Below are positions 1 through 64,000 of a DNA stretch of 64,000 nucleotides, piece by piece; the stretch's first letter is position 1, and every line of letters begins with the position of its first letter. The DNA comes from Micromonospora echinofusca. Its GTDB lineage: Bacteria > Actinomycetota > Actinomycetes > Mycobacteriales > Micromonosporaceae. The translations under genes were made by a program, and so were the position numbers. The notes under the pieces are model-generated. The model searched no databases. It was not told the origin of the DNA and was given only the letters and a program-made list of their open reading frames with translations. The stretch is from the NCBI RefSeq assembly GCF_900091445.1, contig NZ_LT607733.1, positions 5,421,001-5,485,000 of the forward strand, given 5' to 3'.

Positions 1-793
1 CCGGGCCGCCGACCAGCTCGACGGCCGCCGCACGGATCTCCTCGCCGACCCGGTCCAGGTTGGCCCAGGCCTGACGCTGGATCTCGGCGGCCCCCAGCTC
101 CGTGTCGAGGGTGTGCCAGAGCCGCGCCTCCCAGCGACGGCGGCCCAGCCGCGGGTCCCGCCCGGGGCCGGCGTCGGCGGCCAGGCCCTGACGCAGCCAC
201 GCGACGAACTCCTCCAGCGCCGCGATCGCCGCCGTGGCGGCCGGCTCGACCCGGTCGTGCAGGGCGGGGGCCTGCGCGAGCAACGCCGGCACCTCGTCGC
301 GGATCAGCGCCGCCGTGCCGGTGAACTGCCCGACGGCCGTGTCGGCGTGGATCCGCGGCATGTCGCGCAGCGTCGCGCGCGCCGTCGCCAGCGCGTCCGG
401 TACGGCGGCGAGCCGCCCGGCCAGGCTGGTCAGCCGGACCTCGACCGGGGCGTACGGGCGGGCGAGCAGCGCGTGCAGCAGCGGCCCGGGGTTGTGCCGC
501 AACGGGTCCCACTCGTGGGCGCGGATGTCGCCGGACTCGAACAGCTCCCGGTCCACGAACGAGGTGAGCAGCGCGTGGTCGACGCGCTGCTCGACGTCCA
601 GGGCGTCCGGGTCCAGCTCGGCGAGCGCGTCCGCGGCCTCCCTGAGCATGGCCTGGTCGGCCGCGACCGCCTCGGCGGAGAGGTCCGGCAGCCGGTCGTC
701 GTAGCGATGGTCACCGGTGGTGGTCGCCAGCCCGGGCCGGCTCTCCAGCAACGCGTCGACGATCCGCTCCGCGAGCGGCACAAACGATTCCAC
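1..793 (-). CDS. DUF885 domain-containing protein (3' part missing)
   Basis: The N-terminal 264 codons of a longer minus-strand protein that leaves the window at base 1. The frame opens at a GTG at 793 and begins MESFVPLAERIVDALLE, followed by a GDHRYDDRLPDLSAEA stretch. That pattern, a helix then a glycine/aspartate-rich turn, is typical of the start of DUF885 proteins, which are about 550-600 residues and distantly resemble zinc metallopeptidases. The presumed catalytic part would lie outside the window. It follows mazG by 9 bases in the same direction and may be the last gene of the mfd-lipoprotein-mazG run. Family call from memory of the pattern; substrate unknown. Confidence 0.72.
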   Translation of the reverse strand, partial: MESFVPLAERIVDALLESRPGLATTTGDHRYDDRLPDLSAEAVAADQAMLREAADALAELDPDALDVEQRVDHALLTSFVDRELFESGDIRAHEWDPLRHNPGPLLHALLARPYAPVEVRLTSLAGRLAAVPDALATARATLRDMPRIHADTAVGQFTGTAALIRDEVPALLAQAPALHDRVEPAATAAIAALEEFVAWLRQGLAADAGPGRDPRLGRRRWEARLWHTLDTELGAAEIQRQAWANLDRVGEEIRAAAVELVGGP

Positions 794-802
794 CCGCCGA
801 CC

Positions 803-1774
803 CTACCGGCGTTCGGCCGTCCTGACGGCGTCGGCGTAGGCGAGGGCGGCGCGGCGCAGGGACGCCTCCGGGTCCAGACCCGCCTCGCGGGCCGCCGCGA
901 CCGTGGCGAGCAGGCTCGCGCCGAGCCTCGCCTCCGGGTCCGCCTGGGAATCCGTGAGGGGCGGCGGTACGGCGAGGCCGACCCGGCCGGCGCGTTCCAG
1001 GATCTTGGCGGCCAGGGCGAGCGCGGGCTGGCTCAGCGCGATGCCGTCCAGCACCGAGTCACGCGCCTTTTCGGCCCGCTTGATCCGCTCCCAGCTCGCC
1101 TCGATCTCCTCCAGCGTGCCGGCCTCGGCGTCGGCGAAGACGTGCGGGTTGCGCCGGACCATCTTGTCGACCAGCCCACCGGCCACGTCGTCGACGGTCC
1201 ACCGCTCCCCCTCGGGCAACTCCTCGGCGAGCCGGGCGTGCAGCACCACCTGGAGCAGCACGTCGCCCAGCTCCTCGCGCAGCGCGTCGGTGTCGCCCGC
1301 GCTGATCGCGTCGTACGCCTCGTAGCACTCCTCCAGCAGGAAGCCGGCGAGGCTGCGGTGGGTCTGCGCCCGCTTCCACGGGTCGCCGCCCGGGGAGGCC
1401 AACCGGTCCATCACCGCCACGGCGTCGAGCAGCCGGGCCCCGGGCGGGTCCCAGGAGCCGTACATCAGCTCCAGCTCGGCCAGGCCGGGCTCGCGCGCCA
1501 GCCGCAGGCCCAGCTCGCGGGCCAGCGACTCGTCGCCGGCCGGACCGGCCAGCCACACCGCGACGCCGTGCGCCGCCGCCGCGTCGAGCAGCGCCTGCGT
1601 CGCCCGGCCGTCGACCACCGTGACCTCGGCGCCCGCTGCGCGTACCGCCGTCGTCAGCTCGCTCTCCGCCCCCGCCAGCACCGGATGCCGGCGTACGGCG
1701 TCCCACGCGGCGGCGGTCAGCAGACCGGCCGGCAGACGGGGCGAGGTGACGAGCAGGACGATCCGGGCAGGCAT
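803..1774 (-). CDS. mazG: MazG nucleoside triphosphate pyrophosphohydrolase
   Basis: A 323-residue MazG-type enzyme that hydrolyses (d)NTPs to the monophosphate and pyrophosphate, a housekeeping or stress role. The metal-binding signature is clear: EECYE at about residues 148-152, then REELGD at 166-171, the EExxE...ExxD arrangement of the all-alpha NTP pyrophosphatase fold. The first ~110 residues are an N-terminal extension found in actinobacterial MazG. The frame is open far upstream, but the ATG at 1774 (MPARIVLL) lies just 2 bases after the upstream lipoprotein gene stops, which favours this start and translational coupling. The mfd-mazG neighbourhood is also known in mycobacteria. Confidence 0.93.
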   Translation of the reverse strand: MPARIVLLVTSPRLPAGLLTAAAWDAVRRHPVLAGAESELTTAVRAAGAEVTVVDGRATQALLDAAAAHGVAVWLAGPAGDESLARELGLRLAREPGLAELELMYGSWDPPGARLLDAVAVMDRLASPGGDPWKRAQTHRSLAGFLLEECYEAYDAISAGDTDALREELGDVLLQVVLHARLAEELPEGERWTVDDVAGGLVDKMVRRNPHVFADAEAGTLEEIEASWERIKRAEKARDSVLDGIALSQPALALAAKILERAGRVGLAVPPPLTDSQADPEARLGASLLATVAAAREAGLDPEASLRRAALAYADAVRTAERR

Positions 1775-1776
1775 GC

Positions 1777-2547
1777 TCAGCTGTCGGTCCCGCCGGCCGC
1801 CTGCGGCCCACCGGGGGACAGCGGGTCCGGGGTGGAGACGTCGGTGACCCCGTCGGAGCCGGCCTCGCCCAGCGGCACGCTCACCGCCGGCGCGTTGCCG
1901 GAGAAGCTCAGCACCGGGAACTCCAGCGGACGGTAGCGGGGGTTGACCGTCACGTCGTACGCGGCGACCGCCTCGGCCAGCGACTTGCGGGTGGCCAGCG
2001 CGGTGCGCAGCTGCTCGCCGTCGAGCTGGCCGGCGGCGGCCTCGTCGGTCACGTCGGCCGGAATGGCACCCGCCTTGCGGCCCGCCGCCACCACGTCCGC
2101 CAGATCCTGCGCGGTCGGCTCGGCCGGCGCACCGGTCGGCACCCCCGACAGGCAGGTGTAGAGCTCGGCGACCTGGCGCACGTAGCCGGTGTCGGGCGAC
2201 AGGCCGAACTGCTGGGCGAGCTGCTCCGGCGCCACCTGCCCGCGCGGCTGGTAGTTCTTCTCCGCCGAGACCCGCTCGCAGACCTCGGCCAGCACCAGCA
2301 CGCTGACGACCTGACCTCGGCCGGGCAGCTGCGGCGCCTGCGCCGGAGGCTGCCCCCCGGGCGCCTCGGGCTGCCCGGTCGGCGCCGGGTTCTTCGCCCG
2401 CAGGTCGGCCACGACGTCGGTGACGGCATCCTCGGTGATTCGCAGGTCGCCGACGTAGGCGGCGACACCGGGCTCGGCACGGCAACCGGAGAGGGCGACG
2501 AGGCCGAGCGCCACGCTGGCGACGGCGACAAGACGGCGAGCACGCAT
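1777..2547 (-). CDS. Lipoprotein with SurA N-terminal-like segment
   Basis: A 256-residue predicted lipoprotein. The ATG at 2547 begins MRARRLVAVASVALGLVALS, a charged start plus hydrophobic stretch, followed by Cys at the end of an LSGC lipobox. Just after the lipid-attachment Cys comes VAAYVGDLRITEDAVTDVV, which resembles the opening strand-helix of SurA/parvulin-type chaperone domains. No PPIase domain is visible. A Pro/Gln/Gly-rich linker sits near residues 60-80. It lies between mfd and mazG and nearly touches mazG. An extracytoplasmic chaperone-like role is inference; the lipoprotein call is firm. Confidence 0.82.
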   Translation of the reverse strand: MRARRLVAVASVALGLVALSGCRAEPGVAAYVGDLRITEDAVTDVVADLRAKNPAPTGQPEAPGGQPPAQAPQLPGRGQVVSVLVLAEVCERVSAEKNYQPRGQVAPEQLAQQFGLSPDTGYVRQVAELYTCLSGVPTGAPAEPTAQDLADVVAAGRKAGAIPADVTDEAAAGQLDGEQLRTALATRKSLAEAVAAYDVTVNPRYRPLEFPVLSFSGNAPAVSVPLGEAGSDGVTDVSTPDPLSPGGPQAAGGTDS

Positions 2548-2717
2548 GACGGTCACTCTCTCATGCCACCCGGGACCAGCGTGACGCCGCCCACCGGTCT
2601 GCCCGCCGCCCGTCCCCCGGCGTCCGCGCGTGCCCGCCCCGGGCCGCCCGGGCCCCGCGACTGACCCGCCGGCCCGCCCTACCGGCGTGCGATCGCCGCC
2701 CACCGGGCGCCCGCCGC

Positions 2718-5700
2718 TCACCGGGCGGGGGCTGCCGCCGTCGCCGGCTCGCCCAGGACGTCGGAGAGGAGCTGGGCGCACCACTCCAGCAGGGCCTGGT
2801 CGCGCAGCGGCTCGCCGCCCACCCGCCGGGTGCTCGGCCGGGGCACGCTGACCTGGTCGAGCGCGGACTTGTAGACCGAGTCCGGGTGGTAGCGCTTGAG
2901 CCGCAGCTGCTTCGAGTCGGGCAGCGGCAACGGCCCGAAGCGGATGTGCTTGCCCTGCATGGAGACGTCGGTGAGGCCGTAGCGGCGGGCCAGCAGGCGG
3001 AACCGGGCCACCGCGACCAGGTTCTGCACCGGGGCCGGGGGCTCGCCGTAGCGGTCCGTCATCTCGGCGACCACCTCGCGCAGCCGCTCGGCGTCGCGCG
3101 CCTCGGCGAGCTTGCGGTACATCTCCAGGCGCAGCCGCTCCACGCCGACGTAGTCGTGCGGCAGGTGCGCGTCGACCGGCAGGTCGACCTTGACCTCGGT
3201 CTCCTCCTCCGGGCGCTCGCCCTTGAACGCGGAGACCGCCTCGCCGACCATCCGCACGTACAGGTCGAAGCCGACGCCCTCGATGTGCCCGGACTGCTCG
3301 CCGCCGAGCAGGTTGCCGGCGCCCCGGATCTCCAGGTCCTTCATCGCCACGTACATGCCGGCGCCCAGCTCGGTGTGCTGGGCGATGGTCGCCAGCCGCT
3401 CGTGGGCGTGCTCGGTGAGCGGCTTCTCCGGCGGGTAGAGGAAGTACGCGTACGCCCGCTCCCGGCCCCGGCCGACCCGGCCGCGGATCTGGTGCAGCTG
3501 GGCCAGGCCGAGCAGGTCGGCCCGCTCCACGATGAGGGTGTTGGCGTTGGGGATGTCGATGCCGGACTCCACGATCGTGGTGCAGACCAGCACGTCGAAC
3601 TCCTTCTCCCAGAAGCCGACCATGACCTTCTCCAGGGCCTCCTCGCCCATCTGGCCGTGTGCCACCGCGACCCGCGCCTCGGGCACCAGCTCGCGCAGCT
3701 TGCGGGCCGTCCGGTCGATCGACTCGACCCGGTTGTGCAGGTAGAAGACCTGCCCGTCGCGAAGCAGCTCGCGGTGGATGGAGGCGGCCACCTGCCGCTC
3801 GTCGTACGCCCCGACGAAGGTGAGCACCGGGTGCCGCTCCTCCGGCGGGGTGGCGATGGTGGACATCTCCCGGATGCCGGTGATCGCCATCTCCAGCGTG
3901 CGCGGGATCGGGGTGGCCGACATGCTCAGCACGTCGACCGAGGCGCGCATCGTCTTCAGGTGCTCCTTGTGCTCGACGCCGAAGCGCTGCTCCTCGTCGA
4001 CGATGACCAGGCCGAGCGACTTGAACCGGGTGGCCGCCTGGAGCAGCCGGTGGGTGCCGATGACGATGTCGGCGGTGCCCGCGGCGGCCATCTCCAGGGT
4101 CCGCTCGGCCTCCTTCGGCGTCTGGAAGCGGGAGAGCTGCTTGATGGTCACCGGGAACTGGCTCATCCGCTCGGCGAACGTGTTGTAGTGCTGCTGCACC
4201 AGCAGCGTGGTGGGCACCAGCACCGCCACCTGCTTGCCGTCCTGCACCGCCTTGAACGCCGCCCGTACCGCGATCTCCGTCTTGCCGTAGCCGACGTCAC
4301 CGCAGATCAACCGGTCCATCGGGACGGTCTGCTCCATGTCCCGCTTGACCTCCTCGATGGCGGCGAGCTGGTCCGGCGTCTCCTGCCACGGGAAGGCGTC
4401 CTCCAGCTCCCGCTGCCACGGGGTGTCGGGGCCGAAGTTGTGCCCCTTGGACGCCTTGCGGGCGGCGTAGAGCTGGATGAGCTGGGCGGCGATCTCCTTG
4501 ACCGCCTTGCGGGCCCGGGCCTTGGACTTCTGCCAGTCCGAGCCGCCCATCTTGTGCAGGGTGGGCTGCTCGCCGCCCACGTAGCGGGAGAGCTGGTCGA
4601 GCTGGTCGGTGGGGACGAAGAGCCGGTCGCCGGGCTGGCCGCGCTTGCTCGGGGCGTACTCGATGACCAGGTATTCCCGGGAGGCGCCGTTCACGGTGCG
4701 CTGCACCAGCTCGACGTAGCGGCCGATGCCGTGCTGCTCGTGCACGACGTGGTCGCCGGCCTTCAGCTCCAGCGGGTCGATGGTGTTGCGCCGCCGGCTC
4801 GGCATCTTGCGCATGTCGCGGGTGGAGGTGCCCCGCCCGCCGGTGACGTCGTTGCCGGTGAGCAGCACGAACCGCGACGCCTCGTCGACGAAGCCGCTGG
4901 TCAGGCTGCCGCAGGAGACGAGCACCTCACCGGGGGCGGGCGCGGTCGGGATCTCCTCCGTCAGCCGCGCGCCGAGGCCGGCGTCGCGGAGCACCTCGAC
5001 CGCCCGCTGGGCGGGACCGTGCCCCTCGAAGACCAGCGCGACCGACCAGCCCTCGCCGGTCCAGCGCTTGAGGTCGTCGACCACCCGGGCGGTCTCGCCG
5101 TGGTAGAGCGGGGCCGGCTGCGCGGCCAGGGTCACCGCGATCGCGTCGTCGGGGGTGACGTCGTACGCCTCCGGCCCGTCCTCCCACGGCTGCCGCGCCG
5201 GGGCGGCGTCCGCCTCCACGAGGCCGAACGGCGACAGCGTCCACCAGGGCTGGCGCAGCTTCGCCGCGACGGCGCGTACCTCCGCCAGGGTCCGGAAGGC
5301 GGCGGCGCCGACGTCGATCGGGGCCTGGCCGCCGACGGCCGCCGCGGCCCAGCTCGCCTGGAGGAACTCGTCGGAGGTACGCACCAGGTCGTGCGCCCGG
5401 GTGCGGATGCGTTCCGGGTCGCAGAGGAGCACGTGGGTGCCGGCCGGCATGGCGTCCAGCAGCAGCTCCATCGAGTCGGCGCCGATCAGCGCCGGGGCGA
5501 GGGACTCCATCCCCTCGACCGGGATGCCCTCGGCCAGCTTGTCGAGGATCTCGGCCAGCTCCGGGTGCTCCTCGGCGAGGGCGGCGGCCCGCTTGCGCAC
5601 CGACGGGGTGAGCAGCAGCTCCCGGCACGGCGGCGCCCACAGCGTCGGCACCTGCTCGATGGTGCGCTGGTCGGCGACGGCGAAGGTGCGGATCTCCTCC

Positions 5701-6362
5701 ACCTCGTCGCCCCAGAACTCGACCCGCGACGGGTGCTCGTCGGTGGGCGGGAAGATGTCCAGGATGCCGCCGCGCACGGCGAACTCGCCCCGCTTGGTGA
5801 CCAGGTCGACCCGCGCGTACGCCATGTCGGTCAGGCGGCGGGCGACCTCCTCCAGGTCGGCCTCCTTCCCGGCGGCGAGCTGCACCGGCTCCAGGTCGCC
5901 GAGGCCCTTGAGCTGCGGTTGCAGCAGCGACCGGACGGGTGCCACGACCACCCGCAGCCCGCCGGTGCGGCCGTGCGCGTCGGCCGCCCCGGGGTGCGCC
6001 AGCCGGCGCAGCACGGCCAGCCGCCGGCCGACCGTGTCGGAGCGGGGCGACAGGCGCTCGTGCGGCAGCGTCTCCCAGGACGGGAACACCGTCACCTGCC
6101 CGGGTGGGAGGAGGCTGCCCAGCGCGGCGGCCAGGTCGTCGGCCTCCCGGGTGGTGGCGGTCACGGCGAGCACCGGACGACCCGCGCCGCCGCCCGGCCC
6201 GCCGGCCTCGTCGGCCGCGACCGCGGCGACCGCGAAGGGACGCAGCGCGGCCGGCGCGGTGATGTCGAGGCCGTCGACCTGCGCGGCACCGGAGCGCGCC
6301 AGGTCACGTGCCCGGGCCAGCCCCGGATCGGCCAGGGCGGCGGAGAACAGACCGGTGAGCAT
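2718..6362 (-). CDS. mfd: Transcription-repair coupling factor Mfd
   Basis: A 1214-residue protein, full length for Mfd. It displaces stalled RNA polymerase and recruits UvrA to lesions on the transcribed strand. Visible in order: a UvrB-like N-terminal region; an RNA polymerase interaction (CarD-like) domain with GDHVVHEQHGIGRY; a RecG-like DNA translocase with Walker A GDVGYGKTE, a DEEQ box (VIVDEEQRFGV) and motif VI-like QIRGRVGRGRERAYAYF; and the C-terminal TRCF domain. The start at 6362 opens MLTGLFSAALADP. It is divergent from the first AraC-type gene. The opposite strand is open for almost the whole length, which is a GC-bias shadow. Confidence 0.98.
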   Translation of the reverse strand: MLTGLFSAALADPGLARARDLARSGAAQVDGLDITAPAALRPFAVAAVAADEAGGPGGGAGRPVLAVTATTREADDLAAALGSLLPPGQVTVFPSWETLPHERLSPRSDTVGRRLAVLRRLAHPGAADAHGRTGGLRVVVAPVRSLLQPQLKGLGDLEPVQLAAGKEADLEEVARRLTDMAYARVDLVTKRGEFAVRGGILDIFPPTDEHPSRVEFWGDEVEEIRTFAVADQRTIEQVPTLWAPPCRELLLTPSVRKRAAALAEEHPELAEILDKLAEGIPVEGMESLAPALIGADSMELLLDAMPAGTHVLLCDPERIRTRAHDLVRTSDEFLQASWAAAAVGGQAPIDVGAAAFRTLAEVRAVAAKLRQPWWTLSPFGLVEADAAPARQPWEDGPEAYDVTPDDAIAVTLAAQPAPLYHGETARVVDDLKRWTGEGWSVALVFEGHGPAQRAVEVLRDAGLGARLTEEIPTAPAPGEVLVSCGSLTSGFVDEASRFVLLTGNDVTGGRGTSTRDMRKMPSRRRNTIDPLELKAGDHVVHEQHGIGRYVELVQRTVNGASREYLVIEYAPSKRGQPGDRLFVPTDQLDQLSRYVGGEQPTLHKMGGSDWQKSKARARKAVKEIAAQLIQLYAARKASKGHNFGPDTPWQRELEDAFPWQETPDQLAAIEEVKRDMEQTVPMDRLICGDVGYGKTEIAVRAAFKAVQDGKQVAVLVPTTLLVQQHYNTFAERMSQFPVTIKQLSRFQTPKEAERTLEMAAAGTADIVIGTHRLLQAATRFKSLGLVIVDEEQRFGVEHKEHLKTMRASVDVLSMSATPIPRTLEMAITGIREMSTIATPPEERHPVLTFVGAYDERQVAASIHRELLRDGQVFYLHNRVESIDRTARKLRELVPEARVAVAHGQMGEEALEKVMVGFWEKEFDVLVCTTIVESGIDIPNANTLIVERADLLGLAQLHQIRGRVGRGRERAYAYFLYPPEKPLTEHAHERLATIAQHTELGAGMYVAMKDLEIRGAGNLLGGEQSGHIEGVGFDLYVRMVGEAVSAFKGERPEEETEVKVDLPVDAHLPHDYVGVERLRLEMYRKLAEARDAERLREVVAEMTDRYGEPPAPVQNLVAVARFRLLARRYGLTDVSMQGKHIRFGPLPLPDSKQLRLKRYHPDSVYKSALDQVSVPRPSTRRVGGEPLRDQALLEWCAQLLSDVLGEPATAAAPAR

Positions 6363-6428
6363 GGGATCACTTCCAGCGGGAGGACACGACGATCACCCCT
6401 CGTCCGGCTGGACGGGGGGCCACCGGTC

Positions 6429-6443
6429 GACACTATCTCTCCG
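6429..6443 (+). promoter_or_regulatory. Conserved upstream box of AraC-type gene 1
   Basis: The 15-base string gacactatctctccg lies about 70 bases before the regulator start and recurs with one change before the second copy at 7444. The similarity continues patchily downstream through a CGCGTA motif to a GAGGGGG stretch before each start. Because the non-coding DNA is conserved along with the gene, this is likely a promoter element or an operator bound by the regulators. Function inferred only. Confidence 0.45.
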
Positions 6444-6513
6444 GCCGGACAAGTCACCCGCGCGTAGGTTGGATCGTCGACAATCCGCGCAGGGCCACCC
6501 GAGGGGGGACCGG

Positions 6514-7407
6514 ATGCCTGAGGGAATCGGCAGCGACCCGCGCCGCAAGACCACGCCCGCCCGGTGGCGGGTGCTGGGTCACCCGGACGGCATCCTGATC
6601 TACGAGGTGCGCTGCATCGTCGAGAACCACGGCTGGACGGCACCGACCGCCGAGCTGACCCACAAGGTCCTCCTCGGCCGGTCCGGGGCGTACCGGCGGC
6701 GGCTCAACGGTCGTACGTCGTTCTCGGACGCCACCTCGGTGCTGCTCACCCGGCCCGGCGACGAGATGTCCGTGTCGCACCCCATGGGCTGCGGCGACTC
6801 GTACACCTGCCTGGAGGTCGACGAGGCGGTGCTGGCCGACCGCCCGGACGGGGCGCGCTGGCTGGACACCGCGGGCTGGGAGGGCACCTCGGACGCGCCG
6901 CTCGACCTGGCCCACCGGATGCTCATCGCGGAGTTCCGGCGCGGAATCGACCGGTTCGAGATGTCGGAGCGGCTGCACCGTTTCCTCGACGGGGTGCTCA
7001 ACCTCACCGACGCCCGGGCCGAGCCACCGGGGGCCGATCTGGCACGCGCCATCGGCCGGCGGCCCGCCACCCAGGTCGCCCACCGCCGCCTGGCCGACCG
7101 GGCCCGCGAGGTGCTCGCCGCCGGTGCCTTCTCGCTCGGCCTCGACGAGGTGGCCCGGGAGGTGGGCGCCTCTCCGCACCACCTGAGCCGGGTGTTCCAC
7201 CGGGTCACCGGCAGCAGCCTCACCGCGTACCGCAACCGGCTGCGCGTCCGCGCGGTGCTCGACACCCTCGCGGAGGCGGACGGACGGCCGCTGCGCACCG
7301 TGGCGGCCGAGCACGGCTTCGCCGACCAGGCCCACCTCACCCGCGTGGTCCGGGACCACGTCGGCCACCCCCCGGCCCACCTGCGCCGACTGCTCACCCA
7401 CGACTGA
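6514..7407 (+). CDS. AraC-family transcriptional regulator (copy 1)
   Basis: A 297-residue protein with a typical AraC/XylS C-terminal DNA-binding domain. Two helix-turn-helix units are visible: LDEVAREVGASPHHLSRVFHRV and LRTVAAEHGFADQAHLTRVV, joined by YRNRLRVRAVLDTLAEAD. The first ~180 residues would be the sensing domain (LLTRPGDEMSVSHP resembles a cupin-like core). The ATG at 6514 follows a GAGGGGG ribosome site. The gene immediately downstream is a clear duplicate, particularly in the DNA-binding half, and the two share upstream sequence. It is divergent from mfd. No target gene can be named. Confidence 0.88.
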   Translation: MPEGIGSDPRRKTTPARWRVLGHPDGILIYEVRCIVENHGWTAPTAELTHKVLLGRSGAYRRRLNGRTSFSDATSVLLTRPGDEMSVSHPMGCGDSYTCLEVDEAVLADRPDGARWLDTAGWEGTSDAPLDLAHRMLIAEFRRGIDRFEMSERLHRFLDGVLNLTDARAEPPGADLARAIGRRPATQVAHRRLADRAREVLAAGAFSLGLDEVAREVGASPHHLSRVFHRVTGSSLTAYRNRLRVRAVLDTLAEADGRPLRTVAAEHGFADQAHLTRVVRDHVGHPPAHLRRLLTHD

Positions 7408-7443
7408 CCGACCCGCCCACCGCCCTCCGCGCCTCTCCCCGCC

Positions 7444-7458
7444 GACACTATTTCTCCG
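7444..7458 (+). promoter_or_regulatory. Conserved upstream box of AraC-type gene 2
   Basis: The second copy of the 15-base box (gacactatttctccg), 68 bases before the start of the downstream paralog and about 1,015 bases after the first copy. It differs from the first at one position. It falls in the 118-base gap between the two regulator genes, so the second gene probably has its own promoter. Confidence 0.45.
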
Positions 7459-7525
7459 AACGTGCGAGCCACTCCCGCGTACGCTTCGTCGATGGTCCGC
7501 GACGGTCAGCCGAGGGGGAGGACGG

Positions 7526-8416
7526 ATGACTGAGAAAGTCGGCAGCGACCCACCCCGAACGACCACGCCCTGCCGCTGGCGGGTGCTGGGTCACCCGGCG
7601 GGGATCTCGATCTCCGAGGTGCGCTGCGGCGTCGAAAAGCGCGGCTGGACGGCACCGACGGTCCTGCTGCGTCACGAGGTCAGCCTTGGCTGGTCGGGCG
7701 CCTACCGGCGGCGCATCAACGGTCGTACGACGTTCTCGGACGCCACCTCGCTGCTGCTCACCCGGCCAGGCGACGAGCTGCAGGTGTCCCACCCGCTGGG
7801 CTGCGACACGTTCACCCGCCTGGAGATCGAGCCGGAGGTCCTCGCCGAACACCGGGGCGGGGCGCGCTGGTTGGCGACCGCCGGCTGGGACGGCACCTCG
7901 GACACGGCGCTCGACCTGGCACACCGGATGCTCGTCACGGAGTTCCGGCGAGGGCTGGACCCGTTCGAGATGGCGGAGCGACTGCACGGCTTCCTCGGCA
8001 GGGTGCTCGACTTCGTCAACGGCCGGGCCGAGCCACCGGGGGCGGACCTGGGGCGCGTCGTCAACCAGCGCCCCGCCACCGCGGCCGCCCACCGTCGCCT
8101 CGCCGACCGGGCCCGGGAGGTGCTCATGGTCCGCGACTTCTCCCTCACGCTCGACCAGGTGGCGCGGGAAGTGGGCGCCTCACCACACCACCTGAGCCGG
8201 GTGTTCCAGCGGGTCACCGGCAGCAGCCTCACCGCGTACCGCAACCGGCTACGGGTCCGCGCGGTGCTCGACACCCTCGCGGAGGCGGACGACCGACCGC
8301 TACGCGCCGTGGCGGCGGAGCACGGCTTCGCCGACCAGGCCCACCTCACCCGTGTGCTCCGGGAGCACGTCGGCCACCCGCCGGCCCGCCTGCGCCGCCT
8401 GCTCACCCGCGACTGA
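7526..8416 (+). CDS. AraC-family transcriptional regulator (copy 2)
   Basis: A 296-residue paralog of the preceding gene. The C-terminal domain is nearly the same (LDQVAREVGASPHHLSRVF, then LRAVAAEHGFADQAHLTRVL), while the N-terminal sensing half is more diverged (for example VEKRGWTAPTVLLRHEVSLG against VENHGWTAPTAELTHKVLLG). This suggests retained DNA specificity with different or drifting signal input. The ATG at 7526 follows a GGGGGAGG ribosome site. Start-to-start distance between copies is 1,012 bases, and the text after both stop codons is also alike, consistent with a simple tandem duplication. Confidence 0.88.
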   Translation: MTEKVGSDPPRTTTPCRWRVLGHPAGISISEVRCGVEKRGWTAPTVLLRHEVSLGWSGAYRRRINGRTTFSDATSLLLTRPGDELQVSHPLGCDTFTRLEIEPEVLAEHRGGARWLATAGWDGTSDTALDLAHRMLVTEFRRGLDPFEMAERLHGFLGRVLDFVNGRAEPPGADLGRVVNQRPATAAAHRRLADRAREVLMVRDFSLTLDQVAREVGASPHHLSRVFQRVTGSSLTAYRNRLRVRAVLDTLAEADDRPLRAVAAEHGFADQAHLTRVLREHVGHPPARLRRLLTRD

Positions 8417-8858
8417 CCGACCCGCCGCCCTCCGCGCCGGGTCCCGGCTGCTGGCGTCGGAGCCACAGGGCGGCGGGATCGCGGGCCGGTCGGGGCCGAG
8501 GCCGAGTGGGCGACGAACCGAGCATCGATGTTCAAGACCCGCGACCGCCCGACGGACGACCATGGAATCCGTCAGCCGGGATCGAGCCGCCGCAGCGGCG
8601 GTCGGGGTGCGCGGACCTTTTCGGGGAGGCCCGCAGCTCCACCCGGCTGCGACCTCGGCGGCGGCGAACTGCCGTCGCCACCCGCCGGCGGTGTCGTACA
8701 CCCCCCTGTACGGCACTCCGGCGGGCGCGCGGCGCTGTGGCTCGCCGGTTGATCACTAAACGTGCCGGCGGCCGGGCCCGGGGCCGCGAGGACCCTGCCC
8801 GAGCCGGCCGGCCAGCCAGGATCTTGACGAGGGCGACCGGCCGTGATCGGCTGCGCTG
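8417..8858. other. Intergenic region without a convincing gene
   Basis: A 442-base gap between the second AraC-type gene and the cyclase gene. The first ~35 bases resemble the text after copy 1, marking the edge of the duplication. Short open frames exist on both strands but have no ribosome sites, no recognisable domains and shadow-like Arg/Pro/Ala composition. No tRNA-like cloverleaf or strong terminator hairpin was seen. It presumably holds the cyclase promoter. Confidence 0.4.
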
Positions 8859-9782
8859 ATGGACAACCAGTGGCGGGCACAGTTCGACGCGGAGGTCACC
8901 TTCGCCAACGGCGGCGGGCTGCGGACGGACGGGTTCCGACTGGACGTCCCCGGCCCCGACATCACCGACGACGAACTGGCGGCGCTGTTCGTCCGGCACC
9001 TCGGGCTGCTCATGGTGGCCGAGGTACGGATCACCGGCCGGACGATGATCGAGGAACCGCACAAGGGCGGCCGGGGCGTGCCGGCCCGGCCCGGCCCGGA
9101 GGGCAACTCCCGGCGGCTGGTCGAGCTGAGCCACGTGGTCACCGACGGCATGACCACCCTGCCGGGCTGGCCGGCGCCTCGGATCACCGAGTGGCTGACC
9201 CGGGAGGCGTCCCGGGCCAACTACGCCCCCGGCACCGAGTTCCAGGTGGGGCGCATCGACATGATCGCCAACACCGGCACGTACGTCGACACGCCCGCCC
9301 ACCGCTTCGCCGACGGCGCCGACCTCGCCGCCACCGGGCTGGAGCGCCTCGCCGACCTGCCCGGCGTCGTGGTCCGGGTGCCGGCGGGCACCCGCGCGGT
9401 GGACCGGCTGCTGCTGGCGCCGTACGAGGTCGCCGGGCACGCGGTGCTGCTGCACACCGGTTGGTCGGCGCACTTCGGCACCGGCCGGTACGGCGCGCCG
9501 GAGGCGCCGTACCTCACGGGGGACGGCGCCCGGGCCCTGGTCGACGCGGGCGCCGCCCTGGTCGGCATCGACTCGATCAACATCGACGACATGAGCCCGG
9601 CGGCGGCCGGCGAGCGCCCCGCGCACAGCGCGCTGCTGGCCGCCGGCGTACCGGTCGTGGAGCACCTGACCGGCCTCGACGCGCTGCCCCCGACCGGCTT
9701 CCGGTTCACGGCCGCCCCGCCGATGGTGGCCGGCATGGGCACCTTCCCGGTACGGGCGTTCGCCGTCCTCGACCCCACCTGA
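8859..9782 (+). CDS. Cyclase / kynurenine-formamidase-like protein with N-terminal extension
   Basis: A 307-residue protein. From about residue 88 (RRLVELSHVVTDGMTTLPGWPAP) it follows the metal-dependent cyclase/formamidase family that includes KynB. The usual metal motif HxGTHxDxPxH appears here as NTGTYVDTPAH, with Asp and the last His kept but the first two His replaced by Asn and Tyr. The final conserved segment (HSALLAAGVPVVEHLTGL) is present. The first ~80 residues (QFDAEVTFANGGGLRTDGF) are an added domain of unknown role. It may be a subfamily with altered metal chemistry rather than true kynurenine formamidase. No neighbouring tryptophan-degradation gene is present. Confidence 0.8.
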   Translation: MDNQWRAQFDAEVTFANGGGLRTDGFRLDVPGPDITDDELAALFVRHLGLLMVAEVRITGRTMIEEPHKGGRGVPARPGPEGNSRRLVELSHVVTDGMTTLPGWPAPRITEWLTREASRANYAPGTEFQVGRIDMIANTGTYVDTPAHRFADGADLAATGLERLADLPGVVVRVPAGTRAVDRLLLAPYEVAGHAVLLHTGWSAHFGTGRYGAPEAPYLTGDGARALVDAGAALVGIDSINIDDMSPAAAGERPAHSALLAAGVPVVEHLTGLDALPPTGFRFTAAPPMVAGMGTFPVRAFAVLDPT

Positions 9783-9920
9783 CCTGCCGCCCCGCCGCCG
9801 CCCCCGCCAACCTGCGGCCGGGGCTCGGGTGGTGGTGTCGAGCGACAGCCCCCTGCGACAACACCCCGGGATCGGCTTTCGGGTCGGCGCGCGAGCGGGC
9901 CGTGACCGCAAGCTGCCCGA

Positions 9921-10841
9921 ATGCCACGGGCACCGCACGTTCCCAGAGAGTTGACGTTCCTCCCGTTCTCCGGCAGCCGGGCCGTCGCCGCCGGCCTCGT
10001 CACCTGGCGGATGCTTCGCGGACCGTCCTGGCGTCGGCTGCTGCCCGACATCTACGTCCACGTCGACGGTCATCGCGAGGAGGACCACAGGATGTGGTGC
10101 GACGCCGTCGCCCTGACCCTGCCGCCGGGGGCGGCCATCAGCGGTCTCAGCGCGGCGTTCCTCTGGGGCGCGGACCTCCTCCCACGCGCGAGCCCGGTCT
10201 TCGTCACGCTTCCGGGGCGGGCCCGCCGACGCACCACTCCACGAGTGGTGGTCGACCAACGGTCGCTCTCCGCCCGGGAGATCACCCGGATCGCCGGCTT
10301 GCCGGTCACCACCGGCGTCCGCACGGCCTTCGACCTCGGGCGACAGCTGCCCCGGACGGACGCGCTGGTCGCGGTGGACGCGCTGCTGCATCGGCGGGTG
10401 GCGAGGCTCCCCGCGTTGAGCAGTTACCTGGACACGCACAAGGGCTGGCCCGGCACCGCCCGGCTGCGCGAGGTGCTCGTGCTGGCCGAGCCACTGAGTG
10501 AGTCCCCCATGGAGACGCGGCTCCGGCTCCTCCTGCACGACGCCGGGCTGCCACCCCTGACCGCGCAGCACGACGTGCACGGCGCCCACGCGCAGCGAGG
10601 ACGCGTCCTCCTCGGCCGCGTCGACCTCGCCTACCCCCGGTGGCGGATCGCCATCGAGTACGAGGGCGACCACCACCGGGAACGTGTCCACTTCCAGCGC
10701 GACGTAGCTCGGCTCAACGCACTACGCGCGGCGGGCTGGTTGGTGCTGCGCTTCACGGCGGACGACGTACTGCGGCACCCCGCCCAAACCGTCCGGCTCG
10801 TCACCGACGCAATCGACGAGCGCCGGCCCAGCCGACGGTGA
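9921..10841 (+). CDS. DUF559 nuclease-like protein with AbiEi-like N-terminus
   Basis: A 306-residue orphan protein. The C-terminal ~100 residues match the DUF559/Vsr-like endonuclease fold: RVDLAYPRWRIAIEYEGDHH supplies Asp and Glu residues at positions expected for a PD-(D/E)xK-type centre, followed by RDVARLNALRAAGWLVLRFT. The N-terminal part (WRRLLPDIYVHVDGH, then AISGLSAAFLWG) resembles the AbiEi antitoxin-like winged-helix proteins common in actinomycetes. No partner toxin gene is adjacent. The stop codon lies inside the left arm of a perfect inverted repeat. Function unproven; DNA binding or cleavage is inference. Confidence 0.75.
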   Translation: MPRAPHVPRELTFLPFSGSRAVAAGLVTWRMLRGPSWRRLLPDIYVHVDGHREEDHRMWCDAVALTLPPGAAISGLSAAFLWGADLLPRASPVFVTLPGRARRRTTPRVVVDQRSLSAREITRIAGLPVTTGVRTAFDLGRQLPRTDALVAVDALLHRRVARLPALSSYLDTHKGWPGTARLREVLVLAEPLSESPMETRLRLLLHDAGLPPLTAQHDVHGAHAQRGRVLLGRVDLAYPRWRIAIEYEGDHHRERVHFQRDVARLNALRAAGWLVLRFTADDVLRHPAQTVRLVTDAIDERRPSRR

Positions 10842-10896
10842 TCAGGACGCCATGGACCTTAAAACAGCCGCGTAACGTCCATGGCGTCCTGATCAC
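10838..10896. repeat. Perfect 20-bp inverted repeat with GATC-bearing arms
   Basis: The left arm at 10838-10857 begins gtgatcaggacgcc and is exactly complementary to the right arm at 10877-10896 ending ggcgtcctgatcac. A few extra inner bases also pair. It overlaps the stop codon of the upstream gene and lies between convergent genes, so it could be a bidirectional terminator. No U-tract follows, and its length and perfection resemble the other GATC-ended inverted repeats in this window. Confidence 0.85.
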
Positions 10897-11008
10897 GAGG
10901 CACTCGCACCCGGAGGCGGCGCGGCGGGTGCTCGGCGCTAGGGGCGGGCGCTAGGAGCGGGCGGGCGCTCGGGCGCGAAGGCGGGGCGCTCGGGCGGAAG
11001 GAGGCGGG

Positions 11009-12049
11009 TCAGTAGCGGACCGAGATGCGGCGTTCGACGGCGTCTACGCGGATCTCGCCGCCGTACGGGACGATCAGCTGCGGGTCGGTGTGGCCGAGGT
11101 CGACGTCGAAGACCACCACGGCGTCCGGCGCGTACGTGGCGAGCGCCCGGCTGACCGCCTCCCGCTGCGCGTCGGCCCAGGCGCGCCGCTCTTCGGGGCT
11201 GTGCGGTCGTTCGAAGTCCCACGCCTTCACCCGGCCCACGAGGACCGCCGGGAAGCCGGCGAGCAGCCCGCGCTCGCCCATGTTGCGCAGGATCCGGAAC
11301 ACCTCGGTGGCCGGGGGCAGTTCCTCGGAGGTCTCGACCATCAGCACCGACCCGGCCAGTTCCCCGGCGGCGGGTACCCGGTCGGCGGCCAGCAGCCAGT
11401 GCAGGATCTCCAGGTTGCCGCCCCAGGTGCGCCCCTGGACCACCGTCGCCGGCCCCTGCCAGCGCCAGCCCTCGCCCGGCAGCATCTCCGGCTCGTCGGC
11501 CAGCGCCGCCGGGTCGTGCCAGTCGTTCGGCCGGTCGCCCCACTGCGGCGCGGGCGTGAGGTCGTACCAGCCGGAGGTGAACAGGGCCGCGCGCAGCGAG
11601 TCGAAGGTCAGCGGGTGCGGGCTGCCCGGCCGCCCGAGGTGCACCAGCACCGACCCGCCGTGGTAGGACACGATGCCGAGCCGGTACAGGTGGTTGAGGA
11701 CGTTGGTGTTGTCGGAGTAGCCGAAGTACGGCTTCGGGTTGGCCCGCAGCACGGCGTCGTCCAGGTGCGGGGTGACCGTGATCAGGTCGTCCCCGCCCAC
11801 CGTCGCGAGCACGGCGGTGATCGTCGGGTCGGCGAAGGCGGCGGTCAGGTCCCGGGCCCGGTCGCGGGGGTCGGCGCCGAGCACCCGGGTCGTCGGGTAC
11901 TCCACCGGCTCCAGGCCGAACTCCTCGCGCAACCGGCGCAGCCCCAGCTCGTACACGTGGGGGAAGAGAGCCGGCAGGCCGGCGGAGGGCGAGACGACCG
12001 CGACCCGGTCTCCGGGGCGGGGCTTGGGGGGATAGCTCGGCGACGTCAT
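11009..12049 (-). CDS. S66 family peptidase (LD-carboxypeptidase / MccF-like)
   Basis: A 346-residue serine peptidase of family S66, which includes murein LD-carboxypeptidase (tetrapeptide recycling) and MccF (hydrolysis of microcin C-type aminoacyl-nucleotides). Visible landmarks: the N-terminal KPRPGDRVAVVSPSAGLP segment, the nucleophile in YFGYSDNT, a Glu in WGGNLEIL and a His in DVDLGHTDPQ, giving a Ser-Glu-His triad in the expected order. No signal peptide is seen, so it is probably cytoplasmic. The length and WGGNLEILHWLL segment look more MccF-like than LdcA-like; substrate uncertain. Confidence 0.88.
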   Translation of the reverse strand: MTSPSYPPKPRPGDRVAVVSPSAGLPALFPHVYELGLRRLREEFGLEPVEYPTTRVLGADPRDRARDLTAAFADPTITAVLATVGGDDLITVTPHLDDAVLRANPKPYFGYSDNTNVLNHLYRLGIVSYHGGSVLVHLGRPGSPHPLTFDSLRAALFTSGWYDLTPAPQWGDRPNDWHDPAALADEPEMLPGEGWRWQGPATVVQGRTWGGNLEILHWLLAADRVPAAGELAGSVLMVETSEELPPATEVFRILRNMGERGLLAGFPAVLVGRVKAWDFERPHSPEERRAWADAQREAVSRALATYAPDAVVVFDVDLGHTDPQLIVPYGGEIRVDAVERRISVRY

Positions 12050-12163
12050 GATCGGACGCTACCGACCGGCTCCACCGGTTTTCTCCTCGTCCGACCCGCC
12101 GGGGCACTGGCAGAGGACCTCTAGGCTGGCCCCGCCGAAGTCGATCGAGCATTCGGAGGCCGC

Positions 12164-12820
12164 GTGAGCACCCCCGCCGGACATTCGCCGCAGCCCTTCC
12201 ACCACGGGCCGCCGCCCGGCGGCCCGTGGGGAGCCCCCGTGCCGCCGCCGGTGACCAGGCGCATCCCGGAGGACCAGCCCTTCGTGGTACGCCCCAACGT
12301 CGTGAAGCGCGGTCTGCTGATGATGGGGGTGGTGCTGGTCCTCATCCTCCCGATCGCCTGCTGCGCCGGCCTCGGCGTGGTGAACTCGGCCGACCCGCAG
12401 TTGCGCTCCCAGTCCGTCGTCGGCCTCCTCGCCGTGGTGGGGTGCCTGCTGGCCCTGATCGCCGTGCCGCTGGGGATCCAGCTCTGGCTGATCGGCTCCG
12501 GCGGCCCGGTGCTGGCGCTCGGCCCGGCCGGGCTCTGGATCCGCACCCGACCGACCCGGGGCCAGGCGATCTGGCTGCCCTGGGAGGGCGTCGCGCAGAT
12601 CTCCCGCCGACGGTGGAGCCTGGAGAAGATGCTGGTGGTCACGCCGCGCGACGCACGGGTGCTCCAGAACCTCGGGGCGTTCACGGCGCTGGACGGCGCG
12701 GCGCTGAACGCCTTCTACGGCTCGGGGCTGGTCGCCACGCTCAACTTCGCCGACCGGCCCGAGGCGGAGATCATGGCGGCGGTGGCCCACTACAGCGCGG
12801 GCCGCTGCCAGCTCACCTGA
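12164..12820 (+). CDS. Predicted membrane protein of unknown function
   Basis: A 218-residue protein starting at GTG 12164. Residues 1-40 are Pro/Gly/His-rich and cytoplasmic-looking. Two hydrophobic segments follow: MMGVVLVLILPIACCAGLGV and VVGLLAVVGCLLALIAVPLG. The C-terminal half (VLALGPAGLWIRTRP, IWLPWEGVAQISRRRW) looks like a small PH-like or YdbT-type beta domain of the kind that follows paired helices in actinobacterial membrane proteins. No catalytic motif was found. It stands alone, between the S66 peptidase (divergent) and ppc. Confidence 0.7.
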   Translation: MSTPAGHSPQPFHHGPPPGGPWGAPVPPPVTRRIPEDQPFVVRPNVVKRGLLMMGVVLVLILPIACCAGLGVVNSADPQLRSQSVVGLLAVVGCLLALIAVPLGIQLWLIGSGGPVLALGPAGLWIRTRPTRGQAIWLPWEGVAQISRRRWSLEKMLVVTPRDARVLQNLGAFTALDGAALNAFYGSGLVATLNFADRPEAEIMAAVAHYSAGRCQLT

Positions 12821-13150
12821 TCGACGGCGTCCCCGGCCGGGCCACCGACCCGCTCAAGTCCGTCGGCTACTTCGACCGGCTGGCCGATCGCCGGGCTCAC
12901 CATCTGGACGTCGCAGGGCGTGGCGGGTGTGCTCAGCGCCACCCCGTTCCAGGCGCGCCGCCGCGCCGGTCGACGCACCGCACCCGGCTCCACCAGCGAA
13001 GACGCGCCCGGCACCGGCGGAGACGCGAGGAAGGGCCACCTGCCGTACCCCGGGCGATTGCCCGGGTCCCCCTCCTTCCCGGCGGGGGACGCGGATACGA
13101 TCCAGGGAGTCGGACAGCGCTGTCCTTCGTACTCGCGTAAGGAGCGCATC
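12821..13150 (+). promoter_or_regulatory. ppc upstream region with -10-like hexamer and palindrome
   Basis: A 330-base gap without a gene. Near its end are TACGAT at 13096-13101, a plausible -10 element, and a perfect 14-base palindrome GGACAGCGCTGTCC at 13112-13125 just after the expected transcription start. A smaller hairpin (CCCGGGC with GCCCGGG) lies around 13050-13067. No good -35 was found. The palindrome could be an operator for ppc; inference from position and symmetry. Confidence 0.4.
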
Positions 13151-15937
<2,787 letters not shown>

Positions 15938-15941
15938 GCGG

Positions 15942-15990
15942 CGGCCGGGACACCTTCCCGCGCCTTGCGCGCCGGAGGGTGTCCCGGCCG
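15942..15990 (+). terminator. Terminator-like hairpin after ppc
   Basis: The left arm from 15942 (cggccgggacacc) pairs with the right arm ending at 15990 (ggtgtcccggccg), with further GC pairing inside. It begins 5 bases after the ppc stop and lies between convergent genes, so it may serve both. Confidence 0.7.
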
Positions 15991-16023
15991 ACCCGCCACT
16001 GACGAGCCCGCCCGACGCTGGTG

Positions 16024-16797
16024 CTACCAGTCGCCGCCGCCGAAGTCGCCACCCCCGAAGTCGCCGCCGCCGAAGCCCCCACCGAAGTCACCGCCACCGC
16101 CGAAGTCGCCCCCGACCTCGCCGCCCTGCTCGCCGAAGCCGGTGGCGTCGCCGAAGCCCTCCTGGTAGCCGGCCTCGTAGCCGTACCCGGGATCGGCGAA
16201 GCCGGGCGAGAAGAGCGCGTCGGCGATCAGGATGCCGCCGAGGACGCCCGCGCCGGCGCCCAGGGCGGTCTTCCACCACGGGGTGGAATACCAGCCCGCC
16301 GGCACCGGCCGGCCCTGGTAGCGCCCGCCCGGGTAGTAGTAGGGGGTGTCCCGGCCGGGCTGCGGCCCGGCCTTGAAGGTCTGCCCCTGCACGTCGACCT
16401 GACGCTCCCGGGTGAGCCGCCCGGCACCCTGTGCGGCGGCCAGCGGCGGCAGCTCGGGACCGGGGTCGATGCCGAGCGCCACCCGGGCCGCCCGCGCGTA
16501 CGTCAGCCCCTCCAGCGCGGTTTCCCGGGCGAGGCGGAACTGCTCGACGCTGCGGGCCTGCTCGAGCTGGCTGCCGGCCGCGTTGTAGCGCTCCCCGGCG
16601 TCGACCAGCGCCTGGCGTACGGCCGGGTGGTCGCCGTGCAGGTTCATCACCTGGCCGCCGAGCCGCTCGTACCACCGCTGGGCGTCGGCCCGTACGTCGG
16701 CGAGGCGCCGCGCCTCCCGCGCGGCGCTCTCCCGGCGCCACCACAGGAACGCGCCCACCAGCAGCACCACGAGGATGAGCAGGGGCAGATATCTCAT
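16024..16797 (-). CDS. Membrane-anchored protein with Gly/Asp/Phe-rich tail
   Basis: A 257-residue protein starting at ATG 16797 with a single N-terminal membrane helix (YLPLLILVVLLVGAFLWW) and an RRESAAREARR stretch after it. A helical region follows to about residue 130. A second hydrophobic stretch appears near ALGAGAGVLGGILIADALF, and the last ~35 residues are a low-complexity run of GGGDFGGGDFGGGDW type. The tail resembles surface-exposed glycine-rich tails of actinobacterial TPM-like or LemA-like proteins, but no domain could be named. It is divergent from rmuC. Confidence 0.72.
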   Translation of the reverse strand: MRYLPLLILVVLLVGAFLWWRRESAAREARRLADVRADAQRWYERLGGQVMNLHGDHPAVRQALVDAGERYNAAGSQLEQARSVEQFRLARETALEGLTYARAARVALGIDPGPELPPLAAAQGAGRLTRERQVDVQGQTFKAGPQPGRDTPYYYPGGRYQGRPVPAGWYSTPWWKTALGAGAGVLGGILIADALFSPGFADPGYGYEAGYQEGFGDATGFGEQGGEVGGDFGGGGDFGGGFGGGDFGGGDFGGGDW

Positions 16798-16886
16798 GGC
16801 AGCGACGTTACCCAGGCCAGGCCAGTGCCACGCCTGGGATCGGCGCCGCGCAGCGGGGCCGGCGGGCGGGGGCCAGGCCCGCACCG

Positions 16887-16962
16887 GCGAGCGGCACGCC
16901 CCTGCCGGGGAACGGCACCGCCCCGCCGGCGAGCGGCACGGTCCGCGCGGGAGCGGCACGGC
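16887..16962. repeat. Four degenerate 21-bp direct repeats upstream of rmuC
   Basis: The core GAGCGGCAC (GAACGGCAC once) recurs at about 16889, 16910, 16931 and 16951, spaced 21, 21 and 20 bases, close to two helical turns. They lie in the divergent promoter region between the Gly-rich membrane protein gene and rmuC. They could be iterated binding sites or a small tandem repeat produced by slippage. Confidence 0.6.
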
Positions 16963-16996
16963 GGCGCGCGGCGCGCCGGTCTGGCAAGCTCCGGGG

Positions 16997-18175
16997 GTGG
17001 ACTTCTCGACGCTGGCCGTGGTGATCGTCTGCCTCGCCGCCGGGGGTGCGGTGGGCTGGTACGCCGCCCGGACCCGCTCGGCGACCGAGATCGCCCGGCT
17101 GGACGCCACGCTGCGGGCCACCCGGGAGGGCGAAGGGCGGCTGGAACAGTCCATGCGGGCGCTGAGCTACGAGGCCACCGCGCAGTCCCAGGAGGCGGTG
17201 GCCCGCGCCGTCGCCCCGCTGCACGACACGTTGCGCCGCTACGAGCAGCGCGTCGCCGAGTTGGAGCACGACCGGGTCGACGCGTACGCCGAACTGCGCG
17301 AGCAGGTCCGCGCGATGAGCACGGTCTCGGGTGAGCTGCGTACCGAGACGAAGCAGCTGGTGGCGGCCCTGCGGGCACCCCAGGTGCGGGGCCGCTGGGG
17401 CGAGCACCAGTTGCGCCGGATCGTCGAGGCGGCCGGCATGCTGGAGCACTGCGACTTCTCCGAGCAGGTCACCGCCGCCACCGACCACCAGGGGGTCCGT
17501 CCCGACCTCGTGGTGCGGCTGCACGGCGGCCGGTCCGTGGTGGTGGACGCCAAGGCGCCGTTCGACGCCTACCTGACGGCGATGGAGGCCCGCGACGAGC
17601 GGGGTCGGAACACCAATCTCGACGCGCACGCGAAGCACCTGCGCGCGCACGTGGACGCGCTGGCCGCCAAGACCTACTGGGCCGCGTTCGACAGCACGCC
17701 GGAGTTCGTGGTGCTCTTCGTGCCGGCCGACCCGTTCCTCGACGTCGCGTTGCAGCGCGATCCGACGCTGCTGGAGCACGCGTTCGCCCGCAACGTGGTG
17801 CTGGCGACCCCGGCCACCCTGGTCGCGCTGCTGCGTACGGTCGCCTACTCGTGGCGGCAGGAGGCGCTGGCGCGCAACGCGGTGGCGGTGCACTCCCTGG
17901 CCCGCGAGCTGTACGGGCGACTGTCGACGTTGGGTGAGCACGTCGGCAAGCTCGGCGCGTCGCTCAGCGGCGCGGTGACCGCGTACAACCGGGCCGTCGG
18001 GTCGTTGGAGGCGCGCGTGCTGGTCAGCGCCCGCAAGCTCGCCGAGCTGGGGGTCTCCGACCAGGAGCTGGCCGCGCCGGCGCAGGTCGAGCTGGCACCC
18101 CGTCAGCCGCAGGCCCCGGAGCTGCTCGGAAACGCCGAGGCCGGGGCACCGACCGGTCGGTTCACACTGGACTGA
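16997..18175 (+). CDS. rmuC: RmuC-family DNA recombination protein
   Basis: A 392-residue RmuC homolog, associated with limiting inversions at short repeats. It has an N-terminal membrane helix (FSTLAVVIVCLAAGGAVGWY), a coiled-coil segment to about residue 110, and the RmuC core with RGRWGEHQLRRIVEAAGM, RPDLVVRLHGGRSVVVDAK and AYSWRQEALARNA, which carries the nuclease-like PD-(D/E)xK fold. The frame is open upstream, but GTG 16997 directly precedes the membrane helix and fits family length. No operon partner: it is divergent from 16024 and followed by a separate promoter region. Confidence 0.93.
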   Translation: MDFSTLAVVIVCLAAGGAVGWYAARTRSATEIARLDATLRATREGEGRLEQSMRALSYEATAQSQEAVARAVAPLHDTLRRYEQRVAELEHDRVDAYAELREQVRAMSTVSGELRTETKQLVAALRAPQVRGRWGEHQLRRIVEAAGMLEHCDFSEQVTAATDHQGVRPDLVVRLHGGRSVVVDAKAPFDAYLTAMEARDERGRNTNLDAHAKHLRAHVDALAAKTYWAAFDSTPEFVVLFVPADPFLDVALQRDPTLLEHAFARNVVLATPATLVALLRTVAYSWRQEALARNAVAVHSLARELYGRLSTLGEHVGKLGASLSGAVTAYNRAVGSLEARVLVSARKLAELGVSDQELAAPAQVELAPRQPQAPELLGNAEAGAPTGRFTLD

Positions 18176-18199
18176 CGACCGATACCTACCATCGCCGAT

Positions 18200-18259
18200 G
18201 TGACAATGGACGGCCACCCATGTCACGAAGTGGTCACAACGAACTCCACGCTAGTGACA
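18200..18259. promoter_or_regulatory. Cluster of GTGACA/TGTCAC half-sites before the subtilase gene
   Basis: GTGACA at 18200, TGTCAC at 18221, GTCACA at 18233 and GTGACA at 18254 lie within 60 bases of the upstream region. The first pair and last pair face each other, giving an ordered arrangement. This looks like a multi-site operator or activator region controlling the secreted protease. Similar CGTGACA repeats occur before the XRE regulator near 35.3 kb. Confidence 0.4.
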
Positions 18260-18337
18260 GTGCCCAGCGGCAGCGCGAAGGATTCGCCTCACGCGTGCCC
18301 TGCATCTGAGGGCCCTGTTCTCTGGAGGAAAGAGAAC

Positions 18338-21300
18338 GTGAGCAAACCCCGAAACCTGAGCCGGCGGACCTCCGCCGCGCTCTTCGCGTCGGTCGTGGCG
18401 GCCAGCGCGGTGACGGTGGCCGGTGGTGCCGCCACCGCGAGCGCCGCACCGACCGCCGCACCCGACGCGTCCCAGGCCACCCCTGTGGAGGCGCTGGGCT
18501 CGCACGACGCCAAGCTCCTCGCCGAGGCGGAGGCGAAGAAGGCCCCGACCGTCACCCTGATCGTGGCCACCAAGAAGGGCGAGGCGCAGGACGTCGCCGC
18601 GGACCTCAAGAACCTGGGCGCGGCCGTCACCGAGCGCTACGACAGCATCGGCTACGTCCTGGCGAAGGTCCCCACCTCGAAGGTGGTCAAGGCGGCCACG
18701 CTGCCCGGCGTCTCCGCCGTCGACCTGGACGAGACCATCCAGCTGCCCGACCCGACGCCCGAGGTCGCCCCCTCCGGCAAGAAGGCCACGAAGCAGGCGG
18801 CGACGCTGCCCGGCCCCGGGGCCGACACCCCGGCCGCCAACCCCTACATGCCGACCAACGAGATCGGCGCCGTCGACTTCGTCGCCAAGAACCCCCAGTG
18901 GGACGGCCGCGGCGTCACGATCGGCATCATGGACTCCGGTGTGGACCTCGGTCACCCGGCGTTGCAGAAGACCACCACGGGTGAGCGGAAGATCGTCGAC
19001 TGGGTGACCGCGACGGACCCGTTCGAGGACGCCACCTGGCGCCCGATGCTCACCGAGGTGACCGGTCCGACGTTCACCTCCGGCGGCGCGACCTGGACGG
19101 CCCCGGCGGGCACCTACCGGTTCAACCGGTTCGCCGAGTCGATCACGGCTGCCAGCGACCCGGCCGGTGACATCAACCGCGACGGGGACCGGACCGACAC
19201 GTTCGGCATCCTCTACGACCCGGCCACCCACAACATCTGGGTGGACGTCAACCAGAACAACGACTTCACCGACGACGCCATGATGCGGCCGTACAAGGAG
19301 AAGTTCGACGTCGGCTACTTCGGCACCGACAACGCGGCCACCCCGGTGGTCGAGCGGATCCCGTTCGTGGTCGAGTACCGCGAGGACGTGGACACCGCCC
19401 CCATCGGCGGTCCCGGCCTGGTGGACTACGTCAACATCGGCATCGTCGAGAGCACCCACGGCACCCACGTCGCCGGCATCACCGCCGCCAACGACATGCT
19501 CGGCAACGGCGCCTTCGACGGTGCCGCGCCCGGCGCCAAGCTCGTCTCGGCCCGCGCCTGCTCCTGGGGCGGCGGCTGCACGTACGCCGCCCTCACCACC
19601 GGCATGGCCGACCTGGTGATCAACCGCAAGGTCGACGTGGTCAACATGTCGATCGGCGGCCTGCCGGCGCTGAACGACGGCAACAACGCCCGCGCCGAGC
19701 TCTACAACAACCTGATCACCACCTACGGCGTGCAGATGTTCATCTCGGCCGGCAACTCCGGCCCGGGCCTGAACACCATCGGCGACCCGTCGGTGGCCGC
19801 CAACGTGGTCAGCGTCGCGGCGAGCATCAGCAAGGACACCTGGCTGGCCAACTACGGCTCCGCGGTGAAGAAGAAGAACGCGCTGTTCAACTTCTCCTCC
19901 CGTGGCCCGCGCGAGGACGGCGGCGTCAAGCCGAACATCGCCGCCCCCGGCTCGGCCATCTCCACCGCCCCGACCTGGCAGCCCGGCAACGCGGTCCCCG
20001 AGGCCGGCTACGCGCTGCCCCCGGGCTACGCGATGCTGAACGGCACCTCGATGGCCTCCCCGCAGGCCGCCGGCGCCGCCGCGCTGCTGCTGTCGGCCGC
20101 CAAGGCGACCGACAAGGGCGTCACCCCGGCCGCGCTGCGCCGGGCGATCTACACCTCGGCCAAGCCGATCGCGGACGTTCCGACGTACGCCCAGGGCTAC
20201 GGCATGTTCAACGTGCCGGGCGCGTGGAAGCTGCTGCGCAAGGGCGTGGAGACGCGCTCCTACACCTCCGAGGCCCCGGTCTGCACCGTCCTGTCCGGTC
20301 AGCTGGGCACCCCGAACCGGGGTACCGGCCTCTACAACCGCTGCGCCTCCACCGAGGGTGGGCAGCGGATCGGCCAGTCGAAGAGCTACCAGGTCAAGCT
20401 GACCCGCACCAGCGGGCCGGCCGGCACCGTGAAGCACAACGTGGGTCTGCGCGGCAACGACGGCACCTTCAAGGCGCCGAAGATCGTCTCGCTCCCGCTG
20501 AACAAGACCGTCACCGTCTCGGTCACCGCCAAGCCCGCCACCGCTGGCGCGCACGGCGCGATCATGACGATCGACGACCCGGCCACCTCGGTCGTCGACT
20601 TCGAGGTCTCCACCGTCGTGGTGGCCTCGAACGACGTGAAGAAGCCGAACTTCTCCTTCTCGGCCGAGGGCTCGGTCGACCGGAACGGCTTCACGTCGTA
20701 CTTCGTGACGGTTCCGCCGGGCACGGGCGCCCTCCAGGTGAACCTCTCCGGCATCGCCACCGGTTCGCAGACCCGGTTCATCGCCTTCAACCCGTACGGC
20801 GTTCCGGTGGAGAGCACCTCCAGCCTCGCCTGCTACACCAACTTCTCCGACGCCAACGCCTGCAAGCCGCAGGAGCGCGACTACCAGAACCCGATCGCCG
20901 GGGTCTGGGAGATCGAGGTGGAGTCCCGTCGGACCTCGCCGTCGCTGAACAACCCGTTCCAGCTCACGGCGCGGGTGCAGGGTGTCGCGGTCGAGCCGGC
21001 CGTGGTCGAGCTGCCGGCGGTCACCGCCGGTACGGCGACCCCGGTGACCTGGTCGCTGACCAACACCTTCGGCCCGGTCGCGGTGACCGGCCAGGGTGGC
21101 CCGCTCTCCAGCGTCCACGCCGAGCGGCCCACCATCGCCGAGGGCGCGTCGCAGGAGTACACCGTGGAGGTGCCGGCGGGCGCGACCCGCTTCACCGCCC
21201 GGATCGGCAACCCGGCCAGCGCCGCGGCCGACCTCGACCTCTACGTCTTCCGCGGTACCGCGGAGGTCGGTCGGGCCGCCGACGGCGACTCCGAGGAGGC

Positions 21301-21607
21301 CGTGACCATCAACAACCCGCCGGCGGGCACCTACCGGGTGGTCGTCGAGGGCTACGCGGTGGACGGGGCCGGTGGCAGCACCGCCTACGACTACCGGGAC
21401 TCGTTCTCGGCGGCGGCGCTGGGCACCCTCTCGGCGCCCGCCACCCCGCTGAACCTGGCCCACGGCGCCACCGCCACCCTCACCGGTACGGTGACCGCCC
21501 AGTCCACCCCGGTCGCCGGTCGGGCGCTCTTCGGTGAGCTGTCCGTGGTGACCACCGAGGGCGCGGTCGTCGGCCGCGGCGCCGTCTCCATCGGCACCGT
21601 GAACTGA
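18338..21607 (+). CDS. Secreted S8 (subtilisin-like) serine peptidase, large form
   Basis: A 1089-residue exported protease. GTG 18338 follows GGAGGA at 9 bases and begins a twin-Arg-containing signal sequence (SRRTSAALFASVVAAS, cleavage near ASA-AP). A propeptide-like inhibitor domain follows, then the catalytic triad: Asp about residue 199 (IMDSGVDLGHP), His about 377 (THGTHVAGI) and Ser about 571 (NGTSMASPQAAGA), with the oxyanion Asn in SAGNSGPG. The long Asp-His insert resembles tripeptidyl-peptidase II-type subtilases. The C-terminal region contains beta-rich domains, the last like a bacterial PPC domain (ADLDLYVFRG). Upstream lie ordered GTGACA half-sites; a strong terminator follows. 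Confidence 0.95.
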   Translation: MSKPRNLSRRTSAALFASVVAASAVTVAGGAATASAAPTAAPDASQATPVEALGSHDAKLLAEAEAKKAPTVTLIVATKKGEAQDVAADLKNLGAAVTERYDSIGYVLAKVPTSKVVKAATLPGVSAVDLDETIQLPDPTPEVAPSGKKATKQAATLPGPGADTPAANPYMPTNEIGAVDFVAKNPQWDGRGVTIGIMDSGVDLGHPALQKTTTGERKIVDWVTATDPFEDATWRPMLTEVTGPTFTSGGATWTAPAGTYRFNRFAESITAASDPAGDINRDGDRTDTFGILYDPATHNIWVDVNQNNDFTDDAMMRPYKEKFDVGYFGTDNAATPVVERIPFVVEYREDVDTAPIGGPGLVDYVNIGIVESTHGTHVAGITAANDMLGNGAFDGAAPGAKLVSARACSWGGGCTYAALTTGMADLVINRKVDVVNMSIGGLPALNDGNNARAELYNNLITTYGVQMFISAGNSGPGLNTIGDPSVAANVVSVAASISKDTWLANYGSAVKKKNALFNFSSRGPREDGGVKPNIAAPGSAISTAPTWQPGNAVPEAGYALPPGYAMLNGTSMASPQAAGAAALLLSAAKATDKGVTPAALRRAIYTSAKPIADVPTYAQGYGMFNVPGAWKLLRKGVETRSYTSEAPVCTVLSGQLGTPNRGTGLYNRCASTEGGQRIGQSKSYQVKLTRTSGPAGTVKHNVGLRGNDGTFKAPKIVSLPLNKTVTVSVTAKPATAGAHGAIMTIDDPATSVVDFEVSTVVVASNDVKKPNFSFSAEGSVDRNGFTSYFVTVPPGTGALQVNLSGIATGSQTRFIAFNPYGVPVESTSSLACYTNFSDANACKPQERDYQNPIAGVWEIEVESRRTSPSLNNPFQLTARVQGVAVEPAVVELPAVTAGTATPVTWSLTNTFGPVAVTGQGGPLSSVHAERPTIAEGASQEYTVEVPAGATRFTARIGNPASAAADLDLYVFRGTAEVGRAADGDSEEAVTINNPPAGTYRVVVEGYAVDGAGGSTAYDYRDSFSAAALGTLSAPATPLNLAHGATATLTGTVTAQSTPVAGRALFGELSVVTTEGAVVGRGAVSIGTVN

Positions 21608-21627
21608 CCCGTCCCGCACCGGAACAC

Positions 21628-21659
21628 CGGAGCCCGCCCCCACCCGGGGGCGGGCTCCG
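21628..21659. terminator. Bidirectional terminator hairpin
   Basis: A 14-bp perfect stem (left arm ends gagcccgccccc, right arm gggggcgggctc) with loop ACCC sits between the convergent subtilase and lipoprotein genes. High-GC stem without a long U-tract, as is usual for actinobacteria. Confidence 0.8.
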
Positions 21660-21673
21660 CCCGTTGTGTCGGC

Positions 21674-22126
21674 TCAGCCCCGGCGGGCAGTCTCGACCAG
21701 GAAGGGCGTGCCCTGCTGGCAGGTGGTTAGCAGGTCGCGCTGGACCCGGCCCGTCACCGTGACCTTCGCGCCCGGCTTCAGCAGGTCACGTGGGCCGCCG
21801 ACCAGCAGGTAGTTGTCGAGCAGCAGGCAGTTGGGCTCCACCCCGGAGGTGACGGTCCCGGTCAGGGTGGTGCCGCCGGTCGGCGGCTTCGTCGGCGCGT
21901 TGCTGGGCCTCGGGGGCGGGGGCAGGGCCGGCCCCGTCGGATCCACCGGGTCGCCGGGGGTCGGGGTCACTCCGGGGATGCTCGGATCCGGGCTGGGCGG
22001 GCTGGTCACCGGCTGCGCTCCCGTCGGGGTCGGGGTGGGGGTGTCGCCGGCACCGCCCTGACCGCCGCAGGCGCTCAGCGCCACGCAGACGGCCAGCGCG
22101 GAGACGGCGAGCCGAAGAGTCCTCAT
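21674..22126 (-). CDS. Small lipoprotein with OB-like C-terminal domain
   Basis: A 150-residue predicted lipoprotein. ATG 22126 starts MRTLRLAVSALAVCVALSAC, the Cys closing an LSAC lipobox. Residues ~22-85 are a Thr/Pro-rich linker typical of wall-spanning tethers. The C-terminal ~60 residues (TLTGTVTSGVEPNCLLLDNY, then GAKVTVTGRVQRD) have the strand pattern of a small OB-fold seen in actinobacterial exported proteins. No enzyme motif was found. The gene ends next to a shared terminator and lies 43 bases downstream of ispH on the same strand, so it may be co-transcribed with it. Confidence 0.78.
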   Translation of the reverse strand: MRTLRLAVSALAVCVALSACGGQGGAGDTPTPTPTGAQPVTSPPSPDPSIPGVTPTPGDPVDPTGPALPPPPRPSNAPTKPPTGGTTLTGTVTSGVEPNCLLLDNYLLVGGPRDLLKPGAKVTVTGRVQRDLLTTCQQGTPFLVETARRG

Positions 22127-22169
22127 ACCCTTGTCTGACGCAGCGGGGCCGCGTGCCGTTCCCTCGCGG

Positions 22170-23159
22170 TCAGCCACGGGCCGCGGCGGCTGCCTTCATG
22201 TCCCGCTTCAGCTCCTGCGGCAGCGAGAAGGTCAGCCGCTCGTTGGCGGTCACCACCTCGTCGACGTCGGTGAAGCCGCGCGCCGCGAGGTGGGCGAGCA
22301 CCTCCTGGACCAGCTCGTCGGGGACGCTGGCGCCCGAGGTCAGGCCGACCGTACGCGCCCCCGCCAGCCACGCGTCGTCGATCTCGTGCGCGAAGTCGAC
22401 GAGGTAACCGGCGCGCGCGCCGGCGTCAAGGGCGACCTCGACCAGGCGTACGGAGTTGGAGGAGTTGGTCGAGCCCACGACGATCATCACGTCGCACTCG
22501 GGCGCGATCTCCTTGACCACGTGCTGCCGGTTGGAGGTGGCATAGCAGATGTCGTCGCTGGGCGGCGACTGGAGCATCGGCAGCCGCTTCTTGAGCCGGG
22601 CCACCGTCTCCAGCGTCTCGTCGACCGAGAGGGTGGTCTGGGAGAGCCAGACGACCTTGTTCGGGTCGCGGACGGTGATCGTGTCGGCGTCCTCCGGACC
22701 GTCCACGAGCTGGATGTGCTCGGGTGCCTCGCCGGAGGTGCCGATGACCTCCTCGTGCCCCTCGTGGCCGATCAGCAGGATGTCGTAGTCCTCGGCGGCG
22801 AACCGCTTCGCCTCCTGGTGCACCTTCGTGACCAGCGGGCAGGTCGCGTCGATGGCCCGCAGCGAGCGGCTGCGGGCCTGCTCGTAGACCTCGGGGGCCA
22901 CCCCGTGCGCGGAGAAGATGACGGTGGCGCCCTCGGGCACCTCCTCGTTCTCCTCCACGAAGATCGCGCCCTGGGCCTCCAGGGTCTGCACGACGTGCTT
23001 GTTGTGCACGATCTGCTTGCGTACGTAGATCGGGGCGCCGTAGAGCTTGAGTGCCTCCTCCACGGTCTGCACCGCGCGGTCCACGCCCGCGCAGTAGCCG
23101 CGGGGCTTGGCCAGGATCACGCGCTTGCCGGTCCGGGACGTCACTTCAGCCTCAGTCAC
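22170..23159 (-). CDS. ispH: 4-hydroxy-3-methylbut-2-enyl diphosphate reductase
   Basis: A 329-residue IspH (LytB), the last enzyme of the MEP isoprenoid pathway, reducing HMBPP to IPP and DMAPP with a [4Fe-4S] cluster. The three cluster Cys are visible: [20 protein letters not shown] and [11 protein letters not shown]. Further motifs are [11 protein letters not shown] and VGSTNSSNS. The frame is open farther upstream, but GTG 23159 ([12 protein letters not shown]) gives the usual length. It is divergent from xseA across about 175 bases. uppS and a geranylgeranyl-reductase-like gene, both isoprenoid users, occur later in the window. Confidence 0.97.
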
Positions 23160-23334
23160 CCACCCATCGTACGTGTCGCCCCGTGGGGCGACACGGGCCG
23201 CGACCGCCGCCACCACGGCCCGCACCCGGCCGGACGGGCGCACCTGGCGCGACGCCCGCCCCGCCGGGCCGGCTCCCGGGTGCCGCCCGTCGAGCCGCGC
23301 GGGAGTGTCCGGGGCGGGCCGTAGGGTGGGGCGG

Positions 23335-24555
23335 GTGAGCACAGGTGAGGTGGGGCGGAGCACGTCCGAGGAGCCGTGGCCGGTCCGGGTGGTCAGCCAG
23401 AAGGTCGGTGCCTGGATCGCCCGGCTGGGCTGGGTGTGGGTGGACGGGCAGGTGGCGCAGATCAGCCGCCGGCCGGGCGCCAGCACCGTCTTCCTCACCC
23501 TGCGTGACCCGTCGGCCGACCTGAGCCTGACGGTCACCACCAACCGCGACGTCCTGGACGTCGGCGCGCCGGAGCTGCGCGAGGGTGCCCGGGTGGTGCT
23601 GCACGCCAAGCCGGAGTTCTACGCCGCCCGGGGCACGCTGAGCCTGCGCGCCGACGAGATCCGGCAGGTCGGCCTCGGCGAGCTGCTGGCGCGGCTGGAG
23701 AAGCTCAAGAAGCTGCTCGCGGCCGAGGGGCTGTTCGACCGGGCGCGCAAGCGCCGGCCCCCGTTCCTGCCCAACCGGGTCGGGCTGATCACCGGCCGCG
23801 CCTCCGCCGCCGAGCGCGACGTGCTGACCAACGCCCGCCGGCGCTGGCCGGCGGTGGAGTTCCGCACAATCAACGTGGCCGTGCAGGGGCCGAGCGCGGT
23901 TCCCCAGATCGTCGACGCGCTCAAGGTGCTGGACGCCGACCCGACCGTCGACGTGATCGTCATCGCCCGGGGCGGCGGCGGCATCGAGGACCTGCTCCCC
24001 TTCTCCGACGAGGCGCTCTGCCGGGCCGTCTTCGCCTGCCGCACGCCGGTGGTGAGCGCGATCGGCCACGAGACCGACGCGCCGCTGGTCGACTACGTCG
24101 CCGACGTACGGGCCTCGACCCCGACCGACGCAGCCAAGCGCGTGGTGCCCGACCTCACCGAGGAGGTACGCGTCATCCGCCAGGCCCGCCACCGCCTCGA
24201 ACGCGCGGTGCGCAACCTGGTGGACCGCGAGTCGCACCGGCTCGACGGACTGCGTTCCCGGCCGGTGCTGGCCCGCCCGCAGGTGATGGTCGACCAGCGG
24301 TTCGTCGACCTCAACGGGCTGCGCCAGCGGGCCGGCCGCTGCCTCGACCACCGGCTCGCCGCCGCCGACGACGACCTGCGGCACACCCTGGCCCGGCTGC
24401 GCGCCCTCTCCCCCGCCGCCACCCTCGACCGGGGCTACGCGATCGTCCAGCGCGCCGACGGTCACGTCGTACGCGCCGCGTCGGAGGTCGGCAAGGGCGA
24501 TCCGCTCCGGGTACGCCTCGCCGACGGCGAGCTGGCCGCGACGGTCGACGGCTGA
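23335..24555 (+). CDS. xseA: Exodeoxyribonuclease VII large subunit
   Basis: A 406-residue XseA, the catalytic subunit of exonuclease VII, which degrades single-stranded DNA to oligonucleotides together with XseB. An N-terminal OB-fold domain ([15 protein letters not shown] to [10 protein letters not shown]) precedes the catalytic core, with [56 protein letters not shown] and the C-terminal [13 protein letters not shown] 23335 is chosen because it gives normal length; the frame runs farther upstream only through a region shared with the ispH promoter. It is followed by xseB 36 bases later. Confidence 0.97.
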
Positions 24556-24591
24556 ACGACGACGGGATCACGATGTGGTGGGATGGCAGCG

Positions 24592-24804
24592 ATGACTGAC
24601 GAGAAGAAGGACGAACCGCTCAGCTACGAGCAGGCCCGCGCCGAGCTGGCGTCGGTGGTCGAGCGGCTGGAGACCGGCGGCACCACGCTGGAGGAGTCAC
24701 TGGCGCTCTGGGAGCGCGGCGAGAAGCTCGCCGACACCTGCCAGCGCTGGCTCGACGGCGCCCGCGCCCGCATCGACGCCGCCCGCCAGGACCCGACCCC
24801 CTGA
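24592..24804 (+). CDS. xseB: Exodeoxyribonuclease VII small subunit
   Basis: A 70-residue XseB. The motif LSYEQARAELASVVERLETG followed by TTLEESLALWERGEKLADTC is the full-length helical small subunit that wraps the XseA coiled coil. ATG 24592 (MTDEKKDEPLSYEQ) is preferred; an in-frame ATG 9 bases earlier at 24583 is possible. It is co-oriented with and directly behind xseA, the standard pairing. Confidence 0.93.
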   Translation: MTDEKKDEPLSYEQARAELASVVERLETGGTTLEESLALWERGEKLADTCQRWLDGARARIDAARQDPTP

Positions 24805-24844
24805 CCCCCTCACCCCACCCCGCGCGGACGCCGGGCTCGCCGGT

Positions 24845-24913
24845 GATCATGGAGTGGTGGTGGGCGATACAGGGCGTTCTGCACCTTGTGTCGCCCACCA
24901 CAACTGCATGATC
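24845..24913. repeat. Long GATC-ended inverted repeat
   Basis: Thirty-base arms, 24845-24874 and 24884-24913, match at 26 of 30 positions with a 9-base loop. The outer edges are gatcatg and catgatc and the inner part contains gtggtgggcga against tcgcccaccac. Mismatches mostly allow G-U pairs, so RNA from either strand could fold. It lies in the 158-base gap after xseB, between convergent genes. Confidence 0.85.
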
Positions 24914-24962
24914 GACACGGCCGGCAGCTGCGACGCGGCCGGAGCCGGCGGGGCGGGTGGGG

Positions 24963-25835
24963 TCAGTTGAAGAGGTTGTAGAGCTCGGCGGGGGCCTCGA
25001 CCACCTGGTCCGCCGGGGGCTTCTGGGCGGCGGTGGCGTTGCCGTAGTCCGAGTACGTGATCCGGATGTCCTGCGCCTTGCTCTGGCCGGCGGCCGGGAT
25101 CTGGATGACCATCTCGCTGAGCCGGCCCTGCGGGTCGAGCTTCGCGGTGAACGGCACCGACTTCGCCTGCGCACCGAGCGCCGTGATCACCGTCGGGTCC
25201 ACCGAGCCGGCCTCCGCCGCCTTCGACACGTCGATGGTGCCGGCGTACGCGCCGTCGCCGGTCTGGCGTACCTCCGTGATGCCCTGCGTCAACACCTCGC
25301 TGCCGGCGGGGTCGACCTTGTCGAAGTCGAAGCCGAGGTTCCGGTTGCCCTTGATCCGGGTCTGGTCCAGGTGCTGGTACTTGCCGAGGTTCAGCTTCTG
25401 CACCCCCGGCACGCTGCTGGCGGTCGTGCCGCCGAGTTCGACCTTCACCCAGCTGTCCGGCTTGTAGTGGACGAGGTCGAGCTTCATGAACAGGTCGTCG
25501 GTCGGCTTGCCGATCGTCACCCGCATCTCGGCGCTCTGGGTGGGCTCGTGCACCCGCCCCTCGGCCGTCGAGCCGACGCCGGACATGGTGAACCGGAAGT
25601 TGCCGTTGCTGATCTCGCGGGTGGAGGCCAGCAGCGCCTGCTTGGCGTCGCCGGACCCCGGGGCCGCGCTACCGGAGGCCGGGGCCCCGCTGCCGGAGGC
25701 GGGCGTGCCGGACGCCGAGACGGACGGGGAGGCGGACGAGCCCGCCGTCGGGGTCCCGGAGGCGTTGCAGGCGGCCAGGCCGGGAGTGAAGAGGGCGGCG
25801 GCCACCAGGCCGGCGCTCAGGCGTCGAACAGTCAT
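24963..25835 (-). CDS. Lipoprotein, LppX/LprG-like (paralog A)
   Basis: A 290-residue predicted lipoprotein. ATG 25835 begins MTVRRLSAGLVAAALFTPGL with the lipid-attachment Cys at the end of LAAC. A Ser/Gly/Ala/Pro-rich tether follows to about residue 60. The remaining ~225 residues form a beta-rich domain (FRFTMSGVGSTAEGRVHEP, YKPDSWVKVELGG, GRLSEMVIQIPAAGQS) of the kind seen in LppX/LprA/LprF-type lipid-binding lipoproteins. It ends DYGNATAAQKPPADQVVEAP, nearly the same as the neighbouring paralog. Lipid binding is inferred from resemblance only. Confidence 0.8.
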   Translation of the reverse strand: MTVRRLSAGLVAAALFTPGLAACNASGTPTAGSSASPSVSASGTPASGSGAPASGSAAPGSGDAKQALLASTREISNGNFRFTMSGVGSTAEGRVHEPTQSAEMRVTIGKPTDDLFMKLDLVHYKPDSWVKVELGGTTASSVPGVQKLNLGKYQHLDQTRIKGNRNLGFDFDKVDPAGSEVLTQGITEVRQTGDGAYAGTIDVSKAAEAGSVDPTVITALGAQAKSVPFTAKLDPQGRLSEMVIQIPAAGQSKAQDIRITYSDYGNATAAQKPPADQVVEAPAELYNLFN

Positions 25836-26042
25836 ACGTGTCTCCCACGTGGGTCACCCGACGCACCTGGCGGCGGCCGGAAACCGGGCGACGCACCACG
25901 TCGGCTGCGCCGCACGAACCCCGCCGGGCCGGCTGCCGGAGGCGACCCGGCCCGGGTTCGCCCCACTCCTGTTCCCTGTCGCCGCGTCGCACAATCACCG
26001 GGATGTCCGGTTGCCCCGGTCGGGTGACCCCGGGAACGCGGA

Positions 26043-26068
26043 AACGGGGCGGCCGAGGCCGCCCCGTT
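26043..26068 (-). terminator. Terminator hairpin after lipoprotein paralog B
   Basis: A perfect 12-bp stem (aacggggcggcc with ggccgccccgtt) and a 2-base loop, extended outward with one bulge, lies 13 bases beyond the stop of the minus-strand lipoprotein gene. It separates the two paralogs, so they are probably separate transcription units. Confidence 0.75.
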
Positions 26069-26081
26069 CCGTGTGCCGGTG

Positions 26082-26888
26082 CTACTTCTTGAACATCTCG
26101 TACGTCTCGGGGGACGCCTCGACCACCTTGTCGGCCGCCGGCTTCTGGGCTGCGGTGGCGTTGCCGTAGTCCGCGTACGTGACCTTGATGTCGTGCGCCT
26201 TGGTCTCGCCGGCGCTCGGCACGGAGATGACCAGCTCGGTGAGCCGGCCCTCGGCGTCCACCTTGGCGGTGAAGGGCAGCGCCTTGGCCTGCGCGCCCAG
26301 GGCCTTGACCATGTCGGCGTCCACGGCGGAGGAGTCGGTCGCGGCGGACGCGTCGAGCTTGCCGGCGTAGCTGCCCTCGGCGGTCTTCTCCACGTCGGTG
26401 ATGCCCTTGGTCAGCATCGCGCTGCCGGCGGGGTCGGCCTGCTCCATGTAGCGGCTGAGCTCACCGGCGTCCTTGACCTTGGACTGGTCGAGGTGCTGGT
26501 ACTTGCCCTTCATCTTCTCCGCGCCCGGGATCATGGCACCCAGCTCGCCGAGGTCCAGCTTCACCCAGCTGTCCGGCTGGATGAAGATCAGTTCCATGCC
26601 CATCGACGAGCCGGAGCCGTCGTCGAACTTCATGCTGAACTGGGCGCTGTTGCTGGGCTTGTGCACCAGGCCCTTGCCGCTGAGCCCGTCACCGGCCAGG
26701 GTGAAGGTGAAGTTGCCCTTCTCGAGCTCCTTGGTGGAGGCGATGAGCGCCTCCTTCGGGTCGGCGGGCACGGCCGACGCTGCCGAGCCCGCACCGGCCG
26801 GCGCGGGATCGTCCGACTTGCAGGCAGTCAGGCCGGGAACGAGCAGGGTGGCGGCGAGCACGCCGACGCTCCACCGTCGAATGTTCAC
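26082..26888 (-). CDS. Lipoprotein, LppX/LprG-like (paralog B)
   Basis: A 268-residue predicted lipoprotein paralogous to the next gene downstream. GTG 26888 (NIRRWSVGVLAATLLVPG, Cys in LTAC) starts a compact signal peptide; an upstream in-frame start would add an unlikely N-terminal leader. The shared C-terminal signature is DYGNATAAQKPAADKVVEAS, and the domain pattern (FTFTLAGDGLSGKGLVHKPS, PDSWVKLDLGELG) is parallel. The tether after the Cys is shorter than in paralog A. The pair appears to be a tandem duplication with diverged ligand-facing sequence. Confidence 0.8.
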   Translation of the reverse strand: MNIRRWSVGVLAATLLVPGLTACKSDDPAPAGAGSAASAVPADPKEALIASTKELEKGNFTFTLAGDGLSGKGLVHKPSNSAQFSMKFDDGSGSSMGMELIFIQPDSWVKLDLGELGAMIPGAEKMKGKYQHLDQSKVKDAGELSRYMEQADPAGSAMLTKGITDVEKTAEGSYAGKLDASAATDSSAVDADMVKALGAQAKALPFTAKVDAEGRLTELVISVPSAGETKAHDIKVTYADYGNATAAQKPAADKVVEASPETYEMFKK

Positions 26889-27002
26889 AGTTGTCTCTCT
26901 TCGGGAAACGGAAAGCACGCGGCAGGACTCAGCCGCCGGGCAGTGAGCCGGGGCAGCGTAGCCGATCCGTCCGACACCCGGGGGGCGGTTTCCCGGGGCG
27001 GG

Positions 27003-27716
27003 CTACCGGATCGCGGTGGCCAGGTGCCGCAGCTCGTTGTCCCGGGCGTCGCCGACCACGATCACCGTCCGGTTCGGTTCGAGCAGGACCAGCGCCTGCT
27101 CGTTGCCGCGGGCGGTGTACCGCTGCCAGGTGCGTCCGCCCAGGTCGGTCTGACCCTGCGGTTGCCCCTCGGCGGTCAGTTCGGTCGGCAGCAGCCGCTC
27201 CGGCGGCACGCTGCTCTGCACCAGCTGGGCGCCCCGCCCCTCGGGGGTGAGGTAGCCGAGGCGGAGGCTCGATCCGCCCTCGGCGGTCTGGAAGTTCGCG
27301 CTGACCGTGTGCCACCCGTCGTCCAGCTCCGCCGGCTCGCTGACCGGGAAGGCGTTGGCGGCCCGCGCCGACTCGATGGCGGGCGCCGGGTCGACGGTCG
27401 TCGGCTGCTCGCCGCCGAGGAACCCCCGGTAGAAGGCGATCAGCAGGGCGATCGGGACCAGCAGCACGAGCAGCGAGATCGCCATGTCCTTCGGCGAGCG
27501 TTCCGACTTGCGGGTGTCGATCGCCGGCGGCGGCGCGGGCCGCTCGCCCGTCTCCGCCACGCCGTCGGGCGGGGGCGCCCCCGCCGCGCCGGCGGGCTCG
27601 ACCAGCGCCGGTTCCCCCTCCGGTACGGCGGCGGCCCGGGTCGGGGCGACCGGCGGCTGGCCGTCCGGCGGCGTCGGGTCGGCGGGTACGCGATCGGCAG
27701 GCTGTGCGGCTTCCAC
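27003..27716 (-). CDS. DUF4245 domain-containing membrane protein
   Basis: A 237-residue protein. Residues 1-75 are Pro/Ala-rich and cytoplasmic; one membrane helix follows ([19 protein letters not shown]). The extracytoplasmic ~140 residues fit DUF4245 ([53 protein letters not shown]). In many actinobacteria this family sits beside glpX, as here, where the two are divergent with about 150 bases between starts. Role unknown; the conserved linkage suggests but does not prove a functional tie. Confidence 0.83.
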
Positions 27717-27868
27717 CCTGCCATCTTCGCAGCCGCCCGACCGGCCGTATCCGGGCCATCACCGCCCCGATCCCGCACCGGGTGAGCCATCGTGTGAGGA
27801 TCAGCGACAAAGCCGGCAGCGGCGACGCCGCACCCTGCCGCCCCGCAACGTCGCGAGGAGGAGCCGTC

Positions 27869-28900
27869 ATGACGAACACCAGGACCCGGATCCCACAGGA
27901 TCTCGACCGCAACCTCGCCCTCGACCTGGTCCGGGTCACCGAGGCCGCGGCGATGGCCGCCGGTCGCTGGGTCGGCCGGGGCGACAAGGAGGGCGGCGAC
28001 GGGGCCGCCGTCGACGCGATGCGCAAGCTGATCAACTCGATCCCCATGCGGGGCGTCGTGGTGATCGGCGAGGGCGAGAAGGACAACGCGCCGATGCTCT
28101 TCAACGGCGAGCACGTCGGCGACGGCAGCGGCCCGGAGGTGGACGTCGCGGTCGACCCGGTCGACGGCACCACGCTGATGAGCAAGGGCATGCCGAACGC
28201 CGTGGCGGTGCTCGCCGTGTCCGAGCGGGGCGCCATGTTCGATCCGAGCGCGGTCTTCTACATGGAGAAGCTCGCCGTCGGACCGGCGTACGCCGACGTG
28301 GTGGACATCAACGCCGGGGTGGCCGAGAACCTGCGCCGGATCGCCAAGGTCAAGGGCACCGACGTCTCCGAGGTCACGGTCTGTGTGCTGGACCGCAGCC
28401 GCCACGACGACCTGGTCACGCAGATCCGTCGGGCCGGGGCGGGCATCCGCTTCATCTCCGACGGGGACATCGCCGGTTCCATTGCGGCGGCCCGGGGCGA
28501 GTCGGACGTCGACGTGCTGATGGGCATCGGCGGCACCCCCGAGGGCATCATCTCCGCCTGCGCCCTGAAGTGCATGGGCGGGGCGATGCAGGCCAAGCTC
28601 TGGCCGCGCGACGCCGAGGAGCGGGAGAAGGCGCTCGCCGCCGGGCACGACCTGGACCGGGTGCTCAGCACCGACGACCTCGTGACCGGGGACAACTGCT
28701 TCTTCGTGGCCACCGGCGTCACCTCCGGCGACCTGCTGCGCGGCGTGCGCTACCGGGCCGGCGGCGCGTACACGCAGTCGATCGTCATGCGCTCGAAGAG
28801 CGGCACGATCCGGGTCATCGACTCGTACCACCGGCTGGAGAAGCTCGCGCTCTACTCGGCGGTCGACTTCGACGGCCGCCCGCTGGCCGAGCAGGAGTGA
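27869..28900 (+). CDS. glpX: Class II fructose-1,6-bisphosphatase
   Basis: A 343-residue GlpX-type FBPase, the gluconeogenic enzyme converting fructose-1,6-bisphosphate to fructose-6-phosphate; class II is the usual actinobacterial form. Motifs: [14 protein letters not shown] with the metal-binding Glu residues, [31 protein letters not shown] and [16 protein letters not shown] 27869 follows a strong GAGGAGGAG ribosome site. The last four bases overlap the start of the following transporter gene, implying co-translation. Confidence 0.97.
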
Positions 28901-29877
28901 GCGTCACCGGGACGCTGGCCCCGCCGGCTCCGTCGGCGGCCCGCCGGATCACCGGCGTGGGCCTCGCGACCGCCTCCGGGCTGGCCGTGGCCGTGCAGTC
29001 CCGGATCAACGGCGAGTTGGGCGTACGCCTGGCCGACGGGATCGCCGCTGCGGTCGTCTCGTTCGGGCTGGGCCTGTTGGTGCTGCTGGTGCTTGTCCCC
29101 GCCACCCCGGGTGGGCGGCGGGGGCTGGTCGCCCTGCGCGACGCGCTCACCGACGGCACGCTACAGCCGTGGCAGTGCCTCGGCGGGGTGTGCGGGGCGT
29201 TCCTGGTCGCCGCCCAGGGGCTGACGATCGGCGCCCTCGGCGTGGCGGTCTTCACGGTCGCGGTGGTGGCCGGCCAGTCCGGCAGCAGCCTGGCCGTCGA
29301 CCGGGCGGGCGTCGGCCCGAGCGGCCCCCAGCCGGTCACCGGCCAGCGGCTGGCCGGCGCGGCGCTGACCGTGGTCGCGGTCCTGCTGGCCGTCGGCGAC
29401 CGGCTCGGCGATCCCGCCACCCTCGGGCTGGCCCTGCTGCCGCTGCTCGCCGGCGTGGGCATCGCCTGGCAGCAGGCCGTCAACGGCCGGGTACGGATGG
29501 CCTCCGGCAGCGCGCTGACCGCCACCCTGGTCAACTTCTCCGTCGGCACGGTGGCGCTGCTGGTCACCTTCGCCGTCGACGTCGCGGTACGGGGCTGGCC
29601 GGCGGGCGGCGCGCCGGCCGAGCCGTGGCTCTACCTGGGTGGCCCCATCGGGATCGTGTTCATCGCGATCGCCGCGACGATCGTCCGGTTCACCGGCGTG
29701 CTGCTGCTCGGCCTGGCGACCATCGCCGGGCAGATCGTCGGCGCCGTACTCCTGGACGTGCTGCTGCCCACGGCGGCCTCCCGGCCGGGCCCCGTCACCC
29801 TGCTCGGCGCGGCGCTGACCCTGGTCGCCGTCGGGGTCGCCGCCCTCGCGCCGGTCGTGCCCCGCCCGTCGCGCTGA
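28897..29877 (+). CDS. DMT-superfamily membrane protein (YdcZ/DUF606 type, duplicated)
   Basis: A 326-residue membrane protein with about ten hydrophobic segments in two similar halves: [22 protein letters not shown] to about residue 155, and [20 protein letters not shown] to the end. The repeated QxxxNG motif ([18 protein letters not shown]) is typical of the DMT_YdcZ family, whose members are small-molecule exporters or permeases. GTG 28897 overlaps the glpX stop by 4 bases, so translation is coupled. Substrate unknown. Confidence 0.87.
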
Positions 29878-29950
29878 CCGGCCCGCCGCCGGCCGGGCTG
29901 CCGGGGTCCGCGGCGGCCCCGGCGGGAGGCGCACCGTGGCCGCCGGTACG

Positions 29951-30919
29951 TCAGGTGCCGTCGGACGAGTGACCGGGGAACAGGTGGGCGCTCGGGTCGA
30001 TGGCCACCGCCGCGTTGTTGACCGCCGTGGCGGCCTCGCCGAAGCCGGTCGCGATCAGCCGCACCTTGCCCGGATACTCCGTGATGTCGCCCGCCGCGAA
30101 GACGCGGGGCAGGTTCGTCGCCATCGCGCTGTCGACCACGATGTGCCGGCGGTCCAGCCGCAGCCCCCACTCGGCCAGCGGGCCGAGGTCGGCCGTGAAG
30201 CCGAGGGCGGCCACCACCGTGTCGACGGGCAGCAGCTCCGCCGCGCCGCCGCGTACGGTGATCTCGGCGCCGGTGACCGCGCCGTCGCCGTGCAGCCCGG
30301 TCACCTCGGCGTTGACGATCACGCGGACCGGCAGGCCCAGCACCCGGGCGACGGTGGCCGCGTGCGCCCGGAACTTCTCCCGCCGGTGCACCACCGTCAC
30401 CGAGCGGGCCAGCGGCTGGAGCGTCGACGCCCAGTCGAACGCGGAGTCGCCGCCGCCGACGATCAGCACGTCCTGGCCGGTCAGCTCCGTCGGCCGCGGT
30501 ACGAAGTAGACGATCCCGGTGCCGGCGAAGTGCTCCGCCACGGGCAGCGGGCGGGGCGTGAAGCTGCCCAGCCCGCCGGTGACGACCACCGCACCGCAGC
30601 GCAGCTGCCCGCCGTCGGCGAGGCCGAGCACCGGCTGCCCGTCGGCGTACGAGAGCTTCTCGGCGCGGTTGCCGAGCAGGTAGCAGGGGTCGAAGGGGGC
30701 GGCCTGGGCGACGAGGTTCGCCACCAGGTCCCGGCCCTTGACCGCCGGGAAGCCGGCCACGTCGTGGATGAGCTTCTCCGGGTACATGGCGGTGATCTGG
30801 CCACCCGGCTCGGGCAGGGCGTCGACGACCGCGACGGAGAGCCCGCGGAATCCGGCGTAGTACGCCGCGAACAGCCCGGCGGGGCCGGCCCCGATCACCG
30901 CGACATCGACCTCGCGCAT
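29951..30919 (-). CDS. Ferredoxin-NADP reductase-like flavoprotein (thioredoxin-reductase fold)
   Basis: A 322-residue FAD/NAD(P) oxidoreductase. The FAD site is VAVIGAGPAGLFAAYYAG, the NADP site VLIVGGGDSAFDWA, and the C-terminal FAD contact FAAGDITEYPGKVRLIATG. The redox CxxC of thioredoxin reductase is absent; that position has no cysteines, and GGQITAMYPEKLIHDVAG matches YumC-type ferredoxin/flavodoxin-NADP reductases. It would move electrons between NADPH and ferredoxin in the cytoplasm. Minus strand, monocistronic-looking, convergent with the DMT gene. Identity of the electron partner is unknown. Confidence 0.9.
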   Translation of the reverse strand: MREVDVAVIGAGPAGLFAAYYAGFRGLSVAVVDALPEPGGQITAMYPEKLIHDVAGFPAVKGRDLVANLVAQAAPFDPCYLLGNRAEKLSYADGQPVLGLADGGQLRCGAVVVTGGLGSFTPRPLPVAEHFAGTGIVYFVPRPTELTGQDVLIVGGGDSAFDWASTLQPLARSVTVVHRREKFRAHAATVARVLGLPVRVIVNAEVTGLHGDGAVTGAEITVRGGAAELLPVDTVVAALGFTADLGPLAEWGLRLDRRHIVVDSAMATNLPRVFAAGDITEYPGKVRLIATGFGEAATAVNNAAVAIDPSAHLFPGHSSDGT

Positions 30920-31034
30920 GGGCGTACCGTCGCTTTCCGCTCACGGATCAACGCGTGCTGATCCCGACGGTAGGGCCGGCGGTGCGCTTCGGGCAAGCAT
31001 GTCCCGTGCTCGGCTGGTGCCGGCGCGTCGGCGC

Positions 31035-31685
31035 TCAGGGCATGGTGAGCGTGGACTCCGAGCGGTAGGGGCCGCCCAGGTCCCGGCGCCGCCGGAAGAT
31101 GATCGCCGCCACGACCCCGCCGAGCAGCCCGAACAGGTGGCCCTGCCAGGAGATCCGCTCGTCGGTGGGGAGGATGCCGACGAGTTGCCAGCCGTAGAGC
31201 AGGCCGACCAGCAGGAAGACCGCGAAGTTCCACCAGCTCCGCTCGACGATGCCCCGGGTGAGCAGGATGCCCAGGTAGCCGAAGATGACGCCGCTCGCCC
31301 CGACCACGACGGAGGCCGACGAGCCGGTGAACCACACCCCCAGCCCGCTGACCAGGATGATGACGAGCGTCGACCAGAGGAAGCGGCGGGCGCCGGCGGC
31401 CAGGACGAAGGTGCCGAGCAGGATCAGCGGGATGCTGTTGCTGTAGAGGTGGTCGAAGCCGTGGTGCAGGAAAGGCGAGAAGAAGACCCCGTCGAGCCCG
31501 TCGATGCGCTTCGGGATGATGCCGGCGGCGGTGTCGAAGCCGGCCGAGAGCCCCTGGTCGAGGGCCTCGATGAGGAACAGGAACGGCACCACCGCACACA
31601 TGGCGACGAAGGCCCGGCCGAGCGCGGCGTAGAACGCCTCGGTGCCGAACCGGTTCGGGTCGCCGCTTGGCGGGTGCAGGGTCAC
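31035..31685 (-). CDS. Rhomboid family intramembrane serine protease
   Basis: A 216-residue rhomboid with about six membrane helices. The catalytic Ser lies in VVVGASGVIFGYLG and the His in SWQGHLFGLLGGVVAA; HHGFDHLYSNSIPL carries the conserved Asn/His region of helix 2. The length is typical of compact bacterial rhomboids without a cytoplasmic domain. The loop between helices 1 and 2 (GFDTAAGIIPKRIDGLDG) is normal. Start ATG 31685. It follows the transglycosylase gene on the same strand but is separated by a strong terminator, so probably expressed alone. Substrates unknown. Confidence 0.93.
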   Translation of the reverse strand: MTLHPPSGDPNRFGTEAFYAALGRAFVAMCAVVPFLFLIEALDQGLSAGFDTAAGIIPKRIDGLDGVFFSPFLHHGFDHLYSNSIPLILLGTFVLAAGARRFLWSTLVIILVSGLGVWFTGSSASVVVGASGVIFGYLGILLTRGIVERSWWNFAVFLLVGLLYGWQLVGILPTDERISWQGHLFGLLGGVVAAIIFRRRRDLGGPYRSESTLTMP

Positions 31686-31750
31686 CCGTCAAGAGCTATC
31701 AGGTGCGGGACGCAGCCGCCACTTCTGCGGGCGATCCCGTGCCCGAACGA

Positions 31751-31790
31751 CGAGGGCGGGGTGTGTGGACGCCCACACACCCCGCCCTCG
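31751..31790 (-). terminator. Strong terminator hairpin
   Basis: An 18-bp perfect stem (left arm 31751-31768 beginning cgagggcggggtgtg, right arm 31773-31790) with a 4-base loop, 10 bases after the stop of the transglycosylase-like gene on the minus strand. It isolates this gene from the rhomboid gene. Confidence 0.85.
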
Positions 31791-31800
31791 AAGGGATCGG

Positions 31801-32499
31801 TCAGTACCAGCCCACGTCCTGCGAGTGCGCCCAGGCCTTGCAGGGCGAACCGTAGCGGCCCTCGATGTAGCCGAGGCCCCACTTGATCTGGGTCGTGGGG
31901 TTGGTCTGCCAGTCGTCGGCGACGGAGCCCATCTTGCTGCCGGGCAGCGCCTGCGGGATGCCGTACGCCCCGGACGAGGGGTTGCGGGCCTTGTGGTTCC
32001 AGCCGCTCTCCTTGTCCCAGAGCTTGTTGAGGCAGGGGAACTGGTCCATGCCGAAGCCCGCCTTGACCATCAGCGCGCAGCCGACCTCGCGGTTGCCGCT
32101 GAACTCGGCGCAGGACGCCGGGATCGGCCCGTCGTACGGCTTGCTCTCGGCGGCCTTCTCGGCCGCGGCCTTGGCGGCTGCCTCGCGCGCCTTCTTGCGC
32201 GACGCGGCGGCGGCCTCGGCCTCGCGGGCGCGCCTGGCGGCCTCCTTGGCCGCCGCGGCGGCGCGCAGCTTCGCCTGGTACTCGGCGGCCCGCTGCTTCG
32301 CGGACTGCACCTGGTGGCTGGCCTGCCGCTCGTGCTGGTACTCGAACTCGGCCTGCTCGACAGCGGCGCTGACCTGCGCGGTCAGGCCCTGCTGCTGGGT
32401 CTGTCGGTCTTCGCCCAGGTAGACACCGCCAGCGACGCCCACGGAGAGCAGCGCGACAGCGGCCGTACGGGCGCCGAACCGGCTCCACAGCCGACTCAC
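31801..32499 (-). CDS. Exported lytic-transglycosylase-like protein
   Basis: A 232-residue exported protein starting at GTG 32499. An N-terminal hydrophobic segment (TAAVALLSVGVAGGVYLG) serves as signal or anchor. Residues ~30-118 are a long Ala/Lys/Glu/Arg-rich coiled coil. The C-terminal ~105 residues are a lysozyme-like SLT/APF-type fold: LWDKESGWNHKARNPSSGAY contains the likely catalytic Glu, followed by GIPQALPGSKMGS and IKWGLGYIEGRYG. This layout is common among actinobacterial wall hydrolases related to resuscitation-promoting factors. A CRP-like site lies upstream, as known for mycobacterial rpfA. Confidence 0.9.
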   Translation of the reverse strand: MSRLWSRFGARTAAVALLSVGVAGGVYLGEDRQTQQQGLTAQVSAAVEQAEFEYQHERQASHQVQSAKQRAAEYQAKLRAAAAAKEAARRAREAEAAAASRKKAREAAAKAAAEKAAESKPYDGPIPASCAEFSGNREVGCALMVKAGFGMDQFPCLNKLWDKESGWNHKARNPSSGAYGIPQALPGSKMGSVADDWQTNPTTQIKWGLGYIEGRYGSPCKAWAHSQDVGWY

Positions 32500-32723
32500 G
32501 AAGTGGTCCCTTCGTCGGGTGCAAGGACACGGCGCGGGGCGGCACCCCGGGTGGGATGCGTCCGCGTCGCGAGCGCCCCGACCCGGTGTCGGTCGCAGCC
32601 GACGTACCCGGTGGATGCTGGCGTGTCCTGTGACGAACGATCACCAACGATCTTCTCGGTACGTGGGCGCTCGTGGGACACCATCGCGCACAGTGGGACT
32701 GTTGGGAAACCACGAGCCTCAAT

Positions 32724-32739
32724 TGTGATCTGCGCCACA
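32724..32739. promoter_or_regulatory. CRP/GlxR-like binding site
   Basis: TGTGATCTGCGCCACA matches the symmetric TGTGA-N6-TCACA consensus at 9 of 10 positions. It lies 225 bases upstream of the start of the transglycosylase-like gene (minus strand). The intervening leader is long. Mycobacterial CRP regulates rpfA through such a site; application here is inference. Confidence 0.45.
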
Positions 32740-32773
32740 AAGAGAATGCGGACAAACCCCTACATAACGGCCC

Positions 32774-34213
32774 TCATTGCGGGATGTCCTCCAGCAGATC
32801 CGTCACCATCGCGGCGATCGGCGAACGCTCCGAACGGCTGAGGGTGACGTGGGCGAAGAGCGGATGGCCCTTGAGCGCCTCGATCACCGCGGTCACCCCG
32901 TCGTGCCGTCCGACGCGCAGATTGTCCCGCTGGGCCACGTCGTGGGTGAGCACCACGCGGGAGCCCTGGCCGATGCGGGAGAGCACCGTGAGCAGCACGC
33001 CCCGCTCCAGCGACTGCGCCTCGTCCACGATCACGAACGCGTCGTGCAGGCTGCGGCCCCGGATGTGCGTCAGCGGCAGCACCTCCAGCAGACCCCGCGA
33101 GGTGACCTCCTCCAGCACGTTCTCGTGCACCACCGCGCCCAGGGTGTCGAAGACCGCCTGGGCCCAGGGCGACATCTTCTCCGACTCCGAACCGGGCAGA
33201 TAGCCCAGCTCCTGGCCGCCGACGGCGTAGAGCGGGCGGAAGACGACCACCTTCTTGTGGCGGCGGCGTTCCATCACCGCCTCCAGCCCGGCGCAGAGCG
33301 CCAGCGCCGACTTGCCGGTGCCGGCCCGCCCGCCCAGCGAGACGATGCCGACCGACTCGTCCAGCAGCAGGTCCAGCGCGATCCGCTGCTCGGCCGAGCG
33401 GCCGTGCAGCCCGAACGCCTCCCGGTCGCCACGGACCAGCCGTACGGTCTTGTCGGGCAGCACCCGGCCGAGCGCCGAGCCCCGGCCCGAGTGCAGCACC
33501 AGGCCGGTGTGGCACGGCAGCCCGGCGGCGGCGTCCAGGTCGAGCGTCTCGCCCGCGTAGAGCCGGCCGATCTGCTCCTCGGCGAGCTCCAGTTCGGCCA
33601 TCCCCGTCCAGGTCGGGTCGCTGGCCTGGCCGTGCCGGTACTCGTCCGCCCGCAGGCCCACCGAGGCGGCCTTGACCCGCAGCGGCATGTCCTTGCTGAC
33701 CAGGGTCACCTCCCGCCCCTCGGCGGCGAGGTTGAGCGCCACGGAGAGGATCCGGGCGTCGTTGGAGTCGGTGCGGAACCCCGGCGGGAGGACCCCGCCG
33801 TCGGAGTGGTTGAGCTCCACCCGCAGGGTGCCGCCGGAGTCGTTCGCGGGCACCGGGCGGTCCAGCCGCCCGTGCCGGACCCGCAGCTCGTCCAGCATGC
33901 GCAGGGACTGCCGGGCGAACCAGCCCAGCTCCGGGTGGTGTCGCTTGCCCTCCAGCTCGGAGATGACCACGAGGGGCAGGACCACCTCGTGCTCGGCGAA
34001 GCGGTGGAAGGCCGCCGGGTCGGACAGGAGCACCGAGGTGTCCAGGACGAACGCCTGGCCTGCTGGTCGGGGCTCCTCGTTGCCGACCGGAGCGGCGGAC
34101 GCGCTGCGGCGGCTCCGGGTGGCGCGGCGGGTCGTGGCAGTCGCGGCCGGGGTCTGGTCGGTCCCGGCGGGCGTACGGCGAGTCGTCACAGGCCTGCTCC
34201 GACGGATGGGCAT
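32774..34213 (-). CDS. PhoH-family ATPase with N-terminal PIN domain (PhoH2 type)
   Basis: A 479-residue fusion of a PIN ribonuclease-like domain and a PhoH ATPase. After a basic, Thr/Arg-rich leader of ~50 residues, the PIN domain ([18 protein letters not shown], with acidic residues in ISELEGKRH and [10 protein letters not shown]) extends to about residue 190. The PhoH part carries Walker [15 protein letters not shown] and Walker [14 protein letters not shown]. Such PhoH2 proteins are reported to unwind and cleave RNA. The start at ATG 34213 is not certain, because an in-frame GTG 24 bases later (VTTRR) is possible. Confidence 0.92.
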
Positions 34214-34565
34214 CCGCCACCCGCGTTCCGCCTCCTCCGGTGCCCGGGGACACGGGGTCGGATGCGGAACCCCGTGCGCGAGGTCGCAGATCCGGGCGGA
34301 CCGGCTGGCCCGGGAGAACCCCGTGCCATGCCTAGACGCTAGCGGCGTCGGACCCTGTGGGCTAGAGGGCGACGGTGGATCTGCGGGGACCGGCGGGTGA
34401 ACTCGGCCGGCGGCGGAACCGGCCGGGATGCATGCCCCCTGCGCGCATCCCGGCCGGTGGGACCACCGTCACCGGTCTGACGTGGCCCCGACGGTGCGTG
34501 TCCGCCGCGGACGACGCACCGCGCCGTTCCGGCCGACGGGGCCTCGGGCTCCCCGTCGACCGGGC
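34214..34565. other. Intergenic region with one hairpin
   Basis: A 352-base gap on the minus-strand run between the small membrane protein gene and the PhoH gene. A 14-bp perfect hairpin (accggccgggatgc at 34418-34431, gcatcccggccggt at 34445-34458) lies 107 bases after the upstream gene stops and is a plausible terminator. The rest presumably carries the PhoH promoter; no convincing -10/-35 pair or small gene was found. Confidence 0.55.
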
Positions 34566-34904
34566 TCAACCGGTCCGCCGGACCAGGGTGCCGGTCGGGT
34601 GCCGCCCGGTGACCGGGGCGACCGGCGCCGAGAACGACGAGCCGGTGTACGTGGTGCCGGGCCGGACCACCGTGCCGGTGACCCGGGCGGCGGTGACGGG
34701 CGACGGGCCGGCCAGGGCCGACGCGATGGCGGCCTGGGCGTCGCGGCGACGCCGGTTCCACGCCCCCCGGTCGCCGTCGAAGTAGCCCTGCCGGTAGCCG
34801 AACCGGTAGCCGATCCGGTAGCTGAGCTGACCGTGCAGCCGCCCGGCGGCGTAGCTCGTGGCACCGAGCACGAGCACGAGGAAGACGGCGAGGAAGGGGC
34901 TCAT
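34566..34904 (-). CDS. Small single-pass membrane protein
   Basis: A 112-residue protein of no known family. ATG 34904 starts MSPFLAVFLVLVLGATSYAA, one membrane helix. A Gly/Tyr/Arg-rich amphipathic segment follows (LSYRIGYRFGYRQGYFDGDR), notable for a regular YRxGYRxGY pattern. The rest is Ala/Arg/Thr-rich with a second candidate domain absent. It follows the 34936 gene by 31 bases on the same strand, so the two probably form a small operon. Function unknown. Confidence 0.65.
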   Translation of the reverse strand: MSPFLAVFLVLVLGATSYAAGRLHGQLSYRIGYRFGYRQGYFDGDRGAWNRRRRDAQAAIASALAGPSPVTAARVTGTVVRPGTTYTGSSFSAPVAPVTGRHPTGTLVRRTG

Positions 34905-34935
34905 CCGGCGGCTCCGGTGCGCTGCGGGTCCCGGG

Positions 34936-35283
34936 TCATCGCTCCTCCGGCTCGGTCGGCGTCGGCTCGGCGACGAGGAGGCGGTCCAGGTCGTCGGTGC
35001 TGACCTCCTCGACCAGCTCGACGCTGATCCGGCAGCCGTCCAGGACGACCTCGGCCACGGAGGAGCGACGGATCTCCCCGCCGGCGTCGTACACCCGGAC
35101 GCTGACCTCGGGGCAGCCGAGGTGGGTACGCCAGGCGTCCCACTCGGTGCGGTCGCCGACGCTGAGCGACAGGTAACGGCAGCCTCTGGCGAGGTAGAGC
35201 CGCCATGGCGCGCTCAGGCCCGTGGCCACCCCCTCCGCGATCAGGCCGAAGGCCTGGGCCCGGGTGGCTAGCTCGGTCACCAC
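34936..35283 (-). CDS. Uncharacterised 115-residue protein
   Basis: A small soluble protein with no family I recognise. Readable segments are VTELATRAQAFGLIAEGVA, APWRLYLARGCRYLSLSVGD and VYDAGGEIRRSSVAEVVLDG, ending in an acidic tail (VSTDDLDRLLVAEPTPTEPE). Three in-frame GTG starts exist (35310, 35283, 35280); 35283 or 35280 is favoured by the GAGGGGGG stretch just upstream. It is divergent from the XRE regulator, and the CGTGACA repeats lie in the shared upstream region, so both may respond to the same regulator. Confidence 0.6.
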   Translation of the reverse strand: MVTELATRAQAFGLIAEGVATGLSAPWRLYLARGCRYLSLSVGDRTEWDAWRTHLGCPEVSVRVYDAGGEIRRSSVAEVVLDGCRISVELVEEVSTDDLDRLLVAEPTPTEPEER

Positions 35284-35301
35284 GCCCCCCTCGCGCCGGG
35301 G

Positions 35302-35418
35302 GCGTGACACATGTGAGCACCGATCGTCTCATGCACGTGACACACCGTAGATTGTCCCATGGACGTGACAGTATCAGCTTTTCGTCCGTTTACGACGGCC
35401 TCTACGGGCATCTATTCT
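35302..35418 (+). promoter_or_regulatory. XRE-gene promoter with CGTGACA direct repeats
   Basis: CGTGACA occurs at 35303-35309, 35336-35342 and 35364-35370 in the same orientation; the last two are preceded by CATG and one further base. They lie just upstream of a plausible promoter, TTTACG (35389-35394), 18-base spacer, TATTCT (35413-35418). The region is less GC-rich than its surroundings. An autoregulatory operator for the divergent pair is the simplest reading. Confidence 0.45.
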
Positions 35419-35544
35419 GCCCAGGTGACACCCCTCAGGAGCGGTGCCGGATCGTTTACCGGCACGTCGACGACCACGTCACGTCCGCGTGACAACAGCG
35501 TGCCAGGACACGCACCGGTGGCCAGATGGTCGTACCGTCACCAG

Positions 35545-35985
35545 GTGACCGAGACGGCCAACGCACGGAAGATCGCCTTCGCCACCTTCGTCCGGCGGGC
35601 GCTCGACGAGGCCCGAGCCACCCGGGCGTGGAGCGGCACCGAGGTGTCCCGTCGCACCGGCGTCTCCCGGCAGACGATCAACCGCTGGGTCCGGGGCGAC
35701 TGGGCGAGCGACCCGGAGGCGGAGCGCGTGGTCGCGTTCTGCGAGGGCCTCGGGCTCAGCCCCGCGACCGCCTTCGCGGCGCTGGGCTGGGAACGGACGT
35801 CCGCCCCCCGCAGCACACCGACTCCGCCGCCGATGGACCCGGACGTGGAGGCGCTGCTGCGGCGGCTCGTGGACCCCGACGTCTCCGACGCGGAGAAGTT
35901 CCACATCCGGGAAACCATCAGATACCTCGCGTACCGGCCCACCCTCCCGGTCGATGTCCGAAAACGAGGGAAACAGGCCGGCTAG
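35545..35985 (+). CDS. XRE-family helix-turn-helix regulator
   Basis: A 146-residue DNA-binding protein starting at GTG 35545. The helix-turn-helix is clear: WSGTEVSRRTGVSRQTINRWVRGDW, residues about 25-49, followed by a helical cap (ERVVAFCEGLGLSPATAF). The C-terminal third (DPDVEALLRRLVDPDVSDAE, then FHIRETIRYLAY) is a recurrent tail in actinomycete phage-repressor-like regulators. The upstream CGTGACA repeats are candidate operators. A small membrane protein gene follows on the same strand after 162 bases. Confidence 0.85.
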   Translation: MTETANARKIAFATFVRRALDEARATRAWSGTEVSRRTGVSRQTINRWVRGDWASDPEAERVVAFCEGLGLSPATAFAALGWERTSAPRSTPTPPPMDPDVEALLRRLVDPDVSDAEKFHIRETIRYLAYRPTLPVDVRKRGKQAG

Positions 35986-36147
35986 TTCCTCAGATGGCGA
36001 AAGAACGGCAGGTCAGACTCATTCGTTTCGCTCCGGGGCCGGAACGGGCGCGCTAGCGTCCGTATTCGTACTGCTTGGGCTCGTCGTCGGCGGGGGGACG
36101 GGACAAGGCCGAACCCAGCCCTGCGGGACAGAAGGAGGGGTCTGTCC

Positions 36148-36501
36148 ATGACCCTGAAGTGGATGGCAGTCGTGATCGCCACCGTGTCGCTGACACTGGG
36201 CGTGACCGGAAACGTGGTGACCCTGGCGGTCAACGGCGGGCAGCTTCCCCTGCTCGTCAACCTCCTCGCGCTCACCTCCGCCAGCACCGCGGTGATCCTG
36301 GCCGTGGTCGCCGAGCTGCACGACCGGCTCGACAACCGGGTCAGCGCCCTGACCGACTTCCTCGTCGGCCGGCTGAAGGAGATCGAGGAGCGCACCGGCG
36401 ACCGCAACAGCGGATTCGTCGAGGGCTACCTGCTCAGCCACGGCCAGGATGCCGCCGTCGTGCCGTTCGGCCGGCGGGGACGGGGAGCCGCCGAACGCTG
36501 A
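36148..36501 (+). CDS. Small two-helix membrane protein
   Basis: A 117-residue protein of unknown function behind the XRE regulator. Two membrane helices are visible (MAVVIATVSLTLGVTGNVV and VNLLALTSASTAVILAVVAE). The cytoplasmic C-terminus is charged (VSALTDFLVGRLKEIEERTG) and ends in a basic RRGRGAAER. ATG 36148 follows AAGGAGG at a good distance. XRE regulator plus small membrane protein pairs are frequent in related genomes, hence a functional tie is plausible but unproven. Confidence 0.72.
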   Translation: MTLKWMAVVIATVSLTLGVTGNVVTLAVNGGQLPLLVNLLALTSASTAVILAVVAELHDRLDNRVSALTDFLVGRLKEIEERTGDRNSGFVEGYLLSHGQDAAVVPFGRRGRGAAER

Positions 36502-36604
36502 CCGTCGGGCCCGCCGCGCACCGACCGCACGCCTCCGGGGCGCCGGCCGGCAGCCACCGCTCGGGCGGGGATTGAGCCGTCCCGCCCGGGGTACGCTGTC
36601 GCGC

Positions 36605-37429
36605 GTGCCGCCGTTGAATCTGGGCAACCAGCAGCCGAGGACCCCGTTGGACGCCGAGCAGGCCTGGCGGACGACCGCCGGTCGGTCGGCCGGGACCGTG
36701 CTCTTCTTCGACTTCGACGGCACCCTGGCGCCGGTCGACGACGATCCCACCGCCGTCCGCCCCGCCCCGAAGGTGCTGGCCGCGATCGAGGCGCTCGCCC
36801 CGGTGGTCCGGCGCGTCGCGATCGTCTCCGCACGCCCGGTCGACTTCCTCCGGGACCACCTCGGCGGCCTGTCCGGCGTCGACCTCTACGGCCTCTACGG
36901 CCTGGAGCACAGCCACTCCGGCGGCGAGACCGTGACGGAGCCGGCGGCCCTGCCCTGGGTGCCCACCATGGCCGAGCTGAACGACCTGGCCCGGGCCGAG
37001 CTGCCCGAGGGCACCCTGGTGGAGTACAAGCGGCTCTCCGTGGCGCTGCACTGGCGCACCGCGCCGCAGCTCGGCGCGGACGTGGAGCGGTGGGGTCGGG
37101 CCCAGGCCGAGCGGCTCGGGCTCAAGGTCCAGGCCGGGCGCATGGTGCTGGAGCTCAAGCCGCCGGTCGACCGCGACAAGGGCATGGTGATCGACGAGAT
37201 CGTCCGGGACGCCGAGGGCGCCTGGTACTTCGGCGACGACGTCTCCGACATCAAGGCGTTCGCCGCGCTGCGGGCCCGGGCCGCCGCCGATCCGCACTTC
37301 TTCGGCGTCTGCGTCGCCGTCGCCAACCCGGAGACCGGTCACGAGGTCGCGGAGGCCGCCGACCTGACCCTGGACTCCCCCGCCGCCCTCGGCGACTTCC
37401 TCACCGACGCCACCCGACACCTCACCTGA
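36605..37429 (+). CDS. otsB: Trehalose-6-phosphate phosphatase
   Basis: A 274-residue HAD-superfamily phosphatase that dephosphorylates trehalose-6-phosphate to trehalose. HAD motif I is FFDFDGTLAPVDDD, motif II lies in VAIVSARPVDFL, motif III is VDRDKGMVI and motif IV is YFGDDVSDIKAF. YGLYGLEH is the trehalose phosphatase cap-associated segment. The frame is open earlier but GTG 36605 gives normal length. otsA is not in the window. It converges with uppS. Confidence 0.92.
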   Translation: MPPLNLGNQQPRTPLDAEQAWRTTAGRSAGTVLFFDFDGTLAPVDDDPTAVRPAPKVLAAIEALAPVVRRVAIVSARPVDFLRDHLGGLSGVDLYGLYGLEHSHSGGETVTEPAALPWVPTMAELNDLARAELPEGTLVEYKRLSVALHWRTAPQLGADVERWGRAQAERLGLKVQAGRMVLELKPPVDRDKGMVIDEIVRDAEGAWYFGDDVSDIKAFAALRARAAADPHFFGVCVAVANPETGHEVAEAADLTLDSPAALGDFLTDATRHLT

Positions 37430-37510
37430 CGCGCCCGCGCCGGCCGGGGCCGCACGCGCGCAGGCGCGCCCCGGCTACGACGCGCGCACCGGCCCGCCCC
37501 GCTACGGCGC

Positions 37511-37570
37511 GCGCTGCGGGGCCGGCCGGGCGACGGCGCTGCGGGGCCGGCCGGGCGAGGGCGCTGCGGG
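37511..37570. repeat. Short 25-bp tandem repeat
   Basis: The unit gcgctgcggggccggccggg plus 5 bases appears at 37511-37535 and 37536-37560 and starts a third time at 37561-37570. It lies in the 144-base gap between otsB and the end of uppS. Likely slippage product; no clear role. Confidence 0.75.
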
Positions 37571-37573
37571 CGG

Positions 37574-38347
37574 TCAGGCGCCGTAGCGGCGTTGCCGGTT
37601 GGCGTAGGAGCGCAGGGCGCGCAGGAAGTCGATGTGCCGGAAGTCGGGCCAGTTCAACTCGCAGAAGTAGAACTCCGAGTGCGCCGACTGCCACAGCATG
37701 AAGCCGGAGAGGCGCTGCTCGCCGCTGGTCCGGATGACCAGGTCGGGGTCGGGCTGCCCCCGGGTGTAGAGGTGCTCGGCGATGTGCTCGACGTCCAGCA
37801 CCTCGGCCAGTTCCTCGATGGTGCCGCCGGTGGCGGCGTACTCCAGCAGCAGCGAGCGCACCGCGTCGGTGATCTCCCGTCGGCCGCCGTAGCCCACCGC
37901 GATGTTGACCTCGGCCCCGCCGCTGCGGTCCCGCGTGCGTTCCTCGGCGGCCTTCAGCGCGGCGGCGGTCGAGGCGGGCAGCAGGTCGAGCGCGCCGACC
38001 ATCCGCAGCCGCCAGGGGTTGCCCTCCTCGGCCAGCTCGACCACCAGGTCCTCGATGATCTGGAGCAGCGGGTCGAGTTCCTTGGCCGGTCGGCGCAGGT
38101 TGTCGGTGGCGAGGAGATAGAGCGTCACGTGCCCGATGCCGGCCTGGTTGCACCAGCCCAGCATGTGCTTGATCTTGACGGCGCCCATGCGGTGCCCGTC
38201 GTTCGGGTCGACGTAGCCCATCTCCCGGGCCCAACGACGGTTGCCGTCGCACATCACGCCGACGTGCCGGGGCACCGGCTTGCCCGCGAGCTTCGCCGTC
38301 AGGCGACGCTCGTACACCGAGTAGATCAGGTCCCGCAGAGTCATCAC
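37574..38347 (-). CDS. uppS: Isoprenyl (undecaprenyl/decaprenyl) diphosphate synthase
   Basis: A 257-residue cis-prenyltransferase that makes the polyprenyl carrier for cell-wall synthesis. Motifs: HVGVMCDGNRRWAREMGY with the catalytic Asp, HMLGWCNQAGIGHVTLYLLAT, and DLVIRTSGEQRLSGFMLWQ with the C-terminal SEFYFCELNWPDF. The length suits UppS or the short-chain cis-prenyltransferases, so product length cannot be settled by sequence alone. Two adjacent ATGs (38347, 38344) are possible starts. An isoprenoid-lipid reductase-like gene lies immediately upstream. Confidence 0.95.
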   Translation of the reverse strand: MMTLRDLIYSVYERRLTAKLAGKPVPRHVGVMCDGNRRWAREMGYVDPNDGHRMGAVKIKHMLGWCNQAGIGHVTLYLLATDNLRRPAKELDPLLQIIEDLVVELAEEGNPWRLRMVGALDLLPASTAAALKAAEERTRDRSGGAEVNIAVGYGGRREITDAVRSLLLEYAATGGTIEELAEVLDVEHIAEHLYTRGQPDPDLVIRTSGEQRLSGFMLWQSAHSEFYFCELNWPDFRHIDFLRALRSYANRQRRYGA

Positions 38348-38375
38348 CTTGCAGCGTAGCGACCCACGCCCCGGA

Positions 38376-39533
38376 TCACCGCCTCGGAATGCGTTCCCGC
38401 GCCGACAGACCGATGCCGATCATGCCGAGGGCGCGGGCGTCGAGCCGCCCGTCGCCCAGCCCCAACTCGACCACCGTCCGGTAGACGCGGTCGTCCCGGC
38501 GGGCCGCGCGGACCGCCGCGTCGACCACCTGTCGGCGCCGGGCCAGCCACGCCGCGACCGAGCTGTGCCGCAGGTGGGTGCCGAGGCGGCGGCGCAGCGT
38601 CGCCGCGTACCGCCGGGCGGCCTGCTCGGGCGAGCCGGCGGCAGCCGCCCCGGCGAGCGCCCCGGAGAGCAGCGCGTAGAAGATGCCCTCCCCGGTGAAC
38701 GGGTTGATCAGGGAGAGCGCGTCGCCGGCGAGCACCAGCCGCCCCTGCCCCGGGGTGGGGCGGTGCGTCGACAGCGGCAGGTGGTGGGCGCGCAGGTCGG
38801 TGACCGTGGCCGGGTCCGTGCCGGGCAGCAGCGCGCCGAGCCGGTCGACCAGGTGCGCCCGGCTCAGCGGCTCGCCCCGCAGCACCTCCCCGTACCCGAC
38901 GTTCGCCCGACCGTCGCCGATCGGGAACGACCAGGCGTACGCCGGCCAGCGCGGCGCCGAGGTGACGATGAGCTGTTCGGGCGGGCCGGTCAGCGCCGGC
39001 GCGTACCCCCGGATGGCGAGCGCCAGGTGCCGGTCGGGATTCGGCCGGTGGCCCAGGGCCCGCCGGAGGACGGACCCGGCGCCGTCCGCGCCGACCACCG
39101 CCCGCGCCGCCAGCCCGCCGTCGAGCACCACCCGGTCGGCCCGGACCTCGACGTGCCGCACCGCGTGCCGGCGCAGCCGCGCGCCGGCCGCGACCGCCGC
39201 CGCCACCAGCCGGGCGTCGAAGACCTTCCGGGGCACGGTGTACGCGGGCCGCGGCAGCGCCCGCGCCACGGTGCCGCCACCCGGGCCGACCAGCCGGAGC
39301 GCCGGCAGTGGCGTGTACCCGGCCACCGCGTCGGGCACCCCCAGCTCGTCCAGTACGTCCAACGCGTGCGCGGCGATGCCGTCCCCGCACGCCTTGTCCC
39401 GGGGAAAGTCGCTCCGGTCCAGCAGCAGTACGCTCGCCCCCGCCCGCCGGGCCGCCAGCGCCGCGGCCGACCCCGCCGGACCGGCCCCGACCACCACCAC
39501 GTCGAACTCGTCGCCCACGGACTCGTCGCCCAC
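38376..39533 (-). CDS. Geranylgeranyl-reductase-family FAD oxidoreductase
   Basis: A 385-residue flavoprotein of the geranylgeranyl/digeranylgeranyl reductase type, which saturates double bonds in polyprenyl chains such as quinone tails. The FAD site is VVVVGAGPAGSAAALAARR, with the family motif PRDKACGDGIAAHALDVL and RLVLAGDALSLINPFTGEGI. GTG 39533 is chosen: it is preceded by GGAGG at 7 bases, whereas the upstream GTG at 39599 has no such site. Two 15-bp direct repeats (VGDES, VGDEF) sit right at the start. It lies 28 bases upstream of uppS and is probably co-transcribed. Exact substrate unknown. Confidence 0.85.
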   Translation of the reverse strand: MGDESVGDEFDVVVVGAGPAGSAAALAARRAGASVLLLDRSDFPRDKACGDGIAAHALDVLDELGVPDAVAGYTPLPALRLVGPGGGTVARALPRPAYTVPRKVFDARLVAAAVAAGARLRRHAVRHVEVRADRVVLDGGLAARAVVGADGAGSVLRRALGHRPNPDRHLALAIRGYAPALTGPPEQLIVTSAPRWPAYAWSFPIGDGRANVGYGEVLRGEPLSRAHLVDRLGALLPGTDPATVTDLRAHHLPLSTHRPTPGQGRLVLAGDALSLINPFTGEGIFYALLSGALAGAAAAGSPEQAARRYAATLRRRLGTHLRHSSVAAWLARRRQVVDAAVRAARRDDRVYRTVVELGLGDGRLDARALGMIGIGLSARERIPRR

Positions 39534-40035
39534 CGCGTCGCCTCCCACCGCCGGTCCGGCTCCCTGCGGCCATCCTGCCGCCGCGAGCGCGCAGCGCACC
39601 GGAACCCGCCCGGCACGTCAACGAGGACCGCGAACTCACCGGCGTCCTCCCGGGGACCTCGCTGCGACCCACGAACCAGAAGTCGAGGTCCGGTCCGGGG
39701 CCCCCGGACCATCCCGGCGACGACGGCGCCTCCCTACGACGGCGGGATGACGGCGTCCAGGAGATCTTGGCAGTTACGTGCCCCTGGAGGGGCGTGTTCC
39801 TACCAAGATCGCCGAAGGGCTGGGGGCGAGCCTGAGGGCGGTGTCGTGGGCGGGGCAGGTCGACAGCGCGAATGGCACCAAAGCCCGGGCTGGTGGGGAA
39901 CGTCCGGGGCGGGTCCGGGTTCTGCGGCGGATGGTGATCACGCTGGCTAGGGGCGGTGCCTGGATACGAGCGGACCGGCAGAGCCGCGCCGGCATGGCAC
40001 CTCCGGGGAGACGTGTCGGGCTGTCCGGCGGCGCC
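39534..40035. other. Intergenic region holding a GATCTTGG inverted repeat
   Basis: A 502-base gap. No gene with a ribosome site or recognisable domain was seen on either strand. Its clearest element is the inverted repeat at 39763-39810. The left part must hold the promoter of the divergent-looking minus-strand reductase gene; the right part follows the stop of the membrane protein gene ending at 40036. Confidence 0.5.
39763..39810. repeat. GATCTTGG-family inverted repeat (copy 1)
   Basis: Arms 39763-39785 and 39788-39810 match at 18 of 23 positions, with outer ends gatcttgg and ccaagatc. The centre reads gcccctggaggggc. The repeat at 61124 has the same ends and almost the same centre, so both are copies of one family. 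Confidence 0.85.
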
Positions 40036-40896
40036 CTACGCCCGCCGGACGGCGCGTTCGGCGCGGGCGGCGCGCCAGAGGCCGTAGAGCGTCAGCGCCG
40101 CCGCGGCCACCAGCGGCCCGCCGTCGCGGACCAGACCGTCCGGGCCGAGCAGCCACCAGCACAGCGGCAGGTCGACGGCGAGCACGACAGCGGTGACGAC
40201 CAGCAGCAGCGTGCGCGCCCAGCCCTTGCCGCGCATGAGGAAGGCGGTGCAGAAGAGCACCGCGTAGCTGGTCACGATCCCGGCGGCGAACCAGAGCAGC
40301 ACGGCCGGCACGGCGGTCAGCCGGTCGTCCAGCACCGCGCCGCCGGCGACCAGGGCCGGGACCAGCATGAGCGGGCTGTACGTGAACGCCGCGACCCGGC
40401 TGGTGAGCAGCCAACCGTTGACCTCCGGCCGGCGGGGCGGGGTCTCCCGCCAGGAGATGCCCTCGCGGTCGATGACCAGCCGGGGCCGGTGGCGGACCAG
40501 GTGGCCGGACACGGCAGGCGAGCGGTAGAGCAGCCAGACCACGGCGGCGCAGAGCACGGTGAGCAGGGCGAAGCCGAGCAACCCCGGCAGCGGCGGCACG
40601 CCCTGGCGGGGCACGATCAGCCGGCCGACCGCGAAGACCGTGGTCACCGCCAGGATCAGCCCGAACGGCCGGGCCACCCGCCGGCCCCGACGGACGTGCC
40701 CGATCAGCAGCAGGAAGCCGAGCGAGCGCAGCATCGCCCAGCCCGTCCGTACCGCCAGCCCGAAGCCCTGCTCCGGGGCGTACCACCAGTTGAGCAGCTC
40801 GACCACGACGGTGGCCACCGCGGTCAGCGCGAGCAGCGTGGTCAGCGCCCGGACGGCGGACGGCCGCCGGACCTCGGTCGCGGCGGCCGTCCTCAT
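40036..40896 (-). CDS. Multi-pass membrane protein of unknown function
   Basis: A 286-residue integral membrane protein with about seven hydrophobic segments, for example ALTTLLALTAVATVVVELL, LGFLLLIGHV, GLLGFALLTVLCAAVVWLLY and VPALVAGGAVLDDRL. ATG 40896 (MRTAAATEVRRP) is preferred to a longer frame because a translation start just after the pckG stop (44 bases) fits an operon. The loop after helix 4 contains PRLVIDREGISWRETPPRR. No transporter motif or catalytic residue was recognised. Confidence 0.72.
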   Translation of the reverse strand: MRTAAATEVRRPSAVRALTTLLALTAVATVVVELLNWWYAPEQGFGLAVRTGWAMLRSLGFLLLIGHVRRGRRVARPFGLILAVTTVFAVGRLIVPRQGVPPLPGLLGFALLTVLCAAVVWLLYRSPAVSGHLVRHRPRLVIDREGISWRETPPRRPEVNGWLLTSRVAAFTYSPLMLVPALVAGGAVLDDRLTAVPAVLLWFAAGIVTSYAVLFCTAFLMRGKGWARTLLLVVTAVVLAVDLPLCWWLLGPDGLVRDGGPLVAAAALTLYGLWRAARAERAVRRA

Positions 40897-40939
40897 GGGA
40901 ACCGATGATGCCCGCTCGGGGCGTCGGTCACACCTGTCG

Positions 40940-42781
40940 TCAGCGCTGCGGCGCCGCGTCGAGCCGGGCACGCAGCGCGTCCAGCTCGGCCCAGAGCACG
41001 CCGGGCAGCTTGTCGCCGAACTTCTCGAACCACTCGGTGACCATCGGGAGCTCCTTGCGCCACTCCTCCGCGTCGACCTTCAGCGCGATCCGGACGTCCT
41101 CCGGGGTCATGTCCAGGCCCTCGACGTCGAGCGCGTCCTGGGCCGGGACCATGCCGATCGGGGTCTCCACCGCGTCGGCGCGCCCCTCGATCCGCTCGAT
41201 GATCCACTTGAGCACCCGGGAGTTCTCGCCGAAGCCGGGCCAGAGGAAGTTGCCCTCCGGGTCCTTGCGGAACCAGTTGACGTAGTAGATCTTCGGCAGC
41301 TTGGACTCGTCGCCGTCGGTGCCCTTGCCCATCTCGATCCAGTGCCGGAAGTAGTCGCCGGCGTGGTAGCCGATGAACGGCAGCATGGCCATTGGGTCGC
41401 GGCGGACGACGCCGACCGCGCCGGAGGCGGCGGCGGTGGTCTCCGAGGAGAGCGTCGCGCCCATGTAGACGCCGTGCACCCAGTCGCGGGCCTCGGTCAC
41501 CAGCGGGATGGTGTCCCGGCGGCGACCGCCGAAGAGGATCGCGTCGATCGGCACGCCGTTCGGGTCGTAGTAGTCCTCGGCGAGGATCGGGCACTGCGTG
41601 ATCGGGGTGCAGAACCGGCTGTTCGCGTGCGAGGAGAGGCTGTCGCTCTCCGGCGTCCAGTCGTTGCCCTTCCAGTCGACCAGGTGCGCCGGCGGCTCGC
41701 CCATGCCCTCCCACCAGATGTCCCCGTCGTCGGTCAGGGCCACGTTGGTGAAGATGGAGTTGCCGCGGTCGAGCGTGCGCATCGCGTTGGCGTTGGTCTT
41801 CCAGTCGGTGCCGGGCGCGACGCCGAAGAGGCCGTACTCGGGGTTGACCGCGTAGAGGCGTCCGTCGGGGCCGAAGCGCATCCAGGCGATGTCGTCGCCG
41901 ATGGTCTCGACCTTCCAGCCCGGGACGGTCGGCTCCAGCATCGCCAGGTTGGTCTTGCCGCAGGCCGACGGGAAGGCCCCGGCGACGTGGTAGACCTTGC
42001 CCTCCGGCGAGGTGATCTTGAGGATGAGCATGTGCTCGGCGAGCCAGCCCTCGTCACGGCCCATCACGCTGGCGATCCGCAGCGAGTAGCACTTCTTGCC
42101 CAGCAGCGAGTTGCCGCCGTAGCCGGAGCCGAAGGACCAGATCTCCCGGCTCTCCGGGAAGTGCGAGATGTACTTCGTCTCGTTGCACGGCCACGCCACG
42201 TCCTGCTGGCCCGGGGCGAGCGGCGCGCCGATGGAGTGCAGCGCGTGGACGAAGTCCGCGTCGTCGCCCATGGCCTCCAGGACCGTGGCGCCCATCCGGG
42301 TCATGATGCGCATGGAGGCGACCACGTACGGGCTGTCGGTGATCTCGACGCCGAACATGGGGCTCTCGGCCTCGACCGGGCCCATGCAGAACGGGATGAC
42401 GTACATGGTGCGCCCGCGCATGCAACCGCGGTACAGCTCCGTCATCGTCCGCTTCATCTCGGCCGGCGCCATCCAGTTGTTGGTGGGGCCGGCGTCCGCC
42501 TCGTCGACGGAGCAGATGAAGGTGCGCTCCTCGACCCGGGCGACGTCCGTCGGGTCGGTGCGCGCGTAGAACGAGTTGGGCTTCTTCTCGGGGTTGAGTC
42601 GGATCAGGGTGCCGGCCTCGACCAGCTCGTCGGTGAGTCGACGCCATTCCTCGTCGGACCCGTCCACCCAGACGACACGGTCGGGGGTGGTCAGTTCAGC
42701 GACCTCACGGACCCAGGCGAGCAGTTTGGGGTGGGACGTCGGGGCCTGATCGATACCCCGAACGGTAGCCGGAGCAACCAT
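40940..42781 (-). CDS. pckG: Phosphoenolpyruvate carboxykinase (GTP)
   Basis: A 613-residue GTP-dependent PEPCK that converts oxaloacetate to PEP in gluconeogenesis. Motifs: [20 protein letters not shown], the active-site loop with Cys in [18 protein letters not shown] (kinase-1a P-loop), metal-binding [10 protein letters not shown] and GTP-binding [12 protein letters not shown]. Full length for the GTP class. The ATG at 42781 follows an AAGGAG ribosome site. Upstream are a CRP/GlxR-like site and TTTCAC repeats. GlxR control of pck is known in corynebacteria; here it is inferred. Confidence 0.98.
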
Positions 42782-42917
42782 GACACATCTCCTTGGTGGT
42801 CGACGCTGACCGATCTATGGGATGCACGAGTCTTGACGGCGCCATGCGTCGTCTTCGTGGAAACCTGGGATTGGCCTCAGCGTAAACCGGGCGAGGTCAC
42901 CAGTCAGTGGGACTGGT

Positions 42918-42933
42918 TGTGAAGAACTGCACA
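42918..42933. promoter_or_regulatory. CRP/GlxR-like site upstream of pckG
   Basis: TGTGAAGAACTGCACA matches TGTGA-N6-TCACA at 9 of 10 positions, 137 bases before the pckG start in the 383-base gap to the GtrA gene. About 50 bases farther, TTTCAC occurs twice and GTGAAA once (42973-43015), forming an extra inverted pair. The site could serve either divergent gene. Confidence 0.45.
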
Positions 42934-43164
42934 AGCTGCGGTCACGCTGCGGCATCACGAGCTAATACCCGCTTTCACGCGCAGTTTCACGCAAATGCTC
43001 TGGTGAAACCTCACACCCCCGCCAGCGGCGTCCCGTCGACGGAACCCACCGAACCGCCCCGCCGCGTCGTCGATCTCGTTACGCTCTGTCCACAGGCGCA
43101 CACCCGGACAGGTGGTCCGTCGTTGCTACCCGTGCGGGGTGCCGCCAGCCGGTAGGCTCGCGTC

Positions 43165-43710
43165 GTGGCCGCGACGATGACCGGGGAGCCCGGCTCCCGG
43201 CAGACCCGCACGGGTCTGGTCCACTCGCTGGTGGACCGTTTCGGCCATCTGGTCCGCGAGCTGAGCAAGTTCGCCACCGTGGGCGGGGTCGCCTTCCTGA
43301 TCGACTTCGCGCTCTTCAACTACCTGACGAGCGTGCGGGGCGTCGAGCAGGTCACCGCGAAGACCATCTCGACGGTGATCGCGGCGACCGTCGCGTTCGT
43401 CGGCAACCGGTTCTGGACGTGGCGCCACCGCAAGCGCTCCAACCCGGCCCGCGAGTACGCGCTGTTCTTCTTCTTCAACGGCGTCGGCCTGGGGATCGCC
43501 GTGGCCTGCCTCGCGATCAGCCGCTACGGCCTGGGCAGCATCTGGCCGGAGGTGTTCCAGACCCCGCTGGCGGACAACATCGCCAGCTTCATCGTCGGGA
43601 CCGGCCTCGGGACGCTGTTCCGGTTCTGGTCCTACCGACGGTTCGTCTTCGTCGAAGCGGGAACTCCCACCGTTCCGGAAGAGAAGGACGACCGAGACCA
43701 CCGGGCGTGA
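43165..43710 (+). CDS. GtrA family membrane protein (copy 1)
   Basis: A 181-residue GtrA-like protein with four membrane helices: FATVGGVAFLIDFALFNYL, ISTVIAATVAFVGNRFWTW, YALFFFFNGVGLGIAVACL and IASFIVGTGLGTLFRFWSY. GtrA proteins flip or help present polyprenyl-linked sugars for cell-surface glycosylation. GTG 43165 is the likely start. A second GtrA gene follows in the same direction after 64 bases. In the mycobacterial accD5 neighbourhood a single GtrA-like gene occurs at the same place. Confidence 0.88.
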   Translation: MAATMTGEPGSRQTRTGLVHSLVDRFGHLVRELSKFATVGGVAFLIDFALFNYLTSVRGVEQVTAKTISTVIAATVAFVGNRFWTWRHRKRSNPAREYALFFFFNGVGLGIAVACLAISRYGLGSIWPEVFQTPLADNIASFIVGTGLGTLFRFWSYRRFVFVEAGTPTVPEEKDDRDHRA

Positions 43711-43774
43711 CCTCCCGCCCACCCCGTCCCGGCCGGAGCCTGCCGGCCCCGCCCACTGCCCTAAGGTGTTCCGC

Positions 43775-44521
43775 ATGCGTCTTGTCCGTCTGCTGCCTGA
43801 GCGCTGGCAGAAGTTCATCCACGAGGCGCTCAAGTTCGGAATCGTCGGCGGCGTCAACACCGTAATCAATTACGCCGTGTTCAACGCGCTCGCACTGACC
43901 GTTTTCGTCGACGGTCAACTGAAGGCGACGGTCATCGCGACCGTGGTGGCCACCATCACGTCGTATCTGATGAATCGTCACTGGACGTACCGGGATCGCC
44001 CGAAAGCGGCCATGCGGCGCGAGTACGTCCTCTTTTTCCTTTTCAACGGGGCCGGCCTGCTCATCGAGCTGGGCGTCCTGGCCGCCGCCAAGTACGGACT
44101 GGGCCTGACCAGCCTGCTCGCCCTCAACGTGGCGAAGACCGGCGGCGTGCTGTTGGCGACGCTGTTCCGCTTCTGGTCCTACCGGACGTTCGTCTTCCAA
44201 CCGGCACCCGCCCACGCGGCGGACACGTGGCACAGCATTCCGCGCGACGAGTGGGACACGATGGCCGAGATGGACCCGGTGGCCGAGCTGGCCGAGTCGA
44301 TCTCCGAGCTGGAGGAGTCCGAGCCGCCGCCGGGTGCCGGGCGGCGCGTCCCGCGCGTCGCGCCCGGCCCGGGCCCCGCGCCGGCGGCGGGCCCGGCGGC
44401 CCCGGTCCAGGGGCGCCCCGCCCCGCTCGACGCCGGCCTCGGCGGCTCGCTGGATCGGGAACTGGAAGCGGAACTGGCCGCCGAGCTCCAGGCGAGTACC
44501 CGCCGCCCGCCGCGCCGCTGA
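43775..44521 (+). CDS. GtrA family membrane protein with C-terminal extension (copy 2)
   Basis: A 248-residue paralog of the preceding gene. The four-helix GtrA core fills residues 15-145 (FGIVGGVNTVINYAVFNAL, VVATITSYLMNRHWTY, YVLFFLFNGAGLLIELGV, GGVLLATLFRFWSYRTF). A ~100-residue cytoplasmic tail follows, rich in Glu, Pro, Gly and Arg and probably disordered. ATG 43775 is preferred because AAGG precedes it at 9 bases; an in-frame GTG at 43766 is the alternative. The core shares the RFWSYR(R/T)FVF signature with copy 1. Confidence 0.88.
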   Translation: MRLVRLLPERWQKFIHEALKFGIVGGVNTVINYAVFNALALTVFVDGQLKATVIATVVATITSYLMNRHWTYRDRPKAAMRREYVLFFLFNGAGLLIELGVLAAAKYGLGLTSLLALNVAKTGGVLLATLFRFWSYRTFVFQPAPAHAADTWHSIPRDEWDTMAEMDPVAELAESISELEESEPPPGAGRRVPRVAPGPGPAPAAGPAAPVQGRPAPLDAGLGGSLDRELEAELAAELQASTRRPPRR

Positions 44522-44546
44522 CCCGCGCCGGGGCCCGCCGCCGGTC

Positions 44547-45119
44547 TCAGGCGGTGGGGTCGCGCAGGGGCTTGCCGTCGTGCAGGTCCGCCAGGATGTC
44601 GCGCATCTCGGAGTCACCGAGGGAGTGCTTGTCGTGGTGGGCCTCCACCAGCTCGTAGAGCTTGGTCTGGACCTGACCGACCTTCGGCACGTCGTGCAGG
44701 ACCGACTGGCCGCGCTCGCCGGCCGACTCGATGGTCAGCGTCCCGCAGCCGAGCAGGCGCTCCACGAACCGCTGGTTCATGGCGTGGTCGTTGATCCGGG
44801 TCAGCGGGATGTCCCGCCGGTCCCGGGAGAGCACGCCCTGCTGGAGCAGCACCCGCTCGTCGGTGAAGAGGTAGTGGGTGGTCCGCCAGACCAGGAACGG
44901 CCACAGCGCCAGCCACAGCACCGCCAGCAGGGCCAGGCCACCGATGACGGCGAGCGCGATCGAGCCGCCCCCGCCGGACGGCAGCAGGACCACACCGGCC
45001 ACCACCGCCGCGATGGCGAGCACGAGCACCGCGACCGGCCGGACCAGCGCCTTCCAGTGCGGGTGCAGGTGCAGTACGACGTGCTCGTCCTCGGTGAGCA
45101 CGTCATCGGGGAACGCCAC
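44547..45119 (-). CDS. PH-domain (bPH2-type) membrane protein
   Basis: A 190-residue protein starting at GTG 45119. Two close membrane helices (PVAVLVLAIAAVVAGVVLL and LAVIGGLALLAVLWLALWPF) are followed by a bacterial PH domain: TTHYLFTDERVLLQQGVLSR, DIPLTRINDHAMNQRFVERL and GCGTLTIESAGERG. It matches the type of membrane PH protein next to birA in mycobacteria (Rv3278c position). Convergent with the GtrA genes and upstream-adjacent to birA on the same strand. Function unknown. Confidence 0.87.
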   Translation of the reverse strand: MAFPDDVLTEDEHVVLHLHPHWKALVRPVAVLVLAIAAVVAGVVLLPSGGGGSIALAVIGGLALLAVLWLALWPFLVWRTTHYLFTDERVLLQQGVLSRDRRDIPLTRINDHAMNQRFVERLLGCGTLTIESAGERGQSVLHDVPKVGQVQTKLYELVEAHHDKHSLGDSEMRDILADLHDGKPLRDPTA

Positions 45120-45203
45120 GGGAACCTCCTCGCAGAAACGGACGCGCTGACCGTAACCGCTCCCCTGTCGCCGGGGGATCAGCCGCGCGGCGGTCTGCGG
45201 GAT

Positions 45204-46079
45204 TCAGCGCAGGTGCAGCACGTCGCCGGCCGCGAGGGCGCGGGTGCCGGCGGAGGTGGCGACCAGCAGCTGGCCGTCGGCGTCCACGCCGGTCGCGGTG
45301 CCGGTCACCTCCTCGCCGCCGGGCAGCAGCACGCGTACCTGCCGGTCGACCGTCGCGCAGGCGGCCAGGTAGGCGTCGCGCAGGCCGCAGGCGACCGCGT
45401 CGCCGCCGGCCGCGCGCCACTCGGCGTACCAGTCGGCGATCCCGCGCAGCAGTGCCCGCAGCAGCGGGTCCCGGTCGGTGGCCGCCGCGCCGGCCAGTTG
45501 CAGGGAGGTCGCCGGCAGCCCCGTCGGGTTCTCCGGCAGCTCGTCCGCGCGCAGCGTGACGTTGAGGCCGACGCCGAGCACGATCGCGGGCGGCCGGGCC
45601 GGCGAGGCCCCCGGCACCGCCTCGGCGAGGATCCCGGCGCACTTCGCGTCGCCGACGAGCAGGTCGTTCGGCCACTTCAGGCCCGCGTCCAGCTCGGCCA
45701 GCCGGGTGACCGCCTCGACGAGGGCGACGCCGGCGAGCAGCGGCAGCCAGCCGTACCCCGTCTGGGGTGCCGCCGGCCAGTCGCGGTCGGCGACGGCCTC
45801 CCCGGGGCGGAGCAGCACGCTGGTGGCGATGCCGGCCCGGGCCGGCGACTGCCAGACCCGGCCGCGCCGGCCGCGCCCGGCCGTCTGCCGCTCGGCGACC
45901 ACCACCAGGCCCTCGGGCTCGCCGGCCCGGGCCGCCTCGGCGGCGTCCGCGTTGGTCGAGCCGGTCTCGGCCCGCAGTTCCAGCCGGGCCCAGGGTCCGT
46001 GCGGGGCGACCAGCGCCCGCCGCAGCCGCGCCGCCGACAGCGGCGGGCGGTCCAGATCGGTGTACGGCGAACCCGGCAT
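45204..46079 (-). CDS. birA: Biotin-[acetyl-CoA-carboxylase] ligase
   Basis: A 291-residue biotin protein ligase that attaches biotin to the carboxyl-carrier domains of acyl-CoA carboxylases. The biotinoyl-AMP loop is AERQTAGRGRRGRVWQSP, with LKWPNDLLVGDAKCAGIL and IVLGVGLNV after it; the C-terminal SH3-like domain spans the last ~50 residues (VRVLLPGGEEVTGTATGVDA). There is no N-terminal winged helix, so it is a class I, non-repressor ligase. It is divergent from accD, the beta subunit of an enzyme that needs biotinylation, over only ~105 bases. Confidence 0.95.
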   Translation of the reverse strand: MPGSPYTDLDRPPLSAARLRRALVAPHGPWARLELRAETGSTNADAAEAARAGEPEGLVVVAERQTAGRGRRGRVWQSPARAGIATSVLLRPGEAVADRDWPAAPQTGYGWLPLLAGVALVEAVTRLAELDAGLKWPNDLLVGDAKCAGILAEAVPGASPARPPAIVLGVGLNVTLRADELPENPTGLPATSLQLAGAAATDRDPLLRALLRGIADWYAEWRAAGGDAVACGLRDAYLAACATVDRQVRVLLPGGEEVTGTATGVDADGQLLVATSAGTRALAAGDVLHLR

Positions 46080-46172
46080 CCCGTCAGCCTACGGCCGCCC
46101 CCGTCCGGCCGGCCCGGGGCGTCGCGGCTCGGCTGAGGCGAACTGCACAGCGGCGGCGGCCTGAACCATCGT

Positions 46173-46178
46173 TATATT
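46173..46178 (+). promoter_or_regulatory. accD -10 element, probably leaderless transcript
   Basis: TATATT ends 7 bases before the GTG at 46185. With the usual -10 to +1 spacing, transcription would begin at or next to the start codon, giving a leaderless mRNA. There is no good -35 hexamer at 17-18 bases and no Shine-Dalgarno sequence between the -10 and the GTG. Confidence 0.55.
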
Positions 46179-46184
46179 CCCAGG

Positions 46185-47768
46185 GTGACTACCGAGACCG
46201 GGATCAACCTCCACAGCACCGCGGGCAAGCTGGCCGACCTGGATCGGCGGGTCGACGAGGCGGTGCACGCCGGGTCGGCGCGTGCGGTCGAGAAGCAGCA
46301 CGCGAGGGGCAAGAAGACCGCCCGCGAGCGCATCGAGATGCTCCTCGACGAGGGTTCCTTCGTCGAGCTGGACGAGCTGGCCCGGCACCGGTCCACGAAC
46401 TTCGGGCTGGCGAAGACCCGCCCGTACGGCGACGGCGTCATCACCGGCTACGGCACCGTCGACGGCCGGCAGGTCTGCGTCTTCGCCCAGGACTTCACCG
46501 TCTTCGGCGGCTCCCTCGGCGAGGTCTTCGGCGAGAAGATCGTCAAGGTGATGGACCTGGCCATGAAGATCGGCTGCCCGGTCGTCGGCATCAACGACTC
46601 CGGGGGCGCGCGCATCCAGGAGGGTGTCGCCTCGCTCGGCCTCTACGGCGAGATCTTCTTCCGCAACGTACGGGCCAGCGGCGTCATCCCGCAGATCTCC
46701 CTGATCATGGGTCCGTGCGCCGGCGGCGCGGTCTACTCCCCGGCGGTCACCGACTTCACCGTGATGGTCGACCAGACCTCCCACATGTTCATCACCGGCC
46801 CGGACGTCATCAAGACGGTCACCGGCGAGGACGTCGGCATGGAGGAGCTGGGCGGCGCCCGTACGCACAACTCGCGCAGCGGCAACGCGCACTACCTCGC
46901 CACCGACGAGCAGGACGCGATCGACTACGTCAAGGCGCTGCTGTCGTACCTGCCGTCGAACAACCTGGACGAGCCGGTGGTCTTCGACGCCCCCGCCGAC
47001 CCCGACGTGACCGACGCCGACCGGGAACTGGACACGCTCATCCCCGACTCGGCCAACCAGCCGTACGACATGCACCGGGTCATCGAGCACGTCCTCGACG
47101 ACGGCGAGTTCCTGGAGGTCCAGCCGCTCTACGCGCAGAACATGGTCGTCGGCTACGGCCGCGTCGAGGGCCGGCCGGTAGGCGTGGTCGCGAACCAGCC
47201 GATGCACTTCGCCGGCACCCTGGACATCGCCGCCTCGGAGAAGGCCGCCCGGTTCGTGCGCACCTGCGACGCGTTCAACATCCCGGTGCTGACCTTCGTG
47301 GACGTCCCCGGCTTCCTGCCGGGCACCGGGCAGGAGTGGGACGGCATCATCCGCCGGGGCGCGAAGCTCATCTACGCGTACGCCGAGGCCACCGTCCCGA
47401 AGGTCACCGTGATCACCCGCAAGGCGTACGGCGGGGCGTACGACGTGATGGGCTCCAAGCACCTCGGCGCGGACCTGAACTTCGCGTGGCCGACCGCGCA
47501 GATCGCGGTGATGGGCGCGCAGGGTGCGGTGAACATCCTCTACCGCTCGGAGCTGGCCGCCGCCGAGGACCCGGCAGCCGTGCGGGCGGAGAAGATCGCC
47601 GAGTACGAGGACACCCTCGCCAACCCGTACATCGCGGCGGAGCGCGGTTACGTGGACAGCGTCATCCCGCCGCACGAGACGCGCACCCAGATCGTCCGCG
47701 CGCTGCGGATGCTGCGTACCAAGCGCGAGACCCTGCCCCCGAAGAAGCACGGCAACATCCCGCTCTGA
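46185..47768 (+). CDS. accD: Acyl-CoA carboxylase beta subunit (carboxyltransferase)
   Basis: A 527-residue carboxyltransferase of the propionyl/acetyl-CoA carboxylase beta type (AccD5/PccB), moving carboxyl from biotin to acyl-CoA to supply malonyl- or methylmalonyl-CoA. Signatures: [53 protein letters not shown] and the C-terminal [19 protein letters not shown]. Start at GTG 46185 next to a TATATT -10. A terminator follows. The epsilon subunit gene, usually the next gene, is 7.2 kb away in this genome. Substrate choice (acetyl or propionyl) cannot be fixed by eye. Confidence 0.96.
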
Positions 47769-47773
47769 CGCCG

Positions 47774-47818
47774 CCGTGCCCGGCCGGCCCGGCCGATCGC
47801 CGCGCCGGCCGGGCACGG
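47774..47818. terminator. Bidirectional terminator after accD
   Basis: A 14-bp perfect stem (ccgtgcccggccgg with ccggccgggcacgg) spans 47774-47818 with a 17-base loop, 6 bases beyond the accD stop and 6 before the stop of the convergent anti-sigma-like gene. It probably serves both. Confidence 0.78.
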
Positions 47819-47823
47819 GTCGG

Positions 47824-48735
47824 TCAGCAGCCTGGATTCGCCGACGCGCACATCCGGCGCGCCGCCGTCCTGCCCAGCGTCTGTAGGTCGGCGGAGCTCA
47901 GGCCGCCGGGGCGCGTTCCGGCGGCCGTGTCCTCCAGGGTCCCCGGGCTGAGCGCGACCACGGTGACCAGGTCGCCGACCCGCACCACCATGGTGACCTC
48001 GACCGCCTCGTCCGCGGCCGCCACCTTCCCGCTGACCCGCAGGCGGGAGGGCATCGACACGTGGCGCAGCATCACGGACTCGTCGCCGGCGAAGCCGCTG
48101 ATCGACGTCTCCCAGCGGTGCGTCTGGGTGGTCGCCACCGGACTGCCGCCAAAGAGCGTGGACTTCGTCAGCTGCCACTCGGCACAGGCGTTGAGCAGCA
48201 ACCCGACCAGGCCGAAGACCAGCCGGCCCTGGCCCGGATGGACACGGTAGACGTCCTGGGTGAGCGCCGGGCCCCGCGTCACCGGGCTCACCGGGGCCCA
48301 GAGCAGGGTCTGCGACCGCGAGTAGCGGGACGTGGGCGCCGCCGACGGCACGCCCCGCTCGCGGCCGCAGGACTCCAGCACCGGGTCGACCCGTACCGGT
48401 TCCATCAGGCCGGCCTCGCCGAGCTGCACGCCGGTCCTCAGGGGCAGGTCCGCCGGGGCGAGCAGCGCGTCCTGCGGGATCTCGGCCGGCCCGGCGGTCG
48501 TCGGCGACGCGGCGGTGGCGGCGGCCACGGGCGCCGGGGGCGCGTCCCTCCGCCCGGCCCACTCCCCGACCGCCACGGCCGAGCCGGAGACGACGACGAG
48601 CACCGCGACGGCCGCCGTCAGCGCCGTACGCCTGCTGCGTCTGCGCGCCCGCGCGCGGATCTCCGCCGGCTCCGGCCAGCGGACGTCACGCAGGTCACGG
48701 TGCAGTTGTTCGACGAACCTCGGCTCGTCACGCAT
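47824..48735 (-). CDS. Putative anti-sigma / membrane partner of ECF sigma factor
   Basis: A 303-residue protein starting at ATG 48735, which overlaps the sigma factor gene by 8 bases. A cytoplasmic N-terminus of ~50 residues (MRDEPRFVEQLHRDLRDVRW, then [13 protein letters not shown]) leads into one membrane helix (ALTAAVAVLVVVSGSAVAVG) and a ~230-residue exported domain without known motifs. This is the layout of an anti-sigma factor, but there is no zinc HxxxCxxC motif. The coupling to the sigma gene supports the role; sequence alone does not prove it. Confidence 0.72.
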   Translation of the reverse strand: MRDEPRFVEQLHRDLRDVRWPEPAEIRARARRRSRRTALTAAVAVLVVVSGSAVAVGEWAGRRDAPPAPVAAATAASPTTAGPAEIPQDALLAPADLPLRTGVQLGEAGLMEPVRVDPVLESCGRERGVPSAAPTSRYSRSQTLLWAPVSPVTRGPALTQDVYRVHPGQGRLVFGLVGLLLNACAEWQLTKSTLFGGSPVATTQTHRWETSISGFAGDESVMLRHVSMPSRLRVSGKVAAADEAVEVTMVVRVGDLVTVVALSPGTLEDTAAGTRPGGLSSADLQTLGRTAARRMCASANPGC

Positions 48736-49228
48736 CGGCGGCCTCCTCCAGGTCAGAGACGGCGAGCAGCCCGGCGAGCGCGGCACGCCCCCGGGAGAGT
48801 CGGGCCTTGACGGTGCCCACCGGGGCGGCCGTCTGCCGGGCCACCTCGGCGACCGGCATGCCCATCAGGTAGTAGAGCGCGATGGCGGTGCGCTGTTCCT
48901 CGGGGAGCCGCCGCAGGGCGGTGACCACCTCCACGGTGGCGGTGTCCGGGCCGGGCACGCTCTCGTTGGCGCCGTGCCGCAGGTAGGCGCGGGCCCGGCT
49001 GCGCAGGCTGCGCCACCGGCTGACCGCGATCCGGCTCGCCACGACCCGCACCCACGCCTCCGGCTCCTCGTACCCGCTCACCGTCGACCAGCGCTGCCAG
49101 GCCCGGATGTACGCCTCCTGCACGGCGTCCTGCGCCTCGGCGAGGTCGCCGGTGAGCGCGTAGACGAAGCCGAGCAGCCGTTGCCGGCTGCCCCGGTAGA
49201 ACTCGTCGAACCCGTCGACGTCCGGCAC
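48728..49228 (-). CDS. ECF RNA polymerase sigma factor, SigE family
   Basis: A 166-residue sigma-70 family protein with regions 2 and 4 only, the extracytoplasmic-function layout. Region 2 is FYRGSRQRLLGFVYALTGDL and AQDAVQEAYIRAWQRW; region 4 is LPEEQRTAIALYYLMGMPVA followed by VGTVKARLSRGRAAL. The short length and region 2 wording match the Streptomyces SigE-type family. It overlaps the anti-sigma-like gene by 8 bases and follows the M50 protease gene by 83 bases on the same strand, so a three-gene operon is likely. Confidence 0.92.
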   Translation of the reverse strand: MPDVDGFDEFYRGSRQRLLGFVYALTGDLAEAQDAVQEAYIRAWQRWSTVSGYEEPEAWVRVVASRIAVSRWRSLRSRARAYLRHGANESVPGPDTATVEVVTALRRLPEEQRTAIALYYLMGMPVAEVARQTAAPVGTVKARLSRGRAALAGLLAVSDLEEAADA

Positions 49229-49311
49229 CTGCTACCTCCCCGTGACGGTCACAGGGGACACGCGCCCGGCGGTGCCGCCGGTTGCCCGGCCGGCCGGTCA
49301 TTTTCCGGGGG

Positions 49312-50061
49312 TCAGGTTCCGAGTGTCAGGCCGGCCTCGGTGACGATCGGACCGGCCAGCAGCAGCGCGCCGGCGCCGAGGGCGACCAGGTTGACCAGGG
49401 CGAAGACGGTGACCCAGAAGAACGCGGGCAGCGGGGTGAGACCGGCGAGCTGGTCGGCGTCGGAGGCGGGCATCCGGCCGCGCGAGCGCATCCGTTGCAG
49501 CTCCACCACCGGCCGTACGCCGCCGAGCAGCAGGAACCACACCCCGGCGTACGCGAACGCCGCCTGCACCTGCGGCGTGGCGTACCAGGAGACGGCGAGC
49601 ACCACCCCGCCGGTGACCAGCAGTGAGATCACCCCGAAGACGTTACGGATCATGACCAGCATGGCCAGCAGCAGCGCCACGGCGACCCAGAGCAGCAGGG
49701 TGATCCGGTTGCCGCCGAGCAGCCACGCGCCGGCCAGCCCGACCAGCGGCGGGGCGACGTAGCCGGCGAGCAGGGTGAGGATCATCCCCGGGCCGGTGGG
49801 CCGGCCGGCCGAGAGGGTCAGCCCGGAGGTGTCGGAGTGCAGCCGGATGCCGTGCAGGCGGCGGCCGGTGAGCAGGGCGACCAGCGCGTGCCCGCCCTCG
49901 TGGGCGATCGTGATGGCGTTGCGGGCGATCCGCCAGGGCAGGCGGGTGCTGACCACCACCAGCGCGACGGCGGCGGTCAGCAGCACCAGCAGGGGCGGTG
50001 GGTCCGGCTGCGCCGCGAACAACTTGTCCCAGAGACCGCCGAGCCCGTCGATCGACACCAT
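49312..50061 (-). CDS. M50 family (site-2-type) membrane metalloprotease
   Basis: A 249-residue membrane protease. The zinc motif is AHEGGHALVALLTG within the second membrane segment; at least five hydrophobic segments follow, including MILTLLAGYVAPPLVGLAGA and FGVISLLVTGGVVLAVSW. The glycine pair between the His residues is common in the M50B subgroup. No PDZ domain is present. It is the first gene of the M50-sigma-anti-sigma run on the minus strand, so it may cut the anti-sigma protein or another membrane regulator. This pairing is inference. Divergent from the Uma2 gene. Confidence 0.87.
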   Translation of the reverse strand: MVSIDGLGGLWDKLFAAQPDPPPLLVLLTAAVALVVVSTRLPWRIARNAITIAHEGGHALVALLTGRRLHGIRLHSDTSGLTLSAGRPTGPGMILTLLAGYVAPPLVGLAGAWLLGGNRITLLLWVAVALLLAMLVMIRNVFGVISLLVTGGVVLAVSWYATPQVQAAFAYAGVWFLLLGGVRPVVELQRMRSRGRMPASDADQLAGLTPLPAFFWVTVFALVNLVALGAGALLLAGPIVTEAGLTLGT

Positions 50062-50162
50062 GGGGCGCGAGCCTACCGGCCCCGACCTGTGTCGCTGCGT
50101 CCTCTCCGGCCCGTATCAAGGGAGGCTGATCCGGTGGCGACAGGAGCGGGAGGTGGACGCCG

Positions 50163-50714
50163 GTGAGCGTGGTCCTCCGGGAACCCCACGTCGGGCTGTG
50201 GACCGAGGCCGAGTACCTCGCCATGGGCGAGACGCCGCACCGGATCGAGTTGCTCGACGGGAGCCTGATCGTGAGCCCTGCCCCGAGCAAGCGGCACCAG
50301 TTGGTGTCGTGGAGCCTGACGAACAGCCTGCGGCCGGCAGCGCTGCCGCAGGGCCTACTGGTCTTCGAGGCGGTGAACGTCCGGCTCGGCGTCGACCGCA
50401 TCGTCATCCCCGACGTGGTGGTGGCCGACACCGACGACGAGGGCACCGTGGTCGAGGCGAGTGCGGTCGTCCTCGTCTGCGAGATCGTCCCGCCGGGGAA
50501 CGCGGCCGCCGACCGGTTGGTCAAGATGCAGCTCTACGCGATCGCCGGGATCCCGTGGTACCTGCTGGTCGAGCAGGACGGGGCCGGCCACTCGCTGCGG
50601 CTGCACCGGCTCGACGGCACGCACTACGTCGAGGAGCAGGTCGCGAAGCCGGGCGAGGAACTCCACCTGACCGAGCCGGTCCGCTGGCGCGTCGACCCGG
50701 CCACGCTGCGCTGA
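50163..50714 (+). CDS. Uma2 family nuclease-like protein
   Basis: A 183-residue protein of the Uma2 (DUF820) family, a PD-(D/E)xK restriction-endonuclease fold common in cyanobacteria and actinomycetes. Family landmarks are [20 protein letters not shown], the acidic [35 protein letters not shown] and [15 protein letters not shown], which supply Asp, Glu and Lys of the catalytic site. Substrate and partner are not known. No toxin-antitoxin mate is adjacent. The 3' end is 56 bases upstream of an inserted IS element. Confidence 0.88.
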
Positions 50715-50772
50715 GGCGGCGACACCCGCTCGGCGCGGTAATCCACTTCTACCGTTAATGAAGAATTCCTTA

Positions 50773-51660
50773 AGGGATGTCTCGTAACCCCGGTGTCTGT
50801 CCGTTGAGGATGGTCGGTCAAGATGCCTGGGTGCAGGTGATCTCGGCAGCCCGCCCGGAGTGGATCTTCCCGTTCACCGGGCTGCAGCCCGCCCAGTTCC
50901 GTTCGCTGGTCCGGCTGGTCGCCGAGCGCGGCGGTGACGGCATCGCCGACGGCCGGCCGGGCCGGCAGTGGGCCCTCGACCTGCCGGATCGGGTGTTGCT
51001 GGTCGCCGCGTACTGGCGTACGAACCTGACGATGCGGCAGATCGGCCCGCTGTTCGGGGTGTCGCACTCCGCCGCGCACCGGGTCATCGACACCCTCGCG
51101 CCGCTGCTGGCCCTGGCGCCGGTGCGTAAGCGGCCGGTCGAGCAGATCGCGATCGTCGACGGGACGCTGGTCCCCACCCGCGATCACCGCCTGGCCGCCC
51201 GGAGCAAGAACTACCGCTACTCCACCAACCTGCAGGTCGCCATCGACGCCAGCACCCGCCTGGTCATCGCCGTCGGCGACCCGCAGCCCGGCAACCGCAA
51301 CGACACCATCGTCTACCGCACCTCAGGCATCGCCGAGAAGCTCGACGGGCGGCCGGTGATGGCCGACGGCGGCTACCGCGGCAACCCCGAGGTGATCATC
51401 CCGTACCGCAAGCCCACCGACGGCAGCGACCTGCCGGACTGGAAGGAAGCCCTCAACGTCGAACACCGCACCGTCCGAGCAGGGGTCGAACACGCCCTGG
51501 CCAGGATGAAGTGCTTCAAGATCCTGCGCGACTACCGCCGCGCCGCCCACACATTGACCGACGCCGCGTCCGGCATCGCTAACCTCCACAACATCATCCT
51601 GGCCGGCTGAACGCCGGGCCGGTGCCGGGCAACGCCTCCACCCAGTTACGAGACGTCCCT
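50773..51660 (+). mobile_element. IS5-family insertion sequence, complete
   Basis: An 888-base insertion bounded by inverted repeats: AGGGATGTCTCGTAAC at the left (50773) and GTTACGAGACGTCCCT at the right (ending 51660), 15 of 16 bases matching. A TA dinucleotide flanks both ends (50771-50772, 51661-51662), consistent with the 2-bp target duplication of some IS5 subgroups (such as IS427/IS1031). It carries one intact transposase gene and lies 75 bases upstream of the lysozyme start. Confidence 0.85.
50777..51610 (+). CDS. IS5-family transposase
   Basis: A 277-residue DDE transposase. N-terminal helix-turn-helix region: LTMRQIGPLFGVSHSAAHRV. DDE residues appear in order as IAIVDGTLVPTRD, VMADGGYRGNPEV and TVRAGVEHALARMK. 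It appears intact. The first ATG (50777) lies inside the left inverted repeat; the ATG at 50810 (MVGQDAWVQVIS) is a more natural start and would give 266 residues. Left and right ends are described with the mobile element. Confidence 0.92.
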   Translation: MSRNPGVCPLRMVGQDAWVQVISAARPEWIFPFTGLQPAQFRSLVRLVAERGGDGIADGRPGRQWALDLPDRVLLVAAYWRTNLTMRQIGPLFGVSHSAAHRVIDTLAPLLALAPVRKRPVEQIAIVDGTLVPTRDHRLAARSKNYRYSTNLQVAIDASTRLVIAVGDPQPGNRNDTIVYRTSGIAEKLDGRPVMADGGYRGNPEVIIPYRKPTDGSDLPDWKEALNVEHRTVRAGVEHALARMKCFKILRDYRRAAHTLTDAASGIANLHNIILAG

Positions 51661-51735
51661 TAGCGCCCCTTGCCATCCGGGGCACTTACCTCCAAAGATG
51701 AACGTCTATTAAGTCCGGCGTCCTTGGAGGCATCC

Positions 51736-52488
51736 ATGACCCGTACCGGAACATCCCTGCGGCGGCTGCTGGCCGCCACCCTGGCGGCCCTCGCCACCGC
51801 GGCGGCGGGGCTCGTCGCGACCGCGACCCCCGCGGCGGCCGCCACCACGCCCGGCATCGACGTGTCGCACTACCAGGGCGCCATCAACTGGACCAGTGTC
51901 CGCAACGCGGGCATCCAGTTCGCCTTCATCAAGGCGACCGAGGGCACCAGCTACAAGGACCCGAGGTTCAACACCAACTACGTGGCCGCCTACAACGCCG
52001 GCGTCATCCGGGGCGCGTACCACTTCGCCCGGCCCAACATCTCCTCCGGGGCGGTGCAGGCGAACTACCTGGCCTCCAACGGCGGCGCCTGGTCGGCCGA
52101 CAGCCGCACCCTCCCGGCCGCGCTGGACCTCGAGGCCAACCCGTACGCCGGCGGCTACTGCTACGGCAAGACCACCTCCGGCATGCGGGCCTGGGTGCAG
52201 GACTTCCTGAACACCTACCGCTCCCGCACCGGCCGCTACGCCGTCATCTACACCACCACGAGCTGGTGGAACCAGTGCACCGGCAACTGGACGGCGCCGT
52301 GGGCCAACCACCCGCTCTGGATCGCCCGCTGGTCGAGCACGGTCGGCACCCTGCCGGCCGGGGCGCCGTTCTGGAGCTTCTGGCAGTACACCGACCGGGG
52401 CAGTGTCCCGGGCATCAGCGGCGCCGTCGACCGCAACTACTGGAACGGTGACCGGAGCCGGCTGATCGCGCTGGCCAACAACACCTGA
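51736..52488 (+). CDS. Secreted GH25 lysozyme
   Basis: A 250-residue exported muramidase that cuts the N-acetylmuramic acid to N-acetylglucosamine bond. ATG 51736 follows GGAGG at 5 bases. The signal peptide (RRLLAATLAALATAAAGLVA, cleavage near AAA-TT) precedes the GH25 domain: GIDVSHYQGAINWTSVRNAG supplies the N-terminal Asp, FIKATEGTSYKDPRF, RGAYHFARP, and ALDLEANPY with the catalytic Asp and Glu. It ends near WSFWQYTDRGSVPGI. The preceding IS element may have displaced its native promoter. A strong hairpin follows. Confidence 0.95.
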   Translation: MTRTGTSLRRLLAATLAALATAAAGLVATATPAAAATTPGIDVSHYQGAINWTSVRNAGIQFAFIKATEGTSYKDPRFNTNYVAAYNAGVIRGAYHFARPNISSGAVQANYLASNGGAWSADSRTLPAALDLEANPYAGGYCYGKTTSGMRAWVQDFLNTYRSRTGRYAVIYTTTSWWNQCTGNWTAPWANHPLWIARWSSTVGTLPAGAPFWSFWQYTDRGSVPGISGAVDRNYWNGDRSRLIALANNT

Positions 52489-52512
52489 GCCTGAATCGCC
52501 TGGGGAGGCGTT

Positions 52513-52567
52513 GGCGGCAGCGGGACCGGTTGTCACCGTACGGTCGACAACCGGTCCCGCTGCCGCC
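52513..52567. terminator. Very long bidirectional terminator stem
   Basis: A 22-bp perfect stem (52513-52534 with 52546-52567, left arm beginning ggcggcagcgggacc) and an 11-base loop whose first 10 bases are themselves a palindrome, accgtacggt. It lies between the convergent lysozyme and small membrane protein genes. Confidence 0.8.
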
Positions 52568-52584
52568 ACGTCGCGTCGCGGGTG

Positions 52585-52815
52585 TCAGACCCGCCGTCGG
52601 GCCGCCACGGGCACCGTCGCCGCATTCTCGCGGGCGAGCGCGTTGCGCCGGGGGAAGCGCCGGACGCCCACCCCGGCGAGGGTGACGGTGACGACGCTGA
52701 GCAGCGCGAACAGCAGCGGCAGGCCGGCGGCGGCGAGCAGCAGGACGATGTCGCCGAGGGCCACGAGCATCCACAGTGCCACTCGGGGCCGGGCGTCCCT
52801 GCGTCGGTAACCCAT
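52585..52815 (-). CDS. Small membrane protein
   Basis: A 76-residue protein with two membrane helices (VALWMLVALGDIVLLLAA and LLFALLSVVTVTLAGVGV), basic ends and no known motif. ATG 52815 gives the likely start, preceded by GGGAGGG at a good distance. It is 91 bases downstream of the kinase gene on the same strand. Similar tiny membrane proteins are frequent in actinomycetes. Function unknown. Confidence 0.6.
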   Translation of the reverse strand: MGYRRRDARPRVALWMLVALGDIVLLLAAAGLPLLFALLSVVTVTLAGVGVRRFPRRNALARENAATVPVAARRRV

Positions 52816-52906
52816 GTCGTACCCTCCCTTCCGTCGTGCAGGTCAGATACCCCGTACGGCGGAAGGTCATGCGAGTCGATCTCGCAACGGGCGCGAATCC
52901 CGCGGG

Positions 52907-54835
52907 TCAGTCCTTGCGGTCGGGCACGAAGCCCTCGGCGATCCGGTCGAAGTTGGCCAGGTTGGCCTGCCAGTCCTTCGCGGCGACCTCCCAGCGCAGG
53001 GCGTAGCCCCGGTTCTTGGCCGTGACGAAGCCCCGGTTGCGGACGTGGATCCGGGTGCCGTCGCGGGTCTCCAGCCACTCCCAGTCCGCGCAGGTCTTCC
53101 AGAAGCCGTCGCAGCTCGTGATGTCGACGTACTGGTAGCTGTTTACGTACTTCCTGCGATCCGGCTCTTTCTCCTTCCAGTCGGCCAACGCGTCCGACTC
53201 CGGCGTGTTGGTCCACTGGATCAGCAGCTCGCCCACCCCGTTGGGCTCGTCGAAGACGACGGTGTTCTGCCCGGCGTTGCGGCGCACCCAGTTCGCCGGG
53301 ATCGGCAGCGCGAAGCCGGCGGGGTCCTTGTGCAGCTTCCAGCCCGCCGGCAGCGCGTCCGGGGTCGGCGACGGGGTGGCCGACGGCGTCGGGCTCGGCG
53401 CGGCGCTCGTGGGCGGGGCCGGCGCGGAGGACTGCGGCGGCTGCCCCTGCGAGGTCGCCGCGCCGGTCGGGTCGGCCTGCGGTGTGCCGCCGCCGTCCCC
53501 ACCGTCGCCACCGGTCAGCATCGGCACGACCACCACCAGGCCGAGCAACAGCAGCGCCACCAGCACGCCGATCAGCACGTTGCGGCGGGTGTTGTCGGGC
53601 TTCGTACCGTCGGACGCCACGACCGCCGCCCGACCGGACGGCGGGCTCACCGGCGCGGGCATCACCGAGGTGGGATTCGCCGGCTTCCGGGGCGCCGGGT
53701 CGGCCTTCGTGTCGTCGAGCGCCGGCTTGGGCGGGTCGACCTTCGCGGTCGGGGCCGGGTCCGACGTGGAGGCTCCGACCTTGGCCGTCGGCGCGGCGTC
53801 CGAGGAGACCGCCGCCGTGGGGTCCTCGGCGGTGGACGCAGCGGCGGCACCGGCACCGGCCGCCGCCAGGGGCGCACGCGGAGCCGGCGGGCTGACGGGC
53901 CTGTCGGACGCGCCCTCGGCCGGGCGGGGCGCCGGCACCAACGGTGGGCGCGGCTCACGCGGACCGTTCGGCCCCGGCCGGCGTACGCCGTCGAGCAGCG
54001 GGATGGTCCGGGTGCGCTTGCCACCGGCGCGGCGCAGCAGCTTCTCCGCGACCTCGGCGGTGATCCGCTCCTTCGGGTCCTTGCGCAGCAGGCCGTTGAG
54101 CACCGGCTTGAGCGGCCCGGCGTTCTTCGGCGGCGGCATCGGCTCGGTGGCGAGCGCCGCCAGGGTGGCGATCGCCGACGGCCGCGCGTACGGCGACTTG
54201 CCCTCGACCGCCGCGTAGAGGGTGGCGCCCAGCGACCAGAGGTCGGCCTCCGGCCCGGCGGTGCCCTCGCGGGCCCGCTCCGGCGAGATGTACGCGGGCG
54301 ACCCCAGCACCATGCCCGTGCGGGTCACGTTGGGGTCGCCGGGAATCGTGGCGAGACCGAAATCGGTCAGCACCACCCGGCCGTCGTCGCCGAGCAGCAC
54401 GTTCCCGGGCTTGACGTCGCGGTGCATCACGCCGGCCTTGTGCGCCGACTTCAGCGCGGCCAGCACGCCCAGGCCGATCTCCACCGCGCGCGCCGGCGTC
54501 ACGGGGCCGTCCTCGGCGAGCGTGTCCTGCAACGACTTCGACGGCACGTACTCCATGACGATCCACGGGTCGCCGTCGGTACGCAGCACGTCGAAGATGC
54601 GGACCACGTTGATGTGGTTGAGCCGGGCGATGGCGCGGGCCTCGCGCAGCGAGCGCTCCCGCATCTCGCGGCGCTCCTCGTCGGTGAGGCTGGGCGGCGG
54701 GACGAGTTCCTTGATCGCCACGTCCCGGTGCAGCACCTCGTCGCGCGCCTTCCACACCCGACCCATGCCACCCTGACCGAGCGGCGACAGAAGCCGGTAT
54801 CGGTCAGCGACGAGTTGGGGCAGCGCGTTCGACAT
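52907..54835 (-). CDS. Transmembrane Ser/Thr protein kinase (PknB-like)
   Basis: A 642-residue receptor-type kinase. The kinase domain fills residues 12-270: glycine loop LLSPLGQGGMGRVWKA, Lys in DVAIKELV, catalytic loop VMHRDVKPGNVLLG, DFGLA and SPAYISPERARE. A ~130-residue Pro/Ala/Asp-rich linker precedes one membrane helix (VLIGVLVALLLLGLVVVVPM). The exported part has a Gly/Ser/Pro-rich stalk and a ~135-residue domain (PAGWKLHKDPAGFALPIPAN) without PASTA repeats. ATG 54835. It is divergent from accE, 92 bases away. Confidence 0.94.
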   Translation of the reverse strand: MSNALPQLVADRYRLLSPLGQGGMGRVWKARDEVLHRDVAIKELVPPPSLTDEERREMRERSLREARAIARLNHINVVRIFDVLRTDGDPWIVMEYVPSKSLQDTLAEDGPVTPARAVEIGLGVLAALKSAHKAGVMHRDVKPGNVLLGDDGRVVLTDFGLATIPGDPNVTRTGMVLGSPAYISPERAREGTAGPEADLWSLGATLYAAVEGKSPYARPSAIATLAALATEPMPPPKNAGPLKPVLNGLLRKDPKERITAEVAEKLLRRAGGKRTRTIPLLDGVRRPGPNGPREPRPPLVPAPRPAEGASDRPVSPPAPRAPLAAAGAGAAAASTAEDPTAAVSSDAAPTAKVGASTSDPAPTAKVDPPKPALDDTKADPAPRKPANPTSVMPAPVSPPSGRAAVVASDGTKPDNTRRNVLIGVLVALLLLGLVVVVPMLTGGDGGDGGGTPQADPTGAATSQGQPPQSSAPAPPTSAAPSPTPSATPSPTPDALPAGWKLHKDPAGFALPIPANWVRRNAGQNTVVFDEPNGVGELLIQWTNTPESDALADWKEKEPDRRKYVNSYQYVDITSCDGFWKTCADWEWLETRDGTRIHVRNRGFVTAKNRGYALRWEVAAKDWQANLANFDRIAEGFVPDRKD

Positions 54836-54927
54836 CGCCCAGACGGTACCCGGAGCCGGCGACGCTCACACCGCCGGCACGCCACTGTGCGGTTCAGGTC
54901 AACCTGTCCGGCGCGTACGCTGGCGCC

Positions 54928-55134
54928 ATGTCTGCCGAAGAGCCGCTGTTCCGGGTCGTCCGCGGGGTCCCCACCGCCGAGGAACTGGCCGCGCTGGTGG
55001 GCGCGATCGTCGTACGGTCCCGCCCGGCCGCCGCGTCCCCTCCGGTCGCCGCGTCCGCCTGGGCGCGCTCCGGCCGGCCCGCAGCGGCGGTCGCCGGCCC
55101 CGGCGCGTGGCGGGCGTCCGGCCTGCCCCGCTGA
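54928..55134 (+). CDS. accE: Acyl-CoA carboxylase epsilon subunit
   Basis: A 68-residue protein with the AccE pattern: FRVVRGVPTAEELAALVGAI at the start and SAWARSGRP in the middle. Epsilon subunits stabilise the biotin-dependent actinobacterial acyl-CoA carboxylases and normally directly follow accD5. Here it lies 7.2 kb from accD, beyond the sigma, IS and kinase genes. ATG 54928 is the natural start. Identification depends on a short motif, but maf nearby supports it, because accD-accE-maf is the usual mycobacterial order. Confidence 0.83.
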   Translation: MSAEEPLFRVVRGVPTAEELAALVGAIVVRSRPAAASPPVAASAWARSGRPAAAVAGPGAWRASGLPR

Positions 55135-55286
55135 CCTTTCCGTCCTTTTCCGTACGGATCACCGCAGCTCGGCGCCCCTACGCGCCCGCAGGGTGACCGG
55201 TGTCGGTCGGGGCGGGGCTGCCGACATGCCCGGGGACCGATTAACCTCACTCAGGGAAACGGCGCAGTGACGGGCAGGGAGGGCCG

Positions 55287-55760
55287 ATGATCCCCGAAGA
55301 GGACGGTCCAGCGTCCTGGCTCCGCGGCTACGGCAGCATCGAGGCCGACATCCGCCAGCTCCGCGAGTTCGCCGACAAGCTCCAGGCCGAGGTGGAACGC
55401 AACTACGCCCCGCACCTGTCGTACATCGCCGAGGACATGACCGCACCGGTGCCCAACCCGGCCGACGCGTTCATCGAGCTGGTCAACTTCCTGCGCGCCC
55501 ACCACGAGACCCAGCAGGCCACCGCCGACATGGTCTGGGGTGTCCGCGACGCCACCGGCCACCTGGCCACGGCCGCCGGCACCGTCGCCACCAACTACAC
55601 CGGGTCGGACGCCTTCGCCTCCGCGCGCGTGACCGACGTCGAGCGGGCCCTCGCCAACCCGGCCGCCACGACGCCTCGCGGCGCGCCGCCGGTGCTGCCC
55701 GATCCCACCGGGCCGGAGCCCACGCCGGGGCAGGTGCGGGGTCCGGTGGTGCTGCCATGA
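55287..55760 (+). CDS. Small helical protein, type VII secretion-like
   Basis: A 157-residue, mainly helical protein, first of a three-gene set. DIRQLREFADKLQAEVERNY and AFIELVNFLRAHHETQQATA form two helices; between them SYIAEDM fits the YxxxD/E secretion motif of type VII substrates. The C-terminal ~35 residues are Pro/Gly-rich (PVLPDPTGPEPTPGQVRG). No WxG is visible. ATG 55287 follows GGAGGG. Its stop overlaps the next gene by 4 bases (ATGA). Relation to EsxA-like or PPE-like proteins is inferred from size, helical content, motif and neighbours. Confidence 0.6.
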   Translation: MIPEEDGPASWLRGYGSIEADIRQLREFADKLQAEVERNYAPHLSYIAEDMTAPVPNPADAFIELVNFLRAHHETQQATADMVWGVRDATGHLATAAGTVATNYTGSDAFASARVTDVERALANPAATTPRGAPPVLPDPTGPEPTPGQVRGPVVLP

Positions 55761-57127
55761 TCGAGCGGGGCACCGGCGGCCGCACGTCGGCCCTCACCGA
55801 CTGGCGGCTGATGGACGTCGCCAGCATGTGGGCCTGCCTCCAGGACCACGACACCACCAACCACTGGAAGCAGGTCGCCGGCTGGCGCAAGGTCTGCGAC
55901 CTCGCGCGGGCCCACCTGAGCCGGCTCCAGGAATACCGCAAGGGGCTGGCCGAGGCCTGGCCTCCGCAGAGCAACGAGGCCGCCCGGGCGTACATCCGTG
56001 AGCTGGACGAGCTGATCGACAAGGTGCAGCGCACGCACGACGCCGCCAGCGCCAACTACACCGTGCTCTCCGCCGCCACGCAGGCCATCAGCACCACCCG
56101 CGCGGAGCTCAAGAAGATCTACGAGACGTACGCCGTCAAGGTCCAGGAGAAGCAGACGTACGACGCGACGCTCGCCGACCCGAAGGCAGCCATGGGCAGC
56201 CGGGTCCCCGATCGACCGGTGACCGACGCCGACCTGGAACGACTCAACGTCCAAGCACGCGGCATCATGTACGGCCTCAGCAACGAACTCCAACAGGCCC
56301 AAGTAATGCTCCGCCAACCACCACCCAGACCCAAGGTTGACAACGGGGCGACCGAATCGGGGTTCACCAGTTCGCAGGCCCCGGCAATCCCGCCGATCAT
56401 GCCGGTTCCGATATTGCCAAACGTTGGCACCCCTTCCACACGTCAACCAGGGTCGACGCCCCGACAAGTAACCAGCCCAAGCACACCTGGCCTCGGTCCC
56501 ATTTTGGGCGGAACTGGCACCGGATTGGCACCTCATCCATCAGGCCCTGGCCTACCTACTTCACAGCCTACCGCGCAACCGAATCCATCACCGGGGATCG
56601 GAACCTCAGGGCTTCCGACGGGAGTTTCCCGACCTGGCATATCAGGGCCAGTGAGCAACCAACCAGGTCAAGCTACTCGACCGAATACCGGTTCTGTCCA
56701 GCCCTCCACCCCGCCTTCCACGAACTCACGACCTCTGCCGCATGGCGGCCTAATCGGCGGCACTCCCGGAATCGGATACGGCCCGCCCGGAACAGGAAAC
56801 ACTCAACCGAAGCGAGTCAACCCGATTGGCGGATTAATTGGAGGCGGCGGCGCAGGCACCGCCCCTTCAGGCGGTGCAGGATCTCGCCCAGGTGGCGGAC
56901 GTGGCCTCGCATCCGCCCACGGGATACCCCCGATCGGCGGAACCCCTTTCGGCGCCGCCAACCCAATGCAGGGCCGCCAAGGACATCGCGAACGAGGCGG
57001 CGAGGCCCCCCGACAGTGGGATCCGGAGCACCCCTGGGAAGTCGACCAAGGAGTGCCTCCGGTTGTCCGCCCGCCCAGCGAGGATGGCCCAATCGATCCC
57101 GGCCCAGCAATTGGTTTCAACCGGTGA
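55757..57127 (+). CDS. Helical / Pro-Gly-rich protein, candidate type VII-secreted partner
   Basis: A 456-residue protein coupled to both neighbours by 4-base overlaps. Residues ~15-190 are helical with HWKQVAGWRKVCDLARAHLS and LAEAWPPQSNEAARAYIREL, resembling the WxG/PPE-like helical repeats of actinobacterial type VII substrates. Residues ~195-420 are low-complexity Pro/Gly/Ser/Thr, and the end (HPWEVDQGVPPVV, then DPGPAIGFNR) is a compact motif of unknown function. GC content falls across the second half, and codon 360 is a TTA leucine (56834-56836), rare in such genomes. Function unknown. Confidence 0.62.
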   Translation: MIERGTGGRTSALTDWRLMDVASMWACLQDHDTTNHWKQVAGWRKVCDLARAHLSRLQEYRKGLAEAWPPQSNEAARAYIRELDELIDKVQRTHDAASANYTVLSAATQAISTTRAELKKIYETYAVKVQEKQTYDATLADPKAAMGSRVPDRPVTDADLERLNVQARGIMYGLSNELQQAQVMLRQPPPRPKVDNGATESGFTSSQAPAIPPIMPVPILPNVGTPSTRQPGSTPRQVTSPSTPGLGPILGGTGTGLAPHPSGPGLPTSQPTAQPNPSPGIGTSGLPTGVSRPGISGPVSNQPGQATRPNTGSVQPSTPPSTNSRPLPHGGLIGGTPGIGYGPPGTGNTQPKRVNPIGGLIGGGGAGTAPSGGAGSRPGGGRGLASAHGIPPIGGTPFGAANPMQGRQGHRERGGEAPRQWDPEHPWEVDQGVPPVVRPPSEDGPIDPGPAIGFNR

Positions 57128-58299
57128 TCCTTGGCAATGTCCCGCACTTCGTCGCGATGCTCTCACTATCCTCAGCCCTCGCAACGACCCCCACGCACGT
57201 CGATTCTTCAGTGATCGCGGAGCGGATCAACAATGGCCCGGACATACGTGAGAGTCAGTGGCATTTGAGATATCTGCAAGCGATGACGGCGCATCGACTT
57301 TCTCAGGGGGCAGGAATCACGGTAGCCCTACCCGACACTGGCGTTGATCCACATTCCGACCTTACTCACAATATTTTGCCCGGAATCGACATGGTTCCTG
57401 GCGGAAATGGTGACGGCAGACGGGATCGGAACGGCCACGGCACAGGGATGGCAGGCTTGATCGCGGCGCATGGGGGAATTAATGACAAGGGCGCACTTGG
57501 CATCGCGCCCCAAGCTCAAATTCTACCTATTGTCGACTCACCAGCCGACGGCAACGGCGACCCAGACGTCTTGGCCCAAGCCGTCGAATATGCAATCGAC
57601 AAGGGCGCGGATGTAATCAGCATCTCAAGCGGAGGAGGAACCAGCCCTCGACTGACCCAGGCGGTGAAGAGAGCGCTCGTGTCCGACATCGTCGTAGTTG
57701 CAGGGGCAGGGAATTTCCCCTCTGACCAGAGGGTCGCATACCCGGCGAGCGAGTCTGGCGTCATCGCCGTCGGTGGGATAGACCAGACCGGACGTCATGC
57801 CTCAATCTCAGTGACAGGCCCCGAGATTGATGTGGTAGCCCCCGCCGTCGACATCTACAGCACGAGTCGCGACGGGGGGTATCGCAGAGCGACGGGAACA
57901 TCCGGTGCCACCGCTATCGTTGCCGGAGCCGTCGCGTTGATTAGATCCAAGTACCCGAACCTGCCTGCCTCCGAGGTGGCGCACAGGCTCACGGCTACCG
58001 CGATCGACAAGGGCCCCCCGGGGCGGGACGACGAGTACGGGCACGGGGTCATCGACCTGGTGGCGGCGTTGACTGCTGACGTACCGCCGCTGGGTTTTGG
58101 TTCGGCGACGGCGAGCGCGCCGGCCCCCACCGCCGCGACCACGACGGCGGTAGCGGAGCCGGCGGACGACGGGAACAGTGCGGCGACGGCCCGTGGCCTG
58201 GTCACTCTCGGTGTGATCGTGGCGGCCGGCGGCGCGTGGGCGTTCGTCGCCCGTCGACGTCGTCGGGGTGCCGATCCGCCGCCGCGCATCAGTCGCTGA
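57124..58299 (+). CDS. Mycosin-like membrane-anchored subtilisin (MycP type)
   Basis: A 391-residue S8 peptidase. GTG 57124 overlaps the previous stop (GTGA) and gives a short hydrophobic leader (ILGNVPHFVAMLSLSSALA). The triad is Asp about residue 71 (VALPDTGVDPHSDL), His about 105 (RNGHGTGMAGLIA) and Ser about 260 (TGTSGATAIVAGAVAL), with the oxyanion Asn in VAGAGNFP. A C-terminal membrane helix (LVTLGVIVAAGGAWAFV) ends in RRRRRG. This is the mycosin layout found in ESX type VII systems. GC is low for this genome (62% in 57181-57240, 50% in 57241-57300). Confidence 0.85.
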   Translation: MILGNVPHFVAMLSLSSALATTPTHVDSSVIAERINNGPDIRESQWHLRYLQAMTAHRLSQGAGITVALPDTGVDPHSDLTHNILPGIDMVPGGNGDGRRDRNGHGTGMAGLIAAHGGINDKGALGIAPQAQILPIVDSPADGNGDPDVLAQAVEYAIDKGADVISISSGGGTSPRLTQAVKRALVSDIVVVAGAGNFPSDQRVAYPASESGVIAVGGIDQTGRHASISVTGPEIDVVAPAVDIYSTSRDGGYRRATGTSGATAIVAGAVALIRSKYPNLPASEVAHRLTATAIDKGPPGRDDEYGHGVIDLVAALTADVPPLGFGSATASAPAPTAATTTAVAEPADDGNSAATARGLVTLGVIVAAGGAWAFVARRRRRGADPPPRISR

Positions 58300-58408
58300 G
58301 CCGCCCTGACGACCGACGGGCGGAGGAGCCCGCGACGCGGCGCGGGCAACAGGCCGACACGGCCCGCCGGGGGCGTGGTCGCTCCGGTCAGCCGGTAACG
58401 TCGGCGAC

Positions 58409-59065
58409 GTGCCGAAGTCCTTGCCGCTCCGCCTCGTGCTCGCGTCCGCCAGCCCTGCCCGCCGCAAGATTCTCCAGGCCGCCGGGATCGAGACGGACGT
58501 GCTGGTCAGCGGCGTCGACGAATCCCTCGTGGTCACCGAACGGGCCGAGGAACTCTGCCTGGAGTTGGCCCGGATGAAGGCGCAGGCCGTGCTCACCCGG
58601 CTGGGGCCGGCCGACGACCAGCGGACGCTGGTGATCGGCTGCGACTCGGTGCTGGCCTTCGACGGGGAGATCCTCGGCAAGCCGACCGACGCGGCGGACG
58701 CCACCCGGCGCTGGAAGCGGATGCGCGGGCGCAGCGGTGTGCTGCACAGCGGGCACTGCCTGATCGACGTCGAGGCCGGGCGGCGGGCCGAGGCGGTCGC
58801 GTCGACCGTGGTGCACTTCGCCGACGTCAGCGACGACGAGATCGCCACGTACGTGGGCACGGGCGAGCCACTGGCCGTGGCGGGGGCCTTCACGATCGAC
58901 GGCCTGGGCGGTCCCTTCGTGGAGCGGATCGAGGGTGATCCGAGCACGGTCATCGGGCTCAGCCTGCCGATGCTGCGCCGCCTTCTCGCCGAACTGGAAA
59001 TCCCGATCACGGATCTGTGGACGAAGATCGCGCCCGGCAGTCAGACCGTCGAACTGCTCGGCTAG
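58409..59065 (+). CDS. maf: Maf nucleotide pyrophosphatase
   Basis: A 218-residue Maf/YceF-type nucleoside triphosphate pyrophosphatase, which hydrolyses non-canonical or surplus nucleotides. Family landmarks: the starting LPLRLVLASASPARRKILQ, the acidic TLVIGCDSVLAFDGEILGKP, GRSGVLHSGHCLI and AGAFTIDGLGGPFVERIEGD. GC is back to normal here. In mycobacteria it follows accE directly; here the mycosin cassette intervenes. It is followed by a TnpB-only element. Confidence 0.93.
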   Translation: MPKSLPLRLVLASASPARRKILQAAGIETDVLVSGVDESLVVTERAEELCLELARMKAQAVLTRLGPADDQRTLVIGCDSVLAFDGEILGKPTDAADATRRWKRMRGRSGVLHSGHCLIDVEAGRRAEAVASTVVHFADVSDDEIATYVGTGEPLAVAGAFTIDGLGGPFVERIEGDPSTVIGLSLPMLRRLLAELEIPITDLWTKIAPGSQTVELLG

Positions 59066-59085
59066 CGTCCGTTCTTGACTTCCTT

Positions 59086-59105
59086 CCCACGCCTAGAGGC
59101 GGGGG
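59086..59105 (-). repeat. Right-end hairpin of the TnpB element
   Basis: The stem GCCT-AG-AGGC is extended by C-G pairs with one A-G mismatch. It lies immediately 3' of the TnpB stop on the coding strand, where the 3' end of the omega-RNA of TnpB elements is formed. It mirrors the hairpin at 60417-60436. Confidence 0.65.
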
Positions 59106-60301
59106 ATTCCAGCGGTCGCCCGCTGGGTTTCCTGCTTCACCGACGACCGCCCCGTCCGGACGTTCGTCCGTTGAGGTCTTATACCGCCTCCACAGGCAAT
59201 CACGGAGAGCCCCTCCGCGAGAATGTTGCGGGCCGCGTTGACGTCGCGGTCGTGGACAGTGCCGCATCGGCAGGTCCACGACCGCATGTTAAGCGGCATC
59301 CGCTCAGCGAGCGCACCGCACGCCGAGCACAGTTTGGACGACGGGAACCAGCGGTCCACAACCACGAGGTTGCGGCCGTGCCAGTCGGCCTTGTATTCGA
59401 GCAGGGTGCGGAACTGCCGCCAAGCCGCGTCGCTGATGGCGCGGGCCAGGCTGTGGTTTGTGACCATGTTGCGCACGGTCAGGTCCTCGACGACGATCGT
59501 TTGGTTCTCACGAACGAGCCGAGTGGTCAACTTGTGCAGATGGTCCCGCCTGCGGTCGGTGATCCGGGCGTGCACGCGGGCGACCTTGAGTCGGGCCTTG
59601 GCCCGGTTCGCGGAGCCCGTCTCCTTCTTGGCCAGGTTCCGCTGCGCCTTGGCGAGTGCGGCCCGGTCGCGGCGCTCATGCTTCGGGTTGACGACTTTCT
59701 CACCGGTGGACAGCGTGAGCAGGCTGTCCAGGCCGGCATCGACCCCGACGGCCGGGCTCGGCGCCGGAGCCTGCTCGATCCGGTCGTCGCACAGCAGCGA
59801 CACGAACCAGCGACCGGCCGCGTCCTGCGACACGGTCACCGTGGACGGCTTCGCGCCCTCGGGAAGCGGCCGGGACCACACAATGTTCAGCGGCTCGGCC
59901 ATCTTCGCCAGGGTGAGCCGGCCGTCGCGGTAGCGGAACCCGCTGGTGGTGTACTCCGCCGACCGGCGCGACTTCTTCTTGCTCTTGAAGCTCGGGTACC
60001 GGGCTCGTTTGGCGAAGAAGTTGGTGAACGCGAATTGCAGGTGCCGCAGGGCCTGCTGCAACGGCACGGCCGACACCTCGTTGAGGAACGCCAGGTCGTC
60101 AGTTTTCTTCCACGCGGTCAGCATCGACGACGTCGCGTTGTAGTTCACCCGTTCTTGGCGCAGCGTCCACGCCTCGGTGCGGGCCTGCAACCCCATGTTG
60201 TAGACCAGCCGGACACACCCGAACGTGCGGGCAAGCTCGCAAGCCTGCTCGGAGCTCGGGTAGAAGCGGAACCTGAACGCCCGTTTCACAGCCCTGGCCA
60301 T
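59093..60301 (-). CDS. tnpB: TnpB family RNA-guided nuclease (IS200/IS605-type accessory protein)
   Basis: A 402-residue TnpB-type protein, the transposon-borne ancestor group of Cas12. An N-terminal helix-turn-helix region (FYPSSEQACELARTFGCVR) leads into the OrfB core. RuvC-like residues are Asp in GVDAGLDSLLTL, Glu in IVVEDLTVRNM and Asp in VHDRDVNAARNI. The zinc finger is CSACG and CRCG. Full length with intact catalytic residues. No TnpA gene is adjacent. The stop codon lies inside the right-end hairpin region. ATG 60301. It is opposite in direction to maf and to the O-methyltransferase. Confidence 0.93.
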   Translation of the reverse strand: MARAVKRAFRFRFYPSSEQACELARTFGCVRLVYNMGLQARTEAWTLRQERVNYNATSSMLTAWKKTDDLAFLNEVSAVPLQQALRHLQFAFTNFFAKRARYPSFKSKKKSRRSAEYTTSGFRYRDGRLTLAKMAEPLNIVWSRPLPEGAKPSTVTVSQDAAGRWFVSLLCDDRIEQAPAPSPAVGVDAGLDSLLTLSTGEKVVNPKHERRDRAALAKAQRNLAKKETGSANRAKARLKVARVHARITDRRRDHLHKLTTRLVRENQTIVVEDLTVRNMVTNHSLARAISDAAWRQFRTLLEYKADWHGRNLVVVDRWFPSSKLCSACGALAERMPLNMRSWTCRCGTVHDRDVNAARNILAEGLSVIACGGGIRPQRTNVRTGRSSVKQETQRATAGIPRL

Positions 60302-60416
60302 GGCTCACAACCTAGCAAGATAGCCAGTAAGCTTTACGGTGACATGTGGGTGGACACCCATCCGCCTTGGCGCGGATCGGCCTTTCCTGTCCCGACCTGC
60401 AAGAGTTCCGTTTGCT

Positions 60417-60436
60417 CCCACGGCTAAAGCCAGGGG
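60417..60436 (-). repeat. Left-end hairpin of the TnpB element
   Basis: Stem GGCT-AA-AGCC with outer C-G pairs and two mismatches. It has the same shape, spacing and direction as the right-end hairpin. It lies 115 bases upstream of the tnpB start and only 7 bases before the GGAGG ribosome site of the neighbouring O-methyltransferase gene. Confidence 0.6.
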
Positions 60437-60454
60437 TTTCCACGGAGGTTTTCG

Positions 60455-61108
60455 ATGACCACCAAGTCGATCCCGCTCACCTCGGAACTGCACGCGTACC
60501 TGGTCTCGCGCGGTGCGCCGCCGGACGAGATCATGCGGGACCTGGCCGAGGAGACCCTCGCGGCCCTGCCGAACGACGCGCAGATGCAGGTCGCGCCGGA
60601 GCAGGCCGCCTTCCTGACCTTCCTCACCCGGCTGCTGGGGGTACGACACGCCGTCGAGGTGGGCACGTTCACCGGCCTCTCGTCGCTGGCCATCGCCCGA
60701 GGGCTGCCCGAGGGCGGGCGGCTGACCTGCTTCGACATCTCGGAGGAGTTCACCGGGATCGCCCGGCGCTACTGGGCCCGCGCCGGCGTGGACGACCGCA
60801 TCGAGCTACGCATCGGCCCGGCCGGCGACACGCTGCGCGAACTGCCCCACGAGCGGCACCTGGACTTCGCGTTCATCGACGCCGACAAGACCGGCTATCC
60901 GATCTACTGGGCGGAACTGGTGCCCCGGATGCGCCCCGGCGGGGTGATCGCGGTCGACAACGTGCTGCGCGGGGGCCGGGTGATCGCCCCGCAGAACGCC
61001 GACGACCGGGCCATCGCCGCGTTCAACGACGAGGTGCTCGCCGACGTCCGCGTCGACGCGGTGATGCTCCCGATCGCCGACGGCCTCACCCTGGCCCGGG
61101 TGCACTGA
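60455..61108 (+). CDS. SAM-dependent O-methyltransferase (CCoAOMT-like)
   Basis: A 217-residue class I methyltransferase of the family 3 (catechol/caffeoyl-CoA O-methyltransferase-like) type. The SAM site is RHAVEVGTFTGLSSLAIARG, with the acidic motif RLTCFDISEEFTGIARRYW and metal-site Asp residues in FAFIDADKTGYPIY and VIAVDNVLRGGRV. ATG 60455 follows GGAGG at 6 bases. The TnpB element ends just before this ribosome site, so the native promoter has probably been replaced or displaced. Substrate unknown. Confidence 0.9.
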   Translation: MTTKSIPLTSELHAYLVSRGAPPDEIMRDLAEETLAALPNDAQMQVAPEQAAFLTFLTRLLGVRHAVEVGTFTGLSSLAIARGLPEGGRLTCFDISEEFTGIARRYWARAGVDDRIELRIGPAGDTLRELPHERHLDFAFIDADKTGYPIYWAELVPRMRPGGVIAVDNVLRGGRVIAPQNADDRAIAAFNDEVLADVRVDAVMLPIADGLTLARVH

Positions 61109-61123
61109 CGCCTCGCCCTGCGC

Positions 61124-61171
61124 GATCTTGGTAGGGAAAGGCCCCTGGAGAGGCCTTTCCCTACCAAGATC
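61124..61171. repeat. GATCTTGG-family inverted repeat (copy 2)
   Basis: A perfect 20-bp stem: 61124-61143 (beginning gatcttggtaggg) and 61152-61171 (ending ccctaccaagatc) with loop cctggaga. Its ends and centre match the copy at 39763-39810. It lies in the gap between the convergent O-methyltransferase and MFS genes. Confidence 0.9.
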
Positions 61172-61207
61172 CAGGGGGACCGAAGATCCACGGGGCGCCG
61201 CTCGGCG

Positions 61208-62578
61208 TCAGGCGGGGGCCGGGCGCAGGGCGCGGCCCAGGCGGGCGGCAAGCAGCGCGGCAGCCGCGATGAAGGCCGGCAGCAGCAGGAAGGCCAGGTG
61301 CGGTCCGACGCCGTCGGCCACCCAGCCGAGCACGACCGGCGCGATCCCGAAGCCCACCCCCATCGAGTACGACGCATAGCCGGCCGCCCGGTCCGCGGCC
61401 GGCCCGGCGACGGCGAGCGCGATCGAGATCGCCAGCGGGTAGTGCAGGGCGTTGCCGAGGCCGAGGACGACCAGGCCGGTGACGGCGAGCCAGCCGACCG
61501 GCGCGATCCAGAAGAGCGCGAACCCGGCCAGCGACACGCCCAACGCGGCCAGCAGCAGCGGCACGGGCCGGTACCGCAGGGCGAGCCGGCCCCCGGCGAG
61601 CCGGCCCACGAACATGCCGCAGACGATCGCGGCGACGGCGGCCGAGGCGCCGCCGGCCGCCATCCCGGCGTGCGAGCGGAGCACGTCGGCCGTCCAGAGC
61701 GACAGGCAGACCTCGATCGAGCCGGTGACCGCCATCAGCACCCAGGCGATCCAGTAGGCAGGCGGCAGCCGCCGACCCGACCGCTGGGCGTCGGGCGCCG
61801 CGCCGACACCCGGGGCCGAGGCCACGTCGACACCGGCAGGGACCGCCGAGCCCACGGCCGCACCCGAGGCCACGTCGACACCAGCGGCGGCCGCCGAGCC
61901 CACGGCCGCACCCGAGGCCACGTCGACACCAGCGGGGACGGTCAGGGCGGCGGCGGCCGGGTCGGTGGCCGGCGGATCGCCGGGAGCCGCGGCAGCGGGG
62001 GCGGGTCGCGGCAGGCGTACGCGGAAGGTCAGGGCGGCGAGCGCGACCAGCGCGATCAGGCCGACCTCGACGGCCATCGCCGGTCGCCAGCCCCAGCCGG
62101 CGTCCACGCTGGCGCCGATGACCAGCGGGGCGAGGATGCCGGCGCCGGCGCAGACGGCGTTGGCCTCGGTCAGCGCGGCGGGCGCGCCGGCGCCGTGCCG
62201 GTCGGTGAGCACCACGGACACGCCGCTGATCACCAGCATGCCGAAGGTGGCGATCACCGCGACGGCGGTGATGGTGGCGGGCAGGGCGCGGACGAGGCCC
62301 AGGGCGGCGACGCCGGCCGCCACGCCGGTGAGCCCGGCCCAGATGGTCCGGCCCCGGCCGAACCGGCCGGCCAGGGGGGCGAAGAGCGCCCCACCGGCCA
62401 GGGCGCCGACGGCGATGCCGGTGCTGTGCAGGCCGGCGACGGCCGCCGAGGTGCCCTGTTCGTCGCGGAGCAGCGGCACGACCGGCCCGAAGCCGTAGAG
62501 GAAGAAGCCCCACAGCCCGAGCTGGGCGTAGGTCAGCCAGGTGAGCCGGTCACGGGTGAGGCGGGGCACCGGCCTCAC
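61208..62578 (-). CDS. MFS transporter with repeat-containing central loop
   Basis: A 456-residue major facilitator protein with twelve predicted helices. The first half includes YAQLGLWGFFLYGFGPVVPL and the MFS loop motif LFAPLAGRFGRGRTIWAGL; the second half starts with IAWVLMAVTGSIEVCLSLW. Between the halves is a ~90-residue loop containing about 2.7 tandem copies of a 16-residue unit (GVDVASGAAVGSAAAA), encoded by 48-bp DNA repeats at ~61816-61945. Substrate unknown. ATG 62578. It is co-oriented with the ABC permease gene but separated by 75 bases. Confidence 0.87.
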   Translation of the reverse strand: MRPVPRLTRDRLTWLTYAQLGLWGFFLYGFGPVVPLLRDEQGTSAAVAGLHSTGIAVGALAGGALFAPLAGRFGRGRTIWAGLTGVAAGVAALGLVRALPATITAVAVIATFGMLVISGVSVVLTDRHGAGAPAALTEANAVCAGAGILAPLVIGASVDAGWGWRPAMAVEVGLIALVALAALTFRVRLPRPAPAAAAPGDPPATDPAAAALTVPAGVDVASGAAVGSAAAAGVDVASGAAVGSAVPAGVDVASAPGVGAAPDAQRSGRRLPPAYWIAWVLMAVTGSIEVCLSLWTADVLRSHAGMAAGGASAAVAAIVCGMFVGRLAGGRLALRYRPVPLLLAALGVSLAGFALFWIAPVGWLAVTGLVVLGLGNALHYPLAISIALAVAGPAADRAAGYASYSMGVGFGIAPVVLGWVADGVGPHLAFLLLPAFIAAAALLAARLGRALRPAPA

Positions 62579-62653
62579 GCTACAAGTGTCGGACCGGCGC
62601 CCCGCCCCTGGTGAGAGGCAGCTCTCCCCGCCGTCAGGAGGGGGGACCCGCGC

Positions 62654-63409
62654 TCAGCGGACGCTGCGGGCGAACTGCCGCGCGGCCCAGACGACGCCGG
62701 CGGCGGCGAGGACCGCGATGATGCCGAGGCCCTGCCAGACCTTGTCGTCGCCGAGTTCGCCGGCGAAGAGGGCCCGGGTGCCGTCGACCGCCCAGGAGAA
62801 CGGGTTCCACTCGGCGATGCCCTGGAGCCAGCCGGGGGCGAAGGTCAGCGGCAGCAGGATGCCGGAGAGCAGCAGCACGGGCTGGGCCACCGTGTTCATC
62901 AGCGGGGCCAGCGCGTCCTCGCTCTTGACCTTGAGCGCGATGCCGTAGGAGACGGCCGAGGTCATCAGCGCGATCAGGGCCAGCATGAGGTACGCCAGCA
63001 GCAGGTCGACGAGGGACACGCGCAGGTCGAACAGGAGCGCGAGCAGCGTGATGATGACCGCCTGCACGATGAGCGACACCACGTCGCGCAGCGAGCGGCC
63101 GAGCAGCAGGGCGAGCCGGCTGACGGGGGTGACCCGGGAGCGTTCGATGACCCCGGCGCGCAGCTCGGCGATCAGGCCGAAGCCCTGGAACAGGCCGCCG
63201 AAGATGGCCAGCAGCACCAGCAGGCCCGGTACGAAGATCTTGTAGGCCGCCGCCTGGGTGGGCGCGTTCAGCGCCGGCTTGAGCAGCGGGGCGAAGAGCA
63301 GCAGGTACATCACCGGCTGGAAGACGCCGACGAAGACCCAGACGGGGTTGCGCAGCAGCAGCTGGAGCTGGCGCTGGAAGATCAGCCAGGTGTCACGGGC
63401 GAGTTTCAT
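62654..63409 (-). CDS. ABC-2 type permease (DrrB-like)
   Basis: A 251-residue ABC-2 membrane subunit with six helices (WVFVGVFQPVMYLLLFAPLL, FVPGLLVLLAIFGGLFQGF, SLIVQAVIITLLALLFDLRV, LAYLMLALIALMTSAVSY, LLLSGILLPLTFAPGWL, IIAVLAAAGVVWAARQ). The family motif with GVIERSRVTPVSRLALLLGR is clear. ATG 63409. It is 20 bases downstream of the ATPase gene on the same strand, so they form a DrrAB-like drug or lipid exporter pair. Substrate unknown. Confidence 0.9.
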   Translation of the reverse strand: MKLARDTWLIFQRQLQLLLRNPVWVFVGVFQPVMYLLLFAPLLKPALNAPTQAAAYKIFVPGLLVLLAIFGGLFQGFGLIAELRAGVIERSRVTPVSRLALLLGRSLRDVVSLIVQAVIITLLALLFDLRVSLVDLLLAYLMLALIALMTSAVSYGIALKVKSEDALAPLMNTVAQPVLLLSGILLPLTFAPGWLQGIAEWNPFSWAVDGTRALFAGELGDDKVWQGLGIIAVLAAAGVVWAARQFARSVR

Positions 63410-63429
63410 CAGATCTCTCCGGTCTGGGC

Positions 63430-64000
63430 TCAGGACTCGCGCAGCGAGCGGCCGGTCTTGGTGAGGAAGACGTCGTCGAGGCTGGGCCGGTGCAGCTCGA
63501 TGGAGCTGAGCGCCAGGCCGGCGCCGTCCACCCGGCGAAGGATCTGCGGGATGGCGGTCGCGCCCTCGTCCACGTAGAGGCGCAGCCCGCCCTCGTCGAC
63601 GGTCTCCAGCTTGTTGACGTACGGCTCGCCGTCGAGCAGTTGCGCGGCCTGCGGAGTGGCCGCGGCGTCGAGCCCGACCATGACGACGTCGCCGGAGATC
63701 TCGCGCTTCAGGTCGGCCGGGGTGCCCTCGGCGACCATCTCGCCGTGATCCATGATCGCGATCCGGTCGCAGAGCGCGTCGGCCTCCTCCAGGTAGTGGG
63801 TCGTGATGAAGACGGTCATGCCGTCGGTACGCAGTCGCCGGATCTCGTCCCACATGTGCGCACGGCTCTGCGGGTCGAGGCCGGTGGTCGGCTCGTCCAG
63901 GAAGACGATCTTCGGCTCGTGGATGATGCCGAGGGCGATCTCCACCCGCCGGCGCTGGCCGCCGGAGTAGGTCTTGCACTTGCGGTCGGCGTACTCGGTG
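63430..64000 (-). CDS. ABC transporter ATP-binding protein (5' part missing, DrrA-like)
   Basis: The C-terminal 190 codons of an ABC ATPase; the start and Walker A lie beyond base 64000. Visible parts: the ABC signature YSGGQRRRVEIALGI, Walker B KIVFLDEPTTGLDPQSRAHM, the H-loop FITTHYLEEADALCDRI, and the DrrA-type C-terminal extension ending LDDVFLTKTGRSLRES. It precedes the ABC-2 permease gene by 20 bases. It likely couples ATP hydrolysis to export. Confidence 0.93.
   Translation of the reverse strand, partial: TEYADRKCKTYSGGQRRRVEIALGIIHEPKIVFLDEPTTGLDPQSRAHMWDEIRRLRTDGMTVFITTHYLEEADALCDRIAIMDHGEMVAEGTPADLKREISGDVVMVGLDAAATPQAAQLLDGEPYVNKLETVDEGGLRLYVDEGATAIPQILRRVDGAGLALSSIELHRPSLDDVFLTKTGRSLRES

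Follow-up and report, generated by a model that had tools for sequence, protein, structure and literature searches.

A mycosin cassette between accE and maf

The window analyzed here, a 64,000-nucleotide stretch of the chromosome of the soil bacterium Micromonospora echinofusca, contains three same-strand genes, the trio, between accE and maf (Table 1). We verified the three open reading frames and the four-base overlaps that an earlier note had reported for them: ATGA (55757–55760) joins genes 1 and 2, and GTGA (57124–57127) joins genes 2 and 3. The first overlap is present in 75 of the 77 Micromonospora loci measured and the second in 54 of the 77. The position between accE and maf, also noticed earlier, is confirmed by the Pfam matches of both flanks, and 77 of 80 named loci show the complete order from accE through the trio to maf, the other three reaching a contig end. 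Gene 1 has a match at E ≤ 0.001 in 103 of 106 sampled Micromonospora genomes. The recurrence of the trio in this genus is far above chance, and gene-1 relatives occur across the whole family. Among 20 trio-less genomes checked, 10 have accE and maf reading frames no more than ~600 bases apart. Searches with the gene-2 domain against 72,556 plasmid records and with gene 1 against 50,697 phage records returned no matches, and we rejected plasmid or phage cargo as an explanation for the trio.

Table 1. Features of the trio and its flanks (positions within the window).
Feature	Position	Strand	Evidence
accE, upstream flank	54928..55134	+	PF13822, E 9e-12
Gene 1, small helical PE-like partner, 157 aa	55287..55760	+	helices in weak model; relatives family-wide
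YIAED (Y46-D50), gene 1	55422..55436	+	Y 18/61, D 31/61; unconserved beyond Micromonospora
Probable type VII export signal Y104-x3-D108, gene 1	55596..55610	+	Y and D in 61/61 aligned relatives
Gene 2, PPE-fold protein (by structure comparison) with long Pro/Gly-rich tail, 456 aa	55757..57127	+	structure comparison
W68-P69-P70 turn, gene 2, WxG-like position	55958..55966	+	W in 57/57 relatives; WPP in 41/57
Hypervariable allelic block: gene-2 tail (from ~residue 188) and mycosin 1 to ~235	56318..57828	+	identity profiles
Conserved tail island, gene-2 residues 351–377	56807..56887	+	mean identity 0.77–0.93, 49 close pairs with unlike alleles
Conserved gene-2 C-terminal end, residues 421–456 (WDPxHPWE...DPGPAIG)	57017..57124	+	mean identity 0.70–0.80, 49 close pairs; alignment
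Gene 3, mycosin, subtilisin-like serine protease, 391 aa, GTG start	57124..58299	+	TIGR03921; D71, H105, S260
Conserved mycosin back part: Ser motif and predicted C-terminal anchor	57829..58299	+	identity mostly 0.82–1.00, 49 close pairs
maf, downstream flank	58409..59065	+	PF02545, E 7e-56

A mycosin, a PPE-like protein and a probable small partner

Gene 3 scores 280.9 bits against TIGR03921, just above the cut-off of 278.75, and carries the catalytic residues D71, H105 and S260 as well as Asn197, bearing out the mycosin-like protease with a triad that had been read from the sequence. Narrow patterns found the Ser motif in 73, the His motif in 70 and the Asp motif in 66 of 73 well-formed loci; these counts, and the co-variation described below, use 73 of 78 complete sets, those with out-of-range lengths being excluded. 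The C-terminal membrane anchor suggested earlier is again predicted, with a hydrophobic stretch starting at residue 358 and followed by arginines. By a simple hydropathy measure rather than a dedicated predictor, gene 3 reaches 1.55 at the N-terminus, where a signal peptide would lie, and 1.97 at the C-terminus; 58 and 53 of 75 relatives, respectively, exceed simple thresholds at these ends. The same chromosome carries four mycosins over the TIGR03921 cut-off and one just under it. At the gene-2 end of the family the mycosins form a group of their own, with weak support.

The helical domain of gene 2 appears PPE-like in fold. Six solved PPE entries top its structural list, and it aligns with PPE41, PPE15 and PPE4 over 160–168 residues. 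The Pfam PPE family matched neither gene 2 nor 39 relatives, and profiles of genes 1 and 2 gave only chance-like rows against the sequences of solved structures. EspB is absent among the structural rows listed for gene 2, an absence that excludes nothing. The AWPPQSNEAA turn, which the earlier note had singled out, lies at a WxG-like position, and its tryptophan is present in every gene-2 relative compared.

Gene 1 is likely the small partner of gene 2. It matched no Pfam or NCBIfam family, and a Pfam search of 40 gene-1 members, PE and EspC included, returned no matches. Its predicted structure, a weak model (mean pLDDT 68.6), has helices at residues 16–50, 58–85 and 87–103, and a structure search with this model gave no PE match. 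YxxxD/E is a type VII export signal, and gene 1 contains two candidates. Y104xxxD108 sits past the last long helix, keeps its Y and D in all aligned relatives, and is probably the export signal, judging by sequence conservation. SYIAED, the motif proposed earlier, is present but is a genus feature; we do not favour it as the signal, since only 18 of 61 relatives have Y at its column.

A hypervariable block spanning gene-2 tail and protease

In Micromonospora, a hypervariable block takes in the gene-2 tail and the mycosin front half, which co-vary. In species that are 94–100% identical around it, the tails are mostly 40–50% identical and the mycosins mostly 63–80%. Two M. musae proteins have identical N-domains and tails of 46% identity. 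At 60% identity, the tails of 73 loci fall into 53 classes. The same block borders reappear in 49 close pairs drawn from 40 loci, and in many species pairs the variable stretch stops at one and the same point within the mycosin; behind this border, identity dips to 0.72 at residues 341–350 in the 49 close pairs. GC content is 0.621 in the block vs. 0.704 before and 0.711 after it, and in 76 of 77 loci the block has a lower GC content than its flanks. Invisible from a single sequence, this allelic block is the strongest feature of the locus.

With gene 1, the gene-2 domain and maf controlled for, variation in the tail tracks variation in the front half of the mycosin (partial r 0.37, 0 of 500 permutations); under the same controls it does not track variation in the back half (partial r 0.02, 199 of 500 permutations). 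Rapid hypermutation is not favoured as the source of the variation, because dS rises together with dN in the block. Between shared alleles, omega is 0.12–0.27. Five genomes of another genus (g29) did not show an equally sharp block.

The mycosins of a second type VII locus in the same genomes, locus A, served for comparison. In the 11 closest pairs, which are the clean control, they are 91–98% identical, and they show no drop in close pairs. Averaged over 51 pairs, MycPA1 identity is just 0.745, owing to the existence of two locus-A variants. Only G000, G233 and G293 yielded PE_A1. No PPE_A1 was found in G229, and in the remaining genomes its query apparently hit PPE_A2, given the equal lengths; the PPE_A1 columns therefore provide no independent control.

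Polymorphic alleles between conserved flanks, the pattern looked for at recognition or mating-identity loci, are found at the trio locus, and a recognition role of the block is possible on this sequence pattern.

Type VII core genes elsewhere on the chromosome

The absence of EccB-, EccC-, EccD- and EccE-like genes from the window had led to the suggestion of a stand-alone module. We rejected this, because the same chromosome carries core genes outside the window, among them EccD genes, WXG100 pairs, two EccB genes and two EccC loci. Having an EccC does not in itself distinguish genomes, as all 300 family genomes have one; the EccC type does. All 18 examined genomes with gene 1 and a single EccC have EccC type B, and are therefore without type A. 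In other genera, six regions have trio relatives next to EccC. Of the earlier interpretation, the type VII character, the mycosin, the substrate-like helical partners and the accE/maf site stand, and SYIAED as export motif and the stand-alone status do not.

The complete ESX set of EccB, EccC, EccD, WXG100 pair and mycosin is found at locus A and, for type B, as parts at four places. Locus A, at 5.80 Mb and ~0.32 Mb from the trio, is the only complete cluster in the genome and has its own PE/PPE-like pairs. The type-B system is probably scattered: EccB lies at one place, a WXG100 pair and a mycosin at a second, and EccC/EccD and another mycosin at a third, with EccC-B at 6.86 Mb; the trio is the fourth. 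In a sister type these parts share a single locus. The EccB comparison covered 13 EccB loci of 12 genomes, the EccB of G129 (L350) having been missed by the gene caller, and G089, G100 and G262, among other gene-1 genomes with a single EccC, are outside the tree.

A proposed detached substrate and protease module

We propose, with a probability of about one half, that the trio is a detached substrate and protease module of a type VII (ESX) system, with a substrate pair exported by the type-B machinery and a gene-2 tail trimmed by the mycosin and exchanged with the protease half as a matched allele. Gene 1 and the PPE-like helical domain of gene 2 would form a PE/PPE-like pair, and Y104xxxD108, given its conservation and position, would direct the export of this pair. 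The type-B translocon, with EccC/EccD, EccB and WXG100 genes at three other places, may be the route, a use suggested by co-occurrence. Outside the membrane, the anchored mycosin could trim the disordered gene-2 tail, as MycP1 does with EspB. Tail and protease front half, the latter containing Asp71, His105 and, probably, a large part of the cleft, would be swapped as one unit between otherwise near-identical strains, so that substrate and protease are exchanged together; their block and its co-variation are observed, and a functional match and selection for diversity may lie behind them.

This reading rests on the mycosin family with its intact triad, the PPE-like fold and invariant tryptophan of gene 2, the conserved Y104 and D108, the order kept across named loci, relatives beside EccC in other genera, and the weakly supported mycosin group at the gene-2 end of the family. 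The type-B link is drawn from the single-EccC genomes, and the matched-allele reading from co-variation of the tail with the front half of the mycosin and not with the back half, together with the lack of a close-pair drop in the locus-A mycosins. A further idea, which we hold tentatively and consider improbable, makes the trio the identity determinant of the scattered system: a strain-specific tail would be trimmed only by its matched mycosin half, and neighbours would be recognised by compatible tails, in kin discrimination or control of DNA exchange. If so, rare alleles would be favoured and old alleles would persist across species.

Variation at the surface could also be driven by phages or predators, the exposed tail being attacked, new tails favoured and the adjacent protease half hitchhiking, with no need for a match. 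Deep allelic divergence between conserved flanks is the usual mark of such surface diversity, and tail and mycosin front half are contiguous. Against it, the variable stretch has a recurrent end point within the mycosin across many species pairs, and two islands of the tail are conserved. Hitchhiking alone does not account for a border that keeps to the front half of the protease, and we regard this explanation as unlikely. A neutral recombination hot spot importing foreign DNA, with selection on neither recognition nor protease matching, would fit the lower GC of the block and the rise of dS alongside dN expected of a distant donor. It is very unlikely in view of the persistence of the Ser and His motifs and the tail islands, the omega between shared alleles and the recurrent borders.

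Two other alternatives concern the machinery. Mycosins are said to have a role in stabilising ESX membrane complexes that is separate from proteolysis, and the genome holds several of them, so gene 3 might be mainly structural and genes 1 and 2 a plain ESX substrate pair that it does not cleave. The near-universal Ser and His motifs, and the co-variation of the tail with the front half only, make this quite unlikely. There is only a slight chance that the trio serves locus A or works without any ESX core. Locus A is complete and comparatively near, but it has its own PE/PPE-like pairs, and the examined single-EccC genomes with gene 1 are without type A; a coreless trio sits poorly with an EccC in every family genome.

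The trio makes several questions on type VII secretion testable: what mycosins cleave, whether there is one mycosin per substrate, and whether ESX-4-like systems act between cells. Its tail classes and protease alleles are a ready-made natural experiment on specificity. Specialists should find it surprising that proteins of one named species carry unlike tails after nearly identical N-domains, and that a border falls within the protease gene. Given the scattered layout, a search confined to ESX clusters can overlook components of functioning systems as well as what they export.

Comparison with known systems

The trio resembles the mycobacterial pairs PE25-PPE41, PE8-PPE15 and PE5-PPE4 in the alignment of the gene-2 helical domain, the small partner gene upstream and the YxxxD in the small partner. 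It differs from them in its 10–16% identity, the lack of a Pfam PPE or PE match, and W-P-P in place of WxG in most relatives. EspB of ESX-1 joins a disordered tail to a PPE-type helical part and is accompanied by a mycosin, MycP1, which trims it. The likeness suggests, by analogy, that the gene-2 tail is processed too; the trio has two chains where EspB has one.

According to Newton-Foot et al. (2016; PMC4791881), the ESX-4 set consists of EccB, EccC, EccD, a mycosin and a WXG100 pair, is present in Micromonosporales, and is often rearranged outside mycolic-acid bacteria. In gene content, the type-B parts match this set (ESX-4/ESX-4EVOL). In contrast to ESX-4 as given there, the parts here lie at four places, with several mycosins and an extra PE/PPE-like pair that has its own mycosin and alleles.

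The mid region of M. smegmatis esx1 has a mating role shown by crosses (Gray et al. 2013; PMC3706393). Unlike the trio, which is known here from sequence, mid consists of other genes and lies inside an ESX locus. Both, as mid is described there, are ESX-linked stretches of low identity between strains, with conserved surroundings and a border inside a gene, in mid a border that involves the N-terminal two-thirds of 0071.

Gene content and retention of the trio

The three genes between accE and maf encode a putative PE-like partner (gene 1), a protein with a PPE-like fold (gene 2) and a mycosin. Gene 1 was matched at E <= 0.001 in 103 of 106 genomes of the genus, in 33 of 44 genera and in 243 of 300 sampled family genomes, the weaker matches including copies at other places. 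The order accE, trio, maf is complete in 77 of 80 named loci. From 32 genomes of other genera, 40 regions were collected: all five genes occur in 17 (two rearranged) and a partial set in five (four of these at the end of a contig, the fifth lacking accE); the trio adjoins EccC in five and lies elsewhere in nine, and four have gene 1 without the trio. A sixth EccC-linked trio, L185, is additional to this set. At L157 and L158, from two genera, gene 1 comes after gene 2 and the mycosin and is itself followed by accE and maf.

Of 20 genomes without the trio, ten have accE and maf frames separated by at most about 600 bases and three have them further apart; accE was not found in the other seven. 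Within the genus, two genomes of 5.1 and 5.2 Mb keep a gene-2 relic between accE and maf, with genes 1 and 3 not detected, and thus have lost the trio. In G273, the third genus member without a gene-1 match, only 61 bases separate maf from the start of a contig, and the missing trio may therefore be an assembly gap.

Just beyond maf lies an IS605 OrfB/TnpB-type gene (Table), at which identity to the close relative L059 drops, which fits an insertion in the M. echinofusca genome.

Features in the window and related loci
Feature	Sequence	Coordinates	Strand	Remarks
Gene 1, putative PE-like partner	window	55287-55760		157 aa
Gene 2, PPE-like	window	55757-57127		456 aa
Gene 3, mycosin	window	57124-58299		
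IS605 OrfB/TnpB-type gene	window	59093-60301	-	PF01385, PF07282, PF12323; just downstream of maf
Serine/threonine protein kinase gene	window	52907-54835	-	PF00069, E 2e-46; upstream of accE, opposite strand
Further subtilase-family match	window	18905-20203	+	open frame 1143 aa
Locus-A PPE-like protein	L033	8297-9634	-	TWLEEDEDVWG
Locus-A PPE-like protein	L034	3391-4656	+	TWLTEDDMVWG
EccC-model open frame	own genome, C1	6976931-6977359		390 aa
EccC-model open frame	own genome, C1	6990066-6990494		390 aa

A conserved, probable export signal and a link to one EccC type

The earlier note had placed the export motif at SYIAED, but the Y46 column holds Y in 18 of 61 aligned gene-1 relatives, which were drawn from the genus, from further genera and from copies embedded in ESX loci. 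Y104 and D108 are invariant in all 61, which were collected by a profile that itself contains these two columns. The position of Y104xxxD108, behind the last long helix of gene 1, is also that of the general ESX signal.

The possibly stand-alone module, suggested because EccB-E-like genes are absent from the window, is not supported, since EccB, EccC and EccD are found elsewhere on the chromosome, which has two EccC loci. Locus A (5.80 Mb) contains EccB, EccC, EccD, WXG100 genes, two PE/PPE-like pairs and two mycosins; locus B (6.86 Mb) contains EccD, EccC and one mycosin. The two EccCs fall in different groups in trees from quick searches with several weak forks. Two open frames with equal EccC-model scores, ~13 kb apart (Table), are possibly a duplication.

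All 18 examined single-EccC genomes having gene 1 carry type-B EccC, while of five without gene 1, three belong to another group, G290 to the sister group and G038 to the base of B. The top EccC is of type B in the trio genomes placed in the tree, except G031, with a separate match of 76% over residues 34-910, and G005 (69% complete), with no match above 59%. G114, a member of genus g34 that retains the trio, is represented in the tree by a sister-type copy and has a separate match of 68% over 336-1320. The converse fails: no trio was found in G027, G033, G038, the placed g44 genomes and the g34 genomes except G114, all with type-B EccC. In four of these g34 genomes (L290, L291, L292, L294) that EccC sits on long branches, as if constraint had shifted once the trio was lost.

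Probable scattering of the type-B system

At 14 type-B core loci (M. echinofusca and 13 other genomes, 15-20 kb fetched each), the ESX genes found were EccD, EccC and a mycosin, and no others; the mycosin comes after EccC at 12 of them and after EccD at the other two. M. echinofusca has a second EccB at 3.60 Mb, with no further ESX gene found in the surrounding 19.5 kb. It shares 38-81% identity (229-644 bits) with the EccB of 12 single-EccC genomes (13 loci); the corresponding figures for the locus-A EccB are 31-37% (139-207 bits). Eight of the 14 other EccB regions have WXG100-like genes and a mycosin close to EccB, and none were found in the remaining six; in M. echinofusca a matching WXG100 pair with a mycosin lies at 6.00 Mb. 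From these positions, the type-B system is probably spread over 3.60, 5.48, 6.00 and 6.86 Mb.

In L249, of the sister type, a single 20-kb region holds EccC, EccD, EccB, two WXG100-like genes, relatives of genes 1 and 2, and mycosins; L250 has the same content minus a detected gene-2 relative. In the mycosin tree, mycosins cluster by neighbour into Esx-linked (support 98), EccC-linked (99) and PPE-linked (weak forks, 85-87) groups, each including a sister-type member, which fits the break-up of a compact cluster with every piece but the lone EccB retaining its own mycosin.

An allelic block spanning the gene-2 tail and the mycosin front half

In eight profiled pairs, DNA identity is 0.88-1.00 upstream of about base 950 of the cassette. 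Two pairs have a common allele; in the other six identity falls to ~0.37-0.73 in most windows of bases 1100-2450 and is 0.85-0.95 at 2600-2900. Some pairs show a second dip between the mycosin and maf. Where close pairs carry unlike alleles (49 pairs from 40 loci), gene-2 identity is 0.87-0.99 as far as about residue 188-190 and mostly 0.14-0.62 thereafter, interrupted by conserved islands at residues 351-377 and 421-456; mycosin identity is 0.12-0.85 until about residue 230, then mostly 0.82-1.00. Under the species names in the records, N-domain versus tail identity is 1.00 vs 0.46 in M. musae, 0.99 vs 0.50 in M. globbae, 0.97-0.99 vs 0.47-0.54 in M. zamorensis, 0.98 vs 0.50 in M. arborensis, 0.98 vs 0.54 in M. 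chokoriensis, 0.98 vs 0.58 in M. purpureochromogenes and 0.96 vs 0.56 in M. echinaurantiaca. Mean GC is 0.624 in the block and 0.707 in the flanks, with the block below its flanks in 76 of 77 loci. Five genomes of genus g29 did not show such a sharp block; their tails are variable, but the two mycosin halves differ little. Two locus-A PPE-like proteins end in a Trp/acidic motif (Table), perhaps the counterpart of the gene-2 end WDPxHPWE...DPGPAIG.

With gene 1, the gene-2 domain and maf controlled, the tail co-varies with the mycosin front half (partial r 0.37, 0/500 permutations) and not with the back half (0.02, 199/500). Weaker residual correlations link the tail to gene 1 (0.15, 6/500) and to the gene-2 domain (0.14, 14/500), and the front half to gene 1 (0.20, 1/500). 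Among 112 close pairs, 13 have a common tail and seven a common front half, all seven within the 13. Linkage alone could produce such coupling, but the border recurs inside the mycosin, which argues for function.

Locus A served as a control. In the 11 closest pairs (12 genomes) its mycosins are 0.91-0.98 and its PPE_A2 tails 0.80-0.95 identical, against 0.66-0.72 and 0.40-0.50 for the trio mycosin and tail in ten of them, the remaining pair having a common trio allele (tail 0.78, mycosin 0.90). Locus A diverges too over more distant pairs, and two variants are mixed in its MycPA1 column. For two close pairs, dS amounts to 1.8-2.5 over the tail; within the mycosin it is 2.4 or saturated over the front half and 0.26-0.34 over the back half. 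Gene 1, maf and the gene-2 domain have values of 0.05-0.13. Together with an omega of 0.12-0.27 in the block between shared alleles, these values indicate that the alleles are old, under purifying selection, and exchanged or maintained rather than freshly mutated.

Proposed mechanism and comparison with a known system

The analysis shows the gene content, the PPE-like fold of gene 2, a conserved signal in gene 1, the association with type-B EccC and the allelic block. We infer that genes 1 and 2 form a PE/PPE-like pair exported through the type-B translocon. The membrane-anchored mycosin would then trim the gene-2 tail, and tail and protease would be matched and exchanged as one. Cell-cell recognition, phage escape or another pressure may favour the diversity. 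The mating-identity region of M. smegmatis (PMC3706393) is a precedent in being an ESX-linked stretch of low identity with a border inside a gene, but it involves genes other than the trio.
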